A stretch of DNA of 64,000 nt from Prosthecobacter sp. GTDB lineage: Bacteria; Verrucomicrobiota; Verrucomicrobiia; Verrucomicrobiales; Verrucomicrobiaceae. The position numbers were made by a program, and so were the translations under genes. A model generated the notes under the pieces. That model had not been told where the DNA came from. It did no database searches and saw only the letters and a program-made list of their open reading frames with translations. Shown here one piece after another: positions 1-64,000 of the stretch (positions are counted from its first letter, which is position 1; each line of letters starts with the position of its first letter). The stretch lies in the NCBI RefSeq assembly GCF_034366625.1, contig NZ_JAXMIH010000008.1, positions 868,001-932,000 on the forward strand. The letters run 5' to 3'.

Positions 1-3000
1 TTCGGCCAGACGCTGCGCTTTGGCGGCGGCACGGCGGAAACACCGAGCACAACGCCGACCTTGTTTGGGGATGCGGCGGGGGGCAATGGCACGGTGACGA
101 TTGCCGCCGATCCGAACGTGGCGTTCGACGGGGTGGTCTCCGATGAAGGTCGAACCATGACGATTGTCAAAACGGGTGCCGGTCGTTTGTATTTCAGCGG
201 GACGGCGAGCGCCAATTCTCTTCAATCGGGAACCACCATAGAGATTCAGGACAGCAACCTCGTGCTGGTGGGCGGCACAGCTTCCGGAGCCTTCAATCCG
301 ATCGGCAGCGCAGGCATCAAGCTCAACGGAGGTGGATTGATTCTGGATTCCAAGGGCGCCACATTGACAGGAACGGGACCGACGTTTGCCAACTCGGTCA
401 CGGTTCAGCAAAATGCGACGATTCAGAGCGTTGTGAATGCGGCGACGACCACGCTGGGAGGAGTTGGAAAAACAATTGTGATCGGTTCTGGTTTGACCCT
501 GACGCTGGATGCGATCTCCGGCGGTCGTCCAGCCACCGACCCAGGTGCCACGCTTGCGATTGCCGGAAACATCAGCGGCGGCACCAATACCAATCTGCTG
601 ATTCGGTCCACTTTGATGAATGCGGGGAGTCTGCAGGGGCCGCTGGCCTCCAGTCTCGCCACAACGGCGCAGCCTGCGGTGGGAGTGCTCCCCGCCACGC
701 TCAACAACACGGCGACGGTGACGGTGGCCAGCACCGAGGGACTGGCGGCGGGGCTTGCTGTCAGTGGCAGCGGAATCCCCGGTGGAACGACCATTCTCTC
801 CATCGACAGCCCAACCACATTCACCCTTTCCGCCAGTGCGACCGGCACGGGCAATGTGACGCTGAGTCTGGTGCTGCCGACACCCTTGGTCGGCTTTAGC
901 ACGGCTGCGCGCGGCATCGTGGCGCTGCGGGGAGACAATACGGGTTTTGACGGAGATGTGGATGTGGGGCCTGGTGCTGTGCTGCGGGTGGAAACTGCCA
1001 ATTCGCTCAAGGGCAATGATGTCAACTTGGGCATCAACAGCACGCTGTCATTGAGTTCGGATGGGGACGGGACCGGCGGGCTGGAGAACTTCGCCTACGA
1101 CCTGCACCTGACGATGCAGGGCAATGGCACCCTGACCGTGGGACGATTGGGAACGTCACAGGCTCCCCTGTTCACGCAGGCCGCCAACAAGACGTCCCAA
1201 GTGGCCACGCTCGCCTTGGGAAGAAGCACGCTCACGGTGGCCAACAATAACGGCTACGGATTTGAGGTGACTGGACAGACCACACTCAGCGGCGCACCAA
1301 CGATCATCGTCAACAACGCTTCGACCTCCAACGTGGTGCCGGGGCTGACGCTGAGCGGAGTTCTGACCGGAGGCGCCACCTTTGTCAAGGCGGGCAACGG
1401 CACCCTGGTGCTCGACAATGCCGGGAACGACTTTGGCGGCGGGTTCGACATCAGCACCACCGGCAGTTCTGGATCCAACCAACTGACCACGGCCACCACC
1501 GCCTTCTTGGTGGTGGGCGAGCCTGTTAGCGGGGCTGGCATCCTGGCCAATACGGTCATTTCCGCCATCATTGACGGCACGACGTTTCAGATCAGTCAGA
1601 ACCTTAACGCAGCCAATTCAGGACTAACCACCGTGACGCCGCAGATCGAAGTCACCGGCGGCGTGCTGGCGGTCTCCCATGACGGAGCGTTCGGTGCTGC
1701 GGCAAACCGGGTGAGGTTGAATGTTCCCGCCGCAAGTGGCGCGGGTCTGCGGATCATCGGCGACGTCACCACCACCCGCACCATTATTCTGAACCAAGCG
1801 AACAATGCGGTGGATGTCACCGCCGGCAACACGCTGACGATGAACGCGGCGTTCTCGATTCCGTTTGCCACCAACAACCTGCAGAAGAACGACCTGGGCA
1901 CGCTGGTGCTCACCCAAAATCAGACGGACTGGAACGGCAACCTGACCGTGGGTCAGGGCGTGGTGAGGGTCAACAATGCGGGGGTTTTTGGCAACACTGC
2001 CAGCTTCAATCCTTCCACCAATGTCACAACAGCCGGCACGCTCATCGCCAACGTGGCGGCGGCCTTGGAGCTGACCGGGAACATCAATATCGGTGAGACC
2101 CTGGTGTTCAGTCCCGGCAATAACAACACCTCCAACGGCATCAACGCCGGTGGTGCCCTGCGCAGTGTTTCGGGGAACAACATCTGGTCGGGAGCCATTA
2201 CTTTTTCTGGTGCCAGCGGGACGGACAACCAGATGCGTGCCGCGCTGATCGGGGTGGACGCCGGTTCGTTGCATATCACTGGGGAGATCGCCGGGCGGGT
2301 CGGCACCGCCGGTACCGGACGCGGGTCATGGATCGGCCTCACAGGCGCAGGCACGGGCTTCATAGACACTGCCATGACGCACAACGGCACTCTGGCGAAT
2401 GGCATCTATTCACTGGCGAAAGTCGGGAGTGGCACCTGGAACCTGACTGCGGCGAACATTTTCTCCGGTCAGAACGTGTATGTGAACCAAGGCACGCTGG
2501 CCTTGAACGGTGCGGGAACCCTGGGGGTGCCCGGCACCGGCGGCGGCGCTGGCACAGTGGTGGTGACACTTGGAGGAACGCTGTGGCTGGACAACAACGC
2601 CACCAATACAATCAATCGCCTCAGCAATCGCACCCTCAATCTGTATGGAGCCTTGGTCAATTATGATGGCAGGGCCAGCGCCACCTCGACGGAAACCACC
2701 ACGGGAACGCTGACCTTCAATCCGGGGCACACCATCATCACCCTGACTGCGGGAGCGACCGGACAGGCCAACTTCACCACGGGTGCGGTGACGCGTAATG
2801 CCGGCAGCACCGTACTGTTCCGCGGCAGCAATCTTGGTGCCGTGGCGGGAGCCGATACAGCCACCATCCAGGCCACGGGGGCCGGTTATCTGTTCAACCT
2901 CGGTCAGGCAGGTGTGGCCGGGACGGCCAACAAGGGCATTCTCCCTTATGCGATCATTGATTCGACGTTCGACCAGTTGGGAGACTCGTTCGCCACGGCG

Positions 3001-6000
3001 GACACAGTGAACGGCCAGTTGCGTGCCCTGACGGCATCCGAATTTGTGCTCACGCTCACCAACAGCCAGGGCGGTGGTTTAGTGACGCCGTTGCCAATGA
3101 ACGTGTCTCTTTCCACCAATCAGACCCTGTCTGCGGGACTCACCGGCAATGTGCTGACCGCCAACTCCCTCACACTCACCAGTGGCGGGAAGGTCACCCT
3201 GCAAAGCAGCCAGACGCTGACGCTGGACAGCGGGGGCCTGCTGGCTTTCACCGGCAATGTCGGGATCGTTGGCGGACGCCTCAGCACGACGAGCAGTCGT
3301 GAATTGATCGTTCATGCCCTCGGCAATCTCAACATTTCCAGCGCGATCGTGGCTTCGGCCGGCGGGATGGCGAAATCCGGTGCGGGTGAGCTGACTCTGT
3401 CCTCGACGAATTACTACACTGGCAGCACTCGGCTCAACCAAGGGACGCTGAAACTGGCTGGCGGGACCAATACGATTTTCTACAACAATGATTTCACTCT
3501 TCAGGGCGGCACGCTGGATCTGAACGGCAATGCGCAGGTGGTGAGCTCCTTCCGCACGGACATGGCGACCGCCCAGAACGCCAACTTCATCCCAGATGCG
3601 GGCGGAACTGTCATCAACACCTCTGGTTCCATGGCCACGCTGGGGATGGTCACGGGCGGCAGCTTCTCCGGCAAGATTGGCAACGCTGTTCTAGCAGACA
3701 GTGACATCGCGCTGGTGCGCGCCACGCCTGCGGGCAGCTTTGGCGACTGGAACATCTACACCGCCAACACCTACACCGGGCCGACGTTGCTGAACGGCGG
3801 GCGCACCCAGCTTCTCGGCACCGCCACGCTACAGGGTACTTCCGCCATCGAAATCAGCCAGGCCACGCTGCTGATTTCCAACGGCAACGCCACCAGCATT
3901 CTGGATCAGAACATCAACACCCGCATCAATGATGCGGCTGGAATCACACTGCGCGGGGGCATGCTGCAATACCGTGCGCGTTTTGGCTCCGAGGGCTTTG
4001 AGGATTTTGGGGCGCTGACGCTTGCCGGAGGCAACAGCGTCATTGATGTCGCCGAACCGGGCACCGGCATCAACAGTTCCACGATCACCTTTACGGATCT
4101 CACTCAGCAGCCCGGCTCGCACGGCACACTCAGATTCCTCAACGTGGATGGCACCATCGACAATCAGCGCGCCCGCGTTTATTTCGACAATCTCAACGGG
4201 TTCCCCACGACCACCGTGGGAGCCGGTCTCGTCAATAACTTGATCGGCGGCTGGGCGGTGTTTGAACGTGAGTTTGCCAGCTACACACCGGGAACCGGCG
4301 TCGGGGCGCTCAACACGGTCGGTTATGCCGGCTATTCCCCCAATGATATCAACGCCGGAGGGGCGGCGGACAACATCCGCATGACTTTCCCCGCCGTGAC
4401 CTCCACCGGCAGCATCGGCAAGAACATTCTGACCGTCGCCAGCACGGTCAATCTGAGGGTGGGAGATGCCGTGCTGGGGACCGGAGTCCCTAACGGTTCC
4501 CAGGTGTCAGCCATCATCAATGGTACCCAGTTCGCCATCACCCGGGATCTCACCGCAGCCAATCCGACGCTCACGCTGCCGCAGACCGTTTCGCTGACGG
4601 CAGATCGGACGGTGAACAGCCTGGCCATGCTCGTCTCCGGCAACAGCACGCTGGATCTGAACAATAAAACCCTCAACCTGGTGAGCGGTGGCCTGATCGC
4701 TTCGCAGGGCTTTGATTCTACTGGAACTGTATCTGTGGTGAGCAGTTCGACGAGCAGCCCGACGGTGATTGTGGGCGGCCTGCCATCGACCTTGGTGGTG
4801 GGATCCTCACTGCTCGGATCGACAGTCACCGCCGTCAACGGGACCACGATCACGCTGGCGGGCAACGCCAGCGCCAACATTTCGGGCCCCTCGGACCAGA
4901 CGTTTTTGAGCGCCCTTTCCATGCCAGTCACCATCGCCAATGGCTCGTTGACGGCCGGCGGGACGCCCGGCACTGCCGCCGATCTTTATCTGCATGCCTT
5001 GAATTACCTTAATGGCCAGGATCCCTACAACCGGGATCTGGTGGTCAGCGCGAACATTGTGAACAATGGCGCCGGAGCCGTCACCCTCGTCATCAATGGG
5101 GCCGAAGGCAGAAGCGGCACCAGATTTGGCACCAACGAGGTGTTCCTGACCGGCAGCAACACGTACACCGGCGGAACCTTTGTGAATGCCGGCAAGGTCG
5201 TGGCGCGGTCCGCCGGGCAGGCCTTCGGTACAGGCAATCTGACGATCACCGGCGGCTTCAGCACCAATGGTAATGGCTTCATGGAGAACTCAACTCTGGT
5301 TCAGTTCGGTGCGTCCAATCAGGTTGCCAGCGGAGCCACCGTTTCACTGCTGGGCGGTTCCACCCTTGACTTGAATGGTTTCAATCAGACGCTGGGCGGT
5401 TTAGTCGTCAACAACACCGGCGGCAACACCCCCACGCTCAGCATCAGCACCGGCACTCTGACCCTAAGCGGCGGCATCACGGCGACTTCTTCCAATCTGG
5501 GCAGCGTTTCGACCATCAGCACCGGCATTCTCACTTCCAGCGCCATCATTGGCAGTCCAACGGTCCTCGTGGGATCGACCGCAGGTCTGGCGGTCGGCAC
5601 TGGGGTGAGCGGCACCGGCATTCCCGCCGGGACAACGATTGCCGCCATCCCGGATGGCCGACACATCACGCTTTCCGCCAATGTGACGGGCACCGGCACG
5701 ACACTGACCTTCAGCCAGGAGATTATCTCGTCGAGTACGGTGAGCGGCAGCGCGACGGTCACTGTGGCGTCCACCGCACGTCTGTCGGTCGGTGCGCCGG
5801 TCAGGGGCGCAGGCATTCCGGATGGAGCGACCATCGCCGCCATCGTGGACAGCACGCACTTCACCCTTTCCGTCAATGGCACGGCCGCCACGGCCACGGT
5901 CACCAATGCCAGTGTGCCGCTGACCTATGCGGTGGCGGGCGGCTTTGCCCCCCTGACCTTTGCCGGACGGGGGTCTCTGGCACTCAGTTCCGGTCCCTCC

Positions 6001-9000
6001 CACATCTTCGATGTCAGCGCGGTGACGGCCAATGGGGTCAGCCTGGCGCCGTTGCTGCCCACTTTGAACATCACTGGTATCATGACCGGCGCTGGTGCCA
6101 GCATTGACAAAACGGGCAATGGAATCCTGCAACTGGGGGGGGCCAACACCTTCGACGGCGGGGTGGATTTGCAGAACGGCGGCATTCTCTTTGGCTCCAG
6201 CAGTGTTTTTAACGATGACACCAATGGTGTGGTCACGGCCGGCCCGCTTGGCACCGGCACATTGACCCTGTCGGGAGCAAACAATCTCACGCTGCTGACC
6301 AGCGCCAATCAGGTGATTGGCAATCCGGTTTCAGTGACCTCCACGGGGGAATTCAGGTTCAACAGCACTGTGGCGACAGGCAGCAACCTGACCCTGAGCG
6401 GCACGGTCACCTTGCCCAGCGCTGTCACCATCAATGTGATCAACCCCGGCATGACGGCGGCGCTTGGGATTATTACCCGCCAGACCTCGGCCGGTGCCAT
6501 CACCATCACCAAGAAAGGCCTTGGCACGCTGGCTTTGGGTTCCGTGGTTGCGGGAAACACCATCGCTCTTACCCTTGATGCCAGCCTCAATGATGCCGGC
6601 AATCTTGCGCTGCTCAATGATGGCGACGGCACCGGATCACGCGAGACGATCGACAGCAAGGTCACGCTGACCTCCAGCGGTCCGGTGAATCTGACCGTCG
6701 GGCGGCTGGGCACCACTTACCTGCCGCTCTTCACCACGGCGGCCAACAAGAAGATCCAGATCGCCGGTGCCAGCGGCACCAGCTTTACCAGTGGTCCGTT
6801 GATGGTGACCAACAACACCGGCTATGGTCTTGAAATCACCAGTGCGGCCACCTTGGGTGCCGATCAGCTCATCAGCGTTTCCATCGCCTCGGTTTCCAAC
6901 GTGGTGCAGGGCTTGACCCTCGCGGGAGTCGTCTCTGGCGCGTTTAGCATCACCAAAATTGGCACGGGCACCTTGGTGCTCGGCAGTGCCTCCAATAGCT
7001 TCGGTGGATCCGGGAAGATGATCGACATCCAAGGCGGCATCGTCTCAGTCGGCAACAATGGAGCGCTGGGCGATCTGGCCAATCAGGTGCGGCTCAATGT
7101 GAATGCCGCCACCGGCGTGGGATTACGCGCCACGGGAACTTTTGCCACCAGCCGTACCATCATCCTCAACCAGGCACTGAATGCCATTGAAGTGACGGCT
7201 GGCAATACCCTGACCTTGAACACCGCATTCACCCTTGGGGCGGTGAACAACGCGTTGCAAAAAAATGACAATGGCACAATGGAGCTGGCTGCGGCGAACA
7301 CGACATGGACCGGCACGCTCACTATCGCTGCTGGAGCAGTCCGAGTGTCCAACGCCAGTGCTTTGGGCACGACCGCCGGCGCTACGACGGTGACGGGCAC
7401 CGGGGCCGCTCTGCAACTTAGTGGGGTCAGCATCGCCGAACCGTTGACCTTGAACGGATCAGGCATCAACAACGGTGGCGCGTTGCAGGTATTCTCCGGT
7501 ACCAGCACGGTCAGCGGCACCATTACCCTTGGATCGGCCACGACCATCGGCGCGGACTCAGGCACAACGCTCAATCTGACCGGCACCCTTAGCAGCGCAC
7601 AAGCGCTGACGTTTGCCGGTGCGGGAGCAATCAACAAGACCACCACCGGCTTTGGAGCGGTCAGCTCGATCACCAAGATGGGCAGCGGCATGACCACGCT
7701 GAACGTGAACAGCGCTGCATTTGTCGGCGCGCTGGTCGTCAACGAGGGAACTTTCAAAATCACCGGCACCGGAGTCACCATCGGTGGAACGGGTACAATC
7801 ACGATACAGGGGCCTTCTGGAGTGCTGTTGATCGACGACAGCGCGGGAGCGGCGGTCACCCATTTTTCTGGCGCTCGTGCGGTCACGTTGAACGGTGGCG
7901 CGCTGACTTATCTTGGCGGCACCGGGGCATACAGTCAGACACTTGGCGCTTTGACCACCAATCGTGGCAAGACCAATGTCATTACCTCTACTCGTGGTGC
8001 TGGAACCAATCTGACGACCTTCCTCCAATGGAACAACGGTGGTGATTCGAGCACTCTTTTCGCGGGGGCTGGGCTGGGGGTGGACGCCAACAACAGAATC
8101 ATCTTTACCAATGCGCCGGGAGCAGCGGGCACTCTGGGGATGATCAACAATGTGATTCAACGTGCGACCCTGAATGGGACGGACTTTGTCTCCTATAATC
8201 ACAATGGCACAGCGGCCAACACCAACGGCATCCAGACATTCACTGGTTACGTTACGAACAACATCATCGATAACACCGGACTGGTGGTGCCGCCGCCGAC
8301 CGTTGTCGCCGCCACGGCGACCATGGACCTAACCGCAACGCCGGTTTTCGTGGGCACGACGAGCAGGACCGTCAATGCGCTCAAGCTCAGCGGCACGGGC
8401 ATCAACCTCGGCAGCGGCATCACCACCCAGGGGGCCACGCTGACTCTCGCCGCTGGTGCCATCCTCAACACAGGGGCTTCCAACACCCTCAACGAGGCCC
8501 TGAGAATCCACTTCAACGTGCAGGCCTATCTGGCCGTGGCCGGAGGCACGACACTCACCAGCAACAGTCTCCTGACTGGCGGCAGTGGGTTTGTCAAAGA
8601 CCTTGGGGGTACTCTTGTCATCAATGCGCCGGATGATCGGGCGGGCGTCGCCAATCTCAGTGGCCAGACGTTGACGGGAAATTTTGCGATCAACGCCGGT
8701 ACGGTGAAACTCGGCGGCGGGAACAATACCCTGACGCCCAACCAGTTCATGCTCATCGCTCCTGGGGCCACGCTGGACTTGAATGGAACCTCCCAGTTCG
8801 TCTTTGGCATCCGCGGTGATGGCGCGGCGCTGCAGGGCAATGCGGGCACCGTCACCAACAGCTCTGTCAATCAGGCAGCCTTCATCATTGGAGCGGACAA
8901 CGGCGGCTTCAACTGGGGCGGGGTGATCAAGGAGGATGCCGGCAAAGGAGCCATGAGCTTCCTCAAGAGCAGCCCGCAGCAATACAATTTCCTGAACGAG

Positions 9001-12000
9001 AGCACCCACAGCGGAGCCACCGTTTTTGCCGGTGGTGTCAATTTGCTGGCTGATGGCGGACGGTTGACCAACACCTCCTCCATCGCTGTCAACTACGCCT
9101 ACCTGCAGCTCAACGACAACGTCATCTTCGCCTTGGCAAACCGGGTGAATCTCGCTGCCGACATCACCCTGCGCGGCGGCAGCCTGGTCTATCAGGGACG
9201 GATTCAGGCCGAAACCTCGCAGGCGGTGGGCAATGTCATCCTGGCGGAGGGCTACAACATGATTCAGGCGGCCAACGGCGGCACGGGCATCAATTCGGCC
9301 ACGTTGAACATCCTCTCGCTCATTCGTCCGGTTGGATCGACCGCCACATTGCGTTTCCCGGACAACGGTCTCGGTGCGATTGGCAGCAACGGCCGGATTA
9401 TCATCCCCACCTTCAACTTCAATGGCACGGACGTGTCCACCAGCACGGTGGGTGCCGGTCTCACGAACAACCTTATCGGCCCGTGGGCGGTGGTGGACCG
9501 TGAATTTGCCAGTTATGCACCACCTGCAACATTCACACTCAGCTCCACGACCGCCAATAGCAGCCAGACTGTCACGACCGCCAGCACTGCTGGTCTGAGC
9601 ATCGGGATGGCGGTTTCGGGCGGCAACATCCCCTTCGGTTCGTACATCACCTCGATCGTGAACGGCACCACATTCACCATCTCAAACACGACTGCCGCCA
9701 GCGGAGAAGGGGTGGCCAGCCTAGTGTTCACACTGGCCTCGGTGGGGGTCGGGCGCCTCAACCAAGTCGGATATGCCGGTTACTCCATCAATACACTCAA
9801 CGGTACTCCGTTGGCCACGGACAACATTCGCGCCACCGCCAGCGTGGGGCCGTTGGTGGCCGACACCACGGTCAACACCTTTGCCATGGTCAATCCCGGT
9901 GCTGCCCAGACCACGGTGGACCTCGGCGGCTTCCAACTGACGCTCCAAGGTGGCGGTTTGCTGCTGGCCCACAGTGGTGACAATCGCAACATCACCATCA
10001 CCAACGGTACCATCACCAGCGGGACGCTGAACGTCGCCAGCGATCTGTATGTTCACGCGTTGCCCTATGGCGGCACCAACCGCACCGCCGTCATCGATGC
10101 GGCCATCGTGAACAACGGCACCGGGGCTGTGCGCATGGTGTTCTCTGGCAGTGATGGCGCGGCCAATCTGACCCTCAACGGCACGAACACCTACACCGGC
10201 GGCACGGTGGTCAATGGTGGTGTGCTGATCATCGGTGCGACCGGATCAATCGCCGGTGGCGGCATCACCATCAATGGCGGCTACAACTCCGGCAGCGGCA
10301 TCCTGGCGCAGCAGGCGGGTGGGGTCATCGACTCCAGCAACATCGTCACGATCAACGGCACCGGTCTGTTGGTGCTCGCGGGCGAGCAAACGCTGCAAGG
10401 TCTTGTCTTCAATGGCAATGGTGGCGGCACCACCGTTCCCACGGTGAGTTCCGGCGAGGGACTGCTGACCATCGGTGCGGGCGGCATCGTCTCCACTCCC
10501 TTCAATCCTGCTGCCGCGCCCTTGTTGGTCGGTCGCATTGATCTGGGGCCGACGGCCAACACCGTCACGGTCAACACCTACGACTTCAACAGCTTCACCA
10601 ACTTCGCACCAACCACGCCGGGCCTGATCATGGGCGGCGTGGTGGGGTCTTCGGGCGGCTTTACCAAGAATGGCAACGGCGTGCTGCAGATCAACCAGTC
10701 CACCTTCACCGGCGCGGTCAACGTGACGGCGGGGAACATTCAGTCCGGGGCCTTCAACAGCGGTTCCCGTTTCGCGGACTTGAATCTCGGCGCTGGCACC
10801 TCCCTCAACCTGAACGGCCAGGCCACGGTCTGGGGGGGCTTGGGCGGCAGCGGCTCGGTGTACAACACTGTGGCCAACGCGCAGACTTTGACGGTGGGCT
10901 TCAACAACAACGACTCCACCTTCTCCGGCCAGATCAACCGATTCAATGACGGCGTCCCCAACGGGGTGTTCCTGAACAAGGTGGGCACCGGCACCATGAC
11001 CATCACCGGCACGCAGAACCCGCTGAGCGGTTCCACCGGCACCGTCACCATTTCCCAAGGCACACTGGCCTACTCTGGAGCGGCCGGCAAGGCACTGATG
11101 CCGACCCAGACGATCCAAAGAAGCGGCACTCTCCTGCTCGACAACAACAGCACCACCAGTACCAACGCCAACAACCGTCTGGCCTCGCCCCTCACCAGTG
11201 TGGCCAACTCCACTCTCAACATCAGCGGTGGCACGCTCAGGATCGTCGGCAACAGCGGCGTCAACACCACGGAACTGTTGACGACGCTCACGGTGGCCAA
11301 TGGTGGCGGCCTGCTCGATCTGGAAGCTGATCCTGGCCGCAATCTTACTTTGACGGTGACGAATCTCTCCAGCATCAGCACGGGCGGCACAATGCTGCTG
11401 CGAGGCAACTTCAACGCGGTCGGTGTTTCCGGACAGCAAAACGGTTTTGCCAACCTTGCGGTCACCAACTTCCCACTCCTGTTCACGCAGTTGAACACCG
11501 GCAACGGCACTTTCACCATGAATACCCGTCCGGACATCATCGCGGACCGTTCCCTGACCGGTCTGGGCACAGCCTTCGTTACCAAGGACTCGGTTTCCGG
11601 CTATCTGAGGCCGCTGGCGGACAATGAAATGCGCACCACGCTGGCGAACCTCTCGCAGGATAATTTCTCCCTCAATTCCAACCAGGTGATCAACAACGGC
11701 TTCAATGCGGCCATCAACAGCGTGCGCCTGCTCAATGGTGGCGGGATCGGCGTCTCCTCGTCTGCCGGATATTCCTCAGAGGCCTTTGGCCTCCAGGGGC
11801 GCTGGGCTGGGAACCTTGTGAACGCCGGTCCTCTGACCGAATTTGTGCGGACGGGCGGTGTCATAGCTTTCGAGGGCAATGCCGGCATCACCACCCCCGG
11901 CCTGGGTGCCTACAGCGGCTGGTTCTACTTCCACACCATCGGCGAAAACACGAACCTCAACATCAGCAGCATTTTGTGGAACGTGGGCGGTGGTCTCGTC

Positions 12001-15000
12001 AAATCAGGAGCCGGCACGCTCACGCTCAGTGCCAGGAGCTACTACTATGGCAACACCATCGTGAACGAAGGCACGCTCATGCTCGATGGTTCGAATGACT
12101 CTCTTGGTCTGGTGCGGCCGGACCTCACCGCAACCTCGCATGTGGCCGCGTATTCCAATTTGTACATGAATGGCGGCAAAGTGGACCTCAATGGCGGGAG
12201 CCAGATGCTTGGCACCCTGGGCACCGCCAACGCGCTGCCAGTCGGGGGCGAGATCACCAACAGCTCCGCCACAGCGGCCATGCTGACCGTCAATACGGGC
12301 AGCGGCGTCTTTGGCGGCAGCCTCACCGGCAACCTAGGCTTCAACAAGAGCGGCAACAGCGACCTGATCCTCAGCAACGCCAACACCTACACCGGGGCCA
12401 CCATCGTGAGCGGCAACACGCTCACCCTGCGTGACAGCGGTACGCTCTCCGGTACTTCCTCGGTGTCGGTGAATTATTCGCAGTTGCAGTGGGAGAACCG
12501 GGGCCTCAATCCGCTGGACAACTCCAATCCAGTTCGTGTGGCGGCCAGCGTCCCTCTCAATCTTCAGGGAGGAACCTTTACCATCCAGGGCGGCGGCTCG
12601 TTTGACACCACGGTGGCCTTCGACAACGTCGCCATCCAGCGCGGCGGCAGCATCATCAATGTGTTCCCCACGTTCAATGCCGGCAGCGCGGTGGAGCTTA
12701 CCATCGGCAATCTGCAGCGTGCTGCGGCGGACCACGGCGTCGTCAATTTCGTCTCCAACGTGGGCATGGGCGGCTCCGGCAACAACAACAACGCCAGGGT
12801 GCTCATCTCCGCCGTGAACGGCGCAGGTTTCTCCGCCACGCAGTTGACGAACGGGATCATCGGTGGCTGGGCGGTCGTGAATGGCAACAGCTTCGCCACC
12901 TACAAAGATGGTGTGGGCGTGGGGGAACTGAGTTCCGTTGTGGGTGGCAATGTCTTTGCTGGTGGCAATGTGTTTCCGGCCTACAACGGCGGTGACCTCA
13001 GCTCCACCACCACCCAAGCGACGTGGAACATCAATGACACCTCCAATCGAACCCTGACTCTCTCCAAGGGTGTCAATTCCCTGCGCATGGCCAATGGGGG
13101 TGCTGCTCAGACCATCACTCTGGGCAGCGGCACAACCGCAGTGACGCTCACCCTTGGCGTGGGCCTTTTGACCAACACGGGACAGGCCACCAACATCGTA
13201 TCCGCCAATGCGGCGTCGGCACTGACCGCAAGCGGCTCCGAGCTGTTCGTCTTCGTCAATCAGGGCACCACCACCTTCAACACCAGGCTCACGGGTGCGA
13301 TTGACTTGGTGAAAAGCGGCGGTGGCACACTGACGCTGGGAAACATCACTGCCAACAGTCCCTCCAACGACTTCACCGGCACGACCTATGTCAACCAAGG
13401 CACGCTCAATCTCAATGCTGATGCCGTCCGGATCATGATTCCTGGGAATCTGGTGATCAACAACTCCACGGTGACGATGAACACCAACAAGTTCGACATC
13501 ACCACCGGCCAGATTGCCGCGACCAGCAATGTGACGCTCAACGGCGGCGCCACTCTGAGCTTTGCCAACTATGGCGCCACCACCACCACGCTCGCCAGCC
13601 TCTCCTTCAACAATGAGGGCGGCGTCGCCCAGCCAGCCGTGCGATTCAACGCGCCCACCGCGCTGCACACTCTGAACCTGACCGCCGCCAATGCGATCAC
13701 GGTCGTCAACAATAACCCCGGCACCACACCGCTCATCGCCGCCGCCACGAACAATGCGAACAACTCGTTGGTACAGTTCTCGAATGCCGCCCCGGTCATC
13801 CATGTCTCCGGTCTCTCGCCCGTCGGTCTGGTGATCACCTCGAAAATCAGCAGCACCGGGGCCGCCATTGCGAAGGAGGGCAGCGGCTCGCTGGCCTTGT
13901 TCGGCGCCAGCACCTATGCCCACGGCTTCCATCTCAAGGATGGCACGCTCATTTTTGGCCTTAACACCGTGGGCACCCCCGGCGCGCTCACCAGCGGTGC
14001 GATTGGCACAGGCATGCTGACCCTCGGTGGCGGCGGCCCTGGCACGAATCCGATCATCCAGGCTGCCAACCGGCTGGCCCCCTCGATGAACACCACCAAT
14101 CTCAGCGCCAATGTCATCATCAACACCGGCAGCACGGCCACCAGCCTGGCCTTGGCCGTCGGTCAGGCGGTGGTGGGCAGCGGGGTGCGCACTGGATCGT
14201 TCATCACGAGCATCAACTCCGACACCAACTTCACGCTCTCACATGCCATGAACAGCACCAACGCGGCCAACTTCCTCCGGCTCAGCACCGTGGTTGGCAA
14301 TGCCGTGACCCTGGCGGGGGATTTCACCTTCGGCGGCGACAGCCCGACCTGGCACCAGCACTATGACCTGACGCTGACCGGGGGCGTGAATCTTGGCGGC
14401 GGCTCGCGCACCATCACGGTGAGCAGCCCGTGGGCCTCCGGTTACATCAGCGGCCAGATCACCAACGGGGTGAATTTCACCAAGGACGGCGCTGGCATTC
14501 TCGTGCTGACCAATAGCAACAACTCTTGGAGTGGCACCACTCACATCAAGAACGGCATATTGGTGCTGGGCTCCCTCGCGGCAGGGGCGGACAACTTGGT
14601 GATCCCGGATGGTTCTGCCGTCATCATCGACGCCGGGGCGATGCTGGACATGGCCGGACGTCATGAGCGCATCGGCTCCCTGGCGGGCGACGGGGTGGTC
14701 ACGAACAGCCACAATTCCATCGCCGGGTTTCCTAACTTGTTTTCGACCCTGACCGTGGGTGGTGACAACACCAGCACCGAGTTCTCCGGTGTGCTGACCG
14801 GAACCTCCAATCTGTTCGCGTTGGTCAAAGAAGGCAGCGGCACGCTCACCCTCAGCGGCGTTTTGAGCAACTACACCGGCTCCACCACGATCAACGGGGG
14901 AACGATCAGCATCAGCACTTTGGGCAACGGTGGCGCTGTCAGCGGCATTGGTGCGGCCAGTTTCGCCGCCGCCAACATCGTCCTCAATGGAGGCACGTTG

Positions 15001-18000
15001 AAATATACCGGCGTCACCTCGACGACCAACCGCTCACTGACCATTGGCGCGGGGGGCGCGACGGTGGATGCCTCGGGTTCAGGCGCCCTCACCATCAGCG
15101 CCGCCAACATCACCACCCTGGCCTACGGCACCACCAACCAAGCCCGCAGCCTGACGCTCACCGGCACCGCGAACGCCACCCTCGTCAATGTGTTCGGCAA
15201 GATCATCGCCAACAACGGCTCGGGGTTGACCACGCTCACGAAGGCAGGCACCAACACCTGGGCGCTCAGCGCAACCAACACCTACACCGGTGCCACCACG
15301 GTCAGTGGCGGCACTTTGGCCGTGACCACCGGCGGGTTGGCCAACACCGCCATCACCGTGCAGAACGGCGCCACGTTTGGTGCGCTGACCACGGGAACCT
15401 ACAACACGGGTACAGCCCCGGGAGCAGGAACCGCCGGCTCTATGCTTACTTTGAATGCCGGTTCTTCCTTCACCATGGCCAACAATAACTCGGCAGGCAC
15501 CTTCGCCCTTCAGCAGCAGGACAGCTTTGCGGGCAATAAGGGCTTGATCATCGGCTCGACGAACAATGCTGACCCCACGGTGCGCATGACCTTCGACCTC
15601 GGCGCCAGCTCAGGCCTGGTGGCGAACAATACGGACACCATCACGGTGTCCCGGGGCATTACGGTCAACCAAAGTGGTGCCACCGTCGCCATCCTGCCGC
15701 AGACCGGCATCACCAGCCTCACGATTGGTAATTATGACCTCATCACCTTCCTTTCGGGCGGTCTGACCTTGGGCGACCCGACCTTTGCCGAGGCATTCAC
15801 CCTGGCCAGCAACGCCATCATCCTGGGCTCCAACCCCTACTCCCTGGACCTGGTCATGCTCACCAGTGCAGGGGCCGAGACCGCCCTCGTCGGTTCTGCC
15901 GCCCGGGTGGCTCTCAAAGTGACTGCTGCCGCGTTTGAAAACGCTTATTGGAAGGGCACCACCAACACTTCCTGGGCCACCAGCACCAACTGGTTCTCCA
16001 ATGAGGCGGGCACCACCCCGCTCGGCGGCATCCCGGGAGCCTTCACGCATGTCTCTTTCACCACCGACACGGGGGCCACCAACCTCACCACATCCCTGGC
16101 GGGTGATCGGACCATCGCCAGCCTCACCTTCCGTGATGAAGCCACCGCTGCGGTGACCATCAACGACAATACCCTGACCATCATCGGCGCAGGCATCACC
16201 ACCGAGGCTCTCAGTGGCGCTCACACCATCAACAGCAACGTGCGGCTTGGCTCCAATCAGATCTGGACCATCAACTCCGCGAATGCCCTGAAGGTCGATG
16301 GCCTGGTGAGTGACAACCTCTTCGGTTTCAGTCTCACCAAGGCGGGCGCAGGCACGCTCCTGCTCAATAACGGAGCGAACACGTATTCCGGTGCCACGAC
16401 CATCAATGGTGGCGTGCTTGCCGTCACCACCCTGGCCAACGGCGGCTCCGCCAGTGGCATCGGTGCCTCGGGTGACGACGCGGCAAACCTCGTGATCAAT
16501 GGCGGAACGCTGCGCTATACGGGAGGCACAGCCAGCACCACCCGCATCTTCTCCATCGGCTCCTCCGGCGGCACCATCGAGGCCTCCGGCACCTTTGTTA
16601 ATGAGTTTAACACGGGTGCGCTGACCTTCGCCGGTGTGCAGTCCATGGGCTTCAACGGCCAGAGCGGGGCGCGCACGCTCACGCTCGGCGGTGCCAATGA
16701 AGGTCTTAACACATTGGTGGTGGCTTTGGGTGACTTCAGCACCGCACCTGCGGACAAAACCTCTCTCACTAAAACGGGTGACGGCACCTGGGTGCTGGCT
16801 CCCAACAATGCCATTGTTGGACTGTCCGGCACGATCCAAGGAGGGACACCAACCATCGTCAGGAATACGAACACGGACGGCCTGATTGTGAACCAGTTGA
16901 TCACCGGAGAAGGCATTGCTGCCGGCACCTTTGTTTTCTCCATCGGCGTGGATGGCGCAGGAACCTTCCGGTTGAGCCAGGCCGCCATCGTGCCTGCCGA
17001 GGATGTCATCACCATTGATGGCGCGGATACCAGTGGCCTTCAGGAAAATGTCACCATGACCGATGCCCAGGGCAATGTCGGATCAGGACCTGGTTTCGAT
17101 TACACCGTCATCGACATTCTTCCCTCCGACTCCATCACCGCCAGTTGGGATGGTGAAACTCTCACCGTGACCGTCGCGGACACCAGCGTTCTCATGGTGG
17201 GCGACACGGTGGACAGGAATGGCACCCCCAACCCCGAGGGCATCTACACCATCGATAGCATCGAATCCGCCGACAGCATGGTCATCAGCACCCCTGCGGC
17301 CACGACCACCATTAATGGTGTGGACACCAACGGCTTGATGGCCGGCACGAGGGTGAACGCGCAGGGCACCCCGGACCCTGAAGGCCTTTACACGGTGGAA
17401 ACGATCCTGGCCCCAGACAGCTTTGTCATCAGCGCCCCCGTCACCGAGCAGAATTTCGTACTCAATGCCGCTCCCGGCAACGGCTACACGGGCGTCACCA
17501 CCATTACCGGCGGCATCCTCAGCACGACGGACCTCCAGAACGGGGGAATCGCCAGCGGCATCGGCGCCTCCAGCAGCGCTGCAGCCAATCTGGTGATCAA
17601 CGGCGGCTTCCTGCGCTACACCGGAACCGGAGCCACCACGGACCGTCTGTTCACCCTGGGGGCTGGTGCCACTGCCGGCGGCCTGGACGCCTCCGGCACC
17701 GGCGCACTGGTGTTTTCGAACACCGGCAGCATGGCCTTCACCGGTGTCGGCACTCGCACCCTCACGCTCACCGGCACGAGCGATGCCGCCATTGTCAACG
17801 TGCTGGCAGCCCTCATCGGCAATAACGGCGCGGATGCCACCTCCCTCTTGAAAAAAGGCTCCAACACCTGGCAGCTCAGCGGCTCCAGCACTTACACAGG
17901 AACGACGACCATCGAGGCAGGCACTCTGGTGGCTTCAGACATCGTCGGTGCGGGCAGCAACATCGGCAGCGCCAGTTCCGCCGTCATCTTGGGCGGCGCG

Positions 18001-21000
18001 TCCACGCAGGGCACGCTCTCCTATGTTGGCAATACCGACACCTTCACCCGCGGCTTCACCGTCAGCGCCGGAGGTGGCCGCGTGGATGTCGTCAACAGCG
18101 GCACGACTCTCACCATCGGCACCGGAAATGTGGACATGGCGGCCAATGGCAGTGTCACCTTCGGCGGTGCGGGCAATACGTTCATCACCAGCGCGATTAC
18201 CGCCGGCAGCGGTGGTGTCATCAAGGAAGGAGCGGGAACTCTGCGGCTCTCGAACAATTCCAATGCCTACACCGGCGCCACAGTGGTGAATGCGGGCGTT
18301 CTGCAGGTGGGCTTGAGCAACGTCGGTCGGACGGGCACGGGGGCCACCACGGTCAATGCTGCGGCCACTTTGGCAGGCAGCGGCCTTATCAACGGCACGG
18401 CCGGAACCGTCGGCAACAACTTCACGGATGGCACAAATCATGTCTTCAACAGCGGTGCGGTGCTCCAGCCAGGAGACAATGCAGGTGCCAGCATCGGCAC
18501 CCTCACCTTCAATGGCAATCTGACGCTCAATGACGGCTCCTTCTCCAGCTTCCAGGTTGTGAGCCGCACCTTGCTCGACACAACCATCCTCACCAAGCTC
18601 CTCTCCGGCGAGTATGACTCCATCGGCGGCCATCGTGACCTCAAGGTCGTCGAAACCGGACCCAGCTCCTGGAATGGAACGGCGGTCCCCGCCGGTGCGC
18701 ATGACTCCATCGTCATCAATGGCGCGTTGATCCTCAATCACAACACGTTCACCATTGTGGATGGTGGTTTCGTGGCTGCGGCCGCCAGCGGACAGGTGTT
18801 TGACCTTGGCGACTGGCTGGATCTTGACGCCGTGTCTTCCTTTAATGTGGGCACCAACTACCGCAGCGGCGGTTCGGGTGGTGGTGATCTGATCCTGCCC
18901 ACGCTGAGCGGTGGTCTGGTTTATGACGTCAGCCAGTTCGCCACCTATGGCATCTTCACCATCATCACTCAGCCTTCGGTGATCCCGGTTTTGATGAACA
19001 GCTACAACGTGGCCGGGGGCGGCAGTTGGAACACCGCCACCAACTGGCGGCCCGCTACAACGCCGAACTCCATCGGCGGCATCGTCAATCTCACCTCCAA
19101 CATCACCTCCAATGCCGTGGTGACGCTGGATGGCACGAAGAAAGCCGGCATCATCATCATCGGCGACCAGAACAACAGCAATCACTTTGAAATCCGTCCA
19201 GGTACTGGTGGCAGTCTGAACTTCGACAATGGCGACTATGGCCGCGCGCTCCTGAGCAAGGTGCTGTCGAATTCCAACTCGGTGGGCATTGATGTCATCA
19301 ACGCCCCCGTGCTGCTGTCCAGTGGTCTCAACATCAACGTGAACTCCGGTGGCGCGGGTGCGCGTTTGGACATCAGCGGTGCTATCTCCCAGGACGGCGG
19401 GGCAAGGGATGTCACCATCATGGGGGCCGGGCGTGTCACTTACAGCGGTCTGGCGGCCAACACCTACACGGGCCTCACCACGGTGTTCAGCCGTGGCTTT
19501 GGCGACGCCACCAATCCGCAGCTCGTGCTGGCCAAGTCGGCATCTCTCCTGGCCGGAGCCAGCATCTCCACCTCTTCCGGCAGCACCACTGTCACGCTGA
19601 CCAGCGGCAGCACTTCGAACCTCTTTGTGGGCATGCGCATCAGCGGCAATCCCAACATCCCGGTCAACGCCACGATTTCCAGCATCACCAACGACACCAC
19701 CTTTGTCATTTCTGCGGCCGCCACCGCGACAGTCTCTGGCGTGGGCACGAATTTTGGCTCCTACTCCGCCACCACCGCCTCTGGCTCCGCCACGGTGACG
19801 CTGACCGGTGGCAACACCGCCGGTTTCTACGTCGGCATGCCGATCACCGGCAACGCCAACATCCCGGTGGGCACCACGGTGGCCGCTATCACGAATGCCA
19901 GCACGTTTGTCCTCTCCACGACTGCGACAGGCGCGGGAACGGGGGTCGTCACCAGTTTTGGCACAGACATCGTCAACGGGGCCATCATCGGCAACCTCAA
20001 GCTTGGCAACATGAGCCAGGGTGGGCTGGGCAGCACCGTGGTGCATCTGGGCGGCAACAACCAGATCGCCGACACCTCCATCATCAGTTTTGATGGCGGG
20101 GTTGGCGGTTTCGCCACCGGCAACGGCGGCAATAACCCCTACTTCAAGCTGATGGGCTTCAGCGACACCGTGGGCGGCCTCTCCGACTTCACCGCCAGCG
20201 GGGTGATTGAAAATACGGAGGGTGAAAACCTCATGTCCGACAGCACCCTGACGTTGAACACCAGCGGCGTGAACTACTACAACGGCTTCATGCGTGATCG
20301 TGCCAACAATACCGGCTCCGGCGTCTTGAACCTCGTTGTTGCAGGCACCGGAACGCAGGTGCTCGCGCTGGGCAACATCAGCTACAGTGGCAGCACCACC
20401 ATCAACTCTGGTGCCACCTTGGTGCTCGAAAGTACCACCAACTTCGGCAACAGCAATGGCGGTGCCGCCGCACAGACCGGACCCCGGACCATCTCCAACA
20501 GCGGCACGCTGGTCATGCGCATCAACAACGGCGTCACCTGGAATTTTGCCAGGGTGGCGGCGGGCACCGGAGCCTTCGTCCGTGACGGCGGCACCGGCAC
20601 GCTCAACCTCAATTTCAGCAATCCGGCGCTGAACTCCACCTACAGCAGCGGCAACACCACCGTGACCGTGGCAAGCACGGAGGGCCTCGTCGCCAATATG
20701 GCGGTCTCCGGCGCTGGCATTCCCGCCGGGGCCGTCATTCAGCAGATTCTCAGCCCCACGACCTACCAGCTCTCCGCCGCACCCACTTCCCCCGGCACCA
20801 ACCTGAGCCTGACCTACCGCTCGGGGAACTTTGGCGGCGACATTTCCGTGCTCGAAGGCGGCACGACGAATTTCAACTCCGCCACCAGCACCGCCGGCGC
20901 GTTTAACCTCACGGCCCGCACGGCGCTGACCACGGTGAACTGGAACTCCGCCCTCACCGTTCAAGGCGGGCTCAACGTCGTGGGAACGGGGGACAATGTG

Positions 21001-24000
21001 CTTGATGGAGCCATTCTCAACATCTCCTCCGCCAGCGCGGTCACCGGAGCTGTCAATCTCCGGCTTGGCGACATGAACATTTTCGGTGCCAGCGGGGCAC
21101 TGGGCGCGGCCACCACCGCCATCAACATCTATGGCACGGGCGACACGCGCACCACCAGCTTAGTGGGACTGGAACTGAGCAATGGCAGCGGGACGACTAA
21201 CAGCAACCGCCTGGGCGACGCCACTGCGGTCAACCTCCACTCTGGGCGTTTCATGTTGACCGGAAGTGGCGGTGGTGCGGTCACCTCTTCCGAAACCGTC
21301 GGCGCATTGTCCCTGCTCGGCGGTGCCAGCTATGTTAGCAGCGTCAATATCAACGCCGCCAGCAACGCCCTGACGTTTGTCAGTTTTGGCACCCGTGCGG
21401 CGGGATCCACGCTGACCTTCGATTCCCTCAGCAGCACCTTTGATACTGGCGGCACCATTACCGTTTCCAGCGGCCTGGCAAACACCAACAACATCATCGG
21501 CGGCTGGGCGATCCGCTCCACCAGCAGGGATGTGAGCGGCAACCAGACGCAGTTCCGCGAGTGGGCCGCCATCAACGGCAGCAACCAGATCGTGGCGCTG
21601 GCGGAAGGCAGTTATGAGACCGCCGGAACCGGCAGTTGGGGCAGCACGGACAACGTTAAACTGAGTTCCGCCCAGACCGTGACATTGCCCACGACCATCC
21701 ACTCCCTGAACATCCAGGACACCACCGGACGCACGCTTACCATCAATCCCGGACTCACGCTCATCGTCAACAGCGGAGGTATCCTCTCCACGCGGGCCAC
21801 CCACACCATCACGGGAGGGACACTCACTGCCGGGACTTATGGGGGATCACTTTCCCCGTATGAACTGAGCTTCCATCTGCCGACCAACCAGCTCAACGTC
21901 AATAGCATCATTGCCAACAACGGGGCAAATGCGGTGTCCGTGGTGAAGTCAGGAGCCAGTGTGCTGGTGCTCAGTCCCGGCTTCAACCGTGCCACGTCGT
22001 ATGTCAACGGCAGCACCACGCTGACGGTGACAGGCGGCGGCGGCGTGGCCGATCTGGTGGTGGGTGCCCGTGTTTCCGGTGCCAACATCCCCGCCGGAGC
22101 GACCATCGTCAGCATCAACACTGGCAACAACACGGTGGTGATTTCCGAGACCCCGACAGCCAGCGGCACCAATGTCGGTCTCAGCTATGGTCTGTTCAAC
22201 ACCTACACCGGCAGAACCTACCTCAACGAAGGCACCGTCCAGATTGCGCGTGAGTCAGATCTCGGCGCCAATCCAGTCAGCCTGACCGCCGACCAATTGA
22301 CGTTCAACGGCGGCAGGCTCCTGGCCACCGGTGATTTTGCCCTGGATGACCCGAACCGCGGCATCACCATCAATGGCGGAGACGCCGTGTTCAGTGTGAG
22401 CAGCAACCGGACCCTGAAGATCGGCGGCAGCCCCATCAATGGCGTCGGCGGCAGGCTGATCCTCAGCGCTTCCAGCGGTGTCACGGGTGTCCTGCTGGTC
22501 GAGGGCAACCATGACCTCTCCGGTGGCATCGAGACGCAAGGTGCCAACAACTCGACGACGGGCGCGCTGAGTTCCACCTTCACCAACGGCAGTACGACGG
22601 TCACGGTCACCTCCACCTCCGGTCTCCAGATCGGCGCCGTTGTGACCGGCAACGACCTGGATTTGGATGGTAATCTTGATGACATCCCGGCGGGCACCAC
22701 CATCGCCAGCATCATTGACGAGACGCATTTTGAACTTTCCACCCCCGCCATTTCGGACGCCACGAGAAATCTGACCTACAGCGGGTTCAACACCATCCGG
22801 CTCACCGGAGACAACACCATCGGCCAGATCCGTGTGATTGGCTCGGGAGTGACCCTGACTGGCAACAACACTTTGACGGGGAACATCGTTGTCACCTCCG
22901 GCCGTTTGGAAATCGGGGGAACCAGCACGCTGGCCGGCACCGTGACGGTATCGGGCGGCACCCTGACGCTGCTGAGCGATACGGCGCTCAACGCCGCCAC
23001 CGGTTATGCCTTGAATCTGGCGGGAGGAACCCTCAACCTCAACGATCACAGTACGATGGTGACCAGCCTGAGCGGCGCTGGAACGGTCACGAACAACGGC
23101 GTGAGCGGAGGTACACTGGTGGTCAACCAGTCCGTCTCCACCGTGTTCAATGGATTGATTCGTGATGGCAACGCCCTGCAGGGATCGGTTTCCCTCGTCA
23201 AATCCGGCAATGGAGTCCTGACCTTGGCTTCCTCTCTAAATACCTACAGCGGCGCCACCGTCATCAATGGCGGCACGGTCAATGTCGGAAGCCTGGACAT
23301 CGCTGGGTTCGCCAGCAGCATTGGTGTGTCTTCGAATGCCGCCGCCAACCTCGTGCTCAACGGGGGGGTATTGCGCTATGCCGGAGCGTCATCCATGTTC
23401 ACGGACCACTCCTTCACCCTCGGTGCGGGTGAAGCTGCCGGCATGATCGTCGCTGATGGCAGCCGTCTTGAGGCCACGTTGCAGATGGGCTTCGCCGGGC
23501 TGTCTCCGGTGGTGGAATTCTCCGGCAGCGGGCCGCGCACCCTGACCCTGGGCGGGTCCAACCGCGGCAGCAACGTGTTCAATCTCGTGCTGGGTGATGG
23601 CGCGGACGGGCCCACCTCTCTGACCAAGATCGGCAACGGCACCTGGGTGGTGGGCCGTACCAACGGCTATTCGGGCGAGACACTGGTGCTGGCGGGCATC
23701 CTGGCCGCCACGGCGGATGGAGCTTTCGGTGCCCAGGCTGGTGCCGGTGTGGTGATCGGCGGCGGCACGAACACCAGCAACGTTCTTGGCAGCCTGAACG
23801 CCACAGTGGATCTGCGAAACGTCCTTTATAATACCGTCGATCAGATGCACCTGGCGGGAGGCACGCTCGCAGCCACCACCGGCAGCAGTTCCTGGGCTGG
23901 TTCAGTCTTTGTCACCGCAGACTCGTCCATCAACGTTGGCACGGGTGCCATGCTCAACCTGAAGAACACGCTCGGCGGTGCGGGCGGCATCATCCAGTTT

Positions 24001-27000
24001 GGTGAAGGCACGCTCATCCTGAGCGGGCAGGCGGATCTGACGACCCGCGATTTCCCAGCGGCCGCAACCACGGCGGGTGTTCCGAATCACACGGTGCAGG
24101 CGGGCACGCTCAGACTCGACTATTCCACCAGCAACCTCAGCAAACTGTCTGACAAGGGGGCTCTGATCCTGGGTGGCAGTCGTCTCGGTGGTGCACTTCA
24201 GCTTGCAGGAGATGGTGTTGTCGGCGCAATCTCGGCGGCCGAGCATGTGGAGATCGTTTCCGGCGTCACCCTGAATGCGGGCGCGAACAGCATCAGCCGC
24301 ATCAGTGGCAACGCCATCCTGCAGATGAATGCGATCAGTCGGGCTGCGGGTGCGACTCTCAATCTCAGCGAGAACGACATCGCCAGCACCGACTCCAACA
24401 ATGTGAATGGTATCATCGGCGGCTGGGCCACGGTGGGCGGCAGCACATGGGCCACCAAGAGCACCACCAATGACGCTGGCGGCACGGTGACGGCCAACCA
24501 GAATGGCCTGATCCGTGGTCTTGCTAACGGCTCCTACACCCTTAGTGGTGCCTTCATTCCTGCTGCCACAGCCAATGACTGGGTCACCAACGCGAACATG
24601 GACATTGTCGGCAACAGCACCCAAAACGCGCGCACAACGAATACCCTGCGCTTCAACAACACCTCCCCGGATGCAAATCGCACGCCTAGCTCCGCCAACA
24701 CACCCTATGTGGTCACGCTGAGCGGTGTGAATCTTATTCAGTCCGGTGGCATTCTGTTCACCCCCAACATGGCGGCACACAGCGGCCTCATCAGCGGCAC
24801 GGGAACCATCGCCACCGGAGCGGGCGCCGGGCAGAACCTGGCCGTGATCCAGAACAACACCGGCACCGGACTGCTGAAGATCGCCGCGGTCATCGCCAAT
24901 GGCACGGGTGGCACCAACGGCCTCGACAAGCTCGGTGTGGGAAGTCTGGTCCTCTCTGGTCGTAACACCTACACGGGGGCCAACACATTCAATGCCGGCA
25001 TCCTGACCATCAGCCAGTTGGCCATCGAAGGTCTGGCAGCCAATACAGTGCTGACCTCCACCAACGTCTCCCTCGGCCGGACCATCAGCGTGGGCACCAC
25101 CAATGGCCTCACTTTTGGACAGACGGTCAGCGGCACCGGATTCCTTGCCCCCGTGACCATCACCGCGATCACTGGCACCAACACCTTCACGGTTTCCAAT
25201 GGTGCGGTCCTGACCGCCACGAATGATCTGACGTATGGAGCGGCGTCTGGCCAGAGCGGCAGCATCACTTCCACCATCACCAACGGCAGCGCCACGATCA
25301 CCGTGGCCAGCACCGCCGGGCTGACTCCGGGACAGTCGGTTTCAGGACCCTTCGGCATTGTTGGCGGCTCGGTGATCGACACCATCGTCAACGCCACCAC
25401 CTTCACCATCAATCAGCCGGCGACCGCCTCTGGCACGCGGAATGATATCACCTATGGCTCCCCCGGCCTCATTTCGGGAACGCTGTCTTCGACCACGCAG
25501 AGCGGTGCGCTGGTGCGGGTTGCCAGCACGCTGGGTCTCATCGTCGGGCAGACCATCAGCGGGGATGGCATTGTGGGCGGATCGACCATTGCGAGAATCC
25601 TCGACGACCATCTGGTGGAGATTACCAACCCGGTGACCAATACCAACCAGAACAACCGCACCTTTGGCGTGACCACCATTGGTGCCACCGTCAACGGTGC
25701 CACCACGACACTCGGCAGCACCACGGTGGGCGTCGGTTCGACGACAGGTCTGAGTGTGGGACAGGCGGTCAGCGGTCTGGGCATTCCGGAAGGAGCCACC
25801 GTCGCCGCCATCCTCGGCACCACGCAGGTGGTGCTGTCCGTGCCTGCGGTGCTCTCGGGAACCAGCACCCTCGTCTTTGCCGACAACCGCAGCAATCTGG
25901 GGGCCTCCACCAATGCTGCCGCCAATGTGGTCTTCAATGGGGGTGTTCTGCAATACAACGGCCTTTCAGGACGGACGGACCGAGGTTTCACCATCAATGC
26001 GGACGCCATCTGGGATGTCGGCAACGCCTACTCCACCTTGACCGTCGGGGGCAACTTCACGACGCCCACGACCGAGGATCATTACGTCATCCGCAAGCTG
26101 GGCGCGGGCGTGCTGGAACTGCTCGGAACGGTCACGCCCAACTCGGGCAGCTATGGGCTGGAAGAATTGAGGGTGGAGGACGGAACCCTGCGTCTGCAAC
26201 CGACGTTCGGTGACCAGTTCGTGCGCGGTGATGTGGGGTCGCTCACGCTGGGCGGCGGCAAGCTGGAGGTGGTTGGCTCCGCCTCCGTCAGCCTCACCCA
26301 GAACATGCCGGGAGCGCTGGTGGTTAACGAAGGCGCCTCGGTCATCCGTGTCACCGCCACTGGCACGACCAATACCACCCTTAACCTGCAGGATCTGAAC
26401 AACCCTCAGCCGGTCGCTTTCGGCAAGGGCAGCACCATTCTCTTCGCGGAAGACTCCGTCTTTGGCGCCGGCGCCGCCATCATCACCCTGGCGGGTCAGT
26501 TCGGGATTGACCAGCAGGTCGTCATCCCGCGGGCGGTCTATCAGACCGCGATTGATATCCTTAATCCGGGGGTCAACTACTTTGCCTTTGTCGATTTCAA
26601 TCAGGTTGCCTTCAATGTGATTGCCTCCGACAACATCTCCATCGGTGGCACGGCGGCGCACACCATTCAGGGAAATCCGGCGGACTGGACGGCCACCCAG
26701 CACGTCATGGACGGTGCCCTGAGCGTGGACGCCTTCAATGGCACCACTGCGGACGTCGCCTCAGTCAACACGATTCGCTTCTTCAACAGCAGTTCCTCGA
26801 CCACCGGGGACACCACGGCGTCTGGCAATGTGATCACGGACATCAATGTCACCCGTCTCGAAGTGGGCCAGATCATCCGTGGCAGCAACATCCCGGAAGG
26901 AACCACGATCACCGCCGTGGACGCCGTCAATGGCACCGTCACTCTGAGCAATCCTGTTTCAGCCAGCCAGGACAATGCCGTCCTGTATGTGGACGCCCTC

Positions 27001-29739
27001 GCCACCAGCACCCTCACCATCGGCGGCACCCTCACCCTCAATGGTGGTGCCATTCTTCAGACCACGCATGCGGGCAGTCACAACAATTCCATCGTCGGCG
27101 GCATCCTGACCAGCGGCCTGTTGAACACGGATGGTACCAGCGCCGATCTCATCGTGCATAACTGGAATCCGCTGCGGGCGCTGAGCATCGGCTCCATCAT
27201 TGCGGACAATGCGGCCGCAGGCCGTGCGATCAACCTCGTGCAGTCGGGAGACGGCACCACGGCGCTCTCCGGCAGCAACACCTATACCGGAACCACCTTC
27301 ATCCAGGGTGGTGTGCTGCGCCTGGACTCCGCAGGGGCGCTGCCTTCCAGCAGTCATCTGCGCCTTGATGGCGGTGTGCTGGGACTCAATTTCAGCAACT
27401 TCACCCTCGGCCTCGGCACGGGTGCCACGCAGGTGGACTGGACCAGCAGTGGCGGCTTTGCAGCCTACACGCTGGACCGTTCGGTCAACATTGGAGGCAG
27501 CGGTGGCATGCTCGTCTGGGGTGCCGGCGGCTTTGTTCCTGACAATGATTCGCTGCTCCTCGGCGCCCAGGATGCTGACAAGACGGTGACCTTCGTTAAC
27601 GGCATCGAATTGGGCGGCAAATCGCGCTTGATCGAGGTCACCAGCGGTCGCGGCTCCGCCGCAGTGGATGCGGTGATGAGCGGAACTCTTCAAGGCGAGG
27701 GCGGCAGCCTCATCAAAGGCGGGCTGGGAGTGCTGTCGCTTGGCGGGGCGAACAGCCATACAGGCGGGACGGTTCTCGCCGAAGGCACTCTGATCGGAAC
27801 AGGAAACTCCTCGTTTGGAACCGGAACGGTGGAGGTTGGAACGACGACGGATACACGTTCGCAGCAGGCGGCCCTGACGCTGGCGTTCCAGGGGAACTCC
27901 CTCACCCAGTTCAATGACCTGACTTTTGGCAGCGTCAACCGCGAGGGCATCTCGGTGTTCCAGACATCGGCGGCTTCGGTGGCTGTCAATGGCACGGTCA
28001 CTTTGAATCGTGCACTCCAGCGCAATGTTTTCCTCGCCACTCCTGCCGCGACCACGGTCAGCTACAGTGAGATCACCGGCACCGGCGGCTTCACCGTCAT
28101 CGGTGGCGGCACGGTGAGCCTGCTCAATGCCAATTCCTACGGCACCTCCACCGGCGCCAGCGGCACGGCCGTCAATGGTGGGACGGTGGTGCGCAACGGC
28201 ACGGTGCTGGTCAACAATCTCAACTCCCTTGGCGGCACCACCATCGAGCTCGGCGACGCCACCTTTGCCCTGGCGAATGCCAGCTATGCGACCAATGGCA
28301 GCTCCGTGCTGGGCGTGGAGCGCACCATTGGCTTTACTTCCAACAATCGCTACGCCCTCGGGGGTGTGTTTGTCGCCGACGGCAACGGCGAGGTGGACGG
28401 CGGCGGTGCGGCCAATGCAGGGGCCGGGGCATTCTACAACGTCAGTACCACCCTGGGCGGGCACACCTTCACCAGTGCGGACGTCAACGTGCGCATCCTC
28501 GTGAAGGATGAGGTGGCCAATCCAGAGCGCAACGGCATCTACCGTGTGGTGCAGTTGAACCCTGACGGCACCATGAACATTGCCCGCGTGGATGATTTCA
28601 AAACCACTGCCAACATGCTCCATGGAACCCAGGTGACCGTGACTGGTGGTGCCACCTATTTCATGGCGGCCCCCAGCGTGACTGCTGTCAACGCCACCGG
28701 CACGGATCCAGTGTTCTGGATTGAGGACGCGGCCAATCCCAATGTCACCCTTCAGATCAATCACGCCTCCATCACCTCGGTCACCCAGGCCATCGACATC
28801 AACGCCAATGGTTCGGGAACCACCACCATTGTCTCCGCCAATCCGGTTACCTTCACCAATACCGTCACTCTACAGGATGTGCAGGCAGGAGTTCAGGAAA
28901 CCAAGACGCTCACCATCAACTCTGGCACCAGCACTGGTGCTGGCGTGGCCTTCAGTGGCGTCAATAGTGTCATCAGTGAGGCGGATGGCGGAACCGGAGC
29001 TGGAGATGACATCCTCTCCCTGCTCAAGACTGGTGCTGGCGTGGTCACGCTCTCTGGGGCCAACACCTATCATGGCACCACCACCGTTTCCCAGGGCACC
29101 CTGTTGGTGAACAACAGCTCGGGCTCCGGTACCGGCTCCGGCAATGTCGTCGTTCAGGCCGGTGCCACCTTGGCTGGCTCCGGGGCCATCGTTTTGGCGG
29201 CTGGCAACGACATCAGCATCAATGAGAATGCCGGCATACGTGCAACCCTGGCCGTTGGCACCCCGGGAAGCGGCAGTGCGCAGACTTTTGGCATTGAGTT
29301 GCAGACCGGCAGCGTCCTCACGCTTTCCGGCATCTTGAGTCTCGACTTGTTCCAGAACGACGGCTCCGCCATCTCTTCGCTCAGCGAGGGAGATCGCCTC
29401 ATTTTGAGCGGCACCGGTGGTGCGGTGACCCTGACGGGAACTTCGAAGCTGACGGTGGCCGCCCTTGGGGGGCTGGTTCCCAGCAACTTCAATGCGGGGG
29501 ACACGTGGAAGTTGATCGACTGGGCGGGAATCATTCCGAGCGGAACCTTCAGCAACCTGACCGGCACCTATAGCAACAACTTCGTGGATCTGCCAGACCT
29601 CGGCAGCGGTAGATTCTGGGATTTGAGCGCTCTCTACAGCGCAGGAACCATCATGGTGGCTGTCCCTGAACCTGGGCGGCTGCTGCTCCTCGTATTCGGC
29701 TTTCTGGCGTTGGGCTGGAGGAGGCGTCGGCGCTGGTAA
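1..29739 (+). CDS. Giant PATR-repeat surface protein with PEP-CTERM sorting signal (5' end outside window)
   Basis: The frame is open from base 1 to the TAA at 29737-29739, giving 9,912 visible residues. The true start lies upstream, so a TTG at 61 is not a credible start. The protein is low in charge and rich in Gly, Thr, Ser and Asn. It consists of recurring beta-strand repeats of the type 'K-G-G-TLTLSG-NTYTG-TTVNGGTL', the autotransporter-associated (PATR) signature. There is no C-terminal beta-barrel. The chain ends with a PEP-CTERM signal: a VPEP motif at about 29662, a hydrophobic helix (LLLLVFGFLALGW) and a terminal RRRRRW cluster. In known systems that signal is processed by an exosortase during cell-surface anchoring. 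Kilobase-scale super-repeats and interrupting modules are listed separately. A role as an extracellular fibre, adhesin or sheath is inference. The cassette A-D genes follow 137 bp downstream. Confidence 0.93.
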   Translation, partial: FGQTLRFGGGTAETPSTTPTLFGDAAGGNGTVTIAADPNVAFDGVVSDEGRTMTIVKTGAGRLYFSGTASANSLQSGTTIEIQDSNLVLVGGTASGAFNPIGSAGIKLNGGGLILDSKGATLTGTGPTFANSVTVQQNATIQSVVNAATTTLGGVGKTIVIGSGLTLTLDAISGGRPATDPGATLAIAGNISGGTNTNLLIRSTLMNAGSLQGPLASSLATTAQPAVGVLPATLNNTATVTVASTEGLAAGLAVSGSGIPGGTTILSIDSPTTFTLSASATGTGNVTLSLVLPTPLVGFSTAARGIVALRGDNTGFDGDVDVGPGAVLRVETANSLKGNDVNLGINSTLSLSSDGDGTGGLENFAYDLHLTMQGNGTLTVGRLGTSQAPLFTQAANKTSQVATLALGRSTLTVANNNGYGFEVTGQTTLSGAPTIIVNNASTSNVVPGLTLSGVLTGGATFVKAGNGTLVLDNAGNDFGGGFDISTTGSSGSNQLTTATTAFLVVGEPVSGAGILANTVISAIIDGTTFQISQNLNAANSGLTTVTPQIEVTGGVLAVSHDGAFGAAANRVRLNVPAASGAGLRIIGDVTTTRTIILNQANNAVDVTAGNTLTMNAAFSIPFATNNLQKNDLGTLVLTQNQTDWNGNLTVGQGVVRVNNAGVFGNTASFNPSTNVTTAGTLIANVAAALELTGNINIGETLVFSPGNNNTSNGINAGGALRSVSGNNIWSGAITFSGASGTDNQMRAALIGVDAGSLHITGEIAGRVGTAGTGRGSWIGLTGAGTGFIDTAMTHNGTLANGIYSLAKVGSGTWNLTAANIFSGQNVYVNQGTLALNGAGTLGVPGTGGGAGTVVVTLGGTLWLDNNATNTINRLSNRTLNLYGALVNYDGRASATSTETTTGTLTFNPGHTIITLTAGATGQANFTTGAVTRNAGSTVLFRGSNLGAVAGADTATIQATGAGYLFNLGQAGVAGTANKGILPYAIIDSTFDQLGDSFATADTVNGQLRALTASEFVLTLTNSQGGGLVTPLPMNVSLSTNQTLSAGLTGNVLTANSLTLTSGGKVTLQSSQTLTLDSGGLLAFTGNVGIVGGRLSTTSSRELIVHALGNLNISSAIVASAGGMAKSGAGELTLSSTNYYTGSTRLNQGTLKLAGGTNTIFYNNDFTLQGGTLDLNGNAQVVSSFRTDMATAQNANFIPDAGGTVINTSGSMATLGMVTGGSFSGKIGNAVLADSDIALVRATPAGSFGDWNIYTANTYTGPTLLNGGRTQLLGTATLQGTSAIEISQATLLISNGNATSILDQNINTRINDAAGITLRGGMLQYRARFGSEGFEDFGALTLAGGNSVIDVAEPGTGINSSTITFTDLTQQPGSHGTLRFLNVDGTIDNQRARVYFDNLNGFPTTTVGAGLVNNLIGGWAVFEREFASYTPGTGVGALNTVGYAGYSPNDINAGGAADNIRMTFPAVTSTGSIGKNILTVASTVNLRVGDAVLGTGVPNGSQVSAIINGTQFAITRDLTAANPTLTLPQTVSLTADRTVNSLAMLVSGNSTLDLNNKTLNLVSGGLIASQGFDSTGTVSVVSSSTSSPTVIVGGLPSTLVVGSSLLGSTVTAVNGTTITLAGNASANISGPSDQTFLSALSMPVTIANGSLTAGGTPGTAADLYLHALNYLNGQDPYNRDLVVSANIVNNGAGAVTLVINGAEGRSGTRFGTNEVFLTGSNTYTGGTFVNAGKVVARSAGQAFGTGNLTITGGFSTNGNGFMENSTLVQFGASNQVASGATVSLLGGSTLDLNGFNQTLGGLVVNNTGGNTPTLSISTGTLTLSGGITATSSNLGSVSTISTGILTSSAIIGSPTVLVGSTAGLAVGTGVSGTGIPAGTTIAAIPDGRHITLSANVTGTGTTLTFSQEIISSSTVSGSATVTVASTARLSVGAPVRGAGIPDGATIAAIVDSTHFTLSVNGTAATATVTNASVPLTYAVAGGFAPLTFAGRGSLALSSGPSHIFDVSAVTANGVSLAPLLPTLNITGIMTGAGASIDKTGNGILQLGGANTFDGGVDLQNGGILFGSSSVFNDDTNGVVTAGPLGTGTLTLSGANNLTLLTSANQVIGNPVSVTSTGEFRFNSTVATGSNLTLSGTVTLPSAVTINVINPGMTAALGIITRQTSAGAITITKKGLGTLALGSVVAGNTIALTLDASLNDAGNLALLNDGDGTGSRETIDSKVTLTSSGPVNLTVGRLGTTYLPLFTTAANKKIQIAGASGTSFTSGPLMVTNNTGYGLEITSAATLGADQLISVSIASVSNVVQGLTLAGVVSGAFSITKIGTGTLVLGSASNSFGGSGKMIDIQGGIVSVGNNGALGDLANQVRLNVNAATGVGLRATGTFATSRTIILNQALNAIEVTAGNTLTLNTAFTLGAVNNALQKNDNGTMELAAANTTWTGTLTIAAGAVRVSNASALGTTAGATTVTGTGAALQLSGVSIAEPLTLNGSGINNGGALQVFSGTSTVSGTITLGSATTIGADSGTTLNLTGTLSSAQALTFAGAGAINKTTTGFGAVSSITKMGSGMTTLNVNSAAFVGALVVNEGTFKITGTGVTIGGTGTITIQGPSGVLLIDDSAGAAVTHFSGARAVTLNGGALTYLGGTGAYSQTLGALTTNRGKTNVITSTRGAGTNLTTFLQWNNGGDSSTLFAGAGLGVDANNRIIFTNAPGAAGTLGMINNVIQRATLNGTDFVSYNHNGTAANTNGIQTFTGYVTNNIIDNTGLVVPPPTVVAATATMDLTATPVFVGTTSRTVNALKLSGTGINLGSGITTQGATLTLAAGAILNTGASNTLNEALRIHFNVQAYLAVAGGTTLTSNSLLTGGSGFVKDLGGTLVINAPDDRAGVANLSGQTLTGNFAINAGTVKLGGGNNTLTPNQFMLIAPGATLDLNGTSQFVFGIRGDGAALQGNAGTVTNSSVNQAAFIIGADNGGFNWGGVIKEDAGKGAMSFLKSSPQQYNFLNESTHSGATVFAGGVNLLADGGRLTNTSSIAVNYAYLQLNDNVIFALANRVNLAADITLRGGSLVYQGRIQAETSQAVGNVILAEGYNMIQAANGGTGINSATLNILSLIRPVGSTATLRFPDNGLGAIGSNGRIIIPTFNFNGTDVSTSTVGAGLTNNLIGPWAVVDREFASYAPPATFTLSSTTANSSQTVTTASTAGLSIGMAVSGGNIPFGSYITSIVNGTTFTISNTTAASGEGVASLVFTLASVGVGRLNQVGYAGYSINTLNGTPLATDNIRATASVGPLVADTTVNTFAMVNPGAAQTTVDLGGFQLTLQGGGLLLAHSGDNRNITITNGTITSGTLNVASDLYVHALPYGGTNRTAVIDAAIVNNGTGAVRMVFSGSDGAANLTLNGTNTYTGGTVVNGGVLIIGATGSIAGGGITINGGYNSGSGILAQQAGGVIDSSNIVTINGTGLLVLAGEQTLQGLVFNGNGGGTTVPTVSSGEGLLTIGAGGIVSTPFNPAAAPLLVGRIDLGPTANTVTVNTYDFNSFTNFAPTTPGLIMGGVVGSSGGFTKNGNGVLQINQSTFTGAVNVTAGNIQSGAFNSGSRFADLNLGAGTSLNLNGQATVWGGLGGSGSVYNTVANAQTLTVGFNNNDSTFSGQINRFNDGVPNGVFLNKVGTGTMTITGTQNPLSGSTGTVTISQGTLAYSGAAGKALMPTQTIQRSGTLLLDNNSTTSTNANNRLASPLTSVANSTLNISGGTLRIVGNSGVNTTELLTTLTVANGGGLLDLEADPGRNLTLTVTNLSSISTGGTMLLRGNFNAVGVSGQQNGFANLAVTNFPLLFTQLNTGNGTFTMNTRPDIIADRSLTGLGTAFVTKDSVSGYLRPLADNEMRTTLANLSQDNFSLNSNQVINNGFNAAINSVRLLNGGGIGVSSSAGYSSEAFGLQGRWAGNLVNAGPLTEFVRTGGVIAFEGNAGITTPGLGAYSGWFYFHTIGENTNLNISSILWNVGGGLVKSGAGTLTLSARSYYYGNTIVNEGTLMLDGSNDSLGLVRPDLTATSHVAAYSNLYMNGGKVDLNGGSQMLGTLGTANALPVGGEITNSSATAAMLTVNTGSGVFGGSLTGNLGFNKSGNSDLILSNANTYTGATIVSGNTLTLRDSGTLSGTSSVSVNYSQLQWENRGLNPLDNSNPVRVAASVPLNLQGGTFTIQGGGSFDTTVAFDNVAIQRGGSIINVFPTFNAGSAVELTIGNLQRAAADHGVVNFVSNVGMGGSGNNNNARVLISAVNGAGFSATQLTNGIIGGWAVVNGNSFATYKDGVGVGELSSVVGGNVFAGGNVFPAYNGGDLSSTTTQATWNINDTSNRTLTLSKGVNSLRMANGGAAQTITLGSGTTAVTLTLGVGLLTNTGQATNIVSANAASALTASGSELFVFVNQGTTTFNTRLTGAIDLVKSGGGTLTLGNITANSPSNDFTGTTYVNQGTLNLNADAVRIMIPGNLVINNSTVTMNTNKFDITTGQIAATSNVTLNGGATLSFANYGATTTTLASLSFNNEGGVAQPAVRFNAPTALHTLNLTAANAITVVNNNPGTTPLIAAATNNANNSLVQFSNAAPVIHVSGLSPVGLVITSKISSTGAAIAKEGSGSLALFGASTYAHGFHLKDGTLIFGLNTVGTPGALTSGAIGTGMLTLGGGGPGTNPIIQAANRLAPSMNTTNLSANVIINTGSTATSLALAVGQAVVGSGVRTGSFITSINSDTNFTLSHAMNSTNAANFLRLSTVVGNAVTLAGDFTFGGDSPTWHQHYDLTLTGGVNLGGGSRTITVSSPWASGYISGQITNGVNFTKDGAGILVLTNSNNSWSGTTHIKNGILVLGSLAAGADNLVIPDGSAVIIDAGAMLDMAGRHERIGSLAGDGVVTNSHNSIAGFPNLFSTLTVGGDNTSTEFSGVLTGTSNLFALVKEGSGTLTLSGVLSNYTGSTTINGGTISISTLGNGGAVSGIGAASFAAANIVLNGGTLKYTGVTSTTNRSLTIGAGGATVDASGSGALTISAANITTLAYGTTNQARSLTLTGTANATLVNVFGKIIANNGSGLTTLTKAGTNTWALSATNTYTGATTVSGGTLAVTTGGLANTAITVQNGATFGALTTGTYNTGTAPGAGTAGSMLTLNAGSSFTMANNNSAGTFALQQQDSFAGNKGLIIGSTNNADPTVRMTFDLGASSGLVANNTDTITVSRGITVNQSGATVAILPQTGITSLTIGNYDLITFLSGGLTLGDPTFAEAFTLASNAIILGSNPYSLDLVMLTSAGAETALVGSAARVALKVTAAAFENAYWKGTTNTSWATSTNWFSNEAGTTPLGGIPGAFTHVSFTTDTGATNLTTSLAGDRTIASLTFRDEATAAVTINDNTLTIIGAGITTEALSGAHTINSNVRLGSNQIWTINSANALKVDGLVSDNLFGFSLTKAGAGTLLLNNGANTYSGATTINGGVLAVTTLANGGSASGIGASGDDAANLVINGGTLRYTGGTASTTRIFSIGSSGGTIEASGTFVNEFNTGALTFAGVQSMGFNGQSGARTLTLGGANEGLNTLVVALGDFSTAPADKTSLTKTGDGTWVLAPNNAIVGLSGTIQGGTPTIVRNTNTDGLIVNQLITGEGIAAGTFVFSIGVDGAGTFRLSQAAIVPAEDVITIDGADTSGLQENVTMTDAQGNVGSGPGFDYTVIDILPSDSITASWDGETLTVTVADTSVLMVGDTVDRNGTPNPEGIYTIDSIESADSMVISTPAATTTINGVDTNGLMAGTRVNAQGTPDPEGLYTVETILAPDSFVISAPVTEQNFVLNAAPGNGYTGVTTITGGILSTTDLQNGGIASGIGASSSAAANLVINGGFLRYTGTGATTDRLFTLGAGATAGGLDASGTGALVFSNTGSMAFTGVGTRTLTLTGTSDAAIVNVLAALIGNNGADATSLLKKGSNTWQLSGSSTYTGTTTIEAGTLVASDIVGAGSNIGSASSAVILGGASTQGTLSYVGNTDTFTRGFTVSAGGGRVDVVNSGTTLTIGTGNVDMAANGSVTFGGAGNTFITSAITAGSGGVIKEGAGTLRLSNNSNAYTGATVVNAGVLQVGLSNVGRTGTGATTVNAAATLAGSGLINGTAGTVGNNFTDGTNHVFNSGAVLQPGDNAGASIGTLTFNGNLTLNDGSFSSFQVVSRTLLDTTILTKLLSGEYDSIGGHRDLKVVETGPSSWNGTAVPAGAHDSIVINGALILNHNTFTIVDGGFVAAAASGQVFDLGDWLDLDAVSSFNVGTNYRSGGSGGGDLILPTLSGGLVYDVSQFATYGIFTIITQPSVIPVLMNSYNVAGGGSWNTATNWRPATTPNSIGGIVNLTSNITSNAVVTLDGTKKAGIIIIGDQNNSNHFEIRPGTGGSLNFDNGDYGRALLSKVLSNSNSVGIDVINAPVLLSSGLNINVNSGGAGARLDISGAISQDGGARDVTIMGAGRVTYSGLAANTYTGLTTVFSRGFGDATNPQLVLAKSASLLAGASISTSSGSTTVTLTSGSTSNLFVGMRISGNPNIPVNATISSITNDTTFVISAAATATVSGVGTNFGSYSATTASGSATVTLTGGNTAGFYVGMPITGNANIPVGTTVAAITNASTFVLSTTATGAGTGVVTSFGTDIVNGAIIGNLKLGNMSQGGLGSTVVHLGGNNQIADTSIISFDGGVGGFATGNGGNNPYFKLMGFSDTVGGLSDFTASGVIENTEGENLMSDSTLTLNTSGVNYYNGFMRDRANNTGSGVLNLVVAGTGTQVLALGNISYSGSTTINSGATLVLESTTNFGNSNGGAAAQTGPRTISNSGTLVMRINNGVTWNFARVAAGTGAFVRDGGTGTLNLNFSNPALNSTYSSGNTTVTVASTEGLVANMAVSGAGIPAGAVIQQILSPTTYQLSAAPTSPGTNLSLTYRSGNFGGDISVLEGGTTNFNSATSTAGAFNLTARTALTTVNWNSALTVQGGLNVVGTGDNVLDGAILNISSASAVTGAVNLRLGDMNIFGASGALGAATTAINIYGTGDTRTTSLVGLELSNGSGTTNSNRLGDATAVNLHSGRFMLTGSGGGAVTSSETVGALSLLGGASYVSSVNINAASNALTFVSFGTRAAGSTLTFDSLSSTFDTGGTITVSSGLANTNNIIGGWAIRSTSRDVSGNQTQFREWAAINGSNQIVALAEGSYETAGTGSWGSTDNVKLSSAQTVTLPTTIHSLNIQDTTGRTLTINPGLTLIVNSGGILSTRATHTITGGTLTAGTYGGSLSPYELSFHLPTNQLNVNSIIANNGANAVSVVKSGASVLVLSPGFNRATSYVNGSTTLTVTGGGGVADLVVGARVSGANIPAGATIVSINTGNNTVVISETPTASGTNVGLSYGLFNTYTGRTYLNEGTVQIARESDLGANPVSLTADQLTFNGGRLLATGDFALDDPNRGITINGGDAVFSVSSNRTLKIGGSPINGVGGRLILSASSGVTGVLLVEGNHDLSGGIETQGANNSTTGALSSTFTNGSTTVTVTSTSGLQIGAVVTGNDLDLDGNLDDIPAGTTIASIIDETHFELSTPAISDATRNLTYSGFNTIRLTGDNTIGQIRVIGSGVTLTGNNTLTGNIVVTSGRLEIGGTSTLAGTVTVSGGTLTLLSDTALNAATGYALNLAGGTLNLNDHSTMVTSLSGAGTVTNNGVSGGTLVVNQSVSTVFNGLIRDGNALQGSVSLVKSGNGVLTLASSLNTYSGATVINGGTVNVGSLDIAGFASSIGVSSNAAANLVLNGGVLRYAGASSMFTDHSFTLGAGEAAGMIVADGSRLEATLQMGFAGLSPVVEFSGSGPRTLTLGGSNRGSNVFNLVLGDGADGPTSLTKIGNGTWVVGRTNGYSGETLVLAGILAATADGAFGAQAGAGVVIGGGTNTSNVLGSLNATVDLRNVLYNTVDQMHLAGGTLAATTGSSSWAGSVFVTADSSINVGTGAMLNLKNTLGGAGGIIQFGEGTLILSGQADLTTRDFPAAATTAGVPNHTVQAGTLRLDYSTSNLSKLSDKGALILGGSRLGGALQLAGDGVVGAISAAEHVEIVSGVTLNAGANSISRISGNAILQMNAISRAAGATLNLSENDIASTDSNNVNGIIGGWATVGGSTWATKSTTNDAGGTVTANQNGLIRGLANGSYTLSGAFIPAATANDWVTNANMDIVGNSTQNARTTNTLRFNNTSPDANRTPSSANTPYVVTLSGVNLIQSGGILFTPNMAAHSGLISGTGTIATGAGAGQNLAVIQNNTGTGLLKIAAVIANGTGGTNGLDKLGVGSLVLSGRNTYTGANTFNAGILTISQLAIEGLAANTVLTSTNVSLGRTISVGTTNGLTFGQTVSGTGFLAPVTITAITGTNTFTVSNGAVLTATNDLTYGAASGQSGSITSTITNGSATITVASTAGLTPGQSVSGPFGIVGGSVIDTIVNATTFTINQPATASGTRNDITYGSPGLISGTLSSTTQSGALVRVASTLGLIVGQTISGDGIVGGSTIARILDDHLVEITNPVTNTNQNNRTFGVTTIGATVNGATTTLGSTTVGVGSTTGLSVGQAVSGLGIPEGATVAAILGTTQVVLSVPAVLSGTSTLVFADNRSNLGASTNAAANVVFNGGVLQYNGLSGRTDRGFTINADAIWDVGNAYSTLTVGGNFTTPTTEDHYVIRKLGAGVLELLGTVTPNSGSYGLEELRVEDGTLRLQPTFGDQFVRGDVGSLTLGGGKLEVVGSASVSLTQNMPGALVVNEGASVIRVTATGTTNTTLNLQDLNNPQPVAFGKGSTILFAEDSVFGAGAAIITLAGQFGIDQQVVIPRAVYQTAIDILNPGVNYFAFVDFNQVAFNVIASDNISIGGTAAHTIQGNPADWTATQHVMDGALSVDAFNGTTADVASVNTIRFFNSSSSTTGDTTASGNVITDINVTRLEVGQIIRGSNIPEGTTITAVDAVNGTVTLSNPVSASQDNAVLYVDALATSTLTIGGTLTLNGGAILQTTHAGSHNNSIVGGILTSGLLNTDGTSADLIVHNWNPLRALSIGSIIADNAAAGRAINLVQSGDGTTALSGSNTYTGTTFIQGGVLRLDSAGALPSSSHLRLDGGVLGLNFSNFTLGLGTGATQVDWTSSGGFAAYTLDRSVNIGGSGGMLVWGAGGFVPDNDSLLLGAQDADKTVTFVNGIELGGKSRLIEVTSGRGSAAVDAVMSGTLQGEGGSLIKGGLGVLSLGGANSHTGGTVLAEGTLIGTGNSSFGTGTVEVGTTTDTRSQQAALTLAFQGNSLTQFNDLTFGSVNREGISVFQTSAASVAVNGTVTLNRALQRNVFLATPAATTVSYSEITGTGGFTVIGGGTVSLLNANSYGTSTGASGTAVNGGTVVRNGTVLVNNLNSLGGTTIELGDATFALANASYATNGSSVLGVERTIGFTSNNRYALGGVFVADGNGEVDGGGAANAGAGAFYNVSTTLGGHTFTSADVNVRILVKDEVANPERNGIYRVVQLNPDGTMNIARVDDFKTTANMLHGTQVTVTGGATYFMAAPSVTAVNATGTDPVFWIEDAANPNVTLQINHASITSVTQAIDINANGSGTTTIVSANPVTFTNTVTLQDVQAGVQETKTLTINSGTSTGAGVAFSGVNSVISEADGGTGAGDDILSLLKTGAGVVTLSGANTYHGTTTVSQGTLLVNNSSGSGTGSGNVVVQAGATLAGSGAIVLAAGNDISINENAGIRATLAVGTPGSGSAQTFGIELQTGSVLTLSGILSLDLFQNDGSAISSLSEGDRLILSGTGGAVTLTGTSKLTVAALGGLVPSNFNAGDTWKLIDWAGIIPSGTFSNLTGTYSNNFVDLPDLGSGRFWDLSALYSAGTIMVAVPEPGRLLLLVFGFLALGWRRRRRW
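703..870 (+). repeat. Interrupting module, copy 1 (in giant CDS)
   Basis: This is the clearest copy of a ~56-residue module. It reads 'TVTVASTEGLAAGLAVSGSG', then IPGGTTI, then TTFTLSASATG and a short strand. Other copies share the pattern TVTVAST-GL--G--VSG-GIP-GTTI--I---T-FTLS-. Confidence 0.85.
1456..1641 (+). repeat. Interrupting module, copy 2, splitting a PATR unit
   Basis: The copy sits between 'GNDFGGGFDIS' and 'IEVTGGVLAVSHDGAFG'. The duplicated block around 6950-7070 carries the same flanks joined directly (SNSFGG..MIDIQGGIVSVG), so this copy looks like an in-frame insertion of about 60 residues. Confidence 0.8.
4408..4590 (+). repeat. Interrupting module, copy 3
   Basis: It contains 'ILTVASTVNLRVGDAVLGTG', then VPNGSQVSAI, then TQFAITRDLTAA. 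A degenerate further copy (TVIVGGLPSTLVVGSSLLGS) follows at about 4735-4900. Confidence 0.75.
5530..5925 (+). repeat. Interrupting module, two tandem copies
   Basis: Two adjacent copies are seen. The first has 'STAGLAVGTGVSGTGIPAGT' and the second 'STARLSVGAPVRGAGIPDGA'. Each is followed by an AAI strand and a hydrophobic FTLS- or ITLS-type strand. Confidence 0.82.
9535..9735 (+). repeat. Interrupting module splitting the IGGWA super-repeat
   Basis: The module (STAGLSIGMAVSGGNIPFGS, then TTFTISNTT) lies between 'REFASYAPP' and 'VGVGRLNQVGYAGYS'. In the homologous unit at 4261-4340 these flanks are contiguous (REFASYTPGTGVGALNTVGY). Confidence 0.85.
14095..14290 (+). repeat. Interrupting module (divergent copy)
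   Basis: It reads 'ALAVGQAVVGSGVRTGSFIT' followed by TNFTLSHAMNSTNAANFLRLS. The flanks (AANRLAPSM and VVGNAVTLAGDF) resemble the contiguous stretch near 6280-6340. Confidence 0.7.
15500..19080 (+). other. Internal 'old C-terminus / new N-terminus' junctions in the giant protein
   Basis: At about 18799-18990 the sequence resembles the true C-terminal end of the same protein: a '-DL-DW' motif, LPTLSGG, 'YDVSQFATYGIFTI', compared with 'KLIDWAG', LPDLGSG and 'WDLSALYSAGTIMV' at 29508-29655. It lacks the PEP-CTERM segment. Directly after it, near 19000, comes 'GGGSWNTATNWRP', a typical start of a PATR passenger. A similar start, 'NTSWATSTNWFSN', occurs at about 15970, also after a long repeat-poor stretch. 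The gene therefore looks like three passenger units joined end to end. This is an inference from pattern similarity. Confidence 0.6.
16819..17460 (+). repeat. Cluster of three divergent interrupting modules
   Basis: Three module-like segments lie between 'GTWVLAPNN' and 'NGYTGVTTITGG', which would form one continuous PATR unit without them. The second and third contain near-duplicate blocks 'VDRNGTPNPEGIYTIDSI' and 'VNAQGTPDPEGLYTVETI'. Confidence 0.7.
19561..19965 (+). repeat. Interrupting module, two tandem copies
   Basis: Two copies with 'LFVGMRISGNPNIPVNATIS' and 'FYVGMPITGNANIPVGTTVA'. Each ends with a TTFVIS or STFVLS strand followed by an ATATGxG-type linker. Confidence 0.82.
20635..20820 (+). 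repeat. Interrupting module
   Basis: This copy (STEGLVANMAVSGAGIPAGA, then TTYQLSAAP) interrupts a PATR unit between 'GTLNLNFSNPA' and 'GNFGGDISVLEGG'. Confidence 0.82.
21994..22785 (+). repeat. Two interrupting modules at about 21994-22195 and 22570-22785
   Basis: The first separates 'ASVLVLSPGF' from 'NTYTGRTYLNEGTV', the exact strand junction that is contiguous in ordinary PATR units. The second (STSGLQIGAVVTGNDLDLDG, then IPAGTTIASI) carries a short extra Asp-rich insert, LDLDGNLDD, which could be a calcium-binding loop. Confidence 0.78.
25048..25875 (+). repeat. Four tandem interrupting modules
   Basis: Four consecutive copies include 'STAGLTPGQSVSGPFGIVGG', 'STLGLIVGQTISGDGIVGGS' and 'STTGLSVGQAVSGLGIPEGA'. 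They separate 'QLAIEGLAA' from 'NLGASTNAAANVVFNGGVLQ'. At about 23296-23380 the equivalent flanks are contiguous (DIAGFASSIGVSSNAAANLV). Confidence 0.85.
26803..26995 (+). repeat. Interrupting module, last copy
   Basis: It reads 'VTRLEVGQIIRGSNIPEGTT', then TVTLSNPVSASQDNAVLYV. It is the copy nearest the C-terminus. Confidence 0.78.
28440..28735 (+). other. Non-PATR domain near the C-terminus (phage-tail-like pattern)
   Basis: This stretch breaks the Gly/Thr repeat texture and has many charged residues: 'VRILVKDEVANPERNGIYRV', then NPDGTMNIARVDDF, then GTQVTVTGG and PVFWIED. From memory, 'LVKD...NGIY.V...RA.DFDT..' is a pattern found in phage tail and fibre proteins. The assignment is tentative. 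Confidence 0.45.
29662..29739 (+). other. PEP-CTERM sorting signal of the giant protein
   Basis: A VPEP motif is followed by a Leu/Phe/Gly transmembrane-like helix and a terminal Arg cluster just before the stop. This is the classic tripartite exosortase recognition signal. No exosortase gene is in the window. Confidence 0.88.
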
Positions 29740-29812
29740 AAATGCCTGGCCGTGGTGGCGGGTTTGAACACTAGCGAATGCGCAAGGGTCTGTAGTTACA
29801 ACATAAATACCT

Positions 29813-29833
29813 TGTGCTTCGCTGCACATTTTT
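29813..29833 (+). terminator. Weak intrinsic-terminator-like hairpin
   Basis: TGTGC and GCACA can pair around a 6-base loop (TTCGCT), followed at once by five T residues. The 5-bp stem is short, so this may only partly separate the giant gene from the cassette. Confidence 0.35.
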
Positions 29834-29839
29834 GATAAC

Positions 29840-29859
29840 ATTTCGCTAATTCACGAAAT
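29840..29859. promoter_or_regulatory. Short inverted repeat upstream of cassette A
   Basis: ATTTCG and CGAAAT are separated by 8 bases, ending 17 bases before the ATG at 29877. It lies in an AT-rich gap between GC-rich genes, so it could be an operator or part of the promoter. An AGGA at 29867-29870, 6 bases before the ATG, is the likely ribosome binding site. Confidence 0.3.
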
Positions 29860-29876
29860 TCAACCCAGGAACCTTT

Positions 29877-32800
29877 ATGAATGCAAAGCATCTCACTTCT
29901 CCCCAGAAGAAACGGCGTCACGCCATGGCGCTCATCATGGTCATCACCACCGTCGCGCTGTTGTCCATCCTCATGGTGGCCATCTTTTCGCTCACGCAGA
30001 CGGAATACAAGGCCACTCAAAGCTATGTGGCAGGCCGGTCGGCCAAGCAGCTTGCAGACACGGCCGTCTCGGTGGTGGAGGCACAGATCCAGAACGGTCA
30101 CTTTGACCCCGTCAACAACTCGCAGGAGTATTCTTATTCAAACAGAACCTTCCATGCCACTCAGCCGGGCATGGTCAGGGTGTACAATGCCAACGGCACC
30201 TTCAAGTCGGCCTACAAGCTCTACTCCAGTTCCCAGATGAAGGTGACTGGATCCAACGAAGCCCTCGTGTTTGGATCTGCGCACCAGATTCCTGCCAACT
30301 GGAAGGAAAAAAATGCTCGCTTTGTGGACCTCAACGAACCGGTGATCAGGCCTTCGCTCACCGCAGGCGCACCGGCCGTTTATTTTCCCGTGATCGATCC
30401 GCGCGCCGGCTGGAACTACCTCGGCTCCCAGACGCCGTCCGCAGGACAGCCGGACAGCCGGGTGGAGGGTTTCTCCTATGCCAAGAAAACAGCCTCAGGC
30501 GCTGGCACCACAGTGACCTATTCTGAGGTGGTGCTGCCTGCGGATGCCCAGGGCGACGATTCCAGACTCCGCCTCCCCATGCCAGTGGAATGGATGTATG
30601 TGCTGCAGGACGGCACTTTGGGCGCCCTGGACGAGACCGACCATTTTGTCAGCTCAACCGGCATCGAAGCATCCGCAGACAACCCCATTGTGGGCCGCAT
30701 CGCCTTCTGGACGGACGATGAGTCCTGCAAGGTCAACATCAACACGGCTTCCGAGCCGACTTTCATGGGCACCCCGTTCTATTTTAATGACCGGGATCGC
30801 ATGTGGGCGCATTTCACCGCCGCCACCGGGGAGTATCAGCGCTATCCGGGACACCCCGCCACCGTGGCTTTGAGCTCGGTTCTGGCCCCCAACATCCGCT
30901 TGGACCCCTATCTTCCAGGCAGCGGTGTCACCACCAGCCAGATCCTTGACATCAAAGAATATATTTATGCCATGACACCCAAAATCGCGGGGGGCGGCTC
31001 CTTGGCCGGCACCCGGCCTTTTGCCAGAGATGACGTCAACGTCGGTGAAACAGCGGCACTGGCGATCGACTCCTCCACCGCCAGATCGGAACGGCTCTAT
31101 GCCAGCGTGGACGAGATGCTCTTCAAGGACGGTGATTTCGTCTCAAAAAAGGGCAGGCAGCCGGCCAGATATGAAATTGCCGGTGGCCGTGTTCTTTTTG
31201 ATCACGATGTCCTGGAGCGCTCCAGATTCTTCCTCACCGCCCACAGCCGTGCTCCCGAGTTCAGCATCTTTGGCCTGCCGCGCATCTGCATGTGGCCGGT
31301 CGATGAAAATGAGAATAAAAACAACGAAAAGCGCACCAACTTCGACAACATGATCGCCCTCTGCTCTTCCATCAAGGGCGTGGCCTCCACCTCGGGCGGT
31401 TCCGTCGAGAAGAGCTACATCTTCCGTCGTTCCAGATCCTATGATTCAACTTATGACCTGAAGGGGACCAATGGGCTTCAGCGCAACAGCCAGTTGCTGG
31501 ACTACCTGGCCGCCCAGATGTCCGGCCTTTCCTGGCCCAGAACCACCACCAACCTCGGCAACTCCCTCAATTATGCCACGAAGTACGGTGCGGATAATGT
31601 AAACCAGCTCGCCGTCCAGTTCTTCGACTACATCCGCTGCACCAATCTCTACGATGGCGTTTTGTCGCGCAGCAACGATGGCAGGGATGGCAATAACAAA
31701 TCTGGGACGGCTCTTTATAACACGCGCGATACTACGCGGCCCAAGGCTGTCACGTTCACCGATCAGCGCCTCACCCGGCCCGCTACCAGCATGAATGTGG
31801 ATGAAACCCGCAGTGACGACACCGGCGTTCTCCCCGGCCACGGTCAGGTGTCTCCCGCCGTGTGGGGAAAGTCGGGCAAGAGCTACAAAGGTTTTGGCCG
31901 CATGTTCACCCTCTCCGAAGTGGGCATCCAGGTCATCTGCACGGCGGATGGCAAGAATGACCCCAACTTAAACCCCGCCTTTGGCCCAGGCAGAACCTTG
32001 AGCGGCGGCGGTTCCAGCGTTCGCATTGATCCCGCCGTTAATGTTGAACCCGGGCAGCCTCAGCCGCCCTATACATGGGCGGAGGCCTACCCGGGCATGA
32101 CCCCCCCGGCAGGTGCTGGAACAGCGCGCTGGTACTCCAACTTTCCCCCTCTGGTCGCCACGCAGAATGCCCTCCTTTATGGCACCACCATCGACCCGGC
32201 ACACCCGGAATGGCACCCCTCCAAGCATCCTGCCTACTATCCGGAGAACTGGAACATGACCCTCGCCGCCGACACCCCGCTCACAGAAACCCAGAAGCGC
32301 GTGCAGGCCATCATTCTGCTGGAGGCCTTCTGCCCCAGCGTCGGCTGGACGAAGTTTTTCCCCGAGTACACCATCGTTCTGGATGGTGATTACATCGGAC
32401 AGATCAAGCTGGATAATAAGCGGATCTTCGACACGACAGGAAGCATTGCGGTCAAGTCTGACGCCAACATCTATGACTCCACCACTGGATTCGTTTCTCC
32501 GTTGGGCGGCCACGCGGGTCCGTCCGTCATCTGCGGCAACCGTGGCGGGCGCCCGGTCAGCGGTGAAGGGCAGGTCATGCTGGGATCTGACCGCAACTAT
32601 GACACCTCCAACCCCACCGGGCACAATGCCTTGGCCAACTACGGCATGACCAGCAACTTCCTGACGGTTAATCGCGACACGAATATGTCTTTGACATTCC
32701 CGACGGGCGAGTTTGTCATCAAACTCTACGACACCCACAACTGGGAGAGCAGCCAGCCCATCCAGATCATCAGGATACAGTTCTCGGATGCCGGTGCCAC

Positions 32801-34754
32801 CTCTCTTCCCACCCCCGGCCTGACCGGTGCGGAGCCGGGCAGCGGTGTGGGCAATCCCTGGCTGGCCATCACGGAGGATCAGTATGGCCGCAGAAGGTAC
32901 ACCCGCGCGCGCCAGGGACCGCACTACTGGTGCTACAATTTTGAAGGCTGCTTCGGGCAGATGACCGGCAGGATCAACCCGAACTATGGGAAGTCAGGAG
33001 AATCCATGTGGATCCAGCCTCCCCGTTTGATTCCTGCGGGGGTGGCGGACAACCGCGTCCAGCAGTCTTTGCGCGGCAGGCTGGATACAGGTGCCGCTGC
33101 CGCCACGCCTGCACCGCCGTACGCCGCCAATGGCGTCAGCATCATCCCGGACGGTGTCAGCGACGTCACCCGCACCTTCATTCCCACCATGGGGGATTAC
33201 CGCATCCTTGCCGCCATGTATGATGTGCCCGCCACCTACTGGCAGCCGCATCCAGGCTGGCAAACCAGCGTGCGCAGCGTTCACAGCTTCACCAATTTCA
33301 GCGGAAACTCGGTGGCAGGCTCCAGACTGGCGGTCCCCGCCTCAAGCAATCTCCCCTCCGTCACGGTTCCCACGGCTCCTGCGGTGGATACAAGCCTGCA
33401 GTTGGTTTATGGAGCCAACTACAACCTCTTGTTCGACAATAACAACAACCCCACCGGCAGGACGGTTGACCAAACCAGCGGTGACTACAATCGACGGCAG
33501 CCGGACCTGCCCGGCCAGGTGGCCTGGGCCAGGGCCGCCCAGAGCTTTGGTGACTTTGACACCGGCCTGACCAACACCCGTGAAGGCCCTTACATCAACA
33601 AGCCGGATGAAGGCAACTTCTACGTCGGCAATCAGGAACGGGGCAACATCACCAAACGCTATCGTTCAGCCTATTTCTTCGATTCTTGGGAGCAAAATGA
33701 CGACTGGCGCAGCGGCATCTACATGACCCCCAACCGTCTGATCAGTTCCCCGGTCATGTTTGGCTCGCTGCCCACGCAGGCTTGGAAGGGCGGATCGATC
33801 CCTGCCGCTGCCAGCCCGGCAACCACTGACTACAAGCCCTGGCAGACGCTCCTGTTCCGGCCCCACTCGAACTATAGCGGGGTGGGCGGCAGCAAGACCA
33901 CCCATCCGGGTGAGTACAATCCCAAGGACCACTTCCTCCTGGACATGTTCTTCATGCCCGTGGTCGAACCCTACGCCATCAGCGAGCCGCTTTCCGTCGC
34001 CGGCAGGGTCAACATGAACTACCAGATCATGCCCTTCACCCACATCACCCGCGCCACCGGCATGCACGCGGTGATGAAGGGGGAATTCATGACCGCCGTC
34101 CCCCTGGGCCACATCAATAAGAGCAAATCCTTCAAACCCGTCAGCGGTGCCGGTGCCTGGGATGACAACTACTGGAATGAGAAGAACGACAGCCACTACT
34201 GGCATCGTCCCATCGACGTGACGGAAACGCTGCGCCAGTTCGAGGAGCGCTTCGCCAACAACACCGGCCTCAACACACTCACGCGCGGCCTGTTCCGTGC
34301 CGCCAGCCAGATCTGTGAGATTTACTTGGTGCCGGAGGACAAGACCGGACCATTGATCGGCAATGTGTCCAAACCCATGAATAGTCCGTCCATCCGGAAA
34401 TCCAGCATGGATTCGTTTTGGTCGGACAACCGTGCCACGGGTGACAATGTGCGTGAGCGGCCCTACTCGAACCTCTACAGCCGTCTGACCACCCGCAGCA
34501 ACACCTTCCGTGTCCATGTGCGTGCCCAGATGCTGCGGAAGGCGCGCTCCACTGCTCCGGATGTCTTCAATCCCAGCAAGGATGCAGTGCTCAGTGAGTA
34601 TCGCGGCTCCACCCTCATTGAGCGCTACATCGATCCAAACAATTCGCCCGACATCCCTGATTACGCCGGCTCAGCAGGCAATCCGCTCACATCGGCGCCG
34701 CTGGAGTCTTTTTATCGGTTCCGTGCCCTCGAAAGCAAGCGCTTCAGCCCCTGA
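29877..34754 (+). CDS. Verru_Chthon cassette protein A (GspK-like giant minor pseudopilin)
   Basis: This 1,625-residue protein begins with a basic leader (KKRRHA) and a hydrophobic helix (MALIMVITTVALLSILMVAI, residues 17-36). It matches the family I know as Verru_Chthon cassette protein A. Three features resemble GspK, the tip pseudopilin of type II secretion: a 'MALIMV' start after the presumed cleavage site, no Glu at mature position 5 (Met there), and a 'DDESCKVNINTAS' motif near residue 280, which recalls the D-E-K-N-N motif of GspK. It is about five times longer than GspK. The rest is globular, with Trp/Tyr/Pro-rich segments I cannot assign. The -1 residue is Ala rather than the usual Gly. 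The gene overlaps cassette B by one base (TGATG). A role at the tip of a pseudopilus is inference. Confidence 0.85.
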   Translation: MNAKHLTSPQKKRRHAMALIMVITTVALLSILMVAIFSLTQTEYKATQSYVAGRSAKQLADTAVSVVEAQIQNGHFDPVNNSQEYSYSNRTFHATQPGMVRVYNANGTFKSAYKLYSSSQMKVTGSNEALVFGSAHQIPANWKEKNARFVDLNEPVIRPSLTAGAPAVYFPVIDPRAGWNYLGSQTPSAGQPDSRVEGFSYAKKTASGAGTTVTYSEVVLPADAQGDDSRLRLPMPVEWMYVLQDGTLGALDETDHFVSSTGIEASADNPIVGRIAFWTDDESCKVNINTASEPTFMGTPFYFNDRDRMWAHFTAATGEYQRYPGHPATVALSSVLAPNIRLDPYLPGSGVTTSQILDIKEYIYAMTPKIAGGGSLAGTRPFARDDVNVGETAALAIDSSTARSERLYASVDEMLFKDGDFVSKKGRQPARYEIAGGRVLFDHDVLERSRFFLTAHSRAPEFSIFGLPRICMWPVDENENKNNEKRTNFDNMIALCSSIKGVASTSGGSVEKSYIFRRSRSYDSTYDLKGTNGLQRNSQLLDYLAAQMSGLSWPRTTTNLGNSLNYATKYGADNVNQLAVQFFDYIRCTNLYDGVLSRSNDGRDGNNKSGTALYNTRDTTRPKAVTFTDQRLTRPATSMNVDETRSDDTGVLPGHGQVSPAVWGKSGKSYKGFGRMFTLSEVGIQVICTADGKNDPNLNPAFGPGRTLSGGGSSVRIDPAVNVEPGQPQPPYTWAEAYPGMTPPAGAGTARWYSNFPPLVATQNALLYGTTIDPAHPEWHPSKHPAYYPENWNMTLAADTPLTETQKRVQAIILLEAFCPSVGWTKFFPEYTIVLDGDYIGQIKLDNKRIFDTTGSIAVKSDANIYDSTTGFVSPLGGHAGPSVICGNRGGRPVSGEGQVMLGSDRNYDTSNPTGHNALANYGMTSNFLTVNRDTNMSLTFPTGEFVIKLYDTHNWESSQPIQIIRIQFSDAGATSLPTPGLTGAEPGSGVGNPWLAITEDQYGRRRYTRARQGPHYWCYNFEGCFGQMTGRINPNYGKSGESMWIQPPRLIPAGVADNRVQQSLRGRLDTGAAAATPAPPYAANGVSIIPDGVSDVTRTFIPTMGDYRILAAMYDVPATYWQPHPGWQTSVRSVHSFTNFSGNSVAGSRLAVPASSNLPSVTVPTAPAVDTSLQLVYGANYNLLFDNNNNPTGRTVDQTSGDYNRRQPDLPGQVAWARAAQSFGDFDTGLTNTREGPYINKPDEGNFYVGNQERGNITKRYRSAYFFDSWEQNDDWRSGIYMTPNRLISSPVMFGSLPTQAWKGGSIPAAASPATTDYKPWQTLLFRPHSNYSGVGGSKTTHPGEYNPKDHFLLDMFFMPVVEPYAISEPLSVAGRVNMNYQIMPFTHITRATGMHAVMKGEFMTAVPLGHINKSKSFKPVSGAGAWDDNYWNEKNDSHYWHRPIDVTETLRQFEERFANNTGLNTLTRGLFRAASQICEIYLVPEDKTGPLIGNVSKPMNSPSIRKSSMDSFWSDNRATGDNVRERPYSNLYSRLTTRSNTFRVHVRAQMLRKARSTAPDVFNPSKDAVLSEYRGSTLIERYIDPNNSPDIPDYAGSAGNPLTSAPLESFYRFRALESKRFSP

Positions 34755-35278
34755 TGCCTTTTCACAATCCTGCTTTTGCCATCAACATGAAGTTTCAAAA
34801 AAACATCGCTTCGTCACGTAGAGGGTTCTCGCTGGTCGAGGTGACTCTCGCCGTGGCGATCGCCGCCCTCGCCATCATCACCTTCCTCGGGCTGCTGCCA
34901 CAGGGGCTTGAGGTGTCGCGCAAAACGGCCCAAATGGCCGCCCACAGCAACATTCTGGAGCAGATCGTGCGTGATCTGGAGAACGCCCGGTGGGACAAGA
35001 TGCCGACCGGCAATGATGAGCGCAAGTTTTTCAATGATCAGGGTGTGGAGGTTGACTCCGAATCAACCGAAATCACCCTGGTTGCCCAGATGGACTACTC
35101 CCTGCCTGCCGCCCTGCCCAAAACAGAATCCAGCCAGAAATTTCTCCGCCGTGTGGTGGTCAAAATCGCCAACACCAGCAGCACGGAGTTTGATTTCGAT
35201 CCTGAAAAAAAATTCACCTATGCCACCTATAACCACTTGGTGGCCAAAACCCGTGCGAGCACCTCCATTTCAAAATGA
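34754..35278 (+). CDS. Verru_Chthon cassette protein B (GspI-like minor pseudopilin)
   Basis: The 174-residue protein has a prepilin signal at residues 22-30 (RRGFSLVEV), with cleavage expected after G24 and the conserved Glu at mature position 5 (E29). A single hydrophobic helix follows (VTLAVAIAALAIITFLGLLP), then 'ARW' and a compact domain. The short size, the 'FSLVEV' start and the helix pattern resemble GspI/PilV. The start at 34754 overlaps the stop of cassette A (TGATG), which suggests coupled translation. An alternative ATG at 34787 would also leave a normal leader. The end overlaps cassette C by four bases (ATGA). Confidence 0.85.
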   Translation: MPFHNPAFAINMKFQKNIASSRRGFSLVEVTLAVAIAALAIITFLGLLPQGLEVSRKTAQMAAHSNILEQIVRDLENARWDKMPTGNDERKFFNDQGVEVDSESTEITLVAQMDYSLPAALPKTESSQKFLRRVVVKIANTSSTEFDFDPEKKFTYATYNHLVAKTRASTSISK

Positions 35279-36492
35279 CTGCTTCATTCCGATATGCCCG
35301 CACCCCTCTTCTCAGGCGGACTTTTGTCTGTGGTGCGAAGGGGTTCACCCTCATCGAACTGCTCGTCTCGATGACCTTTCTCGTCATCCTCATGCTCGTG
35401 GTCACCCAGGTCATTGGCATCGTGCAGCGCACCTGGGTGCGTACCAATTCACGTGTCTCGCAGTTCCGTGAGGCGCGCATGGCTTTTGATGTCATCTCCC
35501 GCACCCTCAGTCAGGCTACGCTGAACACCTACTGGGAAAACGAATTCGATCCCCTGGGGACGGACATCGCGGGCGAGAAGAAGTTCAAGGCGAAAAACTA
35601 CGTCAGGCAGTCTGAACTTCAGTTCGTCTGCGGTCCTACCACCGGGCTTCTGCCCCTGGCGGCGGCCAACAGCCAGAATTATCCTGGCCACGGCGTTTTT
35701 TTCCAGGCACCGCTCGGGGTCACTAAGCTGGTCGTGGCCGGCACCGGCGATGTGAACACCGAAAACATGGTCAATCTCATGTGTGGTCGTGGTTATTTCG
35801 TCGAATGGGGCAGCGACGAGCCTTTCCGTCCGCCTTTTCTCAGTACGCTCACCTCGGTTCCCTTGCGGTTCCGCATGCGTCTCATGGAATACAGCCCCAC
35901 CGCCGAGATGAACAGGATCTACGATTCCTCCCTCAGACCTCTGGTGGATAATGAAACCGGCACCAACAACGGGAAGAAATGGTTTCAGGAGGGGGAGACG
36001 GGCGCGCTGACCAGCATCGTGAAGGACAATGAAACCACCGCGAGCAGGGCCTTCACGCGTCCGGTGGCTGAAAACATTCTCGCCCTCATTATCTCGCCTC
36101 AGCAGGAAGTTACCGGCAATGCCGGCAACCCGTATGACATCGCGCCAAACTACATCTGGGATTCCACGCTCACCATCAATCCTGGCGCCTCGGCCTCCTC
36201 GGCAAATCCGCAAGGAACCCAGCACCTGCTGCCGCCCCTGCTCAAGGTGACCATGATTGCACTGGATCAGATGGGCGGGGAAACGCTGTCACGCGAAGAA
36301 AATGAAGAGTTGCGGGAGAAGGTTCTTGGCAAGGTGGGCGGGATGTTTCAAAAAGCCTCGGATTTCGCCAAAGAACTGGAAGGCACCGAAGACAGCCAGG
36401 GGGAATTGGAGGAATTGCTCCTTTCCAACAAGCTCAATTATCGCGTCTTTACCACTACCATCGCGCTCAAGCAATCACGTTGGAGTTTATGA
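35275..36492 (+). CDS. Verru_Chthon cassette protein C (GspJ-like minor pseudopilin)
   Basis: This 405-residue protein has a class III prepilin leader with 'KGFTLIELLVSM' at residues 22-33, cleavage after G23 and Glu at mature position 5. The helix continues as 'TFLVILMLVVTQVIGIVQRT' and is followed by 'FREARMAFDVISRTLSQA', the region where GspJ/PilW proteins carry a similar 'AR-AF--I-R-L' signature. It is about twice the length of GspJ. Residues 330-385 are rich in Glu and Lys and probably helical. It overlaps cassette B by ATGA and precedes cassette D by 29 bases. Confidence 0.85.
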   Translation: MTASFRYARTPLLRRTFVCGAKGFTLIELLVSMTFLVILMLVVTQVIGIVQRTWVRTNSRVSQFREARMAFDVISRTLSQATLNTYWENEFDPLGTDIAGEKKFKAKNYVRQSELQFVCGPTTGLLPLAAANSQNYPGHGVFFQAPLGVTKLVVAGTGDVNTENMVNLMCGRGYFVEWGSDEPFRPPFLSTLTSVPLRFRMRLMEYSPTAEMNRIYDSSLRPLVDNETGTNNGKKWFQEGETGALTSIVKDNETTASRAFTRPVAENILALIISPQQEVTGNAGNPYDIAPNYIWDSTLTINPGASASSANPQGTQHLLPPLLKVTMIALDQMGGETLSREENEELREKVLGKVGGMFQKASDFAKELEGTEDSQGELEELLLSNKLNYRVFTTTIALKQSRWSL

Positions 36493-36521
36493 ACGCCTGA
36501 GGAGAAAGGGCCGCTACAGCC

Positions 36522-37244
36522 ATGACAATCGAATCCAAATTCATGCCGTCACCTTGCAAACGCCGGAGCGCGCAGTGCGCTGCTTTCTCCTTGATTGAAA
36601 TGCTGGTCGTGGTGACCATCATCGTGCTGCTGCTCGCCTTCACCACCCCGGCGCTGATGCGAACCATGCAGTCGAGCAGGCTCACTTCCGCAGGTGATAC
36701 TTTGTTCGGTGCCATCTCCGAAGCCCAGCAGATGGCTTATGCACAGAATGTCCCTGTCGAAGTGCGGTTTTTCAAATTTGCCGAAGGACTCGACACCAAC
36801 ACGAACTTCCGGGCTTACCAGATGTTCAAGGTGACCCTGACAACAGAAGAGGATGGTGATGTCGTCGAAACTTTGGTGCCCGTCAACAATCTGACCCGGA
36901 CTCCAGAAGGCATCATCATCGTGACTGACCAGGAATTGTCCCCCATGCTTTCAGGCGCGAGTCTTCCAGATTCAAAGCCGGGTGGCGGTGCCATCGGCTA
37001 TTCCGGCGTTGAAGGTGCCGAGTACAACGCCATCCGCTTCATGACAGACGGCTCCTGCCGCAAAGTGGAGGAGACAGCGGACGGACTGGCGGGCCTCGCC
37101 TATCAAACACTCCCATCGAGCTTTTTCACCATCACGATTGACAACGGTCAGGAAATAACAACCGCCAATCTCCCCAAGAATTTTTACACCATCCAGATCG
37201 ACCCTTTCACCGGCAAGGCGCGCAATTACAAGCCAGGATTCTGA
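36522..37244 (+). CDS. Verru_Chthon cassette protein D (GspH-like minor pseudopilin)
   Basis: The 240-residue protein begins with a Cys/Arg-containing leader and 'AAFSLIEMLVVVTIIVLLLA' (residues 20-39). Glu is present at mature position 5, but the -1 residue is Ala21 rather than Gly. After the helix, 'LFGAISEAQQMAYAQNVPVE' matches the arrangement of GspH/FimT, where the same segment precedes the first strand of the C-terminal beta-sheet. The length is somewhat above GspH. A GAGGAG-type ribosome binding site lies about 18 bases before the ATG. It is the last cassette gene, 67 bp before guaB. Confidence 0.84.
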   Translation: MTIESKFMPSPCKRRSAQCAAFSLIEMLVVVTIIVLLLAFTTPALMRTMQSSRLTSAGDTLFGAISEAQQMAYAQNVPVEVRFFKFAEGLDTNTNFRAYQMFKVTLTTEEDGDVVETLVPVNNLTRTPEGIIIVTDQELSPMLSGASLPDSKPGGGAIGYSGVEGAEYNAIRFMTDGSCRKVEETADGLAGLAYQTLPSSFFTITIDNGQEITTANLPKNFYTIQIDPFTGKARNYKPGF

Positions 37245-37311
37245 TCGCTTTCATCTTCTCTGACGGCCAAATTTCCGCATGACAGCCGCCTGATCACCGC
37301 TTGAATGGCGT

Positions 37312-38769
37312 ATGGGTGATCTGCCTTCTCTCGCTTTAAGTTTCGACGACGTCCTTCTTCTTCCGGCGCACAGCGCCGTGCTGCCCGGAGACGTCAATGT
37401 CTCCACCAAACTGGCCTCCATCGGCCTCAACGTGCCGATCCTTTCGTCCGCCATGGACACCGTGACGGAGGCCGAGCTCGCCATTGCCCTTGCGCGTGAG
37501 GGCGGCCTCGGCGTCATCCATCGGAATATTCCCATCGACCTCCAGGCCGAGCAGGTGGCCCGCGTGAAGCGCTCCGAAAACACTGTCATCCAGAATCCTC
37601 ACTGCGTGACCCCGGAGACGCGACTTGGCGAGCTCCAGCGGCTCATGCACGAGAAAGGCGTCAGCGGTTTTCCTGTCATCGACGGAAGTGGCATTCTCGT
37701 CGGCATGGTCACCAGCCGTGACATGTGGTACATCGACGACGAGTCCACGCCCGTGTCTGCCATCATGACGCCGCGTGCTCGTCTGGCCACCGGCACGCCG
37801 CAGACGAGCTACGAGGACGCGCTCAAGATCCTCTACACGCACCGCATCGAGAAACTCCCGCTCGTCGATGCCGCTGGCAAGCTTGCCGGCCTCATCACCA
37901 AGCAGGATGTCGTAAAGCGCCAGATGTTCACCCACGCCGCCAAGGACGCCAACGGGCAGCTCCGTGTCGGCGGTGCCGTCGGAGTGGGCGATGATTGCGT
38001 GGATCGTGGCAAGGCCCTGCTCGCCGCTGGTGCCGATGCCATCTTCATCGACGCCGCCACCGGCCACACCAGCCGCGTCATGAGTGTCATCGCCCGTCTT
38101 CGCGAAAATCTCGGCACCAACGTCCCCATCGTCGCAGGCAACGTCGTCACCGCCGATGGCGCGCAGGATCTCATCAAAGCAGGCGTCTCCGCCATCAAGG
38201 TCGGCGTCGGTCCCGGCTCCATCTGCACCACGCGCATCATCTCCGGCGTCGGCATGGCCCAGTTCAGCGCCGTGCAGGAAGTCGCCGACGTTTGCAGGTC
38301 CGCAGGCGTCACCGTCATTGCTGACGGTGGCATCCGTTACTCCGGCGACATCGTCAAAGCCCTCGCTGGCGGCGCCGATCTCGTCATGCTCGGTTCCTTG
38401 CTCGCCGGAACGTCCGAAAGTCCCGGCAACATGATCAAGTGGCAGGGGCGCACCTTCAAGGAATACCGTGGCATGGGCAGCCTCAAGGCCATGCGCAAAG
38501 GGGCTGGGGACCGCTACGGCCAAAACTCCTCCGGCAAGCTCGTTCCCGAAGGCGTCGAAGCCCGCGTGCCCTACAAAGGCCCGCTCGCCGAAGTCGTCTT
38601 CCAGCTCATCGGTGGTCTGCGCAGCGGCATGGGCTACGTCGGTGCCAACACCCTCGACGAGCTCCGCGCCAAGGCCCGCTTCGTCCGCATCACCGCCGGC
38701 GGACTCAAAGAAAGCCACCCGCACGATGTCGTCATCACCGAAGAACCCGTGAATTACGAGCCGCATTGA
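37312..38769 (+). CDS. guaB: Inosine-5'-monophosphate dehydrogenase
   Basis: It converts IMP to XMP with NAD+, the committed step of GMP synthesis in the cytoplasm. The 485 residues show the full family layout: an N-terminal barrel start 'LSFDDVLLLPAHSAVLPGDV', an inserted CBS pair at about residues 92-205, the catalytic loop 'GPGSICTTRIISGVG' with the Cys near residue 305, and the mobile flap 'DRYGQNSSGKLVPEGVEARV'. The C-terminal 'GGLRSGMGYVGA' is also typical. The length is normal. The ATG at 37312 is directly followed by conserved sequence. guaA follows after 42 bp, and the pair would perform consecutive steps of the pathway. Confidence 0.97.
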   Translation: MGDLPSLALSFDDVLLLPAHSAVLPGDVNVSTKLASIGLNVPILSSAMDTVTEAELAIALAREGGLGVIHRNIPIDLQAEQVARVKRSENTVIQNPHCVTPETRLGELQRLMHEKGVSGFPVIDGSGILVGMVTSRDMWYIDDESTPVSAIMTPRARLATGTPQTSYEDALKILYTHRIEKLPLVDAAGKLAGLITKQDVVKRQMFTHAAKDANGQLRVGGAVGVGDDCVDRGKALLAAGADAIFIDAATGHTSRVMSVIARLRENLGTNVPIVAGNVVTADGAQDLIKAGVSAIKVGVGPGSICTTRIISGVGMAQFSAVQEVADVCRSAGVTVIADGGIRYSGDIVKALAGGADLVMLGSLLAGTSESPGNMIKWQGRTFKEYRGMGSLKAMRKGAGDRYGQNSSGKLVPEGVEARVPYKGPLAEVVFQLIGGLRSGMGYVGANTLDELRAKARFVRITAGGLKESHPHDVVITEEPVNYEPH

Positions 38770-38775
38770 TCGGCC

Positions 38776-38804
38776 TCGTCATTCGTCATTCTGCATTCGT
38801 CATC
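38776..38804. repeat. Intergenic TCGTCATT-type repeat between guaB and guaA
   Basis: The gap consists largely of repeated 'cattcgtcatt' words. The 15-base string tcgtcattcgtcatt recurs exactly in the tmk-holB gap (41300-41314). Confidence 0.6.
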
Positions 38805-38811
38805 TCCCCTC

Positions 38812-40332
38812 ATGACCCCTCAAGAAGTCGCCGTACTCGATTACGGCTCCCAGTACAGTCAGCTCATCGTCCGCCGCGTTCGCGAGCTTGGATTCGTCTC
38901 GCACCTGTATCCGCCTGAGGAACTTGCCAATTTGCAAAACCCCGGTGCTATCATCCTCTCCGGTGGTCCTCGGAGCACCTCGGAAAAAGACGCGCCGGAT
39001 GTCGATTACGCCAAACTCATGGCCTTCGGCGTTCCCGTGCTCGGCGTGTGCTACGGCATGCAGCTCCTCAACATCAAGCACGGTGGCACCGTCAAACCCG
39101 GCGTCACCCGCGAGTATGGACCTGCCAAACTCGTCGTCACCGATCACGAAGACCTCTTCAGCGGCATTTCGCATGAGTCCCAGGTTTGGATGAGCCACAG
39201 CGACACCTGTGCAAACCTCGCCAGCACCACCCAAGTCATCGCCACCAACGAAGACGCCGTTCCTGTGGCCCTCAAATGGTCCGATCGCTGCTGGGGCATT
39301 CAGTTCCATCCCGAGGTCACGCATTCGCACGAAGGCACGGCCATCCTGAAGAACTTCCTCACCAAAAGCGGCGCGCAGCTCGCCAGGTTCGACATCCAGG
39401 AGTTCAAAGCGCAGATGATCGAGCGCATCAAAGCCGAGGTCGGCAGCCGTGAAGTCATCTGCGGCGTCTCCGGCGGCGTGGACAGCACCGTGCTCGCCGT
39501 GCTCCTCTCGCACGCCGGCGTCAAGGTGCGCTGCATCTACATCGACACCGGCCTCATGCGCCTGAATGAAACCGCCGAGGTGAAAACCTTGTTCGGCGAA
39601 GTCGGCGTCCCCATCGAGCAGATCGACGCCAGCGCCATCTTCCTCGGCGCGCTCAAAGGCGTCACCGACCCCGAGCAAAAACGCCGCATCATCGGCACGC
39701 TCTTCGTCGAGGAATTCTGGAAGGTCGCCGACAACGTCGAACTCCTCGCCCAGGGCACGCTGTATCCCGACGTGATCGAAAGCGCCACCAGCGGCAGCAT
39801 CGCCAGCAAAATCAAAACGCACCACAACCGCGTCGATCGCATCATGGAACTCAAGGAGCAGGGCAAAGTGCTCGAACCGCTCGCCGAACTCTTCAAAGAC
39901 GAAGTCCGCGCCCTCGGTGCCAGCCTCGGCATCCCGCACCGCGCCTTGTGGCGTCATCCGTTCCCCGGCCCCGGCCTCGCCGTGCGCATTCCCGGCGAGA
40001 TCACTCCCGAGCGCGTCCACATCACCCAGCAGGCCGATGCCATCTTCATCGGCGAACTCCGCCGCAGCGGCTGGTATGAGCAGACCTGGCAGGCCTACGC
40101 CGCGCTGCTCCCCGTCAAAACAGTCGGCGTCAAAGGCGACGAACGCAGCTACGAGCAGGCCATCTCCCTCCGCGCTGTCATCAGCGAAGACGCCATGACC
40201 GCCGACTGGGTCGAGCTGCCCTACAGCGTCCTCCGCAACGCCTCCAACAAGATCCTCAACAGCGTCAAAGGCGTGAACCGCGTGCTTTACGACATCAGCA
40301 CCAAACCGCCCGCGAGCATCGAGTGGGAGTGA
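38812..40332 (+). CDS. guaA: GMP synthase (glutamine-hydrolysing)
   Basis: It amidates XMP to GMP using glutamine and ATP. The 506-residue protein has both domains. The N-terminal class I glutamine amidotransferase shows 'GVCYGMQLL' (Cys near residue 80) and 'QFHPEVTHS' (His and Glu near 166-168). The ATP-pyrophosphatase domain carries the 'SGGVDST' loop near residue 220 and a C-terminal dimerisation domain ending in 'TKPPASIEWE'. The order guaB-guaA on the same strand with a 42-bp gap suggests co-expression. The start is supported by the conserved N-terminal 'AVLDYGSQYSQLIVRRVREL'. Confidence 0.97.
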   Translation: MTPQEVAVLDYGSQYSQLIVRRVRELGFVSHLYPPEELANLQNPGAIILSGGPRSTSEKDAPDVDYAKLMAFGVPVLGVCYGMQLLNIKHGGTVKPGVTREYGPAKLVVTDHEDLFSGISHESQVWMSHSDTCANLASTTQVIATNEDAVPVALKWSDRCWGIQFHPEVTHSHEGTAILKNFLTKSGAQLARFDIQEFKAQMIERIKAEVGSREVICGVSGGVDSTVLAVLLSHAGVKVRCIYIDTGLMRLNETAEVKTLFGEVGVPIEQIDASAIFLGALKGVTDPEQKRRIIGTLFVEEFWKVADNVELLAQGTLYPDVIESATSGSIASKIKTHHNRVDRIMELKEQGKVLEPLAELFKDEVRALGASLGIPHRALWRHPFPGPGLAVRIPGEITPERVHITQQADAIFIGELRRSGWYEQTWQAYAALLPVKTVGVKGDERSYEQAISLRAVISEDAMTADWVELPYSVLRNASNKILNSVKGVNRVLYDISTKPPASIEWE

Positions 40333-40337
40333 TCCAT

Positions 40338-40526
40338 CGTCATCGTCCTCCTACTCGCACTCGTCATCGATTCTACCACTTCGCCAACACCTCAGCGGTC
40401 CGAGCCACAGAAGTCAGCACCGCAGCACAAAGCCATTTTCAGTTTTCCATTCTCAGTTCCTCCATCGCGACTGACCCATCGTTCACGTTTTGATCGAGGA
40501 CGAGTTCGAGTAGGAGAACGAGAACG
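40338..40526. repeat. Imperfect long inverted repeat in the guaA-tmk gap
   Basis: Arm 1 (40338-40371) and arm 2 (40493-40526) are inverse complements at 29 of 34 positions. They are separated by about 120 bases and arm 2 ends 6 bases before the tmk ATG. The arms share the theme GAGGACGAGT-CGAGTAGGAG. They could form a long stem enclosing a small element or act on tmk translation. Confidence 0.65.
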
Positions 40527-40532
40527 AGTCCA

Positions 40533-41180
40533 ATGCCCGCCACCACACCATCCCCCGGCTTCCTCCTCTCCTTCGAAGGCTCCGAAGGATGCGGCAAATC
40601 CACGCAGATTCGACTCCTGCGCGAGCGTCTCGAAAAATCTGGCCGCAAAGTCGAAGTTCTTCGCGAACCCGGCGGCACCGAGATCGGCGAAAGCATCCGC
40701 CATCTCCTCCAGCACGCCAAAGAAGGCCACTGCATGACCCCGGAGACGGAGCTGCTCCTCTTCGCCGCCAGTCGTGCGCAGATCGTCCGCGAAAAAATCC
40801 GCCCGCTCCTCGAATCCGGCGCGTTTGTCATCCTCGACCGCTTCCTCGACTCCACCACCGTCTATCAGGGCATCGCCCGCGGTCTTCCGCTTGAGAGCGT
40901 CCGCGCCATCAACGCCTTCGCCATCGGCGGCACGTTGCCACAGCTCACGCTTGTCCTCGACATGGACAGCGCCACCGCCTGGCAGCGCATTCATCAAACC
41001 GGCCGCGAACTCGACCGCATCGAGAGCCAGCCGCAGTCTTTCTTCGAAAAAGTCCGCCAAGGTTATCTCGAAGTCGCCCGCGCTGATCCCTCACGCGTGA
41101 AGATCATTGACGCCTCCGCCACCCCCGAAGCCGTCCACGAAGCCATCTGGAATCTCCTTACCGCTCAAATCTCGCTTTAA
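40533..41180 (+). CDS. tmk: Thymidylate kinase
   Basis: It phosphorylates dTMP to dTDP with ATP. The 215 residues contain the P-loop 'FEGSEGCGKST' near residues 9-19, the substrate motif 'LDRFLDSTTVYQG' near 95-107 and a C-terminal 'VHEAIWNLL' helix. Length and motif order are normal for a bacterial enzyme. Upstream AGGAG at 40512-40516 is 16 bases from the ATG, farther than usual, and lies inside arm 2 of the inverted repeat. The holB-like gene follows on the same strand, a common arrangement (tmk-holB) in bacteria. Confidence 0.95.
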   Translation: MPATTPSPGFLLSFEGSEGCGKSTQIRLLRERLEKSGRKVEVLREPGGTEIGESIRHLLQHAKEGHCMTPETELLLFAASRAQIVREKIRPLLESGAFVILDRFLDSTTVYQGIARGLPLESVRAINAFAIGGTLPQLTLVLDMDSATAWQRIHQTGRELDRIESQPQSFFEKVRQGYLEVARADPSRVKIIDASATPEAVHEAIWNLLTAQISL

Positions 41181-41321
41181 TCGTCCTCGTCCTCGATCAT
41201 TCCGCGTCGCACCACCACATGAATCACGTTCCTCCCATGCCTCGTCATTCATTCGCCATTCGTTCATCCTTCGCAGTCTTGCTACGGAGAATGGACCATT
41301 CGTCATTCGTCATTCCTTCCC
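41181..41321. repeat. Intergenic repeat-rich gap between tmk and holB
   Basis: The gap holds 'tcgtcctcgtcctcgatcatt' type words next to tmk and two clusters of 'attcgtcattcgtcatt' type words, the last ending just before the holB ATG. These resemble the guaB-guaA gap and the arms in the guaA-tmk gap. No gene is seen. Confidence 0.55.
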
Positions 41322-42317
41322 ATGCCGTTTAAGAGCGACCACGCCCTTCAGCTTCTCGGCCGCGCCCGTGACAACGGCCGCCTTGGGCATGCGTATCTCA
41401 TCACCGGCCCCAAAGCCGCGCAGCACGAGCAATTCGCCGCCAATGTGCTCGACCTCATGGTTGGCACGAAATGCGGCACGCTGGAGGCATGGGAAGGGCA
41501 GGGGGCCATCGTCCTGCGCCCGCAGAGCAAATCTCGCCGCATCACCATCGGCGACGACGGAGACGATCCCGGCACCATCCGCTTCCTGGAAAAGATGATC
41601 CACCGCACAGCCGCGCCGAACGGCTGGAAGCTCGCCGTCATTGTCGATGCGGAGCGCATGAACGTCCAGGCGCAGAACGCCTTCCTCAAAACCCTCGAAG
41701 AGCCGCCACCGCGCACGTTGCTGTTGCTTCTAAGCACGCAGCCGCAGCAGCTTCTCCCCACCATCCAGTCCCGCGTCATCGAGATCGGCCTCATGGCACC
41801 CGATGGCGCGCGTATCTTCACCGAGCACGAGAGCAAACTCCTCGCTGTGCTCAAACAGATGGCATCCAAGCAAAGCGGCAGCATCTCCACCGCGCTCGCC
41901 TTGAAAAAAGACTTTGAAGACATCCTCGAAGACCTGCACGACTCGATCAAAAAAGACCAGGAAGCCGACTTCGAGCGCGAGCAGGACCATTACGGCAAGA
42001 CTACCGACGGCGCGTGGCTCAAACAACGCGAAGAACAGGTCGAAGCCCAGATCGAAGCCGAATACCTCCAGCAGCGCACATCTTTGATGGAACTTCTCCT
42101 TTCCTGGATGGGCGATGTCGCCCGCCAGCAGGCCGGAGCCGAGCATCTTGATCTTCCCAAGTATCAGGAAGCCACCGCCGCCCTCGCCACCAAATGGGAG
42201 CAAGGCGATGTCGCCAAACGCATCCGCGTTCTCCGCCAGCTCGAAAGCCACCTGCACACCAACGTCAACGAAGGCCTAGCCCTCGAAGTCTGCTTCATCG
42301 AAGCCTTTGGAGCCTAG
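41322..42317 (+). CDS. holB: DNA polymerase III delta' subunit (clamp-loader component)
   Basis: The 331-residue protein belongs to the delta'/gamma/tau-type AAA+ clamp-loader family. It has an N-terminal 'AYLITGPKAAQHEQFA' that replaces a true Walker A, as expected for the catalytically inactive delta'. The hallmark 'RMNVQAQNAFLKTLEEPP' lies near residues 118-135, followed by 'LLLSTQPQQLLPTIQSR', where the usual SRC motif is SRV. The zinc-module cysteines of gamma/tau are absent. Residues 195-255 form a long charged helical segment that is unusual. Position downstream of tmk supports the assignment. It would help load the sliding clamp at replication forks. Confidence 0.85.
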   Translation: MPFKSDHALQLLGRARDNGRLGHAYLITGPKAAQHEQFAANVLDLMVGTKCGTLEAWEGQGAIVLRPQSKSRRITIGDDGDDPGTIRFLEKMIHRTAAPNGWKLAVIVDAERMNVQAQNAFLKTLEEPPPRTLLLLLSTQPQQLLPTIQSRVIEIGLMAPDGARIFTEHESKLLAVLKQMASKQSGSISTALALKKDFEDILEDLHDSIKKDQEADFEREQDHYGKTTDGAWLKQREEQVEAQIEAEYLQQRTSLMELLLSWMGDVARQQAGAEHLDLPKYQEATAALATKWEQGDVAKRIRVLRQLESHLHTNVNEGLALEVCFIEAFGA

Positions 42318-42403
42318 CAACGCGCTCATGCTGCTTCATTTTTTGTTTCAAACGGGAAAATAGCCAGAGTGTTTTTGTTGGTCTGTATCCACCCATTTAA
42401 ATC

Positions 42404-42648
42404 ATGGTTGCTCAAGCCCTACCAATCGTTCAAGCGGTATTATCTGGCGATGTAGAAATGGTGCAGTTTTACCCGATGACATTCTTTGCGAGGTGTTGAC
42501 TTGGGGGCTTGCAGATTGGAGAATTTGCTCAGAGGAAGAGGTGGATGAGTTGATGCAAATTCTTCATGAGATACGTGGCACGAGTGAGTGGCTTACAGCA
42601 GAGTTGTTTCAATCATCTCAAGGAAACAGCTTCCGACTTGTTAGCTAA
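42404..42648 (+). pseudogene. Frameshifted remnant of a small unidentified gene
   Basis: The gap 42318-42693 holds no intact gene. An ATG at 42404 starts 31 codons (MVAQALPIVQAVLSGDVEM...) ending in TGA at 42497-42499. A different frame, open from before 42475 to the TAA at 42646-42648, encodes a protein-like tail (DDILCEVLTWGLADWRICSE, then EEVDELMQILHEI). Joined by one frameshift near 42465-42475 they would make about 80 residues. The AT-rich codon use differs from the neighbours. The product is not recognised. Confidence 0.45.
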
Positions 42649-42693
42649 TTCTTCTGCCGCCTCCTCTCACACGTTGTGTATTCTCCCGCACTC

Positions 42694-43596
42694 ATGAAAT
42701 CCAGTCGCCGCCGCCTCGCTCTCGTCTTTCTGCTCAGCAGCCTCTCACTTCATGCTGAGATCAAGCGTCCAGTCATCCCGACGCACACGCGCACGGAAGA
42801 TGTCGTGTATGGCCGCAAGTTCGGCGTGGCACTGACGCTGGATGTCATCAAGCCGGAGAAGCCGAATGGTTTCGGCATCGTGTACATGGTCAGCGGCGGC
42901 TGGGTGTCGGGCTATTCGCCGAACACACCGGACTACTATGTGCCCTTCCTGGAGCGCGGCTATACGGTCTTCTCCGTGCGGCATGGCTGCCAGCCGAAGT
43001 TCATCATCCCGGAGATCACGCAGGACATTCACCGCGCCATCCGCTTCATCCGACACAACGCCGCGAAGTGGAACGTGAATCCCGACAAACTCGGCATCAG
43101 CGGTGGCAGCGCGGGCGGGCATCTTTCGCTCACGATGGGCGTGTATGGCGGCCCGGGCGATCCGAAGGCCAAAGATCCGATTGATCGCGCGAGCAGCGCC
43201 ATCCAGGCCATCGCCTGCCTGTATCCACCGACGGATTTCCTCAACTACGGCAAGCCCGGCGAAGACGCCGTCGGTGTCGGCACGCTCAAGAACTACAAAG
43301 GTGCCTTTGGTGCCGAATCCGACACCCCCGAAGGCCGCCAGCGTCTCGGCAAGGAAGTCTCGCCCATCTATCACATCACCGCGAAACTCCCGCCCACCTT
43401 CATCATCCATGGCGACCAGGACTTCCTCGTGCCCATCCAGCAGGCGGAAACTTTCGTCGCCAAGGCGAAAGAAGCCGGTGTCATCGCCCAACTCGTCGTC
43501 AAACCCGGTGCCGCGCACGGCTGGCCGGATCGCCAGCCGGATTACATCGCTTTTGCCGATTGGTTTGATGAACACCTGCGTGGTATCAAAAAATAG
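42694..43596 (+). CDS. Secreted alpha/beta hydrolase (BD-FAE/esterase-like)
   Basis: The preferred start is the ATG at about 42694, which yields a signal peptide (MKSSRRRLALVFLLSSLSLH, cut near HA-E). A GTG six codons upstream is possible but would spoil the signal. The fold is shown by 'GISGGSAGGHLSL' (nucleophile Ser in the G-S-A-G-G elbow), 'HGDQDFLVPIQQAE' (catalytic Asp region) and 'GAAHGW' (His). The usual HGG oxyanion motif is modified to SGGW. Members of this family are often carbohydrate esterases or lipase-like enzymes of uncertain substrate. It faces the next gene tail to tail, with only 8 bp between stops. Confidence 0.78.
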   Translation: MKSSRRRLALVFLLSSLSLHAEIKRPVIPTHTRTEDVVYGRKFGVALTLDVIKPEKPNGFGIVYMVSGGWVSGYSPNTPDYYVPFLERGYTVFSVRHGCQPKFIIPEITQDIHRAIRFIRHNAAKWNVNPDKLGISGGSAGGHLSLTMGVYGGPGDPKAKDPIDRASSAIQAIACLYPPTDFLNYGKPGEDAVGVGTLKNYKGAFGAESDTPEGRQRLGKEVSPIYHITAKLPPTFIIHGDQDFLVPIQQAETFVAKAKEAGVIAQLVVKPGAAHGWPDRQPDYIAFADWFDEHLRGIKK

Positions 43597-43604
43597 CTGC
43601 CAGG

Positions 43605-45710
43605 TCATTGGGGATTCACAAATCCAAGCGAGGTGAAGAACGCGTCCATTCTTTTGAGCGTGTCTTCATGCAGGGCTGGATCTTTGAACATGTAAGTGTG
43701 GATGGCTCCGGGCGGTGACACGAACTCGATACGATTGCCGGCCTTCTTCATGGCATCGGCGAAAATGCGGGCACCCAGGATTGGCGTGGTGGTGTCGCCA
43801 TCACCGTGAAACAGCAGCGTGGGCGGCAGTCCGGCGCACACTTGATGCGCGGGGGAGAGTTCCTGCCAGCGTTCGCCGATTTTCGCGCTTCCGTAACCTT
43901 CCGGCGATGTGTCGATGACTGGCGAGAAGAGAACGAGCGCGTTCGGGTGGCAGGAGACGCCGAGGTTTTCATTCGCGTGATCCACACCGTCAAACATGGC
44001 TGTCGCAGCGGCGAGATGACCACCGGCGGAGGAACCGTTGGCGATGATCTTCTGTGCGTCGATGCCCAGCTCCGCCGCATGAGCGCGCACATAGCGCAGG
44101 GCGGCACGTGCATCCTTCACGCACTCGAACACCGTCACGGGCGTCTTCGCTTTGTAGAGGCGGTATTGCACGCTGAGGGCCACCATGCCGAGCTTTGCGC
44201 AATGATCGGCAAAGACATACATGGAACGCGGTGATCCGCTGGTCCAGCCGCCGCCGTGGATGGCGACGAAGCAGGCGCGTTTGTCACCCTTCTTTAAATC
44301 GGCTGGTTCGAATATGTCGAGAGCCAGTTCGCGGCTGCCCACCTTCTTGTAAATCACGCGACGTGTCGGCTCCAGTTTCGCCGAGATGGCGGTGGTGAAG
44401 ATTGGAGTCTTCGCGGCGGGCGCGGCGATCTTTTGCAACTGCGCTTTCGTCGGCAGCTTGCTGAACGCGTCCTCCTTGATCGTCAAATGCAGCACCTGCT
44501 GCCAGCGATGCGGCATGAAGAGATGCATGACGCCGTTTTCGGTGAACGCGTCAATGTAGGAACACTGCGAGTTGAAGCCGCTGACCTTGTGAACTGGAGC
44601 GGCGGCGTTGGCGAGCAGGAAGCGCGGCTCGCTCCAGGTGTGGCCTTCGTCGGTGGAGAGCGAGACCCAGACCTCGCTGCGCATCTTCATCAACTCGGCG
44701 TGGTCGCTCAGGTCACCATGATGGGTCGAAGGGACTTTGTTGTGATGGAAAGCGACGAGTGTCTTGCCATCCGACAACGGGAACAGCATCGGCGGCGCGT
44801 CGGGATGCACGAGTGTGCTTGGCGCGGGTTCGGTCCACGTTTTGCCGTCATCCTTGCTCCAGGCGGTGAAGAGATGCCCCTGCGGCGTGCGTGACATGAA
44901 CAGCACGCGGCCGCCGCCGAGATTCAGCGGGCGGCCCTCATCCATCCGATTGAAGCCTTCAGCGAACCAGCCTTTCGGACGCGCATTCGGCAGCACGGCC
45001 CATGTCTTGCCCTTGTCTTCGGAGCGCAGGAGATACTGCTGCGTGGTGAAGGGCTTTTTCGACCAGTCGGCGAGATGTGAGCCGAGGAGCCATGTGCCCG
45101 CGTCCGTCTCGGTCATGCGCATGACGGACATGCCCATGAAGCTCGGATCATTCACCGGCTCGATGAGATTCACATCGGACCAGGTGTGCCCGTCGTCATC
45201 AGAGGTGCGCCAGCCGATGGGCGCGTTCTCGCGTTTGCCCTCCTCCCACGTCCATTTGCCTGGAATCGGCTGCGTGCCGAAGCAGTGGATGCGTTGCGTG
45301 CCGCGTGGGATCAGTGGAATGAAGCCATGCTGACCATACGGGATGTCATAAGCCACGGCAGGCGCGCTCCAGGTCTTGCCCTTGTCCGTGGAGCGGCAGG
45401 CCATCATCGAGTTGATCTTCTCCCCCTTGCTTTTGGCGTAATGATCGCCCTCCGGGAACATGAGCAGGAAATCGCCCTTCGGCGTGATCGTGGCGCGTGT
45501 TTCTAGAATGCGCGTCTGCGTGCGATGCACGACCTGGCCTTTGACGGCCTCCACCAGGAGCAATCCCATGCCCTTGTCGATCACCAGCTCCTTGGGCGGC
45601 GCTTTGGCGCTGATGTCGATGCCGTTCACGACCACCGTGTCCATCAGCGGCAGTGGTTCGAGCGCATGCAGGAACCCTGCGGCGAGGAACAGGAGGGCGA
45701 GAAGTCTCAT
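43605..45710 (-). CDS. Asp-box (sialidase-like) propeller fused to an alpha/beta hydrolase
   Basis: The ATG at 45710 gives a clean signal peptide (MRLLALLFLAAGFLHA); an ATG at 45722 adds four residues. The first ~400 residues carry at least five Asp-box repeats (STDKGKTW, SDDDGHTW, SEDKGKTW, SKDDGKTW, STDEGHTW), which indicate a sialidase-type six-bladed propeller. No YRIP motif is present, so sialidase activity is uncertain. From about residue 455 an esterase domain begins, with 'HGGGWTSGSPR' (oxyanion), 'GSSAGGHLAAA' (Ser near 559), 'HGDGDTTTPI' (Asp) and 'GAIHTYMF' (His). The fusion suggests a two-activity enzyme for a decorated, acylated glycan. It is the last gene of the minus-strand run, 66 bp after the beta-helix gene. 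Confidence 0.82.
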   Translation of the reverse strand: MRLLALLFLAAGFLHALEPLPLMDTVVVNGIDISAKAPPKELVIDKGMGLLLVEAVKGQVVHRTQTRILETRATITPKGDFLLMFPEGDHYAKSKGEKINSMMACRSTDKGKTWSAPAVAYDIPYGQHGFIPLIPRGTQRIHCFGTQPIPGKWTWEEGKRENAPIGWRTSDDDGHTWSDVNLIEPVNDPSFMGMSVMRMTETDAGTWLLGSHLADWSKKPFTTQQYLLRSEDKGKTWAVLPNARPKGWFAEGFNRMDEGRPLNLGGGRVLFMSRTPQGHLFTAWSKDDGKTWTEPAPSTLVHPDAPPMLFPLSDGKTLVAFHHNKVPSTHHGDLSDHAELMKMRSEVWVSLSTDEGHTWSEPRFLLANAAAPVHKVSGFNSQCSYIDAFTENGVMHLFMPHRWQQVLHLTIKEDAFSKLPTKAQLQKIAAPAAKTPIFTTAISAKLEPTRRVIYKKVGSRELALDIFEPADLKKGDKRACFVAIHGGGWTSGSPRSMYVFADHCAKLGMVALSVQYRLYKAKTPVTVFECVKDARAALRYVRAHAAELGIDAQKIIANGSSAGGHLAAATAMFDGVDHANENLGVSCHPNALVLFSPVIDTSPEGYGSAKIGERWQELSPAHQVCAGLPPTLLFHGDGDTTTPILGARIFADAMKKAGNRIEFVSPPGAIHTYMFKDPALHEDTLKRMDAFFTSLGFVNPQ

Positions 45711-45776
45711 GGTTGGAAACATACTCTCAAGACGGGTGACACGCCCTGTTGTTGCTGGTCATGGCGGATGACCACC

Positions 45777-46664
45777 TCACTCTTTCCGCCACACGTTGCC
45801 CGATTGCTCCACCGTCACACCTTCGCCACGGACAACGATGTCCTTGTCCTGATGATGCATGACGCAGTTCGTCACGCGATGCGCTTTGCCATCGAAGAGG
45901 AAGGCGGCGTTCACGTTGTGATGCAGCTCGCAGTTCGTGTAGGTCGTGACGGAGTCGTTCACATCGGCCACGCCACCGGCTGCGGAGCCGTTCCACGCGA
46001 TCTCGGAGTCCACCACGTCCATCTGCACGGTTTCGTGCGCGCTGATGCCCTCGTCGCCATTCGAGAGTGCTTTCACATTCTCCAGCCGGATGCCGACACG
46101 ATTGCCATGAATGTTGAAGCCATCATTGGCCGCGTGCATGGCAGTCACATTACGCACGGTGATGTGGGAGCAGGCGATCACCACGCCGCTCGCCAAACCC
46201 GGTGGCGGCTGGAAGATGTGCGCCTCGCCCGGTTTCTTCTCCTTCGGCCAGCGGAAATAGAGCGAGCCATCCTCCGACCAGCCCATCTGGCCCGGTTGCA
46301 GAGCTTCGGGTGCCGCAAAGATGACCTTCTTCGCCACGCCGGATTTCTTTTCGGCCTCGCGGTCGCGAGTGATCCGCAGCGGCACCTCGTCAATGAACAA
46401 TCCGGCGCGCTGCTCGTCGTCCACCGGCGGATGATTTTTCAACGGGCCGCGCGAGGACCACACGTCGCCGTCCTTGATCCAATCGTGCGCCGTGATGTCG
46501 ATCCCGAGGTCGATGATCATGCCCTTGCCATCAAACACCGCCGGTTTCTCCGCTGTGCCGCCTTGGGACAAGATGAGCGGCTTGCGACGGATTTCCTGGG
46601 CATGAAGCGAGACCGTCAGGGCGGCGAACCAAAGCAACGAATTGGTGAGAGAGCGCATTGGCAT
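45777..46664 (-). CDS. Secreted right-handed beta-helix protein (polysaccharide lyase/hydrolase-like)
   Basis: The start is ambiguous: ATG at 46664 (MPMRSLTN..) or 46658 (MRSLTN..). Either yields a signal peptide ending near LHAQ. The remainder has the texture of a parallel beta-helix: short strands with recurrent Asn and Val/Ile ladders ('ITVRNVTAMHAANDGFNIHG', 'VRLENVK'-like turns, 'MDVVDSEIAWNGSAAGGVAD', 'TNCELHHN'). Such proteins usually bind or cleave polysaccharides such as pectin, but no catalytic motif is recognisable here. It lies between the PL10-CE12 gene and the propeller-esterase fusion. Confidence 0.72.
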   Translation of the reverse strand: MPMRSLTNSLLWFAALTVSLHAQEIRRKPLILSQGGTAEKPAVFDGKGMIIDLGIDITAHDWIKDGDVWSSRGPLKNHPPVDDEQRAGLFIDEVPLRITRDREAEKKSGVAKKVIFAAPEALQPGQMGWSEDGSLYFRWPKEKKPGEAHIFQPPPGLASGVVIACSHITVRNVTAMHAANDGFNIHGNRVGIRLENVKALSNGDEGISAHETVQMDVVDSEIAWNGSAAGGVADVNDSVTTYTNCELHHNVNAAFLFDGKAHRVTNCVMHHQDKDIVVRGEGVTVEQSGNVWRKE

Positions 46665-46727
46665 GGAGAACAACATCCGAAGCGCTCTTCTATCTGGCAA
46701 GCCCGGCCGCCTGTTTCGTCGGTGGCT

Positions 46728-48536
46728 CTATTTTGTGAGTGCTGGCTTCAATGCGACTTGGGTCTCGGGCAGGACCCGCAGGAGTTCTTCCGCGACCATC
46801 GCGCCGAACTCGATGCTGCCTCGCGCGGTGAGGTGGGTTCCGTCGTGGCGCGGCTTGGCAGAAGGCGCGGGGATGTCGATGTCGGCGGGCGCGGGCTTGG
46901 GTGCAGCGACCGTCGCGGGTTCCTTGGCCGGCTTCGGCAGGATCTTCGGCTCGAAAGGCTCCACGCCGGCCGGGCCGAGCTTCTCGATCAGTTCGACGCT
47001 GCGCGCATACAGATCGATGAGCGGAACGTGCTGCTCCGCAGCGACTTTTCTCGCGGCCTCGACATAGGGTGCGAGTTCGCCGCGCAGTTTTCCGTCAGAC
47101 TGAAAAATGCGCCGCGCCAGGGAGGTGACGAGGATCGGCTTCGCGCCCGCTTCCCGCGCTTCCGCGATGAAACGCGCCAAGTTCGCGGAGTAAGTCGTCG
47201 CCGGGTCGGTCTCGCGATTCGCACCTTTGCCTGGGCCATCGTTGTGGCCGAATTGGATCAGCACATACGTCGGCTTGCAGGCGAGCGTCTTTTGCCACAG
47301 GCCCGTGTCACGAAAGCTTTTCGAGCTTTGACCGCCGCCCGCGAAATTCTCGCACAGCACATCGGCACCGAGCCGCTTTTTGAAACCGAAGCCCCAGCCG
47401 CCTTCATCCTTCACCGTGGAATCGCCCGCCAGCGCGATGCGCACCTTCGGCTGCCAGGCGGGCGTGTCCGGACCGGGACCGGTTTTCGCGAACTGCGCTT
47501 TCCACGCCGGGAAGTCATTCTCGAGCAGCGCCAGCGGCCAGCGGCCAGTCCACGCGTAGATGCCCCGCGCCCTGCCGATATTTTCCATGCCGAGCCACGG
47601 TTTGCTATCGAGGCTGGAGAAGATCGGCTGGTTCGTGGCGAGGTCGTAAAAGCGCGCCCACAGCGGCCCCGCCGTGGGGTCTTTGGTCGCCTTAAAATGA
47701 TGGGTCTCCCCTGTTTCCTCCGGACGCCGGTCCACTCGCCAGCCTTCGATCCGCGCGGATTCAAACCATGCGACCGCCGACTCGATGGCGCGCACGATTT
47801 CCGGCCCTGGCCGCTCGAGACTCATGAGGAATTTCACCACCTCCACCGACTCCGCTCCGCTGAGCGACACCAATTCAAAGCGCCTGCCCGGTCGCGGCCT
47901 GAGATCGATCTCATCGTGCTGCGCGCACCACGCCGTGAGCCGGCCATCGATCTTGATCTGGCACTTCACGATGCACTCGATGCCGCGCTGGAAAGAGGAC
48001 TGCACCGCGCGCCGCTGGTCGGCCTCGAGAAAGTCGAAGCCGGTCCCGTTCGTGATCTCCTGGAGCAGTTCCAGAATCCGCACCATCGCGCCGTCGTTGA
48101 AAGTGATGTGCCGATGATACGTCGTGTCCGGCGGATAATTCTGCGGCCAGCCGCCCGTCGGGTATTGTGCGATGAGGATGTAGTCGAGCCCGTTCTCGAC
48201 CGCGCGGCGGTAGCGCGGCTCCTTGGTCGCACGAAACATCCGCGCCATGAAGCGCACCTCGTCGGTCGTCGCACCGTTGTCGAAGATCGGCTTGAACTCG
48301 CCCACGAGATCGACCCGCTGTCCGGCAAACGGCGCGGCTGTCAGGTCCATGTTTTTTGGCCAGCCGCCGTAGTCGGACTGATACGAGAGAATATTTGCCG
48401 CGATCGTCTGCGCTTCCGCTGAGCCATACCACGGTTCCGGTTTCTCCAAAAAATCGTGCGTGCCTGCTGCCATGACGGCAGGTGCGAGCGCGAGTTGGAG
48501 AAGGAATCGACAGCGGAACAGACGAAGTGAGGTCAT
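46728..48536 (-). CDS. Pectate lyase (PL10) fused to rhamnogalacturonan acetylesterase-like (CE12) domain
   Basis: A frame extension to 48815 is not credible. The ATG at 48536 gives a signal peptide (MTSLRLFRCRFLLQLALAPA). Residues ~30-350 form a PL10 pectate lyase: 'ILSYQSDYGGWPKNMDL', 'DNGATTDEVRFMARM', 'YPTGGWPQNYP', 'ITFNDGAMVRIL' and 'WCAQHDEIDL'. The C-terminal half is an SGNH esterase of the CE12 type, with 'IALAGDSTVKDEGGWGFGF' (Ser near 373), 'ENFAGGGQSSKSF', 'QFGHNDGPGKG' and the D-x-x-H block 'DGTHLT' near 563. A proline/alanine-rich insert of about 40 residues precedes that last block. The enzyme should cleave pectate and remove acetyl groups, a coherent pairing for acetylated pectin. 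Confidence 0.88.
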   Translation of the reverse strand: MTSLRLFRCRFLLQLALAPAVMAAGTHDFLEKPEPWYGSAEAQTIAANILSYQSDYGGWPKNMDLTAAPFAGQRVDLVGEFKPIFDNGATTDEVRFMARMFRATKEPRYRRAVENGLDYILIAQYPTGGWPQNYPPDTTYHRHITFNDGAMVRILELLQEITNGTGFDFLEADQRRAVQSSFQRGIECIVKCQIKIDGRLTAWCAQHDEIDLRPRPGRRFELVSLSGAESVEVVKFLMSLERPGPEIVRAIESAVAWFESARIEGWRVDRRPEETGETHHFKATKDPTAGPLWARFYDLATNQPIFSSLDSKPWLGMENIGRARGIYAWTGRWPLALLENDFPAWKAQFAKTGPGPDTPAWQPKVRIALAGDSTVKDEGGWGFGFKKRLGADVLCENFAGGGQSSKSFRDTGLWQKTLACKPTYVLIQFGHNDGPGKGANRETDPATTYSANLARFIAEAREAGAKPILVTSLARRIFQSDGKLRGELAPYVEAARKVAAEQHVPLIDLYARSVELIEKLGPAGVEPFEPKILPKPAKEPATVAAPKPAPADIDIPAPSAKPRHDGTHLTARGSIEFGAMVAEELLRVLPETQVALKPALTK

Positions 48537-48558
48537 GATTGGAAACCAGATTGATGTT

Positions 48559-48647
48559 TCATTTCTTCTTCGTGACACCTTTGGCCTTCTCGAATTCGTC
48601 AACGGAGCGAGCAGCAGGGCTGCGATAAATAGCAGGTTGGTTTTCAT
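48559..48647 (-). pseudogene. Remnant of a secreted protein gene (signal peptide plus tail)
   Basis: Reading on the minus strand from an ATG at 48647 gives a good signal peptide (MKTNLLFIAALLLAPL). The frame then runs on without homology. A different frame in the same stretch ends in 'EFEKAKGVTKKK' and a TGA at 48561-48559, which looks like the basic C-terminal tail of an exported enzyme. The two pieces may be what is left of a deleted gene between the FAD oxidoreductase and the PL10 gene. Confidence 0.35.
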
Positions 48648-48678
48648 ATCGAATGAGGCGGAAGATTTGTCCCGCAGT

Positions 48679-50730
48679 CTATTTTGCGAGACGGACAAAG
48701 TTCCGAATGATGGTGCGCACATTGTCGCCGCTGCATTTGCGGTGGGCGATAGCGCGTTCCTGCCAGTAGGCGGCGGATGCGAGGACTTTGTGTGCGGCGA
48801 GAACCCGCAGCGCATCGGCGAATGTGCTCACGGGTTCAAAGTGGGCCGCCATCTTCATGAGCAGGGCTTGGACCTGCATGCCATCGCAGTTCCGGCCTTT
48901 CTGCGCGTTGGCGAGCCAGTAGTCGCCAGATTCGGTGATCTTCTTCTCCACGAGCGCTTTCACATCGGCCACAAGCTGCTCGTTGGGTGCCATAGCGGTT
49001 GTGGATTCAGGCTTGGCTGACGCGGCGGGCTTCGCGGCACGTGCTTTGTGCTCCAGGATTTGTTTCTCGGCGAGCAAGCGCTCACGCAGCAGCGCATATG
49101 GCACGTTTTGCAGCGTGACGTCTTGATCAATGGCGATGCTAGCGGCGGCACCGGAAGCGTGGCCGAGCATCATGAAGACGGGCTCCATGCGCACGGAGCC
49201 GTAGGCCACGTGCGAAACTGAGAGGCAGCTAATCGCCAGAAGATTGACGCATTCATCCGCTTTGGGTCGGAGTGAGCGGTAACTGATCGGAAATGCACTA
49301 AAACCGCCGACGAAAAAGCCGCGCTCACGATGCAGCAGGCCGGTTTCATCGACATAGAGCGTCACGCCGTGGGAATCGAGCGGATACGAGGCCAGCGCGA
49401 CGCCATCCTCGGCGTGCGGACCTCCTTTGGCATCATGTTCGGTGACGACGTAGTCGCTGATCATGCGGCGTGCCTCGCGGACGTAGATTTGATGCGGAAA
49501 ATGGCCGGTGTCGGTGAACTCGTCCTTCGCGAGTCCCCAGCGCTGCATTTCGGTGCGAACCTCGATGGGCAAACGCTCATCGTGTCCAAGGAACCAGAGC
49601 AGGCCGAGCGTGTAGTCTTTGTGGAGCTGGAAAAGCTGCTCGCGTTTCGCGTGGTCGCCCTCGGGCCACTCGTAGCTGGGGCCATAGACATCGCTGCCGA
49701 ATTCGCTGCCGTTGTTGGAGTCGGTCTTGCGGTTCGGCACCAGATGGAAACTGATGCCCAGGTTACCACCCTTGCCACGCAGGCCGACGCCCGCGTGCTT
49801 GGCCGGCCCGGGCCTCACGTCCTTCATCGTGGCGATGTGGCGGGCGAGCAGTTCGTAGTCGAGCGGGTTGTAACTGGTGGGCTTTTCGATGGTCACGCGG
49901 TTTTCCGGCACATCGGTGAGGCAGACGCGGAAGTTGTAGCCCTGCACGCGATGATCGCCGCTGCCCTTGGGCGCTGGTGGTTTGGATGCCACGCGCGGCA
50001 GCAGCCCGCTCTTTGGATCACCCACGATCACATACGGACTGATCTTCGGGAATGGCGCGGGCGTGAAGGGGAACGTGCCGTTGAGCGTCTCGCCATACTT
50101 CGAGTTCGGCTCACGACCCACGATGTAACTCACACCCGCCTTCGCCATCAAGTCGCCTTCATAGCTCGCATCAATGAAGACTTTTGCTGCAAACTCGCGC
50201 CCGCTTTCCATGACGATCTTGACGATTCTTTGGCCGTCCTTGACCACGCCCTTCTGCAAATCAAGCCGCTCACCAAACACGACCTGCACACCGGCCTCGC
50301 GCACCATTTCATCGAAGACGGCCTTCGCTGCGCGCGGCTCAAACAGGAACTGCGCCTTGATCTCCTCCATGCGCGGCCCGTCAACGCCCCAGATCTTCGG
50401 CAGCCAGGCGAGGTAGTCCTCGCGCTTCTGAAACTTCCAGTTCTCCGGCTTGAGGTAGAACTGATATACGCGCTGATAAAACTCCCGCGACAAGCCGCCG
50501 ATGGTTTCGGTGGAGCCATTGTCCGTCATGCCAAGCCCGCCACTGCTCATGCCGCCGAGACGTTGGGTTGATTCGATGAGCACCGTCTTCTTACCAAGGC
50601 GTGCGGCTTCGACAGCGGCGATGACGCCGCCTGAGGTGCCGCCGTAGATGCAGACATCGGTGGTGGAGAGTTCAGCAGCGATGGCTGAACTCGTGAAAAG
50701 GATGAACACGAGGAGCTTCATGACGTTCAT
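48679..50730 (-). CDS. Secreted FAD-dependent oxidoreductase with C-terminal double helical repeat
   Basis: This 683-residue protein starts at 50730 with an ATGA overlap with the upstream gene. It has a signal peptide (MKLLVFILFTSSAIAA), then a Rossmann FAD-binding motif 'VCIYGGTSGGVIAAVEAARL' and an 'IESTQRLGGMSSGGLG' segment, the signature of the FAD_oxidored family found with glycan-degradation genes. 'VFIDASYEGDLMAKAGVSYI' and 'ISCLSVSHVAYGSVRMEPVF' are further family blocks. Residues ~580-683 carry two related units ('DYWLANAQKGRNCDGMQVQA' and 'AYWQERAIAHRKCSGDNVRT'), an unnamed helical module with one Cys each. The substrate is unknown. The neighbour upstream is a paralogue. Confidence 0.83.
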   Translation of the reverse strand: MNVMKLLVFILFTSSAIAAELSTTDVCIYGGTSGGVIAAVEAARLGKKTVLIESTQRLGGMSSGGLGMTDNGSTETIGGLSREFYQRVYQFYLKPENWKFQKREDYLAWLPKIWGVDGPRMEEIKAQFLFEPRAAKAVFDEMVREAGVQVVFGERLDLQKGVVKDGQRIVKIVMESGREFAAKVFIDASYEGDLMAKAGVSYIVGREPNSKYGETLNGTFPFTPAPFPKISPYVIVGDPKSGLLPRVASKPPAPKGSGDHRVQGYNFRVCLTDVPENRVTIEKPTSYNPLDYELLARHIATMKDVRPGPAKHAGVGLRGKGGNLGISFHLVPNRKTDSNNGSEFGSDVYGPSYEWPEGDHAKREQLFQLHKDYTLGLLWFLGHDERLPIEVRTEMQRWGLAKDEFTDTGHFPHQIYVREARRMISDYVVTEHDAKGGPHAEDGVALASYPLDSHGVTLYVDETGLLHRERGFFVGGFSAFPISYRSLRPKADECVNLLAISCLSVSHVAYGSVRMEPVFMMLGHASGAAASIAIDQDVTLQNVPYALLRERLLAEKQILEHKARAAKPAASAKPESTTAMAPNEQLVADVKALVEKKITESGDYWLANAQKGRNCDGMQVQALLMKMAAHFEPVSTFADALRVLAAHKVLASAAYWQERAIAHRKCSGDNVRTIIRNFVRLAK

Positions 50731-52754
50731 TTGGGCAAGAGTTGCACGGCATCTGCGCCGGCAATGCCGTCAGTGTTGTCGTTGCGGATGGTGATGACGG
50801 CGGGCTTGTCTTTGTCGAACCGGAAAGTACCGAGGCTGATGAACAGATCGTCTTGGGGCGGCTTCCGCTTTTGATTCACCGCGGCAGCAGCGGTGCCATC
50901 GGCATGCTGGATGCTCACGGGCACGTTGCTGGCTCGATTCGGCGCAGCAGCATACGACACGCGCACTTCGTATCTGCCACTGGCTGGCACTCTAAGTGTG
51001 TAGGTGATGCTCAGTTTGCCTTTCTCGGCATTCGCATCGTGGACACTCGATCCATCGACGGGATTGCCATAGGTGCTCCCTGTCCAGTGACCGGTCTGCG
51101 TGGCTTGAGAGTCATCCATGACGATGCCGGGAAGTTTGGCGGAGCGCGGCATGTTCGCGAGTTCGGGGAGCTCAAGCACGGCCTTCTGTGCGAGCAATTT
51201 TTCGCGCAGTGCTTTCACATCAATGCCCTGCACGCTGGACTTGCCATGAATCGCCTGCACGGCAGCAAGACCGCAGGCATGACCGAGGGCCATATAAACG
51301 GGTTCCATGCGCAGAGAGCAATACGCGATGTGACTGGCGGAGAGGCACACGGGCACGAGCAGGTTTTCGCATTCGGTTCGCTTCGGCGTGAGGCTGCGGT
51401 AGGCGATCTGATACGGCAGCGCAGGCGTGTCCTGGAAGCTGCCTTCATCGCGCACGGTGCCGTCCTCGGCGAGGATGCGCTGCACGATGTGGCAGTCGAT
51501 GAGGAAGGAGCCCATGCCGACTCCATCTTCCTTGAAGATGTCGGTTTGCAGATCCTTCTGCACCATGACGTGTTCGCCGATCATGCGGCGGCCTTCGCGA
51601 ATGTAGAGCGCGTAGGGCCAGTGATGGTTGTCAGCGAACTCGTCTTTGCACAGGCCCCAGTTCAGCGCCTGCTCGCGCAGGCTCCGCGGCACGCGTTCAT
51701 CGTGACCGAGGAACCAAAACATGCCCTGCGTGAAGTCGATGTGGTCCTGCCAGATGCGCGCACGCGTGGCCGCATCACCATCGGGATAGTCGAAGTTCGC
51801 ACCGGGATAGTCGGTGGAAAACAGACCCTGCGCATTGAGGTCGTACTTGCCGTGCGAAGTCAGGCCGATGTGGAAGAGGCGTCCAAAACGCACGCCGGGG
51901 AAAGCCTGGATCAAACGCAGCAGCAGCTCGTAGCGCGATGCCTCGTAATTCGCGGGCTTCGGAAACGGCACGAAGATGTCCGGCCGCTGCGTGACGCAGA
52001 TGCGGAAGTTGTAAGCCTGCGTGCGATGATCCGCATCACCTGGCTGGAGTTTGGACGCGGGGAACACGCCAAAGATCGGTTTTCCATCGGCACCGAGACC
52101 TGAGATGCTCGCGGGTGTGCCGTGGATGTAGGCCGGGCCTTTGCCACCGATGCTCGGGCAGTCGCTCTCCATCACCTCCACGGTGCGCGGACGAATTGGC
52201 ATCGGATAATAGCCCGCGAGCGGCTCGCCATACTGCGCGCGGCTTTCGCGCCCGACGATGTAGCTCACCTTGGCCGCCGCCATGAGGTCGCCTTCGTAGC
52301 TCGCATCGATGAACACCTTTCCGATGTAGGTCGTGCCATCCGCTGTGGTCAGGCTGGTGATGCGCGCGCCTTTTTTCGTGATCGACTTCAAAGACTGCGC
52401 TGTGATGACTTTCACGCCCGCTTCCTTCAGCATCTCCTGAAATGTGGCCAGGTTCACACTCGGCTCCGCATACCACATCTCACTGCCAGGCTTCGCAGCC
52501 GCCGCACGGGTGAAAAACTCGCGCGGAAAGCCGCCGATGGTCTGCTCTTTCCCCACATCCGTGCGACAAAGCCCGCCCGTGACCATGCCGCCGATCCATT
52601 TCGTCGGCTCGATGATCACCACGGAGGCTCCTTCACGCGCGGCGATGATCCCCGCGCTCAATCCAGCGGGCGTGCCGCCGTAAATGACGAGATCAGCCTC
52701 GCTGGCGAAGGCGGAGAAAGAACCGAGCAGAATGAACAAAAGACGTGCATGCAT
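50727..52754 (-). CDS. Secreted FAD-dependent oxidoreductase with C-terminal golvesin/xanthan-lyase-type domain
   Basis: The 675-residue protein has a signal peptide (MHARLLFILLGSFSAFA), an FAD motif 'VIYGGTPAGLSAGIIAAREG', 'EPTKWIGGMVTGGLCRTDVG' and 'VFIDASYEGDLMAAAKVSYI'. The last is nearly identical to the paralogue downstream. After residue ~550, a beta-sandwich with 'GHWTGSTYGNPVDGSSVHDA' and 'RVPASGRYEVRVSYAA' matches the carbohydrate-binding-like domain of golvesin and xanthan lyase. The two FAD genes overlap by four bases (ATGA) and look like a tandem duplication that acquired different C-terminal domains. I infer action on an exported glycan. Confidence 0.84.
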   Translation of the reverse strand: MHARLLFILLGSFSAFASEADLVIYGGTPAGLSAGIIAAREGASVVIIEPTKWIGGMVTGGLCRTDVGKEQTIGGFPREFFTRAAAAKPGSEMWYAEPSVNLATFQEMLKEAGVKVITAQSLKSITKKGARITSLTTADGTTYIGKVFIDASYEGDLMAAAKVSYIVGRESRAQYGEPLAGYYPMPIRPRTVEVMESDCPSIGGKGPAYIHGTPASISGLGADGKPIFGVFPASKLQPGDADHRTQAYNFRICVTQRPDIFVPFPKPANYEASRYELLLRLIQAFPGVRFGRLFHIGLTSHGKYDLNAQGLFSTDYPGANFDYPDGDAATRARIWQDHIDFTQGMFWFLGHDERVPRSLREQALNWGLCKDEFADNHHWPYALYIREGRRMIGEHVMVQKDLQTDIFKEDGVGMGSFLIDCHIVQRILAEDGTVRDEGSFQDTPALPYQIAYRSLTPKRTECENLLVPVCLSASHIAYCSLRMEPVYMALGHACGLAAVQAIHGKSSVQGIDVKALREKLLAQKAVLELPELANMPRSAKLPGIVMDDSQATQTGHWTGSTYGNPVDGSSVHDANAEKGKLSITYTLRVPASGRYEVRVSYAAAPNRASNVPVSIQHADGTAAAAVNQKRKPPQDDLFISLGTFRFDKDKPAVITIRNDNTDGIAGADAVQLLPK

Positions 52755-52763
52755 AACGAGAAT

Positions 52764-53573
52764 CTATTGGAGCGGCTGAATGCCAAACTCACGCGCCACA
52801 GGAATGGCAGCAGGAAGATTATTCACGAGCGGAAAGTTCACTCCGGCGTTCCATTGGCGGCGGAGACCTTCAGGAGACTCGTCATGGTAGTAATTCACGC
52901 GCACTCCGGCGGCGTTGAGCAGCTTCACGGCCTCGACAGGCATCTCGCCTTTGCCGAGGAGCTGGATGAACTGCGCCTTCATCGCGATGGTTTCCTGCGC
53001 ATAGGCCATGGAGTCGCCCTGGCGCTCCATGTTGCAGATGAGGATGTCGGGCACGACCGCACGAGCGTCTTTGGCGGCAGATGCGGTGGCGGCGAGGAAT
53101 GCCTGATGCTTGCGGCCTGCTTTGTCGATGACTTTGGCCGTCGCTGCGCCGACGTCGGCTCCGCCTTTGAGGTGACAGTTGAGCCAGACGTTCTTCGGAA
53201 ACACGGCCAGCGCCTCTTCAAACGTGGGAATGCGTGTGCCAGCAAACTTTTTCCCCATCTTGCTGCCAGCATCGAGCGCCTTGAGTTCGGCGAGCGTGTG
53301 ATCGGAAACCTTGCCTTTGCCATTCGTGGTGCGATCAATCGTGGCATCATGCATGAGGACGAGCGCGCCGTCTTTGGTGAGTTGAATGTCGAATTCAATC
53401 ATGTGTGCGCCGAGTCGAATGGCTTCTTCCAGGGCGGGAATTGTGTTCTCCGGGTGCGTGCTCATCGCGCCACGATGCGCGCAAAGTCCGCGTGAGGGCA
53501 TCTTGATGTCCTCGGCGTGGCCCTGCGCCAAACACACGAAAACAAGTGCGGTGAGCAGCAGTCGATCAATCAT
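52764..53573 (-). CDS. Secreted glycerophosphodiester phosphodiesterase
   Basis: The 269-residue protein has a signal peptide (MIDRLLLTALVFVCLAQGHA) and the GDPD active-site set: 'CAHRGAMSTHPENTIPALEE' (His-Arg and the Glu of PENT), 'MIEFDIQLTKDGALVLMHDA' (Glu, Asp and the second His), and 'TIDRTTNGKG'. It would hydrolyse glycerophosphodiesters to glycerol-3-phosphate, or a related phosphodiester outside the cytoplasm. It is 9 bp from the upstream end of the FAD oxidoreductase gene and 30 bp downstream of the PL1-like gene. Confidence 0.9.
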   Translation of the reverse strand: MIDRLLLTALVFVCLAQGHAEDIKMPSRGLCAHRGAMSTHPENTIPALEEAIRLGAHMIEFDIQLTKDGALVLMHDATIDRTTNGKGKVSDHTLAELKALDAGSKMGKKFAGTRIPTFEEALAVFPKNVWLNCHLKGGADVGAATAKVIDKAGRKHQAFLAATASAAKDARAVVPDILICNMERQGDSMAYAQETIAMKAQFIQLLGKGEMPVEAVKLLNAAGVRVNYYHDESPEGLRRQWNAGVNFPLVNNLPAAIPVAREFGIQPLQ

Positions 53574-53603
53574 GGTGTTTTTGCATCAATCTCGCACGTT
53601 CAG

Positions 53604-54824
53604 TCAGCGTTGGTTTGAGCCGGAAGAAGCCCCGGCCTCGGATTCGTGATGGATGATCTTGCCACCACCCGTGCGTGCTTCTTCGACAAGCCGACGGTCC
53701 GTGTCATCGCGGTCCCATGGGCGAGCACCCGCATTTGAGAGCACCCATGCGGCGGTGTCGCTGGCAGGCTTTGCCTTCAATCGTGACGGCCAGAGCGGCG
53801 GCTCCTTCACGAGATGCAGCTCGCTGTCTGTGTCGCTGACTTTCACGGGCAGCGCCGCGCCGCTGACATCGGAATACAGGTTGTCGTGCAGATGAAGATC
53901 ACACGGGCCTTTGGCATCGATGAACGGCGTCGAGCTGGGCGAGCTCGGACCTCGACGCGCCACATTGCCGATGACGACCATCTGGCCCCGCTGCCACTCC
54001 TTGCCTTTCCATTCTCCGGCATTGAGCGCGAACTGCATCACACGACGCCCTGGATTCTGGATGAGGTTGTTCACCACCACGCCACGCGCGCCGCCTTTGA
54101 AGAGCGGATTGCGGTCATCGTTGCTGATGTAAAGATTGCCGAGGATGGCGATGTCGGACGTGTTGTCATGGATGAGCGATCCCTTCGAGTGCGGGCCTTT
54201 GGCGTGGGTAGAGTCATGCAGCCCCTCGCCGATGATGCACTGGCTGAAGGTGATGCGGCGGGAGGTGTTCTTCCTCCATTCATCCGGCGTCTTGCCCTCA
54301 AAGCGCGGCCCCGAGGCGCTGAGGTTTTCATCGGTGCCCCAGGTGATCGAGCAATGATCCACGATGACATCATGCGCGGCATTCGTCGCCAGACTGTCCA
54401 CCTCCCAGCCGCTCTTTTTTGCCCGCTTGCCCGCTCCAGGACGGATGCGGAGATGTCGGATGATCACATCATTCGCACTCACACCCAAGCCACCATTGAT
54501 GAGCGTGATACCAGGGCTGGGCGCTGTCTCGCCCGAGATCGTGACCTGCGAGTTCGAGATCTTCAAAGAACGCCCGCCGAGGTCGATGACACCCGCCACA
54601 TCGAACTCGATGACACGCGGTCCCTTCGCCATGATCGCCTCCGCGAATGAACCTGCGCCGCTGGCTGCGAGTGTAGTGACGCGCACAACCTTCCCACCCT
54701 CGCCACCGCGTGTCTCCGTCCAGCCGGGCGGTGTTTCCCACGGCGTGGTCGCGTCAGGCGCGGCAGATGCGATGATCGCGAGCGATGAGATGAAGAGAAA
54801 GGTGATCGGTTTCATAGGAGTCAT
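53604..54824 (-). CDS. Secreted pectate lyase-like protein (PL1-type beta-helix)
   Basis: The ATG at 54824 overlaps the sulfatase stop (TAATG), so translation is probably coupled; MKPITFL.. at 54815 is an alternative. A signal peptide ends near SAAP. The mature part shows the PL1-type sequence pattern: 'RVTTLAASGAGSFAEAI', 'VIEFDVAGVIDLGGRSLKIS', 'VTISGETAPSPGITLINGG', 'DVIIRHLRIRPG', 'DVIVDHCSITWGTDENLS' and 'RITFSQCIIGEGLHDSTHA'. The frame extends upstream to 54872 without support. Cleavage of uronate polymers is likely but the exact substrate is unproven. Confidence 0.85.
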   Translation of the reverse strand: MTPMKPITFLFISSLAIIASAAPDATTPWETPPGWTETRGGEGGKVVRVTTLAASGAGSFAEAIMAKGPRVIEFDVAGVIDLGGRSLKISNSQVTISGETAPSPGITLINGGLGVSANDVIIRHLRIRPGAGKRAKKSGWEVDSLATNAAHDVIVDHCSITWGTDENLSASGPRFEGKTPDEWRKNTSRRITFSQCIIGEGLHDSTHAKGPHSKGSLIHDNTSDIAILGNLYISNDDRNPLFKGGARGVVVNNLIQNPGRRVMQFALNAGEWKGKEWQRGQMVVIGNVARRGPSSPSSTPFIDAKGPCDLHLHDNLYSDVSGAALPVKVSDTDSELHLVKEPPLWPSRLKAKPASDTAAWVLSNAGARPWDRDDTDRRLVEEARTGGGKIIHHESEAGASSGSNQR

Positions 54825-56179
54825 TACTTGTAGTCCGCGCGACTGAGGCTCTTCTCCACGGACTCTTTCCACGCTTCCAGCGCGGACGTCATCTTCACCA
54901 CGCGCTCGGGGTCTTGTGCGGTGAGGTCGGTGGTTTCCTTCGGGTCTTTGGAGATGTCATAGAGCAGCATGGCAGGCAGTGCTTCGCCACCCTTCTTGCC
55001 TTTCTTGTCACGACCCGCCACGGGGTTCGTGTGCAGCTTGTAAGGCCAGTCGATCAGCGTGGCGTGGCCGGGTTGTTTGCCCGCATGATTCCAAAACGGG
55101 ATTGCTTTGCTGCGCACTTCCGTCTTGTGATCGAACAGCGGTATCAGACTCACGCCATCGAGCGGCTGGACTTGGTTTTGCGCCACCGCACCGGTGGCTT
55201 CGAGCACGGTCGGGTAAATATCGAGCGTAGAGCATGGCACCTCGCTAATGAAGGGCTTCGTGATGCGCGCGGGCCATTCGACGAGGCCTGGCACGCGCAC
55301 GCCGCCCTCCCACATCGTGCCTTTCGATCCGCGCAGGTTGCCGGTGGACTTGGGGCCGTTGGCACCGCCGTTGTCGCTGTTGTACCAAAGCATCGTGTTG
55401 TCGGCCACCTTCAGTTCACGCAAGGCTGCACGCAGACGACCCACGCTGCGATCCACGGCGGTGATCTCGCCGTAGTAGTTCTGATCTGCCTCCGACAAAG
55501 TGCTGTACAGCGCCTTGTCCGCTGGCAGTGCCTCATGCGGCACATGCGGTGAGCCAAACCACACCACGGTAAGGAAGGGCTTGCCCGCTGTGGCCTGCTT
55601 CTTGATGAACTTCAGCGCCTCATCCGTGGTGATGTCCGAGCTGTCGCCCTGAAACTTCTCCGCCACGCCTTGGCGGCCGAGCACGGGATCAAGGTCGAAG
55701 AAATTGTCCGCCGAAACCCATTCATCAAAACCCATCTTGCCCGGCGAAAGCGGATCATCCGCCATGATCGCGCGGCCCGGCATTGTGGTCGTGTTCTTGT
55801 CGCCATTCTTGCCATTGAGATGCCATTTGCCGAAGTGCCCCGTCGCATAGCCTGCGGACTGCAAGACCTTCGCCACCGTCAGTTCTTGTGCACGGATAGG
55901 CGAGCCAGGACTGAAGGTGCCCATGCGGTTTGGATGCCGCCCCGTCATCACACTGGCGCGTGTGGGAGAGCAGTTGAAATGCGCGGTATAGAAGCGGTTC
56001 ATGCGCAGACCGCTCGCGGCCAGCGCATCAAGATTCGGTGTCTTGAGTTCGGGGTGGCCATTGTAGCCCGTGTCACCCCAGCCCTGATCATCGGCCATGA
56101 TGAGCACGACATTGGGCTGCGCCGAAAACGACGCATGGAGAAGAGCGAGTGACGAGAGAAGGATGAGGCAGGTTTTCAT
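54824..56179 (-). CDS. Secreted sulfatase (arylsulfatase A type), copy 2
   Basis: The 451-residue protein has a signal peptide (MKTCLILLSSLALLHASFSA) and the alkaline-phosphatase-superfamily N-terminus 'PNVVLIMADDQGWGDTGYNG'. The sulfatase signature C-S-P-T-R near residue 70 is followed by 'ASVMTGRHP', so the Cys should be matured to formylglycine by an enzyme encoded elsewhere. 'GHFGKWHLN' and 'WYNSDNGGANG' are additional metal/sulfate-site blocks. It is very similar over its length to the sulfatase at 58169-59578. It ends 12 bp after the SGNH gene upstream and its stop overlaps the next start. Confidence 0.94.
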   Translation of the reverse strand: MKTCLILLSSLALLHASFSAQPNVVLIMADDQGWGDTGYNGHPELKTPNLDALAASGLRMNRFYTAHFNCSPTRASVMTGRHPNRMGTFSPGSPIRAQELTVAKVLQSAGYATGHFGKWHLNGKNGDKNTTTMPGRAIMADDPLSPGKMGFDEWVSADNFFDLDPVLGRQGVAEKFQGDSSDITTDEALKFIKKQATAGKPFLTVVWFGSPHVPHEALPADKALYSTLSEADQNYYGEITAVDRSVGRLRAALRELKVADNTMLWYNSDNGGANGPKSTGNLRGSKGTMWEGGVRVPGLVEWPARITKPFISEVPCSTLDIYPTVLEATGAVAQNQVQPLDGVSLIPLFDHKTEVRSKAIPFWNHAGKQPGHATLIDWPYKLHTNPVAGRDKKGKKGGEALPAMLLYDISKDPKETTDLTAQDPERVVKMTSALEAWKESVEKSLSRADYK

Positions 56180-56191
56180 GAGAGTGTGTGG

Positions 56192-56866
56192 CTACTGGAG
56201 ATGGGGGCGGATCAGCTTCGTGCGCAGGGCGAAACCTGCTGCGCTCGGGTGGAGCTGATCTTCGATGTAGAGCTCTGGCTTCGGCAGCCCGTCCGCGCCG
56301 ATGGAGTCCGGCCAGAGATCGACGTACACGAGGTTCTTCCCGGCCTTGATGTAGTCGAGTGTGAGTTGGTTCGCCTGCTTCTGCTTCTCACGCTGCTGCC
56401 AGCGCTTCGGACTTGGGCCGATGTTCAGCAGCACGATCTTCACCTCCGGCAAAGCTGCGCGGGTCTTCTCGGCATAGGTTTTGAAGTCGGCGAGCACCTG
56501 CTCGGGCGACTTGCCGCCGTTGAGGTCATTGCCCCCGGCCTGGATGACAATGATCCGGGGCCGGTAGCGCAGCGTGACTCGGTCGAGGAAGTGGATGGAG
56601 TCCGAGAGTTGGGAGCCACCAAAGCCACGATTGATCACCGGCAGTCCCGCGAAGTCCTGCACGAGCGTTTTCCACATGCGGATGCCAGAAGCCCCGGTGA
56701 AAAGGATGCCGCCGATTGCAGGCGGGCTGGCTTTGTCCGCCTGCTCATAGGCGGCGATGTCTTTCTCAAAGCGGTTGGTCGCGGGTGTCTCAGCGTGAGC
56801 AGGAACGAGGAAGAGCAACGCCAGAGCGGCGGCATGGAAGAAGCTTGGGTAGGGTGTGGTCGTCAT
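56192..56866 (-). CDS. Secreted SGNH/GDSL-type esterase
   Basis: The ATG at 56866 yields a signal peptide (MTTTPYPSFFHAAALALLFL, cut near AHA-E); the frame extends to 56908 without need. The four SGNH blocks are visible: 'ILFTGASGIRMW' (Ser, here GAS instead of GDS), 'VINRGFGGSQLSD' (Gly), 'VIQAGGNDLNGG' (Asn) and 'DQLHPSAAGFAL' (Asp and His). Such enzymes often deacetylate polysaccharides. Its place between a sialidase and a sulfatase supports removal of acyl groups from the same glycan. Confidence 0.88.
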   Translation of the reverse strand: MTTTPYPSFFHAAALALLFLVPAHAETPATNRFEKDIAAYEQADKASPPAIGGILFTGASGIRMWKTLVQDFAGLPVINRGFGGSQLSDSIHFLDRVTLRYRPRIIVIQAGGNDLNGGKSPEQVLADFKTYAEKTRAALPEVKIVLLNIGPSPKRWQQREKQKQANQLTLDYIKAGKNLVYVDLWPDSIGADGLPKPELYIEDQLHPSAAGFALRTKLIRPHLQ

Positions 56867-56914
56867 CGCCGTCTCGAAACGGAGATTCGGTGAGGATATT
56901 GCGGTCATCCACTT

Positions 56915-58093
56915 TCACCGCCCATGCGTGAGCCACTCTAGATTGAAGCGTGCGAAGTGCAGCTCGTCCCAGTAGTGCGTGCTGCCCTTGTCCGCACGTT
57001 CGTAGATGTAGCCGATCGTTTTGTCATCGAGCACCACGATGTCAGAATACGACCCCGGATGAGGCCAGATAGTTTTTCCTGCGGTCCAGGTTTCGCCGTC
57101 ATCGGGGCTGATGCGGACGGTGAGGTTGTAGCGGCCATACGGATGCTCCTTCTGGCGAAACGGTGAAGCGGGGCTCGAGAACAGCAGCGTCTTCGCATCG
57201 AAGCGCTCCACGCAGCCATGGCAGCGCGGGGTGATGAGTTCTTCGAGGCGATGGAGATCACCCCACGTCACGCCACCGTCTTTGCTGATGGCGGTGAGGT
57301 GGCGGAGGTTGTCGGGCGAGTCCTCGCTGCTTTCGTTGCGCGAGATCACGCGCACGCTGCCGTCGTTCAACTCGACGAACTGGCACTCACTCGTGTTGAT
57401 GCCGATGGTGCCGCCGAGCTTCCATGACGCGCCGTGGTCATCGCTGTAAAAGCAGTGCGCGAAGCTGCGCAGGCGGCCTTTGCCGATGTCTTCGCGATGT
57501 CTTGCAGGAACAAGCAGACGACCGGACTTGAGCTGCACCATCGCATTGCCGGGACCGCAGCCGTAGCGCTGCACCCAGCCTTTTTCCCACTGCACCGCGT
57601 GGCTCTTCGGATTGCCCTTGGTCTCCTCGCCCTTGCCTTTAAGCGTCTGCCACTCGGGCTTGATGACCTGCTCGTGGATCACCACCGGCCCGGTCCATGT
57701 CAGGCCGTTGTCCGTGCTGGTGAGATGCGCGAACTGCTTTTTGTCGCGCAGGAAAAACAGCCACAGCTTCTTTGTCTCGCGGTCCAAACCGACGGTGAGA
57801 TCCGTACACACGCGGTTTCCATCATCAAGGATGAGGATCTCATCGCTCCACGTCTTGCCTTTGTCCGCGCTGCGCTTCATCACGATGTCGTGATTGCCGA
57901 TGTCGCCGATGCCATCGTTGCGGCGCTCGCAGATGACGAGGATGTCGCCGTTCGGAGCCTGGATGATCGAGGGGATGCGGTAGTTCGGCTTGTTCTTCGG
58001 CGTGAGGGCAAACAGACGCTGCGTCTCGAACAACGGCTCGGCGGCGTTGAGGCATGTGCAAAGGACGCACAGCAGCACGGTGGCAAATTTCAT
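56915..58093 (-). CDS. Secreted sialidase (GH33-type, exo-alpha-sialidase)
   Basis: The preferred ATG at 58093 gives a signal peptide (MKFATVLLCVLCTCLNA); the frame also offers starts at 58102 and 58135. The core sialidase features are present: 'NYRIPSIIQAPNGDILVICE' with the Arg of the RIP motif, Asp boxes (SADKGKTW, STDNGLTW, SDDHGASW, SKDGGVTW, SPDDGETW), 'FVELNDGSVRVISRNES' with a Glu-Arg pair, 'SYSDIVVLDD' (Tyr) and 'IGYIYERAD', whose Glu is expected to support the RIP Arg. It should release terminal sialic acid or a related 9-carbon sugar. It is the only one of the three propellers in the cluster with a complete triad setting. Confidence 0.88.
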   Translation of the reverse strand: MKFATVLLCVLCTCLNAAEPLFETQRLFALTPKNKPNYRIPSIIQAPNGDILVICERRNDGIGDIGNHDIVMKRSADKGKTWSDEILILDDGNRVCTDLTVGLDRETKKLWLFFLRDKKQFAHLTSTDNGLTWTGPVVIHEQVIKPEWQTLKGKGEETKGNPKSHAVQWEKGWVQRYGCGPGNAMVQLKSGRLLVPARHREDIGKGRLRSFAHCFYSDDHGASWKLGGTIGINTSECQFVELNDGSVRVISRNESSEDSPDNLRHLTAISKDGGVTWGDLHRLEELITPRCHGCVERFDAKTLLFSSPASPFRQKEHPYGRYNLTVRISPDDGETWTAGKTIWPHPGSYSDIVVLDDKTIGYIYERADKGSTHYWDELHFARFNLEWLTHGR

Positions 58094-58168
58094 GGAGTGC
58101 ATAAACGTGATGCGACGATGCCTCTCACTGGTCAAACACGCTGACCATGTCTGCGCTCCCTTCTCCTG

Positions 58169-59578
58169 CTACTTCGCCGCCTTCTTTTTCTTGCGTGGTG
58201 CTTCAGGCGCGGGTGCGAGTGGCGTGTCGTAATCGCCTCCGGCGAGGCTCTTCTGCACCGACGTTTTCCATTCAGCGAGTGCAGCGGTCATCTGCTTCAC
58301 ACGCTCAGGCTCTTGAGCGGCGAGGTCCGTGGTTTCATTCGGGTCTTTGGAAACATCGAAGAGCAGCAGGGGTGTTCTTTCGCCACCTTTGCGGCCCTTC
58401 TTGTCTTTGCTGTTGATGGCGTTGGTGTGCAGCTTGTAGGGCCAGTCGAGCAGTGTCGCATGGGCGTTGTCGCGTCGCGCATCAGCCCAGAACGGGATGG
58501 CTTTCTCGCGCTGCGTCATCGGCTGGTCGAAAAGCGGCAGCAGGCTGTGGCCATCGAGCGGCTGGATTTGTTTCTCCGCTTTCGCGCCGGTCGCGGCCAG
58601 CACCGTGGGATAAATGTCGAGCGTGGAGCAAGGCACGGTGCTGACGGCGGGCTTCGCGATGCGCGCAGGCCATTCGACGAGGCCTGGCACGCGCACGCCG
58701 CCTTCCCACAGCGTGCCTTTGGAGCCGCGCAGATTGCCCGTGCTCTTCGGGCCGGCCGCGCCGCCGTTGTCGCTGCAATACCAGAGCAGCGTGTCGTCAG
58801 CCACCTTCAGCTCGCGCAAAGCCGCGCGCAACCGGCCCACGCTGCGGTCCATCGCCGTGAGCTCGCCGTAGTAGTTCTGCGATGCCTCGGGCAGCGTGCT
58901 GTAGGCCGCCTTGTCCGCCGGCAGCGCCTCGTGCGGCGTATGCGGATTGCCGAACCACACCACCGCCAGGAACGGCTTGCTCGCCCCGGCCTGCTTGCGG
59001 ATGAACTTCAGTGCCTCATCCGTGACGATGTCCGAGCCGTCGCCCTGAAACTTCTCCGGCACGCCCTCGCGGCCCAGCACGGGATCGAGATCGAAAAAAT
59101 TGTCCGCCGAGAGCCACGTGTCGAAACCCATCTTGCCCGGCGAAAGCGGATCATCGGCAAGGATCGCGCGACCGGGTGCGGTCTTTGTGTCCCGGTCACC
59201 GTTTTTGCCATTGAGATGCCATTTGCCGAAATGCCCCGTCGCATAACCTGCAGACTGCAAGACCTTCGCCACCGTCACCTCCTGCGCACGGATCGGTGAG
59301 CCGGGGCTAAAGGTGCCCATGCGATGCGGATGCCGCCCCGTCATCACGCTCGCACGCGTGGGCGAGCAATTGAAGTGCGCGGTGTAAAAGCGGTCCATGC
59401 GCAGACCGCTCGCCGCGAGCGAGTCGAGGTTCGGCGTCTTGAGTTCAGGGTGGCCGTTGTAACCCGTGTCGCCCCAGCCTTGATCATCCGCCATGATGAG
59501 CACGACATTCGGCGGAGCCGAAAAAGACGAGTGCAGGAAGCAGAAGGCGGAAAGGAGGAATAAAATGAGAGGTTTCAT
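58169..59578 (-). CDS. Secreted sulfatase (arylsulfatase A type), copy 1
   Basis: This 469-residue protein has a signal peptide (MKPLILFLLSAFCFLHSSFS) and the same landmarks as copy 2: 'VLIMADDQGWGDTGYNG', C-S-P-T-R near residue 70, 'GHFGKWHLNGKNGD' and 'WYCSDNGGAAGP'. Long stretches are identical or nearly so in both. It has an extra basic tail (APEAPRKKKKAAK) that copy 2 lacks. The pair brackets the sialidase and SGNH genes, which suggests duplication followed by insertion or block duplication. It should remove sulfate esters from a glycan. Confidence 0.94.
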   Translation of the reverse strand: MKPLILFLLSAFCFLHSSFSAPPNVVLIMADDQGWGDTGYNGHPELKTPNLDSLAASGLRMDRFYTAHFNCSPTRASVMTGRHPHRMGTFSPGSPIRAQEVTVAKVLQSAGYATGHFGKWHLNGKNGDRDTKTAPGRAILADDPLSPGKMGFDTWLSADNFFDLDPVLGREGVPEKFQGDGSDIVTDEALKFIRKQAGASKPFLAVVWFGNPHTPHEALPADKAAYSTLPEASQNYYGELTAMDRSVGRLRAALRELKVADDTLLWYCSDNGGAAGPKSTGNLRGSKGTLWEGGVRVPGLVEWPARIAKPAVSTVPCSTLDIYPTVLAATGAKAEKQIQPLDGHSLLPLFDQPMTQREKAIPFWADARRDNAHATLLDWPYKLHTNAINSKDKKGRKGGERTPLLLFDVSKDPNETTDLAAQEPERVKQMTAALAEWKTSVQKSLAGGDYDTPLAPAPEAPRKKKKAAK

Positions 59579-59658
59579 GGCGGATGCAGCGTGACTTCGC
59601 GCCCATGAACGTCAGCGCGGGCGAATTCTTCGCGAACAGTTTTCCCAAGCACTGATCA

Positions 59659-61698
59659 TCACGGCTTGTGCATGCGAATCGTGCCACGACGCACCGAGAA
59701 GCAGTCGTCGCCGGAAAAGACGAGATGAACCGTCAAGCCATCGGCGCTGATCCATTTGACGGGCAGGTGCATCGTCTCGCCGGGGCCGACGTCCCATTCA
59801 TCGGTGTGAAACGCGAGGGTCCATGGTCCCCACGGCTCGGGAGCATCGTAAATGGCGAAGCCGCCACGATAGCGCGTGTCCTCTCCCAGGCCGGTCTGGC
59901 ACCAGAGGTAGCGTTTGAGCGCGGGATGATAGGAGATGCTGGAGCGATAACAGGCGCCGGGGTTGGCGAACACCGCACCGCGTTGCGTGATGTCAGCAGA
60001 CCACAGCGCCGCGCCGTCCTGGCCGGTGCGAACGAAGAACTCATACTCGGAGCGGTCGCGCAGCTTGTCCTTCGGCACACGCGCCAGCACGAAACGGTCT
60101 GCACGCTCGTAGGCGCTGTCGGAGTCGTGGGAATGGATGTAAACAAAACCGTCGCGCGCATCGGCGTAGTTCTTGCCGAAGTTCACAAAGCCGGGGCAAC
60201 CGAAGCTCTCGGTGAACTTCCAATCCGCCCAAGTCCACGTTGCGCCGTGTTCGGCGGACCAGCCGAGCTGCGAGTTGGCGGCATTGCGCACGAGCATGTA
60301 GAGCACGCCCTCCACACAGAGGATGCCGCTGGCCTTGCGGCCATGTTTGCCATCTCCGAGCGCCTCGGCTGTGGCGGAGCGCAGATTGGTCCCGACGATG
60401 TCCGGCGGTGAGCCAGTGATCTTCACCAGGCCGAGGCTGAGCTTTTTCTCCACGAAGGGAGCGAAGCCCTTGCCATCGCCATAGGCAGAGTAGAACGCGT
60501 CATCATCGGCCCAGGCGAGCGGCCAGTTGTCGCTGCCTTTGGCCTGACGAATGATAGTATCCGCAGGTGCCCACTCGATGCCGGCGATGATCGGGCTGGA
60601 CGGAAAAGTGACAGCAGCGGATTTGGTTTCAGTCTTGGCACTGCCCGCTTTCGCGGCATTCACGATGGGAAACAGGAAGGGCTGCAGCACCTCGTAATGA
60701 TCCGCGCCTGCCGTGCGCTTCCAAGATTTCCCGGCACGGGCGATGACGATGTCGAGCGTGGGCATCACGATGATGAGGCTGTCGTAGAGGCCCCAAGTCC
60801 AATAGGTGTCGAGCGGCACGCCTTCGAGGGTCTCGTCGGCGTTGTTCCACCACAGCAGGCCGTAGTGGCTCGATGCGTGGCCATAGTGCTCGGGATTGCG
60901 CACGTTCAGGCCGGGGACGCCGGGCTGTGTGGTGCGCACCTTGTCGATGTAATCGCGTGGGAGGATCTGTTTGCCATTCCAATCACCGCCACGCAACCAG
61001 AGCAGGCCGAAGCGCGCCATCGCATCCGCATTGGCGCTGATGCCGGAGCCGAACTCGCGGCGCTTGATGCCATCGATCAAATCGGGGCGATAGGCGTGCT
61101 TCCGCCAGACCAGATCCGTGCGCTGAATGCCCAGCGGCGTGAAGAGGCGCTCAAACATGAGATCATCGACATCGCGGCGGTACGCGAGCGTGACGCATTC
61201 GGCGAGCCAGTTGGGCCCGGCATCGCTGTAACTCCATTCCGCGCCCGGCTTGAAGAGCAGCGGCACATAATCGCCTTTCTTGTCGAACCCCGCCGTCTGT
61301 GACGCGAGATGCCAGAGGGTGATCTCATCGAGCCAGCCGGTCTGCGCATTCGCCTCCGGCGGCACACCGAAGGCGGGGTGATGCTGCTTCGCCTTCTCCG
61401 TGAGCTTCATCTTGCCATCCGTGATGGCGAGCCCGAGCGCCGCGGCACCGAAGGACTTCGAGGTGGATTTCAAATCGTAGCGCTGTTTGAAATCGCCCCA
61501 CGACATGACCAGCCTGCCATGATGAATGATGCAGCCCGAGCCGCCGCCGGTGAGGGCGTAGTCGCGGGCGGCAGCGAGCTTTGTTTCATCCAGCCCTGCC
61601 TCCGCCGGCGTGGCCCATGTCCAATCGGCACCGGGAACATCCGCTCCCGGCAGGAGGTGGGGCAGCAGCAGTAAGAGCAACAAAATCCGTGAGCGCAT
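59659..61698 (-). CDS. Secreted serine hydrolase (beta-lactamase/PBP-like) with C-terminal propeller-like domain
   Basis: The ATG at 61698 yields a signal peptide (MRSRILLLLLLLPHLLPGA). The N-terminal ~360 residues form a class C beta-lactamase-like domain with the S-x-x-K motif 'STSKSFGAAALGLAI' near residue 80 and 'WSYSDAGPNWLAE' in the Tyr motif position (Y-S-D, not Y-S-N). The remainder, residues ~370-680, is a separate domain with recurrent 'NSQLGWS', 'GCPGFVNFGKNY', 'DGFVYIHSHDSDSAYERADR', 'YHPALKRYLWCQTG' and 'YDAPEPWGPWT' segments. It resembles a five-bladed propeller of the DUF4185 or GH43-like kind. The pairing and substrate are unknown, and esterase or amidase activity is likely. 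Confidence 0.78.
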   Translation of the reverse strand: MRSRILLLLLLLPHLLPGADVPGADWTWATPAEAGLDETKLAAARDYALTGGGSGCIIHHGRLVMSWGDFKQRYDLKSTSKSFGAAALGLAITDGKMKLTEKAKQHHPAFGVPPEANAQTGWLDEITLWHLASQTAGFDKKGDYVPLLFKPGAEWSYSDAGPNWLAECVTLAYRRDVDDLMFERLFTPLGIQRTDLVWRKHAYRPDLIDGIKRREFGSGISANADAMARFGLLWLRGGDWNGKQILPRDYIDKVRTTQPGVPGLNVRNPEHYGHASSHYGLLWWNNADETLEGVPLDTYWTWGLYDSLIIVMPTLDIVIARAGKSWKRTAGADHYEVLQPFLFPIVNAAKAGSAKTETKSAAVTFPSSPIIAGIEWAPADTIIRQAKGSDNWPLAWADDDAFYSAYGDGKGFAPFVEKKLSLGLVKITGSPPDIVGTNLRSATAEALGDGKHGRKASGILCVEGVLYMLVRNAANSQLGWSAEHGATWTWADWKFTESFGCPGFVNFGKNYADARDGFVYIHSHDSDSAYERADRFVLARVPKDKLRDRSEYEFFVRTGQDGAALWSADITQRGAVFANPGACYRSSISYHPALKRYLWCQTGLGEDTRYRGGFAIYDAPEPWGPWTLAFHTDEWDVGPGETMHLPVKWISADGLTVHLVFSGDDCFSVRRGTIRMHKP

Positions 61699-61762
61699 GA
61701 CCCAAGGAACGCGCATGAGGCGTTCATCTCGCAAGGCAGGCGAGGCTCCCTGCCCAAGGAGA

Positions 61763-62572
61763 TCACTTCGCCGCTTTCGCCGCGCCTGCGGCCCAGCGGA
61801 TGCCTGCGAGGATATGGCTGCGGACGAAGGGTGTGCTCAGCGATCGCAGGTCATGGCCGAACTCGGTGTAGAAGAAGCGCCCGCCTGCCGCAGGCTCGTG
61901 GGTCCAGGCAATCGGGTGGTCTGCACCCATGGGCTTGCCACCGCGTGTTTTGAAAAAATCGCGCACAGGAGTGAAGGTCGTTTCATCCACCCGCAACAGG
62001 ACGGAGAAGCCTAGCAGGCTCGTGACGCTGCGGTCGTGGTTGGTCCAGTCGGCTTCGATCCAGAACTCCGAGGGCTGGCCTTTGACGGCGGGATGATCTT
62101 TCGCCGCAGGGTCCACCGTCACCTTCGCCTTGCTGTAGTCCGAGTCGCTGTTGAAGTCACATCCGCCGAGTTGGTTCAGCCAGGGCCAGCCGGTTTGACG
62201 GACCAGTGCGGCGTGCAGGCCGACGACACCTTTCCTGCCACTCGCAAACCAAGCCTCGACAGACTTGCGCTGCGCCTCGGGTATGACTTTGTCGAGCTCG
62301 TTGGCGTTGTTGAGCAGGAGCACATCGTATTTCGCCAGGACCTTCGGCATCAGGTCTTGCGGATGCTCGGTGATGTCCACCTCGATGCCGTTTTCATGTC
62401 CGAGCAGCACCAGCCAGCGGTTGATGCCCGGAATCTCGGGATGCCGGTAAAAGGCGGTGTCGGAATAGACGAGCACCTTTGTGCCGCTGCCGGGCGTGGA
62501 AGGTGTGGCCGTGTCATGCGCGTGGGCATGACCAAGCAGAGTGGTAAGAACAAGAGCGAGAAGCTTTTTCAT
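61763..62572 (-). CDS. Secreted ThuA-domain protein
   Basis: The ATG at 62572 gives a signal peptide (MKKLLALVLTTLLGHAHA). The rest is a ThuA/glutamine-amidotransferase-like domain: 'VLVYSDTAFYRHPEIPGINR', 'YDVLLLNNANELDKVIP', 'VVGLHAALVRQTGWPWLNQL', 'AKDHPAVKGQPSEFWIEADW' and 'HEPAAGGRFFYTEFGHD'. ThuA-like proteins commonly accompany secreted sugar-processing enzymes. The biochemical reaction is not settled. The typical GHD at the end is present. Upstream extension to 62623 is unlikely. Confidence 0.85.
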   Translation of the reverse strand: MKKLLALVLTTLLGHAHAHDTATPSTPGSGTKVLVYSDTAFYRHPEIPGINRWLVLLGHENGIEVDITEHPQDLMPKVLAKYDVLLLNNANELDKVIPEAQRKSVEAWFASGRKGVVGLHAALVRQTGWPWLNQLGGCDFNSDSDYSKAKVTVDPAAKDHPAVKGQPSEFWIEADWTNHDRSVTSLLGFSVLLRVDETTFTPVRDFFKTRGGKPMGADHPIAWTHEPAAGGRFFYTEFGHDLRSLSTPFVRSHILAGIRWAAGAAKAAK

Positions 62573-62628
62573 CGGGAGGGCGTGGTTGGGATGATCACAC
62601 CAACGCTCTCCAGATGCACTCATTTCAT

Positions 62629-63828
62629 TCAGGGCTGCTCAAGCCATTCAAGATTGAAGCGTGCGAGAGTTAGCCCAGCACCGGCAAAGCCGGGCTTGGT
62701 GCCACGACCATAGAAGCAGAGGATGGTGCCGCTCTGAGTGACGGCGATGTCGGAGTACATGCTGGGGCCGTCTTCGAGAAGTTTGTTCACGGGCCATGTC
62801 TGGCCTTCGTCGCGACTGATCTTTACGCTGACGTTTTTGCGGTCGCGGTTTTTGCCGGGCTCGGCCTTGCCCTTCTCTTTGTCGAGGTTGTGCGGATTGG
62901 AGAAGAGGATGAGGCTCTTGCCGCCATGGTTATAGCGCACGATGCCGCCCATGCAGATGGGCTCGAGCAACGCGTCATCGAACTTCGGTGTGCTCCATCC
63001 GGTGGCTCCGTCTTTGCTGATGGTGACGAGGCGGCGATGCGCCTTCGATTCACTGCGCACGTTGAGCATGACACTGCCGTCGTTGAGTTCGATGGCGACG
63101 GTTTCGTTCGGGTTGATCCATTCCTCGGTGCAAGGCACGGCGATGTCGCCTGCTTTCCAAGTCTTGCCCAGATCGTCGCTGTAGATCGTGGCGGTGACGC
63201 TGGGGCGATGCGCATTGCCGCCGGTTCCGGTGGAGAGCCAGACGGGGACGACGAGGCGGCCGGTTTTGAGCTGGATGCTGTGATTCGGCCCGGTGGCGAG
63301 CACTTTCCAGTCATAGTCCTTCTTGAAGGCCGCAAACGCGGCGGTGATCTCGCTCGGCTTGCTCCAGGAGACGCCATCGTCCTCGCTGCGCTGGTAAAAC
63401 ACGCGTTCGTATTCGAGGCAGAAGAGCATGTGAACCGTTCCGTCCTTGTCGGCGATGAGGACGGGGTTGTTGTAGGTCACGTCGTTGGGATCGACGTTCT
63501 TCATCTTGAGGGCGAAGGGGTTCTTCTGCTTCGGGCCCTCGACATTGGCGATACTTTTCGGAGCGCTCCAGGTCTTGCCATCGTCGGTGCTGCGGCGCAG
63601 CAGGATGCGGATGTCGTCCCAGTCACTGACGCCAGCGGGTCTTTTGCGCGCCTCACACCAGGCGAGCACGCTGCCTTTGGCGGTCACGACGATGCCGGGG
63701 ATGTGGTAGATGTTGTAGGCGGGATCTTCGCCAGCGACGAAGAGGTCTTGTTTGCCGATGAAGGGCTCGGCGGCATTGAGTACACCACAGAGGGCACAGA
63801 GGAACACAGAGAGGACTTTTGTTTTCAT
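62629..63828 (-). CDS. Secreted sialidase-like propeller lacking key sialate-binding residues
   Basis: The 399-residue protein has a signal peptide (MKTKVLSVFLCALCGVLNAA), Asp boxes (STDDGKTW, SEDDGVSW, SDDLGKTW, SRDEGQTW) and 'AIELNDGSVMLNVRSES', as in GH33. The motif expected to read YRIP is YHIP ('NIYHIPGIVV'), so the first Arg of the sialate triad is His. The partner Glu near the end, expected as 'YE', is Gly ('ILCFYGRG'). Both members of this interacting pair are therefore absent, while 56915-58093 keeps both. It is probably active on a different sugar or non-catalytic. It starts 8 bp after the stop of the upstream aldolase-type gene. Confidence 0.83.
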   Translation of the reverse strand: MKTKVLSVFLCALCGVLNAAEPFIGKQDLFVAGEDPAYNIYHIPGIVVTAKGSVLAWCEARKRPAGVSDWDDIRILLRRSTDDGKTWSAPKSIANVEGPKQKNPFALKMKNVDPNDVTYNNPVLIADKDGTVHMLFCLEYERVFYQRSEDDGVSWSKPSEITAAFAAFKKDYDWKVLATGPNHSIQLKTGRLVVPVWLSTGTGGNAHRPSVTATIYSDDLGKTWKAGDIAVPCTEEWINPNETVAIELNDGSVMLNVRSESKAHRRLVTISKDGATGWSTPKFDDALLEPICMGGIVRYNHGGKSLILFSNPHNLDKEKGKAEPGKNRDRKNVSVKISRDEGQTWPVNKLLEDGPSMYSDIAVTQSGTILCFYGRGTKPGFAGAGLTLARFNLEWLEQP

Positions 63829-63836
63829 GGTTGGGA

Positions 63837-64000
63837 TTAGATAAGAGCGGTGTTGGAGTTGGAAATTGGTTGCGTGATGCCTGCGGTGGCGCGGATGGCG
63901 TCGAGTTCGAGGCGGAGATGCTTTTGAAAGAGGGAGATGTCGGCGCTGTGGATGAGCATGTTCGCTCCGAGGGCCAGGAAACGCGACTGCTGCTCGATGC
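63837..64000 (-). CDS. HpcH/HpaI-type aldolase, C-terminal fragment (continues past window end)
   Basis: The minus-strand frame is open to the window edge and ends at TAA 63839-63837. The visible 54 codons read 'FLALGANMLIHSADISLFQK' then 'LELDAIRATAG', the C-terminal pattern of the HpcH/HpaI aldolase/citrate lyase family. It is probably a cytoplasmic enzyme that cleaves a 2-keto-3-deoxy sugar acid. That would suit catabolism of uronic acids released by the lyases encoded downstream. It is the first gene seen of the run. Confidence 0.7.
   Translation of the reverse strand, partial: IEQQSRFLALGANMLIHSADISLFQKHLRLELDAIRATAGITQPISNSNTALI

Follow-up and report, generated by a model that had tools for sequence, protein, structure and literature searches.

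We found that the four-gene cassette at positions 29877-37244 of the window (the whole stretch of DNA analysed, 64,000 nucleotides from Prosthecobacter sp.) encodes four proteins, A, B, C, and D, that are very probably homologous to the minor pseudopilins GspK, GspI, GspJ, and GspH of type II secretion systems (T2SS), respectively. We propose that cassettes of this kind are exchangeable minor-pseudopilin tips that would work on shared T2SS-like machinery and are often paired with exosortase-type giant proteins, a reading to which we assign a probability of roughly 0.5. The protein families themselves are already known by name as Verru_Chthon cassette proteins; the present analysis adds their K/I/J/H identity, the enlargement of K, and the context of a shared machine.

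As an earlier note made on this DNA from its letters alone had claimed, the open reading frame list contained four tandem, partly overlapping genes of the plus strand in this region: A at 29877-34754 (1625 aa), B at 34754-35278 (174 aa), C at 35275-36492 (405 aa), and D at 36522-37244 (240 aa). All four proteins scored above the NCBIfam curated cut-offs of the Verru_Chthon cassette families, with 1145 bits against a cut-off of 332 for cassette protein A (TIGR02600), 86 against 51 for B (TIGR02598), 354 against 256 for C (TIGR02599), and 106 against 70 for D (TIGR02596). These families were named without a function, and neither "Verru_Chthon cassette" nor "Verru_Chthon" was found in the open-access literature searched; they are therefore named but, as far as checked, unexplained. 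The order of the cassette genes differs among relatives. Antisense open reading frames within the cassette (e.g., 31968-32924) were regarded as high-GC shadows and set aside.

Next, we analyzed the N-termini of the cassette proteins. All four showed the prepilin-type N-terminus previously ascribed to them, together with a long N-terminal helix. Glu5 is present in B, C, and D; A has the same kind of N-terminus without Glu5. The prepilin leader of A (MNAKHLTSPQKKRRHA) is encoded at 29877-29924 of the plus strand, and mature A begins with MALIMV, with the cleavage site deduced from the alignment. The absence of Glu5 that had been reported for A extended to its whole family: Glu5 of the mature chain was found in none of the 52 A homologues, compared with all 132 homologues of B, C, and D. 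One subunit without Glu5 is a pattern known for GspK and PilX (PMC7541494).

Profile comparison was then employed to assign the individual subunits. Homologues of the cassette proteins were gathered from 80 loci and then from further loci, and their profiles were aligned with GspH, GspI, GspJ, and GspK sets from Verrucomicrobiota, this genome, and Escherichia coli K-12. The one-to-one assignment to K, I, J, and H proposed in the earlier note was recovered as the best diagonal of this four-by-four comparison. As single-target hhalign values, which are not database-calibrated, A matched GspK at 92% (6-8% against GspH, GspI, and GspJ), B matched GspI at 96.8%, C matched GspJ at 97.4%, and D matched GspH at 99.1% over 201 columns. 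Scans of members one by one backed this assignment; outside the cassette families, C members most often matched gspJ (37 of 48), D members gspH and ComGD equally (39 of 43 each), and B members XpsI (20 of 42), followed by PilV and GspI.

Single-sequence scans matched GspK, GspI/XpsI, GspJ, and GspH through the N-terminal helix only and below the cut-offs, and A-D all fell short of the NCBIfam equivalog thresholds curated for gspH, gspI, gspJ, and gspK. A canonical E-F-G-H-I-J-K cluster of the same genome served as the control. Its H, I, and J gave NCBIfam scores as weak and as local as those of B, C, and D, and its H, I, J, and K likewise remained below the curated cut-offs, indicating that scores under the threshold are usual in this genome and that the low scores of B, C, and D are no argument against their identity. 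After removal of the first 55 residues, only D still matched (GspH, 68%, E 5e-5), D being GspH-like along its full length; A, B, and C without these residues showed no significant profile match to GspK, GspI, and GspJ. The detectable homology of A, B, and C is confined to the N-terminal helix region. When the A, B, and C profiles were searched against PDB sequences, no pseudopilin of note emerged, and the D profile found pilin and pseudopilin N-termini only.

Downstream of its N-terminus, A carries three GspK-like landmarks in the GspK order. The first, DDESCKVNIN (30714-30743, plus strand), had already been pointed out as GspK-like; its pattern, DD[ED]xxKxNxN, was kept in 52 of 52 A homologues and resembles the K-type motif DExxKxNxN. 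The second, AGRVNMN (33999-34019, plus strand; pattern AGKxNxN), was kept in 48 of 52, and the C-terminal strand motif TRSNTFRV (34491-34514, plus strand; pattern TxSNTFxV) in 42 of 52. The spacing between the first and second landmarks is roughly 700-1,150 residues in A compared with about 105-125 in GspK. When the A-GspK motif match was set against block-shuffled GspK profiles, the top score was 31.8 and the best shuffle reached 29.9, and the chain score was unexceptional. Because this result was marginal, the collinear motif chain was taken as suggestive only. A is probably a greatly enlarged GspK, with its landmarks in order but split by a very long insertion.

In an AF2 model of an A homologue (L108, 1195 residues; pLDDT 84, pTM 0.86), the N-terminal helix was followed by strands at 71-223, a long insertion, and a terminal set of strands at 1116-1192, in which the strand at 1116-1127 corresponds to the TRSNTFRV motif. 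The AF2 model of C had a pLDDT of 88.7. Foldseek searches with the models of this A homologue and of C against the PDB gave nothing significant and no minor pseudopilin. Many Verrucomicrobiota (G045, G015, G023, G039, G048, and G078) also carry large proteins of 700-1,600 residues with a GspK-type N-terminus, in numbers of up to about 10 or more. These are not full-length cassette A, and the distribution of enlarged GspK-like proteins is wider than that of the cassette.

The surroundings of the cassette were examined for secretion machinery. No major pseudopilin, ATPase, or secretin gene was found to the right of the cassette in the window or among the genes examined just upstream, as had been stated before. 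T2SS-type clusters were present elsewhere in the genome, which agrees with the earlier idea that T2SS genes are shared and lie away from the cassette: one (C11) contains GspE-F-G-H-I-J-K, and the other (C30) contains GspE-F, H-I-J-K-type genes, and a GspD-type secretin. Since both clusters have their own H-I-J-K, the cassette is a spare H-I-J-K-type set beside complete ones. The genome also encodes six secretins in total and other PilB/PilT-type ATPases. We consider it somewhat probable that the cassette tip uses the shared T2SS machinery. A separate pilus-like cluster was observed at L134:5730-9896 (G000:C30), where four small pilin-like genes immediately precede a PilB-type ATPase (723 aa).

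In descriptions of T2SS, each machine has a single minor-pseudopilin set. The cassette resembles the T2SS minor pseudopilins GspH, I, J, and K (XcpU, V, W, and X) in its prepilin N-termini, its one subunit without Glu5, and the pairwise profile match. However, it differs from them in its lack of machinery genes, in its variable gene order, in its scores under the Gsp curated cut-offs, in the length of A, which is four to five times that of GspK, and in its copy number. The C protein was above the cut-off in 54 of 59 Verrucomicrobiaceae genomes, and its copy number ranged from 1 to at least 27; the present genome has a single cassette.

Directly before the cassette lies a giant exported PATR protein of about 10,471 aa (1-29739 of the window, plus strand), whose frame opens outside the window at L010:16324. 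It has an N-terminal signal peptide (MKTLRHHRLLLGWFM), a PA14 domain near the N-terminus, and at least 21 PATR repeats. A beta-barrel was looked for in the giant and none was seen, in line with its previous description as a giant exported protein without a barrel. A feature absent from that description is the PEP-CTERM sorting signal at its end (VPEPGRLLLLVFGFLALGWRRRRRW; 29662-29736, plus strand; TIGR02595, 18.1 bits, cut-off 16). The C-terminus comprises a PEP motif, a TM segment, and an Arg cluster, which together with the signal peptide and the three exosortases encoded in the genome are the features of a PEP-CTERM/exosortase substrate. The PEP-CTERM signal points to exosortase processing of the giant. 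Another PATR protein of this genome, at G000:C6:480607-482634 (L140:3262-9471), has a Phe-terminated barrel-like C-terminus and resembles a barrel autotransporter.

We then analyzed whether PATR genes adjoin the cassettes across genomes. In the closed genome G155, a PATR frame in the same direction lay within 5 kb of at least 12 of 24 A genes (12 being a lower bound, with at least 150 matches in the PATR list), whereas 2000 trials of random placement averaged 0.98 such A genes and never exceeded 6. An adjacent co-directional PATR gene was found at 49 of 88 Verrucomicrobiaceae-type loci with both flanks, whereas only 2 of 34 loci elsewhere had one and mostly other genes, often for carbohydrate-active enzymes, adjoined the cassette there. 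The link between the cassette and the PATR giant is non-random in Verrucomicrobiaceae. The guaB-linked cassette and its giant are conserved across Prosthecobacter-like genomes, with the exceptions of L068 and L089, which have no PATR neighbour. PATR genes lie at the A end of the cassette more often than at the other end (25, compared with 9). At L041:7458-13682 (minus strand), the frame of a PATR-PEP-CTERM protein continues into A with no stop codon; a fusion, loss of the stop, or misassembly may account for this. Both observations also count in favour of the cassette-PATR link.

The suggestion that each giant has a dedicated tip held in part. A non-random association of cassettes with PATR genes was supported by the counts above. 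Strict pairing was not: the present genome has one cassette against five PATR/PEP-CTERM proteins, namely the giant and four others without a cassette, three of which are very large, and among the matches listed for G155, a PATR neighbour was missing for half of the A genes and a cassette for most of the PATR genes. A strict dedication of one cassette to one giant is consequently quite improbable. PEP-CTERM was also considered as a common feature of cassette-linked giants and was rejected. The guaB-locus giants of L081, L233, L235, L238, L242, L243, and L250 end in another conserved domain (...GVGYFLLPxLP...TTPxLSGQVxF), indicating that PEP-CTERM is not the defining feature of the partnership.

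In the mechanism that we propose, A-D would be inserted in the inner membrane, processed by a shared prepilin peptidase, and assembled into a tip complex of D-C-B with A on top, a position suggested by the lack of Glu5 in A. This tip would prime a pseudopilus built by one of the T2SS-type machines encoded elsewhere, and the 700-1,150-residue insertion of A might serve as an exchangeable head for binding periplasmic cargo. Substrate binding is ascribed to the tips of T2SS (PMC6211770). In Verrucomicrobiaceae, the cargo would usually be the neighbouring PATR giant, possibly with paralogues too; that the adjacent giant is the cargo seems to us a nearly even question, leaning slightly to the negative side. 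An exosortase would first retain and cut a giant with PEP-CTERM in the inner membrane, after which the giant would pass through the secretin.

T2SS is known or proposed to transport surface proteins with GlyGly-CTERM and MYXO-CTERM (PMC3237569, PMC11980579). The rhombosortase and myxosortase systems that handle them are similar to the proposed route in that an intramembrane protease cuts off a C-terminal membrane tag before or during T2SS passage. In contrast, the tag of the cassette-linked giant is PEP-CTERM with an exosortase, its T2SS link is deduced here, and dedicated tip sets are not described in those systems. A 2025 paper called the outer-membrane step of PEP-CTERM proteins undefined (PMC12188702). 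The cassettes might supply this missing step of the PEP-CTERM/exosortase pathway in Verrucomicrobiota, with exchangeable tips, a giant GspK head selecting exosortase-processed giants, and a shared T2SS pushing them out. We regard this extended version as unlikely; it would provide a testable route for PEP-CTERM proteins across the outer membrane.

Alternatively, the cassette proteins could be minor pilins that form the tip of a type IV pilus or pseudopilus and display the PATR giant, or the insertion of A itself, as an adhesin, such that the giant would be a part of the tip, like PilY1 on PilX, and not released cargo. Consistent with this, PATR genes favour the A end of the cassette, as given above, and adjoin A in all five PATR-linked cassettes that comprise at least three genes and have A last; the genome also has PilB/PilT-type ATPases. 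In Myxococcus xanthus, one common machine serves three minor-pilin sets of four proteins each plus PilY1 (PMC7541494). These tip sets (T4aP clusters 1-3: FimU, PilV, PilW, and PilX with PilY1) are the closest functional parallel of the cassette, with several four-protein tip sets and one large non-pilin partner, and the same parallel underlies the adhesin alternative, the main rival of our reading. However, no PilY1 was found here, and the cassette partner is a PATR protein, often with PEP-CTERM. The NCBIfam scan of the giant from window base 61 onward gave PATR and PEP-CTERM only, with no PilY1 C-terminal domain, and its first 775 aa gave PA14 only in Pfam, with no PilY1 domain. Moreover, many giants end in PEP-CTERM, which indicates exosortase processing, most PATR genes among the matches listed for G155 stand without a cassette, and C and D match Gsp rather than PilV/W/X families. 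We therefore give the adhesin alternative a low probability.

Still less probable is that the cassettes are tips that handle or export polysaccharide-related proteins in general, with a glycan-binding insertion in A and with the PATR link reflecting the gene layout of one family. Outside Verrucomicrobiaceae, GH2, GH3, GH38, GH106, GH130, alginate lyase-LamG, CBM9, and CBM60 proteins and sugar transporters adjoin cassettes, and the A model shows beta-rich regions with weak C2-like Foldseek matches (best E 0.008, below significance), both of which would suit this explanation. Nevertheless, these neighbours are mixed and form a raw list, and the PATR link in Verrucomicrobiaceae is far over chance. 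That the PEP-CTERM/exosortase route alone exports and anchors the giant, with the cassette as an unrelated neighbour, is very improbable; the PEP-CTERM signal, the three exosortases, and the four PATR/PEP-CTERM proteins without a cassette accord with it, but the guaB-locus relatives listed above keep the cassette though their giants have no PEP-CTERM, and the PATR-cassette adjacency is non-random.

On the reading of the cassettes as exchangeable tips on shared T2SS-like machinery, four abundant Verrucomicrobiota families with no assigned function would gain a candidate role. Genomes that carry as many as 27 or more spare sets, each with an enlarged GspK as a possible cargo reader, would likewise offer a natural tip series for T2SS substrate choice.

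Sugar-related genes were also observed near cassettes in their own right. At L042-L047 and L095-L130, outside Verrucomicrobiaceae, glycoside hydrolases, CBM proteins, sugar transporters, and LacI/AraC-like regulators lie beside cassettes. In the present window, the cassette is followed by guaB, guaA, tmk, and holB and then by sugar-related genes, with a run on the minus strand at 43605-63828 that encodes a pectate lyase-GDSL protein, FAD oxidoreductases, sulfatases, BNR proteins, and ThuA.
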